Part shown: one piece after another, positions 1-31,413 of the stretch | Numbering within the stretch: the first letter of the stretch is position 1 | How the letters are laid out: each line of letters starts with the position of its first letter | IMG/VR virus record: IMGVR_UViG_3300038752_000240 | Coordinates: 1 to 31,413 of that record | Strand: one strand, 5' to 3' | Source of the DNA: a virus | DNA: 31,413 nt | Notes under the pieces: model-generated | The model's database searches: none | What the model saw: the letters and a program-made list of their open reading frames with translations, nothing else | Told to the model about the DNA's origin: nothing | Position numbers and translations under genes: made by a program

Positions 1-27
1 CCTTCAGAACATGTTAATAAAACATAA
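1..27 (+). CDS. 3' end of an upstream gene (partial)
   Basis: Reading from base 1 gives eight sense codons (PSEHVNKT) and then TAA at 25-27. Because genes here are packed on the + strand, this is plausibly the tail of the preceding gene. Another frame stays open to 37, so the frame is not certain, and nothing can be said about function. Confidence 0.3.
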   Translation, partial: PSEHVNKT

Positions 28-30
28 TAA

Positions 31-40
31 CTTATAAAAA
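31..40 (+). promoter_or_regulatory. possible AT-rich promoter element
   Basis: CTTATAAAAA lies in the short gap before the gene at 80 and shares TTATAA with the 9-mer found in the other gaps of this window, but it lacks the left half (TATT becomes AACT). It would leave a leader of about 35 bases. The call rests only on similarity in an AT-rich background. Confidence 0.2.
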
Positions 41-79
41 AAATAGGTGTTAAAGGTTTCAAAATTATAAAATTAAACT

Positions 80-289
80 ATGAGAAATAGAGAGTACTTC
101 TTTCGCAAACTACAGTCTATTCAGACTAAATTAACAGTTATCAATAATATGGTTTCTACTAATAGTAATCCTAGAGATATCAAAAATGAATTAGGTAATA
201 TTAATGATATTGTTGAAGATATTGCTACCCAGCTCGAACGTGAACCCTTAGATGGTAGAGAATTAAACAATACTTCAAATTTACGTTAA
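80..289 (+). CDS. small hypothetical protein (69 aa)
   Basis: I do not recognise a family. The protein is polar and probably mostly helical: a basic N-terminus (MRNREYFFRKLQSIQTKL), an Asn/Ser-rich stretch, and an acidic helix around residues 35-57. There is no signal peptide, TM segment or Cys. The ATG is preceded by A-rich sequence without a Shine-Dalgarno motif, like most starts here. It ends three bases before the HD-domain gene at 293, so the two are probably co-transcribed. Its place at the head of the sigma-factor cluster suggests a small phage accessory protein, but no function can be assigned. Confidence 0.7.
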   Translation: MRNREYFFRKLQSIQTKLTVINNMVSTNSNPRDIKNELGNINDIVEDIATQLEREPLDGRELNNTSNLR

Positions 290-292
290 TAT

Positions 293-1048
293 ATGAGTTT
301 AACAGCAGAACAGATTCAGTCTAATTGGATTGAATTTTTAGGTAACATTGAAAAGTATATTACAGGGGAGCGTAAGCAAAAATTACTTGATTTTTATAAA
401 AAGTATGAGGAAAGAATTTCTCTTATGCCTGCTGCTCATAAAAAGGAATATCATAATTCATTTCCAGGTGGGTATGTTGATCATGTAAATCGTGTTGTTA
501 ATGCATCATTAAAAATTTATGATGTATGGTGTGAGTTTGAAATGGATAGATCTACATTTACTATAGAAGAATTAGTATTTTCAGCTATTAATCATGATTT
601 AGGTAAAATGGGAGATGAAGATAATGCTTCATATATCCCCCAGACTGATAAATGGAGACGTGAAAAGTTAGGTGAAGAATATATGTTTAATAAAGAAGTA
701 CCTTTTTCATCCGTTCCAGATAGGGGATTATTTATGTTACAGTCCCATGGTGTTACTTATACATTTAATGAAATGTTGGCTATTCAAACCCATGATGGTT
801 TATATGATGATGCTAATGCTAAATATTTAAAAGTATTTATGCCAGAACAAAAACCACGTACTAGTTTACCTTATATTTTACATCAGGCTGACTTAATGGC
901 TGCCCGAATAGAATTTGAGAAAGAATGGTTGCCTAAATTTAAACCCTCTTCTACTCCCCCATCTATTAAATCTAATACTTCGGCAAAGAAAAAAGCTTTA
1001 TCATCAGTTAGTAGTTCGGGATTAAAAAATATGTTAGATAATTTATGA
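293..1048 (+). CDS. HD-domain metal-dependent phosphohydrolase
   Basis: The 251-residue protein carries the ligand pattern of the HD superfamily: H64 in a GGYVDHVNRV helix, the H101-D102 pair in INHDLGKMG, H167 in QTHDG, and H197/D200 in LHQADLMAARIE. In this family these residues bind divalent metal and hydrolyse phosphoester bonds in nucleotides or cyclic nucleotides, so a cytoplasmic nucleotide hydrolase is likely; the substrate is unknown. The last about 35 residues are Ser/Lys-rich and probably flexible. The stop overlaps the next start as ATGA (1045-1048), implying translational coupling. HD hydrolases of this sort may adjust nucleotide pools or remove signalling nucleotides; which applies here cannot be read from sequence. 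Confidence 0.85.
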   Translation: MSLTAEQIQSNWIEFLGNIEKYITGERKQKLLDFYKKYEERISLMPAAHKKEYHNSFPGGYVDHVNRVVNASLKIYDVWCEFEMDRSTFTIEELVFSAINHDLGKMGDEDNASYIPQTDKWRREKLGEEYMFNKEVPFSSVPDRGLFMLQSHGVTYTFNEMLAIQTHDGLYDDANAKYLKVFMPEQKPRTSLPYILHQADLMAARIEFEKEWLPKFKPSSTPPSIKSNTSAKKKALSSVSSSGLKNMLDNL

Positions 1049-1356
1049 TTAGTTATATTATAATAGGAATATTAGTTGTAATATTAGGGGTATTAGGATA
1101 TGCTACTCTTAATTTACTACGTAAAAATGAAACAGCAGAAGACCTTATTATAGGTTATTTAGGTTATTTAGAAAGGTTATCACAAGTTATTGAATTAACA
1201 GATGAAAAATTAAAAAAGTTAGACAATAAAGGTTCATTCAAATCAGACGATGAAATAGGTTTTTTCTTTAATCAGGTTATGGAATTACAAAAAATTCTAA
1301 ATGAATTTAATATCAAAACCTTAGATCAGGATGGACCGGATAATAGCCAAACATAA
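1045..1356 (+). CDS. small membrane-anchored protein (103 aa)
   Basis: The N-terminus is a single strong hydrophobic segment, about residues 3-25 (ISYIIIGILVVILGVLGYAT), followed by LLRK. This suggests a single-pass inner-membrane protein with a cytoplasmic, mainly helical and acidic C-terminal domain. There is no cleavable-signal pattern and no recognised domain. It overlaps the HD gene upstream by four bases and the sigma-factor gene downstream by 26 bases, so all three should be translated from one message. A holin-like role cannot be excluded, but one TM followed by a long soluble tail gives no positive support for it. Confidence 0.75.
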   Translation: MISYIIIGILVVILGVLGYATLNLLRKNETAEDLIIGYLGYLERLSQVIELTDEKLKKLDNKGSFKSDDEIGFFFNQVMELQKILNEFNIKTLDQDGPDNSQT

Positions 1357-2104
1357 AGCCCAAAAACAAAAAAGAAGATATTTTACTAAGGATACTGAAA
1401 ATGCAATAGTTAGATATAATAGTAGTAATAATCCTAAGGAAAGAAGTGACATTTATGAGGGCTATATCCATTGGCCCTTTTATAAACTTACGGAGAATAT
1501 AATTCATACCTTTAAATTTTACAATACTGATGTTGAGGATTTAGAAGATTTACAACATGAGATAATTACATTTCTTCTTTCTAAAATCCACTTATTTGAC
1601 CCTTCTAAGGGAGCTAAAGCATATTCTTATTTTGGTACTATAGTAAAAAGATACCTTATAGTTTATAATGAGAAAAATTATAAAAAATTAATTAGTAATT
1701 ATTCATTAAGCCAAAATGATGATAATTCAGCTAATGATGATGCTAATTCTATAGCTTCCCATCCTAAAATGCATTATGAATTAGATTTGGAATGGGGGGA
1801 TTTGTCTTTTAATGGTTATACCCCTAAGGATAGATTATCTTTATTTATGGATTATTATATAGATTATTGTTCCGAAAATTTAGATAATTTATTTCCTAAG
1901 GCCGAGGATGCTAGGGTAGCTGATTGTATATTGGAACTATTTAGAAAAAGAGATAATATAGATGTATTTAATAAAAAAGCTCTTTACATTTACATTAGGG
2001 AAATGATGGATGTTAAAACACCTCAAATAACTAAAAATGCTAAAATATTATATTCTATATTTGATGAAAAATATGAGCAATTTAATAAATTAGGAGGTTT
2101 CTAA
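1331..2104 (+). CDS. 55: gp55-like late-transcription sigma factor
   Basis: This 257-residue protein resembles the T4 gp55 group of highly diverged sigma-70 factors. The core is at about residues 45-115, where a helix rich in acidic residues (DVEDLEDLQHEIITFLLSKI) leads into FDPSKGAKAYSYFGTIVKRYLI. This matches the sigma region 2 style, in which 'FDP..G..aysYf..ivkr' is typical. T4 gp55 is about 185 residues; the extra length is mainly C-terminal. In T4 it binds RNA polymerase core, recognises the TATAAATA late box without a -35 element, and works with the sliding clamp. By inference this protein reads the late promoters of this phage, possibly the AT-rich elements marked in the gaps here. 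The start lies inside the upstream gene; no Shine-Dalgarno sequence is correctly placed. Confidence 0.85.
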   Translation: MDRIIAKHKAQKQKRRYFTKDTENAIVRYNSSNNPKERSDIYEGYIHWPFYKLTENIIHTFKFYNTDVEDLEDLQHEIITFLLSKIHLFDPSKGAKAYSYFGTIVKRYLIVYNEKNYKKLISNYSLSQNDDNSANDDANSIASHPKMHYELDLEWGDLSFNGYTPKDRLSLFMDYYIDYCSENLDNLFPKAEDARVADCILELFRKRDNIDVFNKKALYIYIREMMDVKTPQITKNAKILYSIFDEKYEQFNKLGGF

Positions 2105-2123
2105 TAATATTTCATTTTTTATA

Positions 2124-2132
2124 TATTTATAA
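2124..2132 (+). promoter_or_regulatory. TATTTATAA intergenic element, copy 1
   Basis: An exact TATTTATAA lies in the 33-base gap before the gene at 2138, within ATATATTTATAA (2121-2132). Only five bases separate it from the ATG, so if it were a -10 box in + orientation the transcript would begin at or inside the start codon. It could be a late promoter, a promoter in the opposite direction, or an A/U-rich translation-initiation element. Confidence 0.45.
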
Positions 2133-2137
2133 GAAAA

Positions 2138-2494
2138 ATGGGGTTATTAGATTCCATAATATTTAAAGATAAAAAGTTTTCCGATTTGTTAGAGGAAATC
2201 TATGATCTTCAACAGCAAAAAAATACTCAAGTAACAGCCCTAATTCAAGAGTTAAAACCTTTAGTACAAGAAATAGGTGATGCTACTTTAATAGTTCCTT
2301 TAATTAAAGAATACTTAGAAATAAGTATTAAAAATAATGAACAATTAGTTAAAATGGCTGGTATAGTACAAAGAACTTTACAATCAAGCAGTTCAGGAGA
2401 TGAGTTTGGTTTGTCAGATGAAGAAAAAGAACAGTTACTTAACGGTTTAGAAGGTACCATTAAAGAATTAACTCAGGGGGATGCCAAGGAATAG
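2138..2494 (+). CDS. small helical hypothetical protein (118 aa)
   Basis: The predicted protein is almost wholly helical and acidic, with heptad-like hydrophobic spacing through about residues 14-75 (a YDLQQQKNTQVTALIQELK stretch) and an acidic C-terminal helix around residues 95-118. There are no Cys, TM segments or known motifs. It opens a cluster running to 6388 and overlaps the gp5-like gene by 14 bases, so it is likely translated with it. Position beside baseplate-hub-type genes suggests a small tail or baseplate assembly factor, possibly a chaperone. That is inference from neighbours only. Confidence 0.7.
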   Translation: MGLLDSIIFKDKKFSDLLEEIYDLQQQKNTQVTALIQELKPLVQEIGDATLIVPLIKEYLEISIKNNEQLVKMAGIVQRTLQSSSSGDEFGLSDEEKEQLLNGLEGTIKELTQGDAKE

Positions 2495-3740
2495 AACAGG
2501 TTTATCGTTTTTAAATCCCACTAGAACCATAAACCCTACAAAAGGGGGGGTATTTGCGGCTAGGGTTTTATATACTTTAACCGATAATACTACTGACCCT
2601 GATATATTTTCCCTTATAGGAGAATGGTCAGCCATAGGATCCATATTTTTTAAAAAATTCGATCAATCCGACCCTGCTGATGGTGCCCTTACTGTTAATA
2701 ATTCGGCTAAACCTTTATTTCCTAATTTTAAAAACTATCCCCTAAAAAATGAGGTAGTTTATATTATATCCTTACCTAGTGCTGCAGCTGTACAAGACCC
2801 TAATAGTGTAGAATACTATTATTTCCAATCCATAAATGTATGGAATAGTAACCATCATAATGCATTACCTAATCCATTAAGTAATAATCCCTTACCCCCT
2901 TCTCAACAACAGGATTACCAACAAACCCTAACGGGAGCTGTAAGAAGAGTAACTGATGGAAGTACAGAAATAGAATTAGGTAGTACGTTTATAGAACGTA
3001 CTGATATTAAACCGCTCCAAGCCTTTGAAGGGGATGTAATACATGAAGGTAGATGGGGTCAAAGCTTAAGATTTGGTTCTACTGTAAATAATTCTACTAT
3101 TTTTAATCCTTGGTCCAATGCAGGAGTTAATGGTGATCCCATAACTATTCTAAGAAATAATCAATATAGTGATGGTAAGGATCCATGGATTCCTCAGGTG
3201 GAGGATATAAATAAGGATGAAAGTAGTATTTACCTTACTTCTACTCAAAAAATTCCTATAGAGATAGCCTCTAACTCTTATAAATCATTTGATAAAGGGT
3301 TAGAACCTAAATCTGCTAAGGAATATGCTAATGCTCAAATTATACTAAACTCTGGTAGATTATTATTTAATTCATATAATGATGGAATTCTACTAACTGC
3401 TAATAATTCTATTAATTTAAATTCCCAGGAATCAGTTAATATAGATGCTGATGATGGAGTGTCAGTTGCTGTGGGGAAAGATTCGGAAATAACTTTAGGA
3501 AGTAATGATTTTTCAGTTATTGAACCTATAATCCTGGGGGATAAATTTTTATCTGACATTGAAAGATTAGCCAATATTTTAGTATCATTAGGAACAAACT
3601 TTGAATTAAATCCTATGTTAGTTGAAACTAATGAATCTAATAATGAATTATTAAACATAGGGGGAGATATTAGAAATGCTGCTCAAAATATTTTAAATAA
3701 TATTGAAAATTATAAATCTAAAGTAACTTATTCTAAATAA
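2481..3740 (+). CDS. gp5-like baseplate hub/needle structural protein
   Basis: In this 419-residue protein, residues 85-130 (EVVYIISLPS, then YYYFQSINVWN) look like an OB-fold-type beta region. Residues about 184-227 hold GDVIHEGRWGQSLRFGSTV and GDPITILRN, a pattern I associate with tail-hub/spike proteins of marine T4-like phages. Residues 285-345 are short polar beta repeats (SINLNSQESVNIDADDGVSV, then SEITLGS), as in the triple-stranded beta-helix needle of T4 gp5. The lysozyme domain of T4 gp5 is not evident. The likely role is the central spike under the tail tube. The start ATG follows a G run (CAGGGGG) directly, and the stop shares a base with the next start (TAATG). The assignment to gp5 is by architecture and gene order, not by close identity. 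Confidence 0.6.
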   Translation: MPRNRTGLSFLNPTRTINPTKGGVFAARVLYTLTDNTTDPDIFSLIGEWSAIGSIFFKKFDQSDPADGALTVNNSAKPLFPNFKNYPLKNEVVYIISLPSAAAVQDPNSVEYYYFQSINVWNSNHHNALPNPLSNNPLPPSQQQDYQQTLTGAVRRVTDGSTEIELGSTFIERTDIKPLQAFEGDVIHEGRWGQSLRFGSTVNNSTIFNPWSNAGVNGDPITILRNNQYSDGKDPWIPQVEDINKDESSIYLTSTQKIPIEIASNSYKSFDKGLEPKSAKEYANAQIILNSGRLLFNSYNDGILLTANNSINLNSQESVNIDADDGVSVAVGKDSEITLGSNDFSVIEPIILGDKFLSDIERLANILVSLGTNFELNPMLVETNESNNELLNIGGDIRNAAQNILNNIENYKSKVTYSK

Positions 3741-6388
3741 TGAGTTTTAAATCGTTAATATCAAGACTGTTAAAAACAGGAAGAGATCAAGTTTTTAAAC
3801 TTGATGATATAGCTTTAAGACAAGGTATAACATTAGCGGATCAAGTAGTAGAAACTTTTGAGAATAAAATTGAAAATATAATTGGGTTTCCTCTTCCTAT
3901 AGAATTTAGTATTGATCAATTATTTGGGGAAAAATTAGTAGCCCTAAGTAATAAAACACAAAAAAAAATAACAGATAGAATAGCCGCAAAAGCAGGTGAA
4001 ATACAAGAAAGAAGAACTGAAAGATTAGCAGAAGAAAACTCCAGATCCGCTAGACATGAATCCGAAGTACAAAGAATAAGAGAGGATTATGCTAATAGAT
4101 TAAAAGAAATAGATGATTTATCTAGCAGAGTAACTTTTTCTACTGTTATAGAATTTTCCCCACCTCCTGAAATTGTGTTTATACCTATTCCTACCATACA
4201 AGAAACTAAAGAAGTAGAAAGAGATATAAAACCCTATAAAAAAGAATTTAGAGGTGATTTAGAAAATGCTATATTAAATGGTGATTATAGAGAATTAATA
4301 GAACAAGGAGCTGATACAAGTGATATAGATGTATTAACAAACTCCAGAGTAGAGGTTTCCCAAAATCCTGATATTAAATTTATTTATGCTGAAAATAGGA
4401 TAAAAATAAAGGTTAAAACTAATAAAAAAGGTAAGGAGGCATCTATTACACCCGAAAGAGAAAGAGAACTTAGAAGAACAGCTAGACTTATATATGAAGC
4501 CGATCTGGAGGAGGAAAATAGAATATGGGAAGAAGAAAAACAACAATATAGGGAAGAAGATGGAAAAAGAGTTCCATTAACTCCTGAAGAAAAACAAGCT
4601 AGGAGGCAAGCTAGGGAAGATGCTAGGAAAGCATCCAGAAAAGCTAGACAAGAAGCAAGACAAGCTAGAAGACAACAAAGAGAAGATGAAAGATTAACTC
4701 CTGCAGAAAAACAACTTTTAAGGGCTAATAGAAGGCAAGCTAGAGAAGATGAAAGAAATGCTAGAAGAGATGAAAGAAAAGAGGAAAGGGAGGATAGAAG
4801 AGAGGAAAGAAAAGATAATCAAAAAGCTAGAGAGGATGCTAGAAGATTAAGAAGGAATACTAATAAAGAGGAAAGAAAGAATAAAAGACAATTATTAGAT
4901 GATATTAAAAAGGAAAATGAAAGAAGAATTAACGCAGCTAAAGAAATTAGGGATTTAGAAGAAGCCGAATTTGATAGAGAAATAGATGATATAGAAAAGC
5001 TCTTGGACCAACAAGTTGAATCCGGTGTTATTACTAAAAGTGAAGCTAGACAATTACTAAATGAAATTAAATCTGAACAAAGAATAGAAATAACTGATGC
5101 AAGGAAAGGGATACGAGAAGTAAAACAACAAATACGGAGCGAAAGACGAGATAGAAGAAGATCTGGGAGAGAAGAAAAACCTGATAGAGCAGGAAGAAAC
5201 AAGGGAGGAAGATTTGATACCTCACAATTAACTAATCCTACTCTTGCAAGAAATATTTATCTTCAATCTTATCAATTCCTTCCACAGGAAGATAAGGATA
5301 AGTTAGCTGATGCCGTATTAGAAGTAGAAAAACAATTACAAACTACACTAACTGTTATTTCAAGTATTAGAGCAGCAATAAATGGTGTTAGGATTGTTTT
5401 AAACACATTAAATAAAACAGGTTCTACATTACAAGCAGTATCAGATGGTATTACTCTAGCTACTGATTTAATAACGGCTTTACCCGTTCCGGTTTCGACA
5501 CCTCCAGGAGTCGGTTTACCTGCAAGAATTCTTACTACTCTTTCTAAAACATTGGATGATTTAAGACCCGAAGTAGAAAAAACTAATGATGCTGGAATAA
5601 TTATTGAACAGTCGTCCAGAGGTATAAACAATAAAATAGATGATATTCTGGAAAAATTAGACCCCCTTGTGGATGTTATTACTATTGTAGTAGATATCAT
5701 AACATTCCTTCTTTATATTGCTAGATCGGGAGAATCATCATTGGATGAAATACGAAATGGTTTATCAGAAAATCTTCAAAATACTCTAAATCAATCAGGT
5801 AATTCTAGTAATGCAGGTACTAATGTAGAAGAGGAAGATGATTTATTAGATAGATTATCTCCTAATTCTAACGATCCTTTATTTTATAAAGAATTTAGAC
5901 TTACATTACAATATAGAATAGGAGAAGGAGAATTAACCCAAACTAGGGTTTTAGGGGTTAATGAAACTAATGGAGTATCTTTAGCTACTGATCTTTCATA
6001 TACTAATACACCTGAAGTATTAGTTCAAGAAATAAAATTCCAAATTGATAATTATAATTTAATTTTTGTAAATAATCCTTCCATAAACATAGAAGACCAG
6101 TTACCAACTATAGATTTAGAAAATATTACTCCTATTATTCCATCAGTAGATGTAGAAGGTATAGAAGATATAGACATACCAGGTTTACCTGCACGTTTTA
6201 CTAAAAAACAAATAAGACAAATAAAAGGAAAAGATAGACGTAGTGATAGAAAAGAAAGAAGGGAATTAAGAAAATCTGGAGATTTAACTAGAAGGGAAGC
6301 CAGGAAAGATAGAAAACAAGACAGAAGAGAAAGAAAAGAAATAGCTAAAAGAAGAAAGAAAACTAGAATTCGTAAAAGAGAAAGATAA
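3740..6388 (+). CDS. large Arg/Lys-rich coiled-coil structural protein (882 aa)
   Basis: Residues 1-170 are mixed helix, with a proline-rich segment EFSPPPEIVFIPIPT. Residues about 235-500 are an extreme charged region dominated by R, K, E, D, Q and A (for example QAREDARKASRKARQEAR), predicted as one long helix or coiled coil. Residues about 515-660 are non-polar helices, including a hydrophobic stretch near 645-660 (DVITIVVDIITFLLYI). Residues about 705-770 look like a small beta domain. The last about 60 residues are again R/K-rich, ending RIRKRER. Position between the gp5-like and gp25-like genes suggests a tail/baseplate hub component. A tape-measure-like or DNA-contacting role is conceivable from the charge, but unproven. 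No sequence family could be named with confidence. Confidence 0.65.
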   Translation: MSFKSLISRLLKTGRDQVFKLDDIALRQGITLADQVVETFENKIENIIGFPLPIEFSIDQLFGEKLVALSNKTQKKITDRIAAKAGEIQERRTERLAEENSRSARHESEVQRIREDYANRLKEIDDLSSRVTFSTVIEFSPPPEIVFIPIPTIQETKEVERDIKPYKKEFRGDLENAILNGDYRELIEQGADTSDIDVLTNSRVEVSQNPDIKFIYAENRIKIKVKTNKKGKEASITPERERELRRTARLIYEADLEEENRIWEEEKQQYREEDGKRVPLTPEEKQARRQAREDARKASRKARQEARQARRQQREDERLTPAEKQLLRANRRQAREDERNARRDERKEEREDRREERKDNQKAREDARRLRRNTNKEERKNKRQLLDDIKKENERRINAAKEIRDLEEAEFDREIDDIEKLLDQQVESGVITKSEARQLLNEIKSEQRIEITDARKGIREVKQQIRSERRDRRRSGREEKPDRAGRNKGGRFDTSQLTNPTLARNIYLQSYQFLPQEDKDKLADAVLEVEKQLQTTLTVISSIRAAINGVRIVLNTLNKTGSTLQAVSDGITLATDLITALPVPVSTPPGVGLPARILTTLSKTLDDLRPEVEKTNDAGIIIEQSSRGINNKIDDILEKLDPLVDVITIVVDIITFLLYIARSGESSLDEIRNGLSENLQNTLNQSGNSSNAGTNVEEEDDLLDRLSPNSNDPLFYKEFRLTLQYRIGEGELTQTRVLGVNETNGVSLATDLSYTNTPEVLVQEIKFQIDNYNLIFVNNPSINIEDQLPTIDLENITPIIPSVDVEGIEDIDIPGLPARFTKKQIRQIKGKDRRSDRKERRELRKSGDLTRREARKDRKQDRRERKEIAKRRKKTRIRKRER

Positions 6389-6406
6389 TAATTTTTAATA
6401 TTGTAG

Positions 6407-6415
6407 TATTTATAA
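6407..6415 (+). promoter_or_regulatory. TATTTATAA intergenic element, copy 2
   Basis: An exact TATTTATAA lies in the 38-base gap between 6388 and 6427, 11 bases before the ATG. It precedes the baseplate cluster. Read as a -10 element it would give a very short leader of about 5 bases. Confidence 0.45.
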
Positions 6416-6426
6416 CAAATAATAAG

Positions 6427-6750
6427 ATGAAAGTAGAAAAACTAAAAGATATAATTAAAGAAGCTACTAGAGAGGTTATACATGAGGAATTAAAGGAGAT
6501 TTTACTTGAAGCAGTAAAAAATAGATCTTCTACCCCTATAGTGGAGAATAGAGTAATGTCCCAACCATCAGAGGGTGTAAAAAATAATTTAAGAAGTTCA
6601 TATAAAGATATTTTAGGTGAAACGGCTCAAACTATGACTACCAATAATTTGCAAGGTACTTTTAGACCCCAACCTGGTATGGATTCAGCTAATGGTACTC
6701 TACCCCCAGGTCAGGTTTCTTTAGATCAAATAGGAGCTTTTATAAAATAA
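6427..6750 (+). CDS. small protein with amphipathic N-terminal helix (107 aa)
   Basis: Residues 3-33 form a strongly amphipathic charged helix (LKDIIKEATREVIHEELKEI) with [L/I]-x-E tripeptides. The remainder is polar, Gly/Pro/Asn/Gln-rich and probably disordered. Similar helices recur in several proteins of the 26.8-29 kb region. In T4-like phages such N-termini often belong to prohead-core or internal proteins, so this may be an assembly or scaffold-type protein. Its gene opens the baseplate block, five bases before gp25, so a baseplate assembly role is equally possible. The function is unassigned. Confidence 0.65.
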   Translation: MKVEKLKDIIKEATREVIHEELKEILLEAVKNRSSTPIVENRVMSQPSEGVKNNLRSSYKDILGETAQTMTTNNLQGTFRPQPGMDSANGTLPPGQVSLDQIGAFIK

Positions 6751-6754
6751 GTAA

Positions 6755-7159
6755 ATGGCTAATATAGTTCAAAAGAGATTTCCCCTTGACATAAGTCAAA
6801 GAACTGGTATAGGATTTAATTTTCCTATAGATGGTCCTGCCGTCTTCAACCAAACTTTTGAAACTAGAGAACAAATAAAAGCTAATTTATTAAATTATTT
6901 ATTAACAAACCAGGGTGAAAGGGTTTTCAACCCTAATTTTGGGGCTGATTTAAGACTTTTATTATTTGATTTTCAATCTTCAGCATCAGAAGATTTACAA
7001 GAAATATTACAGGATAAGGTCAAAGAACTTTTTCCTACCGTTAACATAGAACAATTTGAGTTAAATAGATTAGAAGACCAACATACCATTCAATTATCCA
7101 TAGTTTATTCTATACAAAGTTTTGGTATTTCAGATTCCATAAGCATTAATTTATCATAA
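6755..7159 (+). CDS. 25: baseplate wedge protein, gp25/GpW family
   Basis: The 134-residue length matches T4 gp25 (132). Residues about 48-63 hold the family signature LTNQGERVFNPNFG, preceded by a helix (TREQIKANLLNYLL) and followed by LRLLLFDF. The C-terminal beta strands (HTIQLSIVYSIQSFG) complete the small lysozyme-like fold that lacks catalysis in this family. In the T4 baseplate gp25 sits in the wedge and nucleates sheath polymerisation. The next gene is gp6-like and overlaps by one base (TAATG), which is the conserved 25-6 order. This is one of the firmest assignments in the window. Confidence 0.93.
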   Translation: MANIVQKRFPLDISQRTGIGFNFPIDGPAVFNQTFETREQIKANLLNYLLTNQGERVFNPNFGADLRLLLFDFQSSASEDLQEILQDKVKELFPTVNIEQFELNRLEDQHTIQLSIVYSIQSFGISDSISINLS

Positions 7160-9024
7160 TGGCAGAATTAAAAAGAGATATAAAATATATAAATAAGGAC
7201 TTTAATAGTTTAAGAAATAGATTAATAGAATATACTAAAACTTATTTTCCTAATACTTTTAATGATTTTTCTCCTGCTTCTACAGGTATGTTATTTATGG
7301 AAATGGCGGCTTATGTAGGGGATGTTTTATCTTTTTACATAGATAATCAAATACAGGAAACTTATATTCAAAGAGCAAAACAATTTAATAATATATTAGA
7401 TTTAGCTTACCTATTAGGTTATAGACCTAAAGTAACTACAGCCGCCACTGTTGATATAGATTTTTTTCAACAATTACCTGCTAAAACTGTAGGTACTGAA
7501 AAAATACCGGATTATTCTTATGCATTAAGAATACCTGCTGATACTTCTGTAACTTCAAATACCAGGGATTCTTTAAAGTTTATTATAGAAGATGAAATAG
7601 ATTTTACGTTTTCTTCCTCTCTTGATCCCACATCCGTCTCTGTTTACCAATTATCCGGTACTGAACCTGAATTCTTTCTTTTAAAAAAGACTAGACAAGC
7701 TATTTCGGCTACTATTAATACTACTGAATTTACATTTGGATCACCAGTAAAATTTGATACTAGAAATATAACAGCTACTAATATCATAGGAATATTAGAT
7801 ATTATAGATAGTGATGGAAATGAATATTTTGAAGTTCCTAATTTAGCACAAGAATCAGTTTTTGATTCCATAAAAAACACTAACCCTAATGATCCCAATA
7901 CTTACACAGATACAACTTCTAATAATTTACTAAAACTAAAAAAAGTACAAAGAAGATTTACTACAAGATTTTTGGATAGAGGTACTCTACAGATAGAATT
8001 TGGGGCGGGAACTACAGCAGATAATGATGAGGAAATAGTACCTAATCCCAATAATGTGGGACTAGGATTACCATTCCAACAGGATAAATTAACTACGGCT
8101 TTTTCCCCTACTAATTTTGTATTTACTGACACCTATGGAATAGCACCTTCTAATACTACTTTAACTGTAAGATATTTGACTGGAGGAGGAGTAGGAGCTA
8201 ATGCTGCTGCTAATACATTAACTAATGTAGATGACACAGGAATTTCATTTGCTAACCCCAATCTAATAAATAACCCTACATTAGCTAATACTATATTTGT
8301 CTCCGTAGCCTCATCTAATCTTGTAGCAGCTGATGGAGGATCCGATGGGGATACTGTGGAGGAAATAAGACAAAATGCATTAGCTAATTTCCAAAACCAA
8401 TTAAGAACAGTAACTCCACAGGATTATCTTATTAGGGCATTATCACTTCCACCTGAATTTGGGACTATAGCTAAAGCATATACCATGCCTACAAAAATAG
8501 GAGAACTTAATCAAGGTGAAACTCCTACTGTATTAGATTTATACGTAATATCCCAGGATGCTGGTGGGAATTTTGCTAATGCCTCTAATATTTTACAGAG
8601 AAATTTAAGAACTTATCTTTCTGAATATAGAATGGTGGGGGATTCCATAAGAATAAAAAATGCTTTTATAATTAATATAGGAGTAGAATTCGAGATAGTA
8701 GCAAGACCTAATTTTAATAATAACCAAGTATTAACTGACTGTATAAGTGCTCTTAGAACATTTTTTGCTAGGGATAATTTTGAAATTAATGAACCTATAT
8801 TACTAACAGATGTTAATACTTTATTATCACGTATAAGTGGAGTTCAAACTGTTAAGGATATAAAAATAATAAATAAAACAGGAGAAAGTTTAGGTTATAG
8901 TAATTTTGCATATGATATAGACGGAGCTACTATAAATCAAGTGGTATATCCTTCTATTGATCCTATGATTTTTGAAGTTAAATACCCCTCAGAGGATATT
9001 AGGGGAAGAGTAGTACCATTATAA
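7159..9024 (+). CDS. 6: baseplate wedge protein, gp6/gpJ family
   Basis: The protein is 621 residues, against 660 in T4 gp6. The N-terminal about 100 residues carry the typical pattern: YINKDFNSLRNRLIEYTKTY, then FSPASTGMLFMEMAAYVGDV, LSFYIDNQIQETYIQRA and LAYLLGYRPK. Residues about 395-430 (DTVEEIRQNALANFQNQLRT, then VTPQDYLIRAL) and the C-terminal segment with LTDVNTLLSRISGVQTVKDI match the baseplate J-like core. In T4 a gp6 dimer links neighbouring wedges and forms the inner ring that rearranges during contraction. It directly follows gp25 in the usual order. Confidence is high. Confidence 0.93.
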   Translation: MAELKRDIKYINKDFNSLRNRLIEYTKTYFPNTFNDFSPASTGMLFMEMAAYVGDVLSFYIDNQIQETYIQRAKQFNNILDLAYLLGYRPKVTTAATVDIDFFQQLPAKTVGTEKIPDYSYALRIPADTSVTSNTRDSLKFIIEDEIDFTFSSSLDPTSVSVYQLSGTEPEFFLLKKTRQAISATINTTEFTFGSPVKFDTRNITATNIIGILDIIDSDGNEYFEVPNLAQESVFDSIKNTNPNDPNTYTDTTSNNLLKLKKVQRRFTTRFLDRGTLQIEFGAGTTADNDEEIVPNPNNVGLGLPFQQDKLTTAFSPTNFVFTDTYGIAPSNTTLTVRYLTGGGVGANAAANTLTNVDDTGISFANPNLINNPTLANTIFVSVASSNLVAADGGSDGDTVEEIRQNALANFQNQLRTVTPQDYLIRALSLPPEFGTIAKAYTMPTKIGELNQGETPTVLDLYVISQDAGGNFANASNILQRNLRTYLSEYRMVGDSIRIKNAFIINIGVEFEIVARPNFNNNQVLTDCISALRTFFARDNFEINEPILLTDVNTLLSRISGVQTVKDIKIINKTGESLGYSNFAYDIDGATINQVVYPSIDPMIFEVKYPSEDIRGRVVPL

Positions 9025-9033
9025 AAAATAATT

Positions 9034-9486
9034 ATGCCTATACCAGATACTAACATACTAAGGAATGCAATTCCACAAAGTAATTTTGATTCTTCACAAT
9101 TACCTACAATACCTGACCCTAATTCTATTAATAACAATTTTTTAGAAAATAGTTTTGATAAAACTAATTTAGATTTAGAAAATAATAGTCCCGCTGGTGG
9201 TCCTATAAATGATCCTAATTCTAATTTTAGACATTTTTATACACCACAAAAACCATTTGATACTACTCCAGAAGGAGAAGTTAGAGGAGAGGGAAAATTA
9301 CAATTTACAACTAGTAATACTGATTTGGACGTTGAGAATCCTTTACCAAATGGTGGGCCAATTAATGTACCCTATGTTACTAGAATAGGTAGTGAATTTG
9401 CGGGCTTTACTACTACCCACCCATTTACACCAAGAAATACCTATTCGGATTCTTTTAACCCAATACCCCCAGGAATATTAAGATAA
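9034..9486 (+). CDS. Pro/Asn-rich protein with an internal two-copy repeat (150 aa)
   Basis: There is no recognised family. The protein is rich in N, P, D, T and G and has almost no helix-forming stretches, suggesting an extended polypeptide. It contains two copies of one motif about 52 residues apart: NLDLENNSPAGGPINDP (45-61) and DLDVENPLPNGGPINVP (97-113). Each is followed by an aromatic/Thr segment ending in a PF (FYTPQKPF; TTTHPFTP). It lies between gp6 and the DNRLRE-like gene, with gaps of 9 and 6 bases, in the baseplate operon. An extended connector that binds two equivalent baseplate sites is a reasonable guess from the duplication, but not established. Confidence 0.7.
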   Translation: MPIPDTNILRNAIPQSNFDSSQLPTIPDPNSINNNFLENSFDKTNLDLENNSPAGGPINDPNSNFRHFYTPQKPFDTTPEGEVRGEGKLQFTTSNTDLDVENPLPNGGPINVPYVTRIGSEFAGFTTTHPFTPRNTYSDSFNPIPPGILR

Positions 9487-9492
9487 ATTATT

Positions 9493-10665
9493 ATGGCCAT
9501 TTTTAAAATATTCCCTACTAAAGACGCAACCTTATATTCTGGTTATAGTACCATGAATACGGGTTTAGATTCTATTATAGAAGCTACTACTGATTTTAAA
9601 ATAGGAGCACCTAACCAGGAAGAGGGAGATGACCCCCAATCATCCAGATTTTTAATTCAGTTTGACCTAGATGAAATTCTTAATGTTATTGATGTAACAG
9701 CTTCGGGTTCCTCTACTACATCATTTTTAAGGGTATATTCTGCAAATGCTAGGGGCTTATCCTCTGATACTACTTTATTAGTAAATGCAGTAGGACAAAA
9801 TTGGAATATGGGAACTGGGGAATATTTATTAGATCCTTTAGTTAAAGATGGTTGTAGTTGGGGTAATAGATTAAGAGAGGGAGTAGGCACTTGGACTACT
9901 AATACTCCTACTTCGGGTATAACAGGTTCTTTTGTTGGTGTAGCAAATGATGGTGGTGGAGCATGGTACACCTCAAGTGCATTATACCCACAAATTTCCC
10001 AATCATTTGATTTTTATTCATCTTTAGATCTAAATGTAGATGTAACACAGTTGGTTTCTAACTGGTCTTCATCAGTTTTAGGGACTTCTACTATACCTAA
10101 AAATACTTTTGTAAATTATGGTTTCATAGTTAGACAATCAGAATCTCAGGAATTTATAAATGATTTAAATGTTCAAACTGAGTTGAAATTCTTTTCTAGA
10201 GATACTAACACTATCTATCCACCCCAATTAGAAATTAAATGGGATGATTCAATATTTGATACTGGCTCTTCAACTAATACGGAGTTAGCTACTAACGAAG
10301 CATTAATAGCTTTACCTAATAATAAAAATGAATATTATCCAGAGGAAATAGCTAAATTTAGAATTAATGCTATCGAAAAATACCCAGAAAGAACATACCT
10401 AACCGCATCTTCCTATACTAGTAATTTTTATCTCCCGTCTGCATCATCCCTATATGCTATCAAAGATAGTAAAACTAACGAATATGTAATAGATTTTGAT
10501 TCACAATTTACTAAAATTAGTGCGGACGAAGAATCGTCTTTTTTTAAGATTTATATGAATGGGTTAGAACCAGAAAGATATTATACTGTTTTAGTGAAAA
10601 CTACAATAGATGGAGAAGTAAAAATATTTGATCAAGATTTAAATTTTAAAGTAATAGAAGGATGA
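9493..10665 (+). CDS. baseplate/virion beta-sandwich protein, DNRLRE-like
   Basis: The 390-residue protein begins MAIFKIFPTKDATLYSGYST, continues with TGLDSIIEATT and SSRFLIQFDLDEI, and ends the first domain with FVNYGFIVRQSE and YPPQLEIKWDD at about residues 210-252. This order (exposed DATLY, N.G....L.. repeat, R.LI.FDL, then W....G and L.I..) is that of DNRLRE/CBM-like beta-sandwich domains that bind glycans or act as structural modules. Residues about 255-390 form a second beta domain (IAKFRINAIEKYPERTYLTA, then LEPERYYTVLVKT). In gene order it sits where T4 has wedge genes 7/8. The likely role is a structural and possibly carbohydrate-binding baseplate subunit. The stop overlaps the next start (ATGA). 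Confidence 0.6.
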   Translation: MAIFKIFPTKDATLYSGYSTMNTGLDSIIEATTDFKIGAPNQEEGDDPQSSRFLIQFDLDEILNVIDVTASGSSTTSFLRVYSANARGLSSDTTLLVNAVGQNWNMGTGEYLLDPLVKDGCSWGNRLREGVGTWTTNTPTSGITGSFVGVANDGGGAWYTSSALYPQISQSFDFYSSLDLNVDVTQLVSNWSSSVLGTSTIPKNTFVNYGFIVRQSESQEFINDLNVQTELKFFSRDTNTIYPPQLEIKWDDSIFDTGSSTNTELATNEALIALPNNKNEYYPEEIAKFRINAIEKYPERTYLTASSYTSNFYLPSASSLYAIKDSKTNEYVIDFDSQFTKISADEESSFFKIYMNGLEPERYYTVLVKTTIDGEVKIFDQDLNFKVIEG

Positions 10666-11156
10666 GCCAACAAAATATAGGATTTCAAAGAAATGTCTTT
10701 AATAAACAATCATTTAATAATACCGTAGATACTGAATTTACACAATTAGTTGAAACTCCAGATGAAACATTTTTTGATGTAAATTTGGCTAATATAGAAG
10801 ATTTTTTTACGTTATATCAGAATTTATTTTTTAATATACCTAAAGTGGGGGATGTCAATTCTCATGAATTTTTAATAAGACAATCTACTGAATATATAGG
10901 ATTTGAGGAGGAAAATGAAACTATACAGGCATTATTAGATGAAATAACTGAATTGAGAGAAGAAAATTTAGAAATAAGAAGACAAAATCTTAACCTAATA
11001 CAAGATTTTTCTACTAATGTAACTGCTACTGAACGGAGACAAATAGGTACTGGAGCAGATATAGCGGGAATTAGAACTACTTCTGCTGTTACTAGTGGAG
11101 GTAGTTTAACATCTGGAGGGAGCGTAGGAGGATCCGGAGGTGGTGGAGGATATTAA
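10662..11156 (+). CDS. baseplate-associated coiled-coil protein with Gly-rich tail (164 aa)
   Basis: Residues 1-80 are Asn/Phe-rich with a conserved-looking core (FFDVNLANIEDFFTLYQNLF, then FNIPKVGD). Residues 88-118 are a clear coiled coil (ALLDEITELREENLEIRRQN). The last about 25 residues are Gly/Ser-rich (SGGSLTSGGSVGGSGGGGGY). The architecture suggests an oligomerising adaptor with a flexible tip. It is translationally coupled to the upstream gene by ATGA and lies 10 bases before the giant structural gene, so it is probably a partner or chaperone of that protein in the baseplate. The family is not recognised. Confidence 0.7.
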   Translation: MSQQNIGFQRNVFNKQSFNNTVDTEFTQLVETPDETFFDVNLANIEDFFTLYQNLFFNIPKVGDVNSHEFLIRQSTEYIGFEEENETIQALLDEITELREENLEIRRQNLNLIQDFSTNVTATERRQIGTGADIAGIRTTSAVTSGGSLTSGGSVGGSGGGGGY

Positions 11157-11166
11157 ATGAAATATA

Positions 11167-14100
11167 ATGGGAGCTATTTTATACACAGAAGGAGGAGAAT
11201 TACAATATTTAGATGGAAGGGATTATATAGGGTCATACCATATAATGCCTGATGGTACTCCTATGGGAGGGGCAGTTCATACAGGTAAGGAAGATATTTT
11301 AAAATTTTCTACTAATAGGGCAACGGTATCTAGTGCTAATCTAAATGATTTTTTAACTCAACCCTTTGAATTAAGCGATTCCACTATAATCCCCAACTTT
11401 GACATTCCCAGTTTTTATGACCCCACTGTAGATAGGATAGAGTTTCACATTTATAGTGCGGATAAAACTTTATTATCATCCAATCCCAATTTCAGAAATT
11501 ATAGAGTACAAAATGATCAGGGTAGTGAAGGAGAGATAGAGGAGATTCAACTATTCCCATCTGAAGATATATCTAATGCAGGCTTTGATAAGGGAAGTCT
11601 TTTTGCTTTATATAATTTCATTACACCTGAAATTAGTGATATTTTTATTTCGGAAATATCACCTGATAGAACAGAAATAAGACTTCAATCTAATTTTTTA
11701 ACTAGTGAGGAAATTAGGGAAGAAGTAGTAAGTCTAAAAACTAAAATAGAATCTGTAGGGTATTTTGATGAATTCTATCTTAATTTTGGAAGAAATAATT
11801 ATTACATTTGTGTTAACATTCAATTAGATGAAACTACATCTCCTACTTCATTTTTAATAAAATTATACGAACCTCTCCCTGCTTCTATTACTACTAAAAC
11901 TACTTTAGAAGTAGTAAGTAAGATATCAGAAACACAAGCTTTTCAAGTTTCCTATCCATCTATACCAACCCCTGATGATGTTCTTAATACTTTAAGGGGT
12001 CCTAATACTAATTTAGAGATAAAAGATAGAGTAAATAATTCTACAGAATTTAAGAATTTAACTACATTAACTACTTCTTCTTTCACATCTTCTTTAGATC
12101 AATCAAGTTATTTACTTAAACAAACCGGAATAAAATTAAACCCTAGTTACTCTATTAGTTCATACTCGGATTTTGTTCATTTTTCTTCAGCTAAAAAAAG
12201 ATTAGAAAATTTTTATTATAAGGTAAGTCAAATAGAATCTAATCAAAATTCTATAACTTCCTTAAGAACTATTACGGGGGGTTCCTCGGGTTCTATAACT
12301 ACCACTACCTCTATTAAATCTTTTCAGGATAATATAACTGAACTAATTAGGAATTTTGATGGATTTGAATATTTTTTATATTATAATAGTGGATCTAATT
12401 CCTACCCCAAATCTAATTCTAGCGCCCCCTATATATTACAATCAACTGGGAGTACTGAGGTATTAACCTGGTTAGGTAGTGATGATATTACTAATGCATT
12501 TTATGGGGGAGCATTATTAGATGCATCCCGGTTTGATGATAATAATCCTAGTAACCTAAAGTATACTATACCTGAATTTATAAGAGATAATTCGGATAAT
12601 AACAATTATATAGAATTTGTAAATTTAGTAGGCCAACATTTTGATGAGATATGGTTGTATGTTAAAGCTATTACGGATAAATTAAGTGCTACTAATAATT
12701 TAGAAACAGGTATACAACCTGAATTAGTAGAGGAAACGCTTAAATCTTTTGGGTATGAAGTATATGGTAATAATTTTGATAACAATGATATATTTACCAG
12801 CTTAATAGGTATAAATGAATCTGGATCATATTTTTCGGAAACCAACCGGGAATTAATTACTACTGCTATATCCGCTAGTAATACACCTGTTCCCATAAAT
12901 GATGTTAGTAAAGAAGTTTATAAAAGATTATATCATAATTTAGTATACTTAGCTAAGAGAAAAGGTACTGTTTCTGGTTTAAGAAGTTTAATTAATATTT
13001 GGGGTTTACCGGATACTATTTTAAGGATATATGAGTTTGGTGGTAAAGATAAAATAAATTCCAATGATTGGGATTTATATAGAAGAATATATAATAGGGA
13101 AATAGTTACACACCAATTTGATGCTGATAAGGGACAAGAATATAATGGTGGTGTAGAAACTGAATGGAAAATTAACTCACAATGGTCCGCTTCTGCTGCT
13201 GTATCTAATTTAACAGGTAGTGTACCTTCTACAGTTGAATTTAGATTTAAATCGGATATTGATCCTGCTACTACTCCTACTCAATCTATACCTCTTCAAC
13301 CTTTATGGGGATTAAAAGATGATGGTGGGGATACTAAAGTTTTAGTATATTTAGAGTATAAAGGATCAGGATCATTTAGTTCATCATTTAGTGGTTCAAC
13401 CATAGATCCCAATTACCAATATGCTGATTTAACTCTGGCTGTTAGTGGTTCACCTCCTACTTCTGCATCTATTTCCTTACCTTTTTATAATAAAGATTGG
13501 TGGAATGTAAGAGTACAAATGCAGGAGCAGGGATTGGCTAACATTAATCAATCTAGGTATCAATTAGCTTCTGCTAATAAAATTTATAATGGAAAAGATG
13601 GTACTCAAATAGGATTTAAAGATGGAATTAAACTCAACCAAATATCAGGTTCATGGGTTAATTCCACTACTAGTAGTTTTGCATTAGAAAGATCATTTAA
13701 TTCTAAAACATATAATAATTTTAGTGGTTCAATACAGGAATTAAGGTATTGGACTTTATGTTTTAATAACCAATCTACTATTACTGAAGAAGTTTGGGAT
13801 AACCATGTTATGGATCCATTATCTATTGAAACTGGTTATTTGACGGGTTCATTATCTCCCGTTGAAAATTTAGTCTTTAGATCCAGGGAGGGAGAAGACA
13901 TAGGATTAATTACGGGTTCACAAGGTAATATTAGTTTTCTTAATTCTATTCACCCCAAAATTTCTGGTTCTTACTCCACTATATCTTCTTTTAATGATAA
14001 TTCTCGTTATAGTTTAATTACATCATCTATAGCTAGTAATAGGGAGATTCAATTCTTAAACCAACCTAATTTAGGTATTAAAAATAGAGTAAGTGATAAA

Positions 14101-17100
14101 ATTCACATTTATAATAATGTAGCTTACAGTGATACCCTATCATCATACAGATCCATTCAACAAAATTATGAAGCTTCCCAATCATTTACAGAGGATAATA
14201 ATTTACTACAAGTAGCATTTTCTCCCCAGGATGAAGTCAATGATGACATCATAAATGAATTGGGATTTAATAATAAAATTACTGAAACATTAGCTGACCC
14301 ACGAAATTTATCTTCATCATTGGATTATTATGATGGTTTAAGAGACATAGCCCTAAGATATTTTGAAAAGTATGTAAAAACTAATGCTAATGATTATTAT
14401 AGGTTAATTAAATATATAGATAATTCCCTATTTAAAGCCATTAAAAACTATATACCTGCTAGAACTTCGGTTTCCACTGGTATAGTAGTTAAACAGCATT
14501 TATTAGAAAGAAATAGAGTAAGACCACCTCAAGTAGATTTAGATACTACTATAGCTAAAACATCCGAAGGTAGTTTTAATACAGATTTTATTTTTAAAGA
14601 TATAACAGTTAGTGGAGCTATTAAATCTCAACCTCGTGGATATATAACAGGTTCATCCATTGAAGTATTTAGTGGAGGTACGGGAGGATCATTTGAAAAA
14701 TTTAATTCTCTTCATTTCCACCCTTATGGTGTGTCAGGTAGTGGTCCAACAAAAAGATTTGGGTATGATATTACTCAATCTTTTATAGAAACAGTTACCA
14801 CTTTATCTGGTAGTGTTAATACTACTATAAGTAACCAGGATGAGTTTTATAATGGAGAATTTAATGGGGCTAATATTGTAGTAACGACTCAATCCTTGAA
14901 TCCTGCATGCGAGAAGTTCCTTAATGTTAATATATCTGCTGGCGAATTATCCCATCAGTTTGATAGGTTTGTTTATACGAGTAATACTTGTTCATTAGCT
15001 AAATTTAATGATATAAAAACAGCACCTAGAAGTGGAGAAATATTTTTATTTAGAAATTCTAGTAATTTAAATAATATAGAAAAAATAAAAATTTCTCATA
15101 CTACTAAAGGTGGAGTGGATCTATCAACCATATTACCTGCAGTAGATAGATTTACATTTGATTTTGACGGTAATAATAAAGGAGTTAATGTAGACTTTGA
15201 TTATGGGGGTGGATCTTATACTACATTTGATGTAACATCACCTTTATTTACTTATGATTCTACTAACTTTAGTTCTAACTTTGTTCCATATCCTTTTACA
15301 GGATCAAAAACGGGAAGTCATGAAGCTATTACAGTTAATTGGGATGGAAATAAGTTAGTTAAAGGAGGTACTGCACAAGCTGCTATTGGGTATAATACCC
15401 AAGAAGTCATAGTATCTGATTATCAAGTAGAAAGTGATAGTCATAATTTATTTAATACTAGTTCTGGTATATATACTTGTCCTTTAACTAATAATAAATT
15501 CTTATCAGTTACTAGTTCCCTTAGCTCCTTTACTATTAATTGGACTAATAATATATCTTATTCTATTGATACAGATGTACAATTTAGAGTTAAAAATCTT
15601 TCCACAGGCGAAGAATTAGATTCTTTAGGGGGTTTCCAAACAACAGTTGAACAAACCTCTAGTATAGGACAAGCATATTCAGGTCCAGAACAAAAAGTTC
15701 TCCTTACCCCTTCACAAGCAATAAGAAGTGGAGATCAAGTAGCTTTAGTAGCACAATTAAATACAGCCTTTACTCCATTTCAAGCAATAATACCTGGACA
15801 ATCCGCTGCAGCAAACATTACGGCGTCTTTTTCATTTAGTAATGCTTTATTTGCTATAAGCGAATCCATAGTAACAGATAGTAACCCTGTTTCTACTCTA
15901 ACTGCTATAGAACCTGCATTTACTGTAGGTGATATTGGTTTTGATCGTGAATTTGATTGCCAGCCTTTATTAAATAACTCAATAGAAAATAGAGATTCCA
16001 CTCTTTATCAGGATGTGGATTATTCTACAGGTTTATTAGTTCCTACTAATGTAATTCCTATAACTAACAATGATGCTAACCCTGCTCAAACCCCTGATTC
16101 TAATTATTCTCAATTATCCAGAACTCTATTAAGATATAAGGGTTCAAAATTAGAAGCCCTTAGAATAAATGCTTATAATGGAGCTGGTGCTAAATTAAAA
16201 GATGGTACTACTTGGCTAGGGGACATATCATTTGGGAAAACCCCAGTTATTAATAGAGTTAAACCATTTTTTACTTATTTTCAATTGTTAGTTCCTACCT
16301 CCCCAGAATTAGAGAATGCTACACAAGTAAAACTTGCTTATCTAATTAATTCTAATGGGGATGCATTTAAACCCCTTCTAAATTCAGATACTTTCTTTGA
16401 TGTAGAGGGTACTTATGAAAGTGGAGATAGAGTAGATATAGCATTAGAAGATACTCTTCAAACAGATGATGCATCTTTAGTTAACGCAGCAGTAGGAATT
16501 AATTTAGATAATTTTAATACAGGTGCAAATGTAATTTATGGAGCAAGAAGAGTAGATCCTATAATTACTAGTCAAAGAGTATCTGTAAATGATGTAAGTA
16601 ATATATCGGATGCATTCGAAAATACTATTACTTTTACAAGTATTTTAGGAGAGCCTAATAATTTTTACTTTTTAGCCGCTTCTAATTTTAATAGTATTAC
16701 TTATCAAACTCAAAATAATCATACTTTATTAGGTTATTCTACTTTTAGTACACAAGATTCAATGGGTGGGTTTGATGCTACTACTGGTATTTATACCATT
16801 CAATCCCCGGGACCTGTACCAGGAAATGATATATCATTTGAAATAAGAGGAGCTTTTAAAATTAATAGTTTACTTACTTCTATTTCTAATTTATCTCTAG
16901 TTGCTCAACAAATAGGATCACCTCAAGCTAAAATTCAAATAATAAGAAACAGATCCTCAGTAGAAACTATTTTAGCGGAAGAAATTTTAAATTATACATT
17001 TGCTTTAAACCTAGGTGCAACTCCCCCATTTGTTACTGAGTTTCAACAAGTAAATTTAGTTTCCTCCCCCACAGAAATGAGAGTAGGAGATGAGGTATTT

Positions 17101-17673
17101 GCTAGACTAGTAATAATAAATCCTAATGCCTTTGAAGTTGTTAATGCAAATAGGGCCCTAATAGGTACCCCGATATCTTTTCCCACCACTACAGTAGAAC
17201 CAGATTTCTTTAAAACTGGAAGTAATTATACTAATTTTATTACTGCATCTGTATCATTTTCTCAGTTTGTTGATCTATCTCCACAACAACCTTATGCTAA
17301 TAGTACATTTAAACCTATTAATGAAAATATTTCTTTTAGACCAGGTGATGAACTAAGATTTGAAGGAAGTGAAGCTCTTGCTTTTAAAATCTATGATGTT
17401 GATTTAGTTACCTCTGGGCATGCTTCAGGTAGTTTCTTATTAAATGTGCAACCTGAGGTACCACCTAAAGTTAATTTAAATCAATTTTTATTAAGAAGAT
17501 ATAATCCGGATGCTACTTCCGTATTAATAGATCTAGTACCACCCTCATCTTCATTTGCTACCACTAAAGGAGTAATGAAATCCACGTTAATATCGGAAGA
17601 ATTAGGACAGAATATTAATTCTATTGTTTCGGATTTAGTAAAAGAGGGAGTAATATCTAGTAATGGTGGATAA
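11167..17673 (+). CDS. giant baseplate wedge / tail-fibre-type structural protein (2168 aa)
   Basis: Residues about 18-38 carry YIGSYHIMPDGTPMGGAVHT, a short module I associate with phage structural proteins. Residues about 130-185 contain NAGFDKGSLFALYNFITPEI and DIFISEISPDRTEIRLQS, FN3/beta modules common in large marine T4-like baseplate proteins. Residues about 590-625 (YKRLYHNLVYLAKRKGTVSG) resemble a tail-protein-I-like segment. Residues about 660-905 look like a LamG/concanavalin-like domain (YNNFSGSIQELRYWT). Around 1090-1120 comes IPARTSVSTGIVVKQHLLERN-like sequence. The last about 1000 residues are Thr/Ser/Asn-rich beta domains. T4 gp7 is 1032 residues, so the first about 1140 may be the gp7-like part with a long C-terminal extension. 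No frameshift is seen. The likely role is an outer baseplate or receptor-contact structure. Confidence 0.7.
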   Translation: MGAILYTEGGELQYLDGRDYIGSYHIMPDGTPMGGAVHTGKEDILKFSTNRATVSSANLNDFLTQPFELSDSTIIPNFDIPSFYDPTVDRIEFHIYSADKTLLSSNPNFRNYRVQNDQGSEGEIEEIQLFPSEDISNAGFDKGSLFALYNFITPEISDIFISEISPDRTEIRLQSNFLTSEEIREEVVSLKTKIESVGYFDEFYLNFGRNNYYICVNIQLDETTSPTSFLIKLYEPLPASITTKTTLEVVSKISETQAFQVSYPSIPTPDDVLNTLRGPNTNLEIKDRVNNSTEFKNLTTLTTSSFTSSLDQSSYLLKQTGIKLNPSYSISSYSDFVHFSSAKKRLENFYYKVSQIESNQNSITSLRTITGGSSGSITTTTSIKSFQDNITELIRNFDGFEYFLYYNSGSNSYPKSNSSAPYILQSTGSTEVLTWLGSDDITNAFYGGALLDASRFDDNNPSNLKYTIPEFIRDNSDNNNYIEFVNLVGQHFDEIWLYVKAITDKLSATNNLETGIQPELVEETLKSFGYEVYGNNFDNNDIFTSLIGINESGSYFSETNRELITTAISASNTPVPINDVSKEVYKRLYHNLVYLAKRKGTVSGLRSLINIWGLPDTILRIYEFGGKDKINSNDWDLYRRIYNREIVTHQFDADKGQEYNGGVETEWKINSQWSASAAVSNLTGSVPSTVEFRFKSDIDPATTPTQSIPLQPLWGLKDDGGDTKVLVYLEYKGSGSFSSSFSGSTIDPNYQYADLTLAVSGSPPTSASISLPFYNKDWWNVRVQMQEQGLANINQSRYQLASANKIYNGKDGTQIGFKDGIKLNQISGSWVNSTTSSFALERSFNSKTYNNFSGSIQELRYWTLCFNNQSTITEEVWDNHVMDPLSIETGYLTGSLSPVENLVFRSREGEDIGLITGSQGNISFLNSIHPKISGSYSTISSFNDNSRYSLITSSIASNREIQFLNQPNLGIKNRVSDKIHIYNNVAYSDTLSSYRSIQQNYEASQSFTEDNNLLQVAFSPQDEVNDDIINELGFNNKITETLADPRNLSSSLDYYDGLRDIALRYFEKYVKTNANDYYRLIKYIDNSLFKAIKNYIPARTSVSTGIVVKQHLLERNRVRPPQVDLDTTIAKTSEGSFNTDFIFKDITVSGAIKSQPRGYITGSSIEVFSGGTGGSFEKFNSLHFHPYGVSGSGPTKRFGYDITQSFIETVTTLSGSVNTTISNQDEFYNGEFNGANIVVTTQSLNPACEKFLNVNISAGELSHQFDRFVYTSNTCSLAKFNDIKTAPRSGEIFLFRNSSNLNNIEKIKISHTTKGGVDLSTILPAVDRFTFDFDGNNKGVNVDFDYGGGSYTTFDVTSPLFTYDSTNFSSNFVPYPFTGSKTGSHEAITVNWDGNKLVKGGTAQAAIGYNTQEVIVSDYQVESDSHNLFNTSSGIYTCPLTNNKFLSVTSSLSSFTINWTNNISYSIDTDVQFRVKNLSTGEELDSLGGFQTTVEQTSSIGQAYSGPEQKVLLTPSQAIRSGDQVALVAQLNTAFTPFQAIIPGQSAAANITASFSFSNALFAISESIVTDSNPVSTLTAIEPAFTVGDIGFDREFDCQPLLNNSIENRDSTLYQDVDYSTGLLVPTNVIPITNNDANPAQTPDSNYSQLSRTLLRYKGSKLEALRINAYNGAGAKLKDGTTWLGDISFGKTPVINRVKPFFTYFQLLVPTSPELENATQVKLAYLINSNGDAFKPLLNSDTFFDVEGTYESGDRVDIALEDTLQTDDASLVNAAVGINLDNFNTGANVIYGARRVDPIITSQRVSVNDVSNISDAFENTITFTSILGEPNNFYFLAASNFNSITYQTQNNHTLLGYSTFSTQDSMGGFDATTGIYTIQSPGPVPGNDISFEIRGAFKINSLLTSISNLSLVAQQIGSPQAKIQIIRNRSSVETILAEEILNYTFALNLGATPPFVTEFQQVNLVSSPTEMRVGDEVFARLVIINPNAFEVVNANRALIGTPISFPTTTVEPDFFKTGSNYTNFITASVSFSQFVDLSPQQPYANSTFKPINENISFRPGDELRFEGSEALAFKIYDVDLVTSGHASGSFLLNVQPEVPPKVNLNQFLLRRYNPDATSVLIDLVPPSSSFATTKGVMKSTLISEELGQNINSIVSDLVKEGVISSNGG

Positions 17674-17690
17674 GAAAATACTATTTAATA

Positions 17691-17702
17691 TATTTATAAA
17701 TA
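17691..17702 (+). promoter_or_regulatory. TATTTATAA element, copy 3, within a perfect palindrome containing a T4-type late box
   Basis: The 12-base palindrome TATTTATAAATA lies in the 41-base gap before the gene at 17715. Its right part (17695-17702) is an exact TATAAATA, the T4 late-promoter consensus, in + orientation; its left part is the common 9-mer of this phage. With a T4-like spacing the transcript would start near 17709, six bases before the ATG. Confidence 0.55.
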
Positions 17703-17714
17703 AAATAAGATAAA

Positions 17715-18392
17715 ATGGGATATTTAAATAATCAGATAGTTACAGTAGATGCTATCCTTACTAAAAAGGGAAGGGAACTGTTAGCTAAAAATGATGGTTC
17801 TTTTCAAATTACACAGTTTGCGGTTGCTGATGATGAGATAGATTATACTCTTTATAACCCTAACCACCCCTCGGGGTCATCTTTTTATGGTGAAGCAATA
17901 GAAAATATGCCATTATTGGAGGCTTTTCCTGATGATACTCAAATTATGAAATATAAGTTAGCTACTCTTCCTAGGGGTACAGCTAAATTACCAGTATTAG
18001 ATTTAGGATTTGCCGCTATTACACTTAAGCAGGGGGCTTCTTTAGCTATAACTCCTCAAACATTAAATTATTTAGGTGCGGCTCAAGCAAATGAAACATC
18101 AGGGTATTCATGTACTATAGCAGATGTTAGAGTATTAAATTCCTTTACTGGAATAGGAATAGATACTGCAGCCGCCCAAGCCCAAAATACTACAGTTAAT
18201 CAAACTTTAGGTACTAATATATCTCAAACAGTAATAGGATCTCAAATCAATGTAAGGGCTACTACCGTAAATACTTTATTTGGTAGCACAGCAAAAACAG
18301 GAGCTCAAATAAGAACTACCCTTACGTTTGTGGGGTTAGATTCAGGAGCTAGATTAACTATTCCATTAACAATAACAAAAACTAACGTATAA
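17715..18392 (+). CDS. putative virion structural protein (225 aa)
   Basis: The N-terminus (VDAILTKKGRELLAKNDGSF, then QITQFAVADDEIDYTLYNP) is a pattern I associate with structural proteins of marine T4-like phages; 'LTkkGRElLA' also begins many tail-collar and fibre subunits. GEAIENMPLLEAFPDDTQIM follows at about residues 57-78. The C-terminal about 110 residues are Thr/Ala-rich beta strands. It opens a cluster after a late-type promoter and is coupled by TAATG to the next gene. The likely role is a tail- or neck-associated virion subunit present in several copies; the exact location is not deducible. Confidence 0.65.
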   Translation: MGYLNNQIVTVDAILTKKGRELLAKNDGSFQITQFAVADDEIDYTLYNPNHPSGSSFYGEAIENMPLLEAFPDDTQIMKYKLATLPRGTAKLPVLDLGFAAITLKQGASLAITPQTLNYLGAAQANETSGYSCTIADVRVLNSFTGIGIDTAAAQAQNTTVNQTLGTNISQTVIGSQINVRATTVNTLFGSTAKTGAQIRTTLTFVGLDSGARLTIPLTITKTNV

Positions 18393-19411
18393 TGAGTTTT
18401 AAAAGATTTGATGCCGAAGATATAGTAGTAAGCAGTGATTCCATTACAGGACCTGCTTGGTCTACTAAAAATCCCGCTTTAACTAATTTTTTTACTTCAT
18501 CCATACAGAAAAATGGATCCTCAGGAGATTTTTACATGAGTGTATACCATGTAGACCCTAACACATCTGCATCTATTGCTGAGGTACAATTTGAAATAGC
18601 TTATGCAGATAATAAAGGTAGTGGCTCTGTTTATTATAATCCTGGAGTAGTAGGTAAAACCCCTACTTTAACTAATTTTGGACAATATAGAGCATTAGTA
18701 TTAGAAGATGAAAACGCTAATTTTATTTTTGGCAGTGGAGCTAATACCTTAGTAGCAAATAATTTTTATGCTCTCTCTGTAGAAAGAGCTAGATATAAAG
18801 AATCTCTATTTCCTGAAACATTTAATTTGACTCTTTCTGGTTCTGGGGGATTTGAAAAAATATTTTTAACTAATGATTCTAAGGATGTATTAGTTAATAA
18901 TTTTTTAGGTTCTACTAGAGTATTTCAAGTAGTATCTGGATCTAATGGTAAAGCAACAGGTACTGATGGGTTTGTTGCAGGAAGTGGTTCATATGGTTTA
19001 TTTTTACCTGATATAGGTACTATTTTACTAAACCCAGGAGCTATTTCCCAATCTATCCATGTAGCGGCTAATAGAAGTAATAACTCGGATGGGTTAAATA
19101 ATCAAACATTATATGATGCAATAAGATCCGGAGGTAATTTTCAACTAAATTCCCAAGAAACTCTATCCTCGGACTTTGTGTTTGCCAGGTTAAGAAATGG
19201 AGAATTTAACTATTCGGAAAATCCATCTTTTATTTCAGGTTCTACTGGGGAAGTAATTTATCAAAACTTTATTAATCAACCCCAAGTTTATATTACTACT
19301 ATTGGAATGTATAATGATGCAAATGAATTACTAGCAGTATCTAAATTATCAAGACCACTCTTAAAAGATTTTACTAAAGAAGCTTTAGTAAGAGTTAAAT
19401 TAGATTTTTAA
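18392..19411 (+). CDS. putative virion structural protein, paralogue A (339 aa)
   Basis: It begins MSFKRFDAEDIVVSSDSITG and ends YITTIGMYNDANELLAVSKL with a terminal RVKLDF. Both ends match the following gene, so the two are paralogues. The interior is Gly/Ser/Asn-rich and beta-predicted, without Cys, TM segments or coiled coils. One-base overlap with the upstream gene (TAATG) and a five-base gap to the next show co-expression. It is most likely a late virion protein of the tail or fibre base. I cannot name a T4 counterpart. Confidence 0.65.
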   Translation: MSFKRFDAEDIVVSSDSITGPAWSTKNPALTNFFTSSIQKNGSSGDFYMSVYHVDPNTSASIAEVQFEIAYADNKGSGSVYYNPGVVGKTPTLTNFGQYRALVLEDENANFIFGSGANTLVANNFYALSVERARYKESLFPETFNLTLSGSGGFEKIFLTNDSKDVLVNNFLGSTRVFQVVSGSNGKATGTDGFVAGSGSYGLFLPDIGTILLNPGAISQSIHVAANRSNNSDGLNNQTLYDAIRSGGNFQLNSQETLSSDFVFARLRNGEFNYSENPSFISGSTGEVIYQNFINQPQVYITTIGMYNDANELLAVSKLSRPLLKDFTKEALVRVKLDF

Positions 19412-19416
19412 GGTGA

Positions 19417-20376
19417 ATGAGTACCTTCAAACAATTTAATTCAAAGGATGTAATAATTACACCTTTTAAAGTTAATAAAAGTTTTACTTTTTTAGGAACA
19501 GACTTTACTAGTCAAAATATTGGTATTGATAGATTTATAGGTAAAAATATAACTCCTACTAATAATATTAAATTAGAAAATACTACTGGTCAAATTTCTT
19601 CTGTTCCTGAAAGATTAGTTTATAAATCTATACAGCAACTTTACTATTCTAATTTTCTTTTAAACGAATCTGGAAGTACTGCATCTACTGCTTCATTTAA
19701 TAATGACGGAACAATAACCGGTCCTACTTCTACTACTAGCTTTTATAATTATTTATCTTCTGATCTAGTACCTAGAAGAGAATTCCCCACACAATCTGAT
19801 GCTAGAATTGGAGTTATCTCAATTCCATCTAAGTTATTTGGAGAGTATATCAAACCTAGTACTTTTAGATATGAAGAAGATACAACTATAATGACTGATG
19901 ATGGAGAAGGGAATTTATTTGATCAAGATGGAAATCAATTAGGTAATATTATATATGAACATGGATTAGCCATTGTTACAGTAGAAAGTGAAGATGCATA
20001 TGATTCTTTATATGGTACGGCAGTCTATGGAACAGATTTATATGGTGAAGCACCAGGATTTGATGCTTTTATGACGGGATCCAATGTTACATGTTCTTTT
20101 GAAAGTACCTTAACTCTAAATGAGACACAATTTGCCGCTAGGATAACGGAAAATGAATACCAATTTTCTCTTAACCCTACTATAATTAAGGGTAGTAATA
20201 TTAATTCTAATACTTATTATGATTTTGCTACGGGGTCCTATTTTACTCCTTATATTACTACCGTAGGAATGTATAATAATGATTATGATTTAGTGGCTAT
20301 TGCCAAACTAGCAAAACCTCTTCCTGTATCACAACACACTGATACTACAATAATGGTTAACTTAGATATGTTTTAA
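19417..20376 (+). CDS. putative virion structural protein, paralogue B (319 aa)
   Basis: It shares the start pattern of its upstream neighbour (MSTFKQFNSKDVIITPFKVN versus MSFKRFDAEDIVVSSDSITG) and nearly the same C-terminal block (YITTVGMYNNDYDLVAIAKL, then a terminal VNLDMF). The middle parts differ, with a DGEGNLFDQDGNQLG turn-rich segment near residues 168-182. It is one of the few genes with a purine-rich sequence before the start (AAGGTGA just ahead of ATG), though spacing is short. It is probably a virion protein that pairs with or substitutes for paralogue A in a ring or fibre. The stop overlaps the next start by one base. Confidence 0.65.
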   Translation: MSTFKQFNSKDVIITPFKVNKSFTFLGTDFTSQNIGIDRFIGKNITPTNNIKLENTTGQISSVPERLVYKSIQQLYYSNFLLNESGSTASTASFNNDGTITGPTSTTSFYNYLSSDLVPRREFPTQSDARIGVISIPSKLFGEYIKPSTFRYEEDTTIMTDDGEGNLFDQDGNQLGNIIYEHGLAIVTVESEDAYDSLYGTAVYGTDLYGEAPGFDAFMTGSNVTCSFESTLTLNETQFAARITENEYQFSLNPTIIKGSNINSNTYYDFATGSYFTPYITTVGMYNNDYDLVAIAKLAKPLPVSQHTDTTIMVNLDMF

Positions 20377-20798
20377 TGAATTGGACTTATGAAGGGAAAG
20401 AAATAGTAGATATTTCACAATTTCCTGAAAATACATTTGGTTTTATTTATGAGGTAACTCATACACCCACAGGTAAAAAATATATTGGTAAAAAGCAATT
20501 ATTTTTTAATAAAAAATTACCTCCTCTTAAGGGCTATAAACGTTGGAGAAAGGTAGTAAAAGAAGGCAATTGGAAAGGTTACTATGGATCCCATGACTAT
20601 ATAAAAGAATTAATTAAAGAAAATAAACAGGAAGAATTTACAAGAGAAATCATACAAATCTGCTATAGTAAAAAAGAACTTACATACAGTGAAACTAAAT
20701 TTCAAATGATGTTTGAAGTCCTGGAAAATCCTTCGTATATTAATAGCAACATACTGGGAAAATTCTTTAGATCTGATCTGGAGAATTATAAAGACTAA
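20376..20798 (+). CDS. GIY-YIG family nuclease (140 aa)
   Basis: Residues 23-25 (FIY) and 36-40 (YIGKK), in FGFIYEVTHTPTGKKYIGKK, form the two strands of the GIY-YIG core. KRWRKV (55-60) supplies the conserved basic residues, and E106 in YSETKFQ is a candidate catalytic glutamate; NSNILGK follows near residue 125. The family cuts DNA with one active site and a metal ion; it includes Seg homing endonucleases and repair nucleases. At 140 residues it is little more than the catalytic domain, with no obvious separate DNA-binding domain. It sits between virion genes and the primase, coupled by TAATG upstream and one base from the primase start. A housekeeping DNA-processing role fits its operon position as well as homing does. 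Confidence 0.8.
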   Translation: MNWTYEGKEIVDISQFPENTFGFIYEVTHTPTGKKYIGKKQLFFNKKLPPLKGYKRWRKVVKEGNWKGYYGSHDYIKELIKENKQEEFTREIIQICYSKKELTYSETKFQMMFEVLENPSYINSNILGKFFRSDLENYKD

Positions 20799-20799
20799 T

Positions 20800-21729
20800 A
20801 TGATAAATGATTTGTTAGTAAATTTAGCCAACTCCGTATTAGGGGGAGGTAGAAAAACTGCACGAGGTAACTATGCATACACTTGTCCATTCTGTAACCA
20901 TCATAAACCTAAACTAGAGGTTAATTTTACAGTCAATAAAAAAGGACTTAACCCATGGAACTGTTGGGTATGCAATACTAAGGGAAGCAGATTAATTACA
21001 TTATTTAAAAAAGTTAATGCTGATAATTCTAAATTACAGGAATTAAAGTCATTAGTTAAAGTATATGATTATGAAGATAAACACGGTGTACCTGCAGATA
21101 CCCTATGTTTACCTAAGGAGTATAGCAGTATATTAGATAATAATGATATCATAGCTAAACACGCATATTCCTACCTTAAACGTAGAGGACTAACTGATAA
21201 TGATATTATAAAGTATAATATAGGATATTGTGAAAATGGTTTATACTCTAAAATGGTAATCATACCATCTTATGATGATAATGGTAATTTGAACTATTTT
21301 ACAGCTAGATCATTTGAAAAAGACCCTTACATAAAGTATAGAAACCCCAGCTGGTCAAGAGATATTATACCTTTTGAATTTTTTATAAATTGGAATCTTC
21401 CTATTATACTATGTGAAGGTCCCTTTGATGCTATTAGTATTAAACGTAATGCTATCCCTTTATTAGGTAAGAATATCCAAAAATCTCTAATGAAAAAAAT
21501 AGTATCATCTACAGTTGAAAAAATATATCTAGCATTAGATACTGATGCTATGGCAAGAGCTTTAGAATTCGCAGAAGAATTTCTAAATGTAGGTAAAAAA
21601 GTTTACCTTGTGGAATTAAAAGATAAAGATCCTAGTGAAATGGGTTTTATTGATTTTACTAAATTAGTTCAAACTTCTCAGAAGTTAACTTATGAAAACC
21701 TATTTGAAAAGAAACTATCTTTAATATGA
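20800..21729 (+). CDS. 61: DNA primase, T4 gp61-like
   Basis: I chose the ATG at 20800 (MINDLLVNLANSVLGG, 309 aa), one base after the previous stop; the frame stays open further upstream only within the nuclease gene. Residues 29-58 form a zinc ribbon: CPFC (C29, C32) and CWVC (C55, C58). Residues about 190-205 hold the SFEKDPYIKYRNPSW segment. A TOPRIM domain follows, with IILCEGPFDAISIKRN (metal-binding Glu) and KIYLALDTDAMARAL (DxD). This is the layout of DnaG-like phage primases, which make RNA primers for lagging-strand synthesis with the replicative helicase. Downstream overlap with the RecB-like nuclease (ATGA) links it to DNA processing. Confidence 0.9.
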   Translation: MINDLLVNLANSVLGGGRKTARGNYAYTCPFCNHHKPKLEVNFTVNKKGLNPWNCWVCNTKGSRLITLFKKVNADNSKLQELKSLVKVYDYEDKHGVPADTLCLPKEYSSILDNNDIIAKHAYSYLKRRGLTDNDIIKYNIGYCENGLYSKMVIIPSYDDNGNLNYFTARSFEKDPYIKYRNPSWSRDIIPFEFFINWNLPIILCEGPFDAISIKRNAIPLLGKNIQKSLMKKIVSSTVEKIYLALDTDAMARALEFAEEFLNVGKKVYLVELKDKDPSEMGFIDFTKLVQTSQKLTYENLFEKKLSLI

Positions 21730-22496
21730 AAAGAAATGTAAAAAAGTCCTATAATAGGATAATTGAAATATCTCCGGATGCTAGACAAATAACTTTACCT
21801 GATGCTAGATACTATAGAAGAAATGGTGAATATTATCCTTCTATAACCTACGTACTAAGTCACTACCCTAAAGGTAAATTTTTTGAAGATTGGCTTAAAA
21901 AAGTAGGATACTCTGCTGATTTTATAGTTAAAAAAGCGGGGGAGGAAGGTACTCAAGTTCACGAAATGATTGAACAATACCTAAATGGTAAAGAACTTAA
22001 TTTCTTAAGTGAATTTGGAAACCCACAATATCACCCTGATATATGGCAGATGTTTTTGCGTTTTGTTGAATGGTGGGAAGAATATAAACCTACATTAATT
22101 GAAACTGAAGTTCATTTATTTTCAGATGAATTAAAAGTAGCTGGTACTTGTGATATGGTTTGTGAGATAGATGGTGAGATATGGATTGTAGATTTTAAAA
22201 CATCTAATAATCTTCAAACGGTTTATGATTTACAAACAGCTGTGTATGGTAAGTGTTATGAGGAATGTTATGGTAAAACCCCTCAAAGATATGGAATACT
22301 ATGGCTTAAATCATCTAAAAGAAAACCTGCCAAAGGTAAAATGCAAGGTAAAGGGTGGGAAATGTATGAATCCAAAAGAACACAAGAAGAAAACATTGAT
22401 ATTTTCTTAACTGTTAAAAAATTATTTGATTTAGAGAATCCAAAACATTCACCTATTTTTACAGAATTTAAAACTACAGTCAAAAGGGAGTTGTAA
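21726..22496 (+). CDS. PD-(D/E)XK nuclease, RecB/Cas4-like exonuclease
   Basis: In 256 residues all core motifs of the RecB-type nuclease fold are visible: motif I GTQVHE with H79, E127 in ETEVHL, motif II GTCDMV with D143, motif III VDFKTS with D156 and K158, and the Q170-x3-Y174 element (LQTAVYG) typical of RecB/lambda-exo relatives. These residues bind two metal ions and cut DNA. Cysteines are present (142, 147, 178, 181) but not in the usual Cas4/AddB iron-sulfur arrangement. The start overlaps the primase stop (ATGA), so it probably works in replication, recombination or end-processing with the primase. Exonuclease polarity cannot be inferred. Confidence 0.88.
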   Translation: MKRNVKKSYNRIIEISPDARQITLPDARYYRRNGEYYPSITYVLSHYPKGKFFEDWLKKVGYSADFIVKKAGEEGTQVHEMIEQYLNGKELNFLSEFGNPQYHPDIWQMFLRFVEWWEEYKPTLIETEVHLFSDELKVAGTCDMVCEIDGEIWIVDFKTSNNLQTVYDLQTAVYGKCYEECYGKTPQRYGILWLKSSKRKPAKGKMQGKGWEMYESKRTQEENIDIFLTVKKLFDLENPKHSPIFTEFKTTVKREL

Positions 22497-22505
22497 TATT
22501 TATAA
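22497..22505 (+). promoter_or_regulatory. TATTTATAA intergenic element, copy 4
   Basis: An exact TATTTATAA starts one base after the RecB-like gene's stop and ends two bases before the ATG at 22508. The distance is too short for an ordinary -10 box serving that ATG, which is an argument that at least this copy acts at the RNA or translation level, or in the other direction. Confidence 0.4.
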
Positions 22506-22507
22506 TA

Positions 22508-23308
22508 ATGATATCATTAGTACAACTTTTAAAAGAACAAACTAATAAACCTAAGGCTATTATTTTAGCTGGTGCCCCAGGTGCGGGAAAAGGATCTATC
22601 TTGAAAGATCTTGATTTAGGGGGACTTAAAATACTTAATATAGATGATATCTTTATTAAAAATCTTAAACAAGCTAATGTTAGTTTGGATTTAAAAAATG
22701 CTACACCTGAGGAAAGAGTTGAACAAGCTAAACAAATGGCTGCGGCTAATAAAGAATTTAAGGGTGAACTACAAGGAGTAATAGATGGTAAACAATCATT
22801 TGTACTAGATGGTACTGCTGCTTCATACAATAAAACTGCTGAGTTGAAACAGGAATTAGAAGAGGCGGGATATAAAATAATGATGCTTTATGTTTATACT
22901 GATTTAGAACGTTCCCTAAAACAAAACGAAAAACGATTTGAAAAATCAGGAGGTGAGGATAGAAGTTTACCACCTGCTATTGTAATGCGTACTTGGAAAA
23001 GTGTAACAGATAACATAAAACCCTATTTTAATTTATTTACACCTAATTTTATAGCTGTAGCCAATACTTTAAAGGGTGATAAAATTGAAGACATAGAGAA
23101 AATTATTAAAAAATACCTTACTCCATTTAAACCTACAGGAACTAAACCTAAGACCCCAGCACAACAAAAAAGATCTAAGGAACAAAGAGATAAATTAAAT
23201 GCTGAAATTCAAGATATGTTAGATGAAGAATTTCTATATGATATTCTACAATATACAATATCTAGGGAAGAAGCACAAATGAGATTAAAACAATTCCTAA
23301 ATGGCTAA
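22508..23308 (+). CDS. P-loop kinase, polynucleotide-kinase / zeta-toxin-like
   Basis: In this 266-residue protein a Walker A motif GAPGAGKGS lies at 22-30. NIDDIF (44-49) matches the Asp-bearing substrate loop of T4 polynucleotide kinase and zeta toxins. SFVLDGTAA (97-105) gives the Walker B-like strand, and VYTDLERSLKQN plus RSLPPAIVMRTWKSV resemble the lid region of T4 Pnk. It likely phosphorylates a nucleic acid 5' end or a nucleotide/sugar. T4 Pnk's Arg38 equivalent is not obvious. The N-terminus MISLVQLLKE ends in an L-x-E tripeptide that a prohead protease could cut. A Lys/Pro linker (about 205-235) leads to a C-terminal helical tail. It overlaps the 971-residue fusion gene by 8 bases. 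Confidence 0.8.
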   Translation: MISLVQLLKEQTNKPKAIILAGAPGAGKGSILKDLDLGGLKILNIDDIFIKNLKQANVSLDLKNATPEERVEQAKQMAAANKEFKGELQGVIDGKQSFVLDGTAASYNKTAELKQELEEAGYKIMMLYVYTDLERSLKQNEKRFEKSGGEDRSLPPAIVMRTWKSVTDNIKPYFNLFTPNFIAVANTLKGDKIEDIEKIIKKYLTPFKPTGTKPKTPAQQKRSKEQRDKLNAEIQDMLDEEFLYDILQYTISREEAQMRLKQFLNG

Positions 23309-26216
23309 AATAGGATTATATGGAGGTGGGTTTAAACCCCCAACTAGGGGACACTTTGAAGTAGTAAAACAAGCTCTTGAAAGTAATCCCGATCTTGATT
23401 CACTTATAGTTATAGTAGGTCAAAAAGAGAGAGGTGGTATAGATCAATCTGATTCCCTAGTTATATGGGATATGTATTTAAAATATTTACCTTTAAAAGT
23501 TGAAATACTACCAGTAGCAACTCCTATACGTACTGTTTATAATCTAGCAAAAGAAAATCCACAGAATAAATATAAATGGTTTTTAGGTAAAAGACAAGGT
23601 AGGGAAGATGATGAAAGTGATATAGCATTAAGAACTAAACATCTTACTACTAAAAAGGATGATTATCCTAACCTAACTCCTATAACTATTGAGACCGGAA
23701 ACGGGGGAGTTAGTGGTACTAAGGCTAGAGAATATATAAAAAATAATGATAAAACAGGTTTCTTTTCTTTACTACCTAATAGTTTATCCCTTGAGGAAAA
23801 AGAACAAATTTATACTATGGTATCTAAAAAAATAAATGAAGGGGGCCATAAAAAAAAGGACCCAAAAACAGGAACTGGTAAAAAACCCGAGGGTTCAGGG
23901 AGACGTTTGTATACTGACGAAGATCCTACTGATACTGTAAAGATTAAATTTAGAACTAAAGAGGATATAGTTGATACTTTAAATAAAAAATCTTTTAAAG
24001 CCAAATCTCATGCTCGTCAATCTCAAATAATTAACTTAATCCATCAAAGAGTAAGAGCAGCTTATCAAAATTCTAAAGATTCAGATACTAAAAGTAGATT
24101 AAAAAGAGCTTTTGATTATATTGCAGATAGGAAAGAAAAATCTAAGGAAAAAACCAAACGTTTAAGACAACAGGACGAAAGTTTAAAGGGATTTGCTAAG
24201 AGTAATGTAGGTACAAGATATAGAGCTATAGAAAAAAGAGGTAGTAAATATTATTACAGACAGGATGATCCATTAGGTGCTGGAATTAAACAAGAATTTG
24301 GTCCATTTGATACCAAAGCACAAGCTATTAAAAAAATGGAGGAATTTCCCCCAGCTAGTAGTTATAGGGATATTACAGATAATATAGATCCCGAAGCTCA
24401 AAAGAAACATAAAGGTAAATCTGCTCCCTATGGATCTGCTTATGAACCTATAAATGAAATAGGAATTGAATTATCTAATTATTCAGGACAAATATTACCT
24501 GGGGATGTAGTTTATGCTCCTAAGGGCTTTCCTTTAAGAGGCAATAAAAAGTTAATAAGGGGATTAGCTCTTAAAGTAATTAAAAACACAAGAGAGGGAG
24601 TAAATAGATATAAATTAACCTTAGAAGATCCCAAAACGGGAGAAAAATATTCAGTTCGTAATTTTGAAATGGATGGGGAGTATAAAGGGGAAAAATTACC
24701 ACAATGGTCATTAGTAAGAAAATCCACTAAGAATATAGAAGAACTAGTAAGAAAAGTGGGTGATTACTATCATGTAATGAAAAGAGTCCGTTTAAAAGGT
24801 AAAACATCTAAGGGTAAAGCAGGTAAGGGGAAGAGAAGATTTAAAAGAAACCCATCTGGTGAATATAAATACAAAACTATTAAAAAATATAAGCGTAAAA
24901 AAGACGCTACGGATCTCCAAAGAGCCATAGATATTAACTATTTTGGGGAATCTTTACAAATAACTTCGGAGGGGGATACTTACGAAAAAATGGCTGCTAA
25001 AGGTAAAAAAACAGGTACTTTAAAACAGGGTACTGTTAGAAAAAGATTAGGTATAAAAAAGGGGGAAAAAGTTCCATTATCTTTAATTAAAAAGGAAATA
25101 GCACGTTTGAAAAAAATGGATAAGGATCCTAAAAAGAAGGGAGCTCAATTAGGAGATAAAAATCAAAAATATTATAAAGCATTGCAGTTAGCTAAGACTT
25201 TAAAAACTACTACCAATATTAATGAAAATGCCACTTATTCTGATAGTATAGATTATAAACAACAGATTCTTAATTTAACTAAACATATGTTAGAGAAGGG
25301 AGAAAATATTACACCTTTACCTAATGTTGTTTTTAAGCATGGTGACCAGGAAAATGCTAAAGAATTTTTAGGTAAAACAGCTTATTATGATCCTAACACT
25401 ATGACTATTGTGTTATACACTGAAGGTAGACATCCCAAAGATATTGTTAGGTCATTTTCTCATGAAATGATTCATCATCAACAAAATTTAGAAGGTAAAT
25501 TAAATAATATTAATACTACTAATACTCTAGAAAATGATTATTTGGAAGATATAGAAAAAGAGGCATATTTAGAGGGTAATATTAACTTTAGAAATTATAC
25601 TGATAGTCAATTACACGAAGAAAAACCATATAAACATAAATTTGGATTTAATAAAAAATTAGGTAAAGACCCATTTGGTATATCTGCTTTTGCTTACGAA
25701 TTAGCGCGTGGATTAGAAGAACAAGAGGATAAAGTAAAAACTAAATACACAATTTATTCAGATATGGATGGTGTATTAACTGATTTTGATAGTAGATTTA
25801 AGGAATTTTCTAAGGGTATTGCACCTAGGGATTATGAAAGTAAATTTGGAACAAAGAAATTTTGGAACTTAGTAGATGAAGTGGGAGGAGTAGATTTTTG
25901 GGCTGATATGGATTGGATGTCTGATGGTAAAACTTATTGGAATTATATTTCAAAATATGACCCTATCATCCTAACTGCACCATCTATGAATCCAGTTTCA
26001 AGATTAGGTAAAAGAAAGTGGAGAGATAGTAATCTACCTGGGGTAAAAATGAAAATGGCTTCCGCCAGAAATAAGCCTAATTATTCTAAAAGAAATTCTA
26101 TCCTAATTGATGATAGACAAGATACTATTGATGCTTGGAATGCAGAAGGTGGGATAGGAATTCATCATACATCTGCAGCTAATACAATTAAAAAATTAAA
26201 AGAACTCGGTTTATGA
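23301..26216 (+). CDS. multidomain nucleotidyltransferase-metallopeptidase-HAD phosphatase protein (971 aa)
   Basis: Residues 1-175 are a HIGH-superfamily (cytidylyltransferase/NMN adenylyltransferase-like) domain: GGGFKPPTRGH (8-18) and VSGTKAREYI (137-146). Residues about 300-350, 392-473, 487-550 and 561-636 are small basic domains of unknown role. Residues about 645-770 form a zincin-like peptidase with SHEMIHHQQ (HExxH at 721-725) and a likely third ligand in EKEAYLEGN (about 754-760). Residues 815-971 are a HAD hydrolase: DMDGVLTDFD (821-830), ILTAPS, K905 and LIDDRQ (935-940). [I/L]-x-E tripeptides end at 180, 386, 642 and 773, close to domain borders. No intact catalytic motif appears lost. 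I infer a packaged polyvalent protein or polyprotein; substrates are unknown. Confidence 0.85.
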   Translation: MAKIGLYGGGFKPPTRGHFEVVKQALESNPDLDSLIVIVGQKERGGIDQSDSLVIWDMYLKYLPLKVEILPVATPIRTVYNLAKENPQNKYKWFLGKRQGREDDESDIALRTKHLTTKKDDYPNLTPITIETGNGGVSGTKAREYIKNNDKTGFFSLLPNSLSLEEKEQIYTMVSKKINEGGHKKKDPKTGTGKKPEGSGRRLYTDEDPTDTVKIKFRTKEDIVDTLNKKSFKAKSHARQSQIINLIHQRVRAAYQNSKDSDTKSRLKRAFDYIADRKEKSKEKTKRLRQQDESLKGFAKSNVGTRYRAIEKRGSKYYYRQDDPLGAGIKQEFGPFDTKAQAIKKMEEFPPASSYRDITDNIDPEAQKKHKGKSAPYGSAYEPINEIGIELSNYSGQILPGDVVYAPKGFPLRGNKKLIRGLALKVIKNTREGVNRYKLTLEDPKTGEKYSVRNFEMDGEYKGEKLPQWSLVRKSTKNIEELVRKVGDYYHVMKRVRLKGKTSKGKAGKGKRRFKRNPSGEYKYKTIKKYKRKKDATDLQRAIDINYFGESLQITSEGDTYEKMAAKGKKTGTLKQGTVRKRLGIKKGEKVPLSLIKKEIARLKKMDKDPKKKGAQLGDKNQKYYKALQLAKTLKTTTNINENATYSDSIDYKQQILNLTKHMLEKGENITPLPNVVFKHGDQENAKEFLGKTAYYDPNTMTIVLYTEGRHPKDIVRSFSHEMIHHQQNLEGKLNNINTTNTLENDYLEDIEKEAYLEGNINFRNYTDSQLHEEKPYKHKFGFNKKLGKDPFGISAFAYELARGLEEQEDKVKTKYTIYSDMDGVLTDFDSRFKEFSKGIAPRDYESKFGTKKFWNLVDEVGGVDFWADMDWMSDGKTYWNYISKYDPIILTAPSMNPVSRLGKRKWRDSNLPGVKMKMASARNKPNYSKRNSILIDDRQDTIDAWNAEGGIGIHHTSAANTIKKLKELGL

Positions 26217-26788
26217 GAGATAATGTTTTAAAAAAGGAATTTAATAAAAAAGACGTTCAAAGAATAAGAAATTTAGTACAGGGAAAATATGGTGATAAAA
26301 CTTCTCAAAGTGTTGGCTATAGTAAAGGGTATATTAAACGAAAAGAAGGGGATATTTGGGAAGAAAAGGGACAAACTTGGACCATAAAAGAAGGAATTAG
26401 ACAAAATATAACAAAATTAGATAAAGCTAAAAAAGCTTTTAAAACTCCTTTATTTTGTCCTGAATGTGGTACATTAATGAAAAAAAGATTTGATTCCCAA
26501 TATTATAAAATACATAAAATGTGCTTTGATTGTGTTATTGAAAAAGAACAACTTCTTAAATTAGAGGGTAAATGGGAAGAATATAAAAAGGGTATCCATA
26601 ATGCTGATATAGACGGTATAATAACAGATTATACTTCATTTATGAAAGCGGCCCTTAAGGAAACTAATAATTCATTTATTACAGAAGCTGGAGATGTAGA
26701 AAAATGGGACGGTGGTGCTAATAAAGAACGTATAAAAGAAAGCCTAGAAAAAGGAATAGAATATTTAGAATCGAAAAAGATAAAGTAA
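26213..26788 (+). CDS. conserved phage zinc-ribbon protein (191 aa)
   Basis: Residues 82-107 form a treble-clef or ribbon-like site: CPEC (C82, C85) and CFDC (C104, C107). It is flanked by an N-terminal basic region (NVLKKEFNKKDVQRIRNLVQ), GDIWEEKGQTWTIKEGIRQN (47-66) and a C-terminal helical region with FITEAGDVEKWDGG. I recognise this arrangement as a protein widely shared by marine T4-like phages, but know no assigned function. The metal site suggests nucleic-acid or protein binding. I156-T157-E158 before AGD fits the putative prohead-protease pattern. The start overlaps the fusion gene's stop (ATGA), so both are probably made together. Confidence 0.8.
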   Translation: MRDNVLKKEFNKKDVQRIRNLVQGKYGDKTSQSVGYSKGYIKRKEGDIWEEKGQTWTIKEGIRQNITKLDKAKKAFKTPLFCPECGTLMKKRFDSQYYKIHKMCFDCVIEKEQLLKLEGKWEEYKKGIHNADIDGIITDYTSFMKAALKETNNSFITEAGDVEKWDGGANKERIKESLEKGIEYLESKKIK

Positions 26789-26807
26789 TTTTAACTGTAG
26801 GGATACA

Positions 26808-26816
26808 TATTTATAA
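26808..26816 (+). promoter_or_regulatory. TATTTATAA intergenic element, copy 5
   Basis: An exact TATTTATAA lies in the 45-base gap before 26834, 17 bases from the ATG, the most promoter-like spacing of the set. It also sits in a 6-bp inverted repeat with a 3-base loop (ATATTT / AAATAT, 26807-26821), which is too weak as RNA to be a terminator. Confidence 0.5.
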
Positions 26817-26833
26817 AATATAATACTAATACC

Positions 26834-27169
26834 ATGACCAAGGAAGAACTAAAGGAAATGATTAAAGCTTCTATAGTAACTGAAATGCACTGTCCTAAGG
26901 AAGTAAAAGAACAAGAGGAGGAAATAGAAACTGAAGAAACCGAAGAAATTGAAGTTGAGGATGAAGGTATAAAGTTATCTCCAGAGGAACAGGAAGTGCA
27001 AACAGCTTTAGAAAAAGCCCTTGATGCCGCTAAAAAATTAGGAAATCCTAAACTTGTAACACAAATAGGTAATACTATAACATTTTTTACTAGGTCAGAA
27101 ATTATAAAAGAAGAACAAACCGAGGAAGATATAAAATCCCGATTTTTAAGAACCCTTAGAATGTCATAA
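26834..27169 (+). CDS. small acidic protein, prohead-core-like (111 aa)
   Basis: The N-terminus is an amphipathic helix (MTKEELKEMIKASIVTEM), followed by a very acidic Glu/Thr repeat at about residues 30-45 (EIETEETEEIEVEDEG). The C-terminal half is a compact domain with ALEKALDAAKKLGNPKLVTQ, IGNTITFFTR and a basic end (KSRFLRTLRMS). Small acidic proteins with such helices are typical of T4-type prohead cores (for example gp67/gp68), so a scaffold or internal-capsid role is plausible; direct homology is not claimed. The Glu-Thr repeat closely resembles the tail of the gene at 28439. It is followed after one base by the mosaic gene. Confidence 0.65.
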   Translation: MTKEELKEMIKASIVTEMHCPKEVKEQEEEIETEETEEIEVEDEGIKLSPEEQEVQTALEKALDAAKKLGNPKLVTQIGNTITFFTRSEIIKEEQTEEDIKSRFLRTLRMS

Positions 27170-27170
27170 A

Positions 27171-28442
27171 ATGCCCTTTAAAAGAGTAGGTAAATGTGTT
27201 CATAAGAAATATGCTAATAAAAGTATTTCTAAAAAACCTATTGGGTGTTCAGATAGTGCTGCAGGTGCTAAGGAATACCTAAAGGCTCTTTATGCTAGTG
27301 AAATGAACGAAAGAAAGGAAATGTCCCCAGCTGAAGTGTCTAAAAGGGAAGATATTATAAGGGGGATGTTAGATAATAAAAGAACCTTAGTTAAAAAATA
27401 TGGTGCTGATGCAGAAAAAGTAATGTATGGTACTGCCACATCTAAAGCTAAAAAACTTGCTGAAATGGAATCAAAAGATAAACTTAGAGAAATCATTAAA
27501 AAAGCTCTTTCCAAACCTATGGAAGAAGAAAAAACAGATAAATTTGATGATAACCCAGCATTAAAAGGTAAACAAAAAACTAATTTACCTGATGCATTAC
27601 AAAAAGCAATCATTAAGAAAAAAGGGGGTAAAATAGAAGAGGGGGATTTAGACTTAGGACACCAGGATAATGAGCCTAATGATATTAAATCTAAATTATA
27701 TAAAATAGGTACTGATGCTATGGCTCTATATAAAATGGTTAAACCATTTGATGAGATGAACCAAGAAGTAGATTTTCCTTCATGGTGGCAAAGTAAAGTA
27801 ACTAAATCTCAGGATTATATAGAAAGTGCAAAGGAATATTTAGAATTTGAACTTAAAAAAGATAAAATAGATGCTCTTACAGAAAAGGAGGAATTAAAAG
27901 AAGATATTAAAAAAATAGCTAAGGATTTTTTTTTAGAACTCCAGGAAGTTAGAAGAGTAAAACAAGATCCTGACATAAAAAAAAAGAAGGGAACACAACC
28001 CGCTAAATACTATAAAGGACTATCCAAATCTACTAAATCTAAAAGAGATGCCCAGTTTAAAAAACAAACTAAAATGGGTAAGGATGATCCTGAGGCGTAT
28101 AAAAAAGCACCAGGTGATACTAAGGGCAAAACTAAACCTTCTAAATATACTAAAAAATTTAAAGAAAGATTTGGTGAAGGGCTTACTGAAAGTGATAAGG
28201 TAACTAAAGCATTAAAAAATAAGGCTAAAAAAGCTAATGCACCTCTATCGGCTTTAAGGGCTATTTATAATAAGGGATTAGCAGCTTGGAGAACAGGTCA
28301 TAGACCCGGAGCTTCACAGCATGCTTGGGGATTAGCTCGAGTTAATTCTGTGTTAACAGGAGGTAAGGCTAGAAAAGTAGATGCTGTTCAATGGAAGCAA
28401 ATACAGAAATACCGTAAGAAAAAAAGAAAAAGTAAAAAATGA
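27171..28442 (+). CDS. mosaic basic multidomain protein of internal-virion type (423 aa)
   Basis: Five modules are visible. (1) 1-45: VGKCVHKK, PIGCS and GAKEYLKALYA with C9 and C26. (2) 52-98: KREDIIRGMLDNKRTLVKKY and KVMYGTATSKAKKLA. (3) 140-235: helical, with DFPSWWQSKVTKSQDYIESA. (4) 272-335: GTQPAKYYKGLSKSTKSKRD and KYTKKFKERFGE, which I believe is a named phage domain of unknown function (DUF5824-like, from memory). (5) 350-397: APLSALRAIYNKGLAAWRTG and HRPGASQHAWGLARVNSVL. An amphipathic helix (DKLREIIKKALSKPMEEE) separates modules 2 and 3, and L-T-E340 precedes module 5. The protein ends in Lys/Arg. Such modules recur in different orders in phage proteins thought to be packaged. No enzyme motif is seen. 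Confidence 0.75.
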   Translation: MPFKRVGKCVHKKYANKSISKKPIGCSDSAAGAKEYLKALYASEMNERKEMSPAEVSKREDIIRGMLDNKRTLVKKYGADAEKVMYGTATSKAKKLAEMESKDKLREIIKKALSKPMEEEKTDKFDDNPALKGKQKTNLPDALQKAIIKKKGGKIEEGDLDLGHQDNEPNDIKSKLYKIGTDAMALYKMVKPFDEMNQEVDFPSWWQSKVTKSQDYIESAKEYLEFELKKDKIDALTEKEELKEDIKKIAKDFFLELQEVRRVKQDPDIKKKKGTQPAKYYKGLSKSTKSKRDAQFKKQTKMGKDDPEAYKKAPGDTKGKTKPSKYTKKFKERFGEGLTESDKVTKALKNKAKKANAPLSALRAIYNKGLAAWRTGHRPGASQHAWGLARVNSVLTGGKARKVDAVQWKQIQKYRKKKRKSKK

Positions 28443-28885
28443 CGGTAGAAGAATTTAAAGAGAAGATTAGGGCAATAGCCAAAAAAGTTTATGTTCCACC
28501 TAAAAAGGGTGAGGATAGAACTATAGAATTTGATGAATTTCAAAAATTCCCTGAACTCAAGACTATTATTATAGATTTATTAACTACTGATTATGGTAGT
28601 TTTATAGCATCTATAGATTATGTAGCTCCTAAACCTACTACTTTTAGGATTAATTTAAAAAATGCCCAATTTTTTTATTTAATTTGGATGGAAAGAAGTT
28701 GGGTGGCCCAAATAGAAGGTAAAAAATATTATTTACTTAATCTAAGTGAAGAAGAACGGGCCATAGAGGCATTAGCCAGAATTTTAAGATATGCTTCCCC
28801 CGAAGGTATGGAAGAAGAAGGTGGAGATGCTGTAGAAGTAGAAACGGAAGAAACCGAAGAAGTAGAAACTGAAGAAACAGAATAA
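28439..28885 (+). CDS. conserved phage protein with acidic Glu-Thr tail (148 aa)
   Basis: It has an N-terminal amphipathic helix (MTVEEFKEKIRAIAKKV), then a compact alpha/beta domain at about residues 35-125: FPELKTIIIDLLTTDYGSF, SIDYVAPKPTTFRINLKN, FYLIWMERSWVAQIEGKKYY and LLNLSEEERAIEALARIL. I recognise this as a conserved protein of marine T4-like phages without known function. The tail is a pure acidic repeat (VEVETEETEEVETEETE) that could bind basic partners in the prohead. It is coupled by ATGA to the basic upstream protein and by TAATG to the next gene, so a stoichiometric acidic/basic pair is an attractive inference. Confidence 0.75.
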   Translation: MTVEEFKEKIRAIAKKVYVPPKKGEDRTIEFDEFQKFPELKTIIIDLLTTDYGSFIASIDYVAPKPTTFRINLKNAQFFYLIWMERSWVAQIEGKKYYLLNLSEEERAIEALARILRYASPEGMEEEGGDAVEVETEETEEVETEETE

Positions 28886-30321
28886 TGGATCCTATTAAAA
28901 AGTTTTTAGATAGAATTTCTTATAAGTTCCCTAAAGGATATCCTGACATGAATGATGATCAGGATATTTTACTGTTAGAAACACTAGTAAATAGTTTTTT
29001 AAAAACTAATCTTTTACTAAAGGAAACAGCTTTATCACCTTCTGAATTAAGTAAAGATGCCACGTTACCTGGAGGAGTTAAAACTCCTCGTATTGAAATT
29101 CTAGCCAATAAAATTGAAAACGACGAAGAACTAGAATTAAATGATGGTAATAAATTTATTGTTAATAATAAAGAAGAAGTTTTATCACAATTAAAGGGTA
29201 AAACAAGAATCTCTAAAGCCATTATCTTAATTGATAAAGATGGTAATCAAATTACTACTTCTAACCTTAAGAAAACTGCTGAATTCGGAGGTGGGGGAGG
29301 AATGAGAGGTGGGGCAGATCTAACAGCTAAAGCCGAATCTGCCCAATGTATAGTAAATGAAATTAGATACTCCTCGGGTCCCATTAGTGTAGAAGATGTT
29401 ACTGATGAAGCTATTCAATCTACTAAAAGTAAAATAAATATAACAGATTTCGAGGGGGCTGCTGAATTACTAAGAACTAATGTTGGATGGTTAAATTCCA
29501 GTGTTGGTATTGCTAATGAATTAGCATCCCAATACCCTGGTCCCTTTATACAAAACCGAGGATCAGATTGGGTTAAAAATTTAGAGGCAGCAGTAAAACC
29601 TAAATTAAAAGAAGTAGGTATAAGTGATATAAATAAATGGAGCCCAGCAGACATTTGGATGGTATCCCCAGATGAAATTAATATTACATGGCCGGATACC
29701 TTAGGAGAAATAAATGCTTTATTATTAGAAAAATATAATGAGGGTAAAATAATAGGAGTATCCCTTAAAAAAGCAGGCAAAGAAGCTTCTTTAAAAATAT
29801 TTAATGACCCTACAGTAGAAACTACTAGATATGAATATAAAGGTATAGACCCTAGACCAAATGCTGCCAAAGCGTATATTTTATTTGATGATGCTTCTAT
29901 TGAATTTAGAAATTTTGGGGGATTAACAGGATTTATGGGTGAAATAATAGGTAAAAAAGCTGCAGGAGGTAAAGTAGGATATTCTATTATTAAAAAAGCT
30001 CTAAATGATAATGGAATACAACTCACTCCCCCTAAAGAAATAAAAAATCAAGTGGTTGAAAATGATCCCGAGTTTAAAGCTAAATTTAAAAGATTATGGG
30101 ATAGCACTGAAGGTTTAGATAGTAATGATTTTGAAAAAAATTATACTAACCCTAAAAAAACACCAAACCAAAATCTACTCTATAGAGTATCAAAATATTT
30201 AGCCCTAGAAGTTATTAATGCCATAGCCAATTCAAATGACCCAGAAGAAATTATTAATGACTTAATTAACTATGCTGCTTCTAGTACTGCTGATAGTGCG
30301 GTATTTGTTAAAGCATCTTAA
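28885..30321 (+). CDS. putative internal virion protein with PD-(D/E)XK-like nuclease core (478 aa)
   Basis: Residues 1-47 are a separate N-terminal segment (ISYKFPKGYPDMNDDQDILL, then LLLKE with L45-K46-E47) that could be a cleavable capsid-targeting region. Residues about 68-130 form a small alpha/beta domain; FGGGGGMRGGAD (134-145) is a Gly linker. Residues about 146-400 look like a restriction-endonuclease fold: E152 in KAESAQ, D256 in WSPADIWMVS, and V292-S-L-K-K296 in IIGVSLKKAG, which fits helix-E, D and xxK of PD-(D/E)XK enzymes with Ser in place of the second acid. Activity is therefore uncertain. The C-terminal portion is helical. Its place in the cassette of packaged-type proteins suggests a nuclease or DNA-binding protein delivered with the genome. 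Confidence 0.6.
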   Translation: MDPIKKFLDRISYKFPKGYPDMNDDQDILLLETLVNSFLKTNLLLKETALSPSELSKDATLPGGVKTPRIEILANKIENDEELELNDGNKFIVNNKEEVLSQLKGKTRISKAIILIDKDGNQITTSNLKKTAEFGGGGGMRGGADLTAKAESAQCIVNEIRYSSGPISVEDVTDEAIQSTKSKINITDFEGAAELLRTNVGWLNSSVGIANELASQYPGPFIQNRGSDWVKNLEAAVKPKLKEVGISDINKWSPADIWMVSPDEINITWPDTLGEINALLLEKYNEGKIIGVSLKKAGKEASLKIFNDPTVETTRYEYKGIDPRPNAAKAYILFDDASIEFRNFGGLTGFMGEIIGKKAAGGKVGYSIIKKALNDNGIQLTPPKEIKNQVVENDPEFKAKFKRLWDSTEGLDSNDFEKNYTNPKKTPNQNLLYRVSKYLALEVINAIANSNDPEEIINDLINYAASSTADSAVFVKAS

Positions 30322-30330
30322 TATTTATTA
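30322..30330 (+). promoter_or_regulatory. TATTTATTA intergenic element, variant copy 6
   Basis: A one-base variant (TATTTATTA) fills the 11-base gap between 30321 and the ATG at 30333. As with copy 4, only two bases remain before the start codon. Its support comes from matching the position pattern of the exact copies. Confidence 0.3.
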
Positions 30331-30332
30331 AT

Positions 30333-30935
30333 ATGTGTAATTGTGGATGTAATACATGTGAAACTAAACCTTTCACCCTTAATGAGAGTTTAACTACTAA
30401 ATCTCTGTTATCTGAGGGCCTTAGATATTGTTTGGAAAATGATAAGCCATTAACTGAACATATTTACAGGGCAGGATCAGAATCTTATTTTAATTTATGG
30501 GCAGAAGCAAGAACACTATATTCTAGAAATTTAATTAATGTATCTGGTACAGATCAAGAGATTCTAACTGAAACTGATTTAGGTCATTTTGGTATGTATG
30601 AAAATAAAAAAGTACCTTTAGATTTTATTTTTGAGGCGGAATACCGAGGTAGGGAAGTAGAACTAAATAAACCTAAAAGAGGTGGTTCGAAAAAATTCTT
30701 TGTATATGTAAGAGATCCTAAATCCAAAAAAATAAAAAGAGTTGAGTTTGGAGCAAAAGGAGGAGGGCAACAGTTGTCTGTGAAAATGGATGACCCAGAA
30801 AGAAGAAGTGCATTTTCTAAAAGACATAATTGTCCCGAAAAAAATGATAAGACTAAAGCATCTTACTGGTCATGTAGACTTCCTCGTTATTGGAAATCAC
30901 TAGGTGGAAGTAGAAATTATGGAGGGTTCTGGTAA
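30333..30935 (+). CDS. Cys-cluster multidomain phage protein (200 aa)
   Basis: It starts with a dense Cys cluster, MCNCGCNTCE (C2, C4, C6, C9), able to bind metal. Then come residues 36-66 (PLTEHIYRAGSESYFNLWAE, then ARTLYSRNL), a small TDLGHFGMYENKKVPLDFI module (81-99), and a C-terminal basic domain (110-188): ELNKPKRGGSKKFFVYVRDP, RVEFGAKGGGQ and RHNCPEKNDKTKASYWSCRL. I recognise these modules as recurrent in T4-like marine phages, in various combinations. L/I-x-E tripeptides end at residues 18, 28, 42 and 80, between the modules. It is probably an internal virion or scaffold-linked protein; no enzymatic motif is evident. It overlaps the cupin gene. Confidence 0.75.
   Translation: MCNCGCNTCETKPFTLNESLTTKSLLSEGLRYCLENDKPLTEHIYRAGSESYFNLWAEARTLYSRNLINVSGTDQEILTETDLGHFGMYENKKVPLDFIFEAEYRGREVELNKPKRGGSKKFFVYVRDPKSKKIKRVEFGAKGGGQQLSVKMDDPERRSAFSKRHNCPEKNDKTKASYWSCRLPRYWKSLGGSRNYGGFW
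30906..30910 (+). promoter_or_regulatory. GGAAG, possible ribosome binding site for the cupin gene
   Basis: GGAAG lies eight bases before ATG 30919, inside the end of the upstream gene. Because starts in this window otherwise lack Shine-Dalgarno sequences, it may be a chance effect of the Gly-Ser codons, but it helps choose ATG 30919 over the in-frame GTG at 30904. Confidence 0.3.
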
Positions 30936-31200
30936 GCCTTATAAGGATATAGAAATTAAAGGTAATGGTTTTTTAAGGGTTTTTGATGATGATATAGACC
31001 CTATAGAACTATTATGGCATAGGGATAGGGAAGATAGGACTGTTGAAGTCCTCCATGATACGGATTGGAAATTTCAAGAAGATAATAAATTACCTATTGA
31101 ACTTAAAAAACATACTCGTATATTTATACCCAAATATAGTTGGCATAGATTAATTAAGGGAACTAAAAACCTTAAACTTAGAATAGTAGAAAATGGATAA
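30919..31200 (+). CDS. cupin-fold small protein (93 aa)
   Basis: The single-domain beta-barrel pattern is visible: IEIKGNGFLRVF, then ELLWHRDREDRTVEVL (H34, E38), DWKFQEDNKLP, and the second half FIPKYSWHRLIKGTKNLKLR (H76). These correspond to the two cupin motifs, giving at most a His/Glu/His metal site. I know this as a recurrent small protein in T4-like marine phages with unknown substrate. I chose ATG 30919; an in-frame GTG at 30904 would add five residues. The start lies inside the upstream gene (17-base overlap) and the stop overlaps the next start by eight bases. It is soluble, with no signal peptide. Confidence 0.75.
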   Translation: MEGSGKPYKDIEIKGNGFLRVFDDDIDPIELLWHRDREDRTVEVLHDTDWKFQEDNKLPIELKKHTRIFIPKYSWHRLIKGTKNLKLRIVENG

Positions 31201-31413
31201 GTTTGATTTTAAAGCATATATAGCTAATAATCCACTTCTTTTAGAACAAGAGGAATTGGATCTATCGGATGTGGGAGATGATATGGCTGATGCAGCGGAT
31301 TCATTAGATAATGCTATAGAGGATGAATTGGAAAAACAGGAAGAACTTAATGAGGCTCTAGACCCGGCTTCTTTATTATCTTATTTACTTGCATCTACTA
31401 CTGTTATTAATAT
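31193..31413 (+). CDS. N-terminal part of an internal-virion-type protein (cut by window end)
   Basis: The frame is open from ATG 31193 to the window end, giving 73 complete codons. The product begins MDKFDFKAYIANNPLLLEQE, continues with an acidic helix (DVGDDMADAADSLDNAIEDE), and then LNEALDPASLLSYLLASTTV, which is becoming hydrophobic as the window ends. L-L-E and L-N-E tripeptides flank the acidic helix, as in other proteins of this cassette. A membrane or amphipathic helix probably follows. I have seen the ALDP..(I/L)LS(Y/F)(I/L)LAS pattern in marine T4-like phage proteins but know no function. Confidence 0.75.
   Translation, partial: MDKFDFKAYIANNPLLLEQEELDLSDVGDDMADAADSLDNAIEDELEKQEELNEALDPASLLSYLLASTTVIN

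Follow-up and report, generated by a model that had tools for sequence, protein, structure and literature searches.

What holds three unrelated enzymes together in one viral reading frame, and what would separate them, is the question raised by this locus, which lies in a stretch of 31,413 nucleotides of IMG/VR virus record IMGVR_UViG_3300038752_000240 (the window). The frame of interest opens with an ATG directly 3' of an in-frame stop and its product begins MAKIGLYGGGF, so an N-terminal leader hidden behind an upstream start was ruled out. GGFKPPTRGH (residues 9-18), SGTKAREYI (138-146), HEMIHH (721-726), DMDGV (821-825), and LIDDR (935-939) were all found in it, and H18, R143, H721, E722, H725, E752, D821, D823, D937, and D938 were 100% conserved among 28-36 non-redundant relatives per domain, which excludes chance for a three-enzyme reading. 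In family searches with the whole protein only the HAD phosphatase clearly passed; the nucleotidyltransferase and the zincin stayed below curated cut-offs, and relatives and models were therefore needed to identify both. The AlphaFold2 model of the chain, for which two rows from annotated phage records were left out, reached a pLDDT of ~93, ~90, and ~95 for the nucleotidyltransferase, zincin, and HAD parts, respectively.

Features of the locus. A slash marks the bond after the Glu of a phi-x-E motif; residues are those of the 971-residue polyprotein.
Feature	Residues	Position in window	Strand	Basis
Zeta-toxin-like P-loop kinase, 266 aa		22508..23308	+	PF06414 5e-18
Capsid-targeting-like leader of the kinase, MISLVQLLKE/, 10 residues		22508-22537	+	pattern kept in homologs
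Polyprotein ORF, 971 aa		23301..26216	+	ORF reading
Module N, CoaD/NMNAT-fold nucleotidyltransferase, ends INE/	1-180	23301..23840	+	structure and profile matches
Modules A, B, and C, end INE/	181-386	23841..24458	+	comparison with relatives
Module D, small basic beta domain, ends IEE/	387-481	24459..24743	+	joint contexts
Module E, lysine-rich insertion, between IEE/ and GDTYEK	482-557	24744..24971	+	comparison with relatives
Module F, basic helical, ends INE/	558-642	24972..25226	+	joint contexts
Module G, zincin metallopeptidase, HExxH 721-725, E752, ends LHE/	643-773	25227..25619	+	model and conservation
Element H, amphipathic helix DPFGISAFAYELARGLEE/	774-807	25620..25721	+	sequence and model
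Module P, HAD 5'(3')-deoxyribonucleotidase-like phosphatase	808-971	25722..26213	+	PHROG, structure, profile
Second likely modular chain (DUF5824 and other modules, phi-x-E joints)		27171..28442	+	PF19141 2.9e-23

The structure of module N matched CoaD/PPAT (VIA Z 17.6, 154 aligned, 2.3 A), and its profile matches were a mixture of NMN, NaMN, and phosphopantetheine adenylyltransferases (best 2.4e-06). G9, P13, P14, H18, and R143 are invariant in the alignment of relatives, and S138 and T140 are kept in 94%; with a Rossmann fold, GxFxPxxxGH, and S-x-T-x-x-R, the module belongs to the CoaD/NMNAT type of the HIGH superfamily. Module P matched phrog_2643 at 1.4e-22, the structures of 5'(3')-deoxyribonucleotidases (3bwv/1z4i; VIA Z 15.3, 136 aligned, 2.3 A), and the profile of a mitochondrial 5' nucleotidase (2.4e-05). 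Its NT5C fold, DxDGV motif I, conserved Lys, and motif IV DD place it in the NT5C group of HAD enzymes, D821, D823, K904, K925, D937, and D938 being invariant in relatives.

Module G folded alone (pLDDT 92) shows a zincin core in the predicted structure, consisting of an N-terminal helix, three strands, the HExxH helix, and the Glu helix. As in zincins, the three-stranded sheet is backed in the model by the HExxH helix and by a second helix that bears the downstream Glu; H721, E722, H725, and E752 are invariant in 33 module G sequences, and nearly every one of the top structural neighbours is a zincin, though only at Z <8. Its profile matches to M91, DUF6782, DUF6647, and MPTase-PolyVal were weak: M91 was matched in 23 of 33 members (best 0.001) and MPTase-PolyVal, among the published MPTase clades, in 6 of 33 (best 0.0031), while the module G profile matched no PDB sequence. 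Taken together, we hold with high confidence that one chain combines three enzymes by predicted fold: a nucleotidyltransferase of the CoaD/NMNAT fold, a zincin with HExxH, and a HAD nucleotidase of the NT5C type. The earlier note, made from the letters alone, had read three families with intact key residues in this frame and had made its reading depend on structure prediction finding the zincin and HAD folds; motifs, invariant residues, and predicted folds now bear it out.

Between the enzymes lie small modules for which the searches gave no Pfam or PHROG match. The note's "at least four" small basic domains were correctly seen: there are five (A, B, D, E, and F, pI 9.3-10.4) and the short repeat C, and most predicted fragments are basic like the T4 internal proteins. 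Module A is helical (187-296), B is a beta domain (about 304-358), and C spans about 25 residues (361-386). Module A was found at 470 viral loci, and in a genome scan on only 7 MAG contigs of mixed taxa that are probably viral, so that no host can be named from it. Module E had matches only in near-identical contigs, and it is absent from an 80% identical relative (L006), which reads KNVDE/GDTYEK at that place; judging by these sequences, it appears to be a cassette inserted at a phi-x-E joint. Element H, whose helix spans 794-810 in the model, resembles the N-terminal leaders of the polyprotein family.

The joints between modules, which the earlier note had passed over, carry a common signature. 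It is the motif recognised by gp21, the T4 prohead protease, written phi-x-E here and standing for I/L/V/M-x-E. Among 74 non-redundant relatives the module order varies, with 42 multi-module orders, and phi-x-E stands exactly before module D in 10 of 10 distinct contexts and exactly before module F (-1) in 13 of 15, as compared to 1.6% by chance; module A starts within 9 residues of the motif in 37 of 41. The binomial P is 9e-19 for D, 4e-22 for F, and 2e-28 for A (near), and given E at -1 it is still ~1e-7 for D and F. At alignment breakpoints phi-x-E was 2.8-fold enriched; the 11 motifs taken as controls (phi-x-D/K/N/Q/S/R/G, E-x-phi, phi-x-x-E, phi-E, and K-x-E) reached only 0.5-1.4 fold. 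The B and C joints are weak (5 of 9 and 3 of 12), only 11 of 24 zincin contexts show phi-x-E within 8 residues, and in this window the site before module F has been lost (ITSE). L/I-x-E-type sites in or beside linkers, as expected of gp21 substrates, end at residues 180, 386, 481, 642, 773, and 807, and five of these six predicted cuts fall within 2 residues of low-pLDDT linkers. The motif also occurs within folded domains (residues 166, 348, 665, 860, and 968), so by itself it is no proof of cutting.

The same motif closes the leaders of this protein family. The gp21 motif has been described as L/I-x-E, with positions 4 and 7 of the capsid-targeting sequence serving targeting and 8 and 10 processing (PMC9026906). 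A leader matching the T4 sequence was found at 38 of 69 distinct N-termini of the polyprotein family (null 1.6%), and these leaders fit those of T4 IPII/IPIII (MKTYQEFIAE/) and gp24 (MAKINELLRE/). In T4, an E-to-D change at position 10 of the capsid-targeting sequence blocks processing. Lone modules also stand behind leaders such as MIKLFDILSE/ (module D in L145) and MIKLLEILNE/, with the same motif and no zincin in cis. The kinase gene overlaps the polyprotein start by 8 bases, and in 30 distinct N-termini of kinase homologs L4, L/I7, and E10 each recur in 26, L8 recurs in 24, and positions 5, 6, and 9 vary. In Flavobacterium phage immuto, whose host is Flavobacterium sp. LMO8, leader genes make up 10 of 25 genes in the syntenic block and 11 of 200 elsewhere (P 7e-6). 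Of the 16 related records of at least 60 kb, 15 encode Peptidase_S77, the gp21 family, and capsid proteins carry sites such as QLVVE/SSQTG; no prohead protease was seen in the 31-kb window as far as it is annotated, nor on the nearest relatives' short contigs, though all of these are fragments.

We consider it probable that the polyprotein is head-packaged cargo cut by the prohead protease and not by its own zincin. This view is built on predicted folds, conserved active sites, module shuffling, the joint motif, the leader pattern, and the protease genes of relatives; from these we infer that the chain is cut, packaged, and injected, and on what its parts act. In this scheme, the 111-kDa chain would join the core of the assembling prohead alongside neighbours that carry leaders, for instance the kinase, and a T4-gp21-type protease would cut after Glu at the six linker sites, freeing basic packaging-like modules (11-24 kDa) and three enzymes: the nucleotidyltransferase (20 kDa), the zincin (15 kDa), and the HAD nucleotidase (19 kDa). 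Pieces of this size could pass the portal together with the DNA and may act early in infection on nucleotides/NAD or nucleic-acid ends, with a protein target for the zincin. The main weakness is that this copy is leaderless, though the kinase gene immediately 5' of it carries a perfect leader; close relatives of the polyprotein and some other family members are leaderless as well.

The missing leader, together with adjoining primase and exonuclease genes and the HAD being a separate adjacent gene in immuto, would also suit an ordinary intracellular fusion that serves nucleotide/NAD salvage or nucleic-acid repair during infection and is never packaged. We regard this as unlikely in view of the frequency of family leaders, the clustering of leader genes in the immuto block, the non-random placement of phi-x-E at joints, and the published detection in cyanophage S-SM1 virions of a leader-bearing homologous nucleotidyltransferase (GC190; mass spectrometry, PMC3037559). 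GC190 is homologous to module N by profile (hhalign E 1e-7) and starts MKKFSAFLNE/; cytidyltransferases are reported to be frequent in cyanophage virions, with a warning by the authors of possible carry-over (PMC10665884), and no proteomics of the source phage was found. Less probable still is that the leader and joint motifs have no role beyond core binding and scaffold processing, with modules that chiefly condense DNA for packaging and enzymes that are passengers active inside the prohead and not in the new host. The high pI of modules A, B, D, E, and F, like that of IPII and IPIII, fits such a role, as do the lysines through which T4 internal proteins contact DNA (PMC3012670), but the active sites of all three enzymes are invariant without an obvious prohead substrate, and T4 IPI shows that such proteins are able to act in the host (PMC9026906); we give this reading very little weight.

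The earlier note had suggested a polyvalent protein of a T4-type phage that would be delivered along with the DNA and whose peptidase might act on the polyprotein itself. As Iyer et al. 2017 use the term, such a protein would be delivered whole and split by its own zincin after or during entry; polyvalent proteins have zincins as their hub domain and proposed processor (PMC5512222), and the zincin here is intact, conserved, and has the core described there. However, complete relatives without HExxH (L119, L120, L146, and L115) retain phi-x-E joints, genes with only a leader carry the motif without a zincin in cis, some zincins stand alone as genes without a leader (L021 and L024), and the motif fits a known phage protease encoded by these phages. 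Since the joints carry phi-x-E and the HExxH-less relatives keep them, the prohead protease is the likelier processor, and splitting by the embedded peptidase is disfavoured and in our view quite improbable. The RNA-ligase-like C-terminus of L021 had no match in isolate phages. Delivery with the DNA gains support from the leaders, the gp21-type protease in relatives, and the virion proteomics of the S-SM1 homolog. The polyvalent label holds as far as a phage chain of several unrelated effector-type domains with a zincin and suggested co-delivery is concerned; a typical member it is not, because the small modules lack Pfam or PHROG matches in these searches and the nucleotidyltransferase belongs to the HIGH/CoaD type, not to the pol-beta superfamily from which those frequent in polyvalent proteins come (PMC5512222).

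Known systems share parts of this arrangement. The internal head proteins of T4 (IPI, IPII, IPIII, and Alt) have a capsid-targeting sequence and are cut by gp21; the 10-residue leader seen in relatives and in the kinase upstream, with Glu 10 and hydrophobic positions 4, 7, and 8, the phi-x-E motif, small basic products, and T4-type head genes in relatives' records are all in common. In contrast, the polyprotein has many modules in shuffled order, inter-module sites, and several enzymes, and this copy has no N-terminal leader of 10-19 residues. In phiKZ and SPN3US, head proteins are cut after Glu by the gp21-related gp175 and gp245, respectively, and then ejected, but the motif is S/A-x-E or A-x-E and the reported cuts mostly remove propeptides and do not separate several enzymes. 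GC190, with its T4-like leader, and the cytidyltransferase of Pelagibacter phage HTVC008M (phrog_395/phrog_3041) share the homologous nucleotidyltransferase, further small modules, and phi-x-E sites, while they are shorter, lack zincin and HAD in the chain, and have other small modules. No description of a cargo polyprotein cut by a prohead protease was found in the literature searched, an absence that does not prove novelty.

Gene order in immuto is also shared. Its gp088 joins a nucleotidyltransferase and a zincin (25.5% and 55% identical to those here) in one chain, and gp087, the next gene, is a HAD with a leader ending LLLEE; gp088 differs in a pol-beta-like N-terminal part, a second zincin-like end, an unfused HAD, and modules A-F, which were not found there. 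In both phages primase and exonuclease genes lie 5' of this protein, and the immuto block is located between tail-fibre genes and terminase. The neighbourhood is hence not purely late structural, which corrects the earlier note's reading of a T4-type late region.

On balance we lean towards a broader view, in which the cargo polyproteins of uncultivated marine T4-type phages are modular, built of shuffled cassettes joined by prohead-protease sites, a new injected effector being gained by cassette insertion at a phi-x-E joint and the head-maturation protease acting as general separator. If this is true, a leader or a phi-x-E joint would be a sequence rule for recognising injected phage proteins among mostly unknown genes, the self-processing zincin model for this group would give way to a testable model with a known protease, and phages would be seen to collect injected enzymes through cassette insertion. 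The class may be large, given the many viral loci of module A and its lack of a Pfam or PHROG match. A further candidate lies just downstream in the window, where the second likely modular chain has C-terminal modules that are fused to a nucleotidyltransferase in HTVC008M.

The ORF at 23301-26216, within the 31,413-base virus fragment, encodes 971 residues, and the earlier note's reading of three enzyme families in one frame with key residues kept was confirmed. Structure prediction gave both the zincin and the HAD fold, VIA-align matched the nucleotidyltransferase to CoaD (Z 17.6) and the HAD domain to deoxyribonucleotidases (Z 15.3), and the active-site residues of all three enzymes are invariant across non-redundant relatives. 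Modelled by itself (pLDDT 92), the zincin shows the core typical of its fold, a helix and three strands plus the two helices that bear HExxH and the Glu; its structural neighbours are zincins almost throughout, yet all have Z below 8.

Features of the polyprotein (residues) and of the window (nucleotides)
Feature	Position	AlphaFold2 pLDDT
CoaD/NMNAT-fold nucleotidyltransferase	residues 1-180	~93
Zincin	residues 643-773, HExxH 721-725	~90
HAD phosphatase, 5'(3')-deoxyribonucleotidase type	residues 808-971	~95
Module A	23859-24152	
2168-residue ORF	11167-17673	
DUF5824 protein	27171-28442	
Gene with Cys-rich start	30333-30935	
ORF running off the window's end	31193-31413	

The modules are shuffled among relatives. 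The order here is N-A-B-C-D-F-G-H-P, with E inserted before F (N, nucleotidyltransferase; A, B, D, E, F, small basic modules; C, short repeat; G, zincin; H, helix; P, HAD), while related viral contigs have, for example, N-G-H-F-A-B-D-P (L116) and N-F-C-A-D (L127); 42 multi-module orders were counted. Lysine-rich module E lies between IEE/ and GDTYEK (slash, predicted cut after Glu), and L006, which is 80% identical, is without it and reads KNVDE/GDTYEK at that point. Modules A and D are also known as stand-alone genes, and other relatives carry a cupredoxin, a second HExxH-type module, a zinc-ribbon-like stretch or an RNA-ligase-like end.

Module A occurs at 470 viral loci and, among genomes, in only 7 MAG contigs of mixed taxa; the Pfam and PHROG searches made found no family for it. 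The cupredoxin (plastocyanin/azurin, PF00127, 3e-13 to 2e-15) is one module within chains L012, L013 and L019. A KxDG RNA-ligase-like C-terminal domain replaces HAD in L021:10281-11444 and at the C-termini of L146, L119 and L120; it matches PF09414 at 0.013 only, and a search of isolate phages gave no match. The latter three chains also contain a different HAD-like domain (VYDFDDT ... FIDDS) after the nucleotidyltransferase. In phage S-SM1, the KxDG protein GC71 adjoins GC190.

The joints are marked by phi-x-E (I/L/V/M-x-E). No more than 2 residues away from alignment breakpoints (923 partly non-independent breakpoints, 74 non-redundant proteins) its enrichment is 2.8-fold, against 0.5-1.4 for eleven control motifs. 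Counting distinct upstream contexts only, all 10 of those for module D and 13 of the 15 for module F have the motif ending directly in front of the module (1.6% expected for each context), and 37 of the 41 for module A have it no more than 9 residues away (5.4 expected). With E at -1 counted as a module residue, phi at -3 alone still gives P ~1e-7 for D and F. Modules B (5/9), C (3/12) and the zincin (11/24) have weaker joints. The predicted cuts fall after residues 180, 386, 481, 642, 773 and 807; five of them are no more than 2 residues from a low-pLDDT segment, and the one at 481 is 5 residues away.

This motif has a known reader: T4 gp21 cleaves after L/I-x-E, and the internal proteins of T4 bear leaders of 10-19 residues (PMC9026906). 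Peptidase_S77 (the gp21 family) is present in 15/16 related records of at least 60 kb and 1/10 shorter ones, and gp23 in 13/13 records searched for it; relatives' capsid proteins have phi-x-E at the T4 cut position (e.g., QLVVE/SSQTG, FLINE/ATSDG).

Family gene starts often resemble T4 leaders, which in the T4 record are MKTYQEFIAE/ on IPII and IPIII and MAKINELLRE/ on gp24; within the IPIII leader, targeting depends on positions 4 and 7 and processing on 8 and 10 (PMC9026906). The family starts include MIKLFDILSE/, MIKLLEILNE/ and MSELSDFLVKSILNE/, and the pattern occurs in 38 of 69 distinct family N-termini vs 1.6% of internal stretches. The window's polyprotein copy has no such leader at its N-terminus; the kinase gene directly upstream begins MISLVQLLKE/, and among 30 distinct N-termini of its homologs L4 and E10 each recur in 26, with positions 5, 6 and 9 variable. 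In Flavobacterium phage immuto, 10 of 25 genes in the block with the homologous chain have leaders vs 11 of 200 elsewhere (P 7e-6, somewhat optimistic because the block limits were set after gene-table inspection).

Published virion data agree with packaged cargo. The putative 'citidylyltransferase' T4-GC190 was detected in S-SM1 virions (Sullivan et al. 2010, PMC3037559); it starts MKKFSAFLNE/A, and hhalign matches it across 163 columns to the profile of the window's nucleotidyltransferase (probability 94%, E 1e-7). A study of S-CREM2 found a cytidylyltransferase in virions and proposed injection, with a carry-over caveat (PMC10665884).

The earlier note also suggested that the peptidase could act on host defence proteins or on the polyprotein itself, and zincins have been proposed as separators of polyvalent proteins (Iyer et al., PMC5512222). 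However, the complete relatives L119, L120, L146 and L115 all keep the joints without HExxH, and lone leader genes share the motif; we therefore favour the prohead protease as the predicted separator, and the zincin could act later. The earlier interpretation is partly supported and is refined: delivery with the DNA gains support from the leaders, the gp21-type protease in relatives' records and the S-SM1 homolog, and self-separation is disfavoured.

Most likely, the chain would enter the prohead core, be cut by the prohead protease within flexible linkers, and release 4-24 kDa products that exit together with DNA. For the leaderless window copy, packaging is predicted from family members, the internal leader-like helix H and the adjacent kinase; the charge of the polyprotein's basic modules is similar to that of T4 internal proteins. 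A putative role for the nucleotidyltransferase would be to replenish NAD or CoA-type cofactors, by analogy with phage NAD+ pathways that counter NAD-depleting defences (PMC12774641). In relatives, a HAD together with a ligase-like domain would also fit nucleic-acid end repair.

Elsewhere in the window, the 2168-residue ORF has no Pfam match. One gene has the Cys-rich start MCNCGCNTCE, and homologs in other contigs start with leader-like helices instead; the ORF at the window's end starts MDKFDFKAYIANNPLLLEQ, like the longer immuto leader type (MENFDLKKFLVENKL...ILKE). The DUF5824 protein is probably modular, with phi-x-E at its joints; in Pelagibacter phage HTVC008M its C-terminal modules form one chain with a nucleotidyltransferase, and immuto gp079 contains another of its modules.
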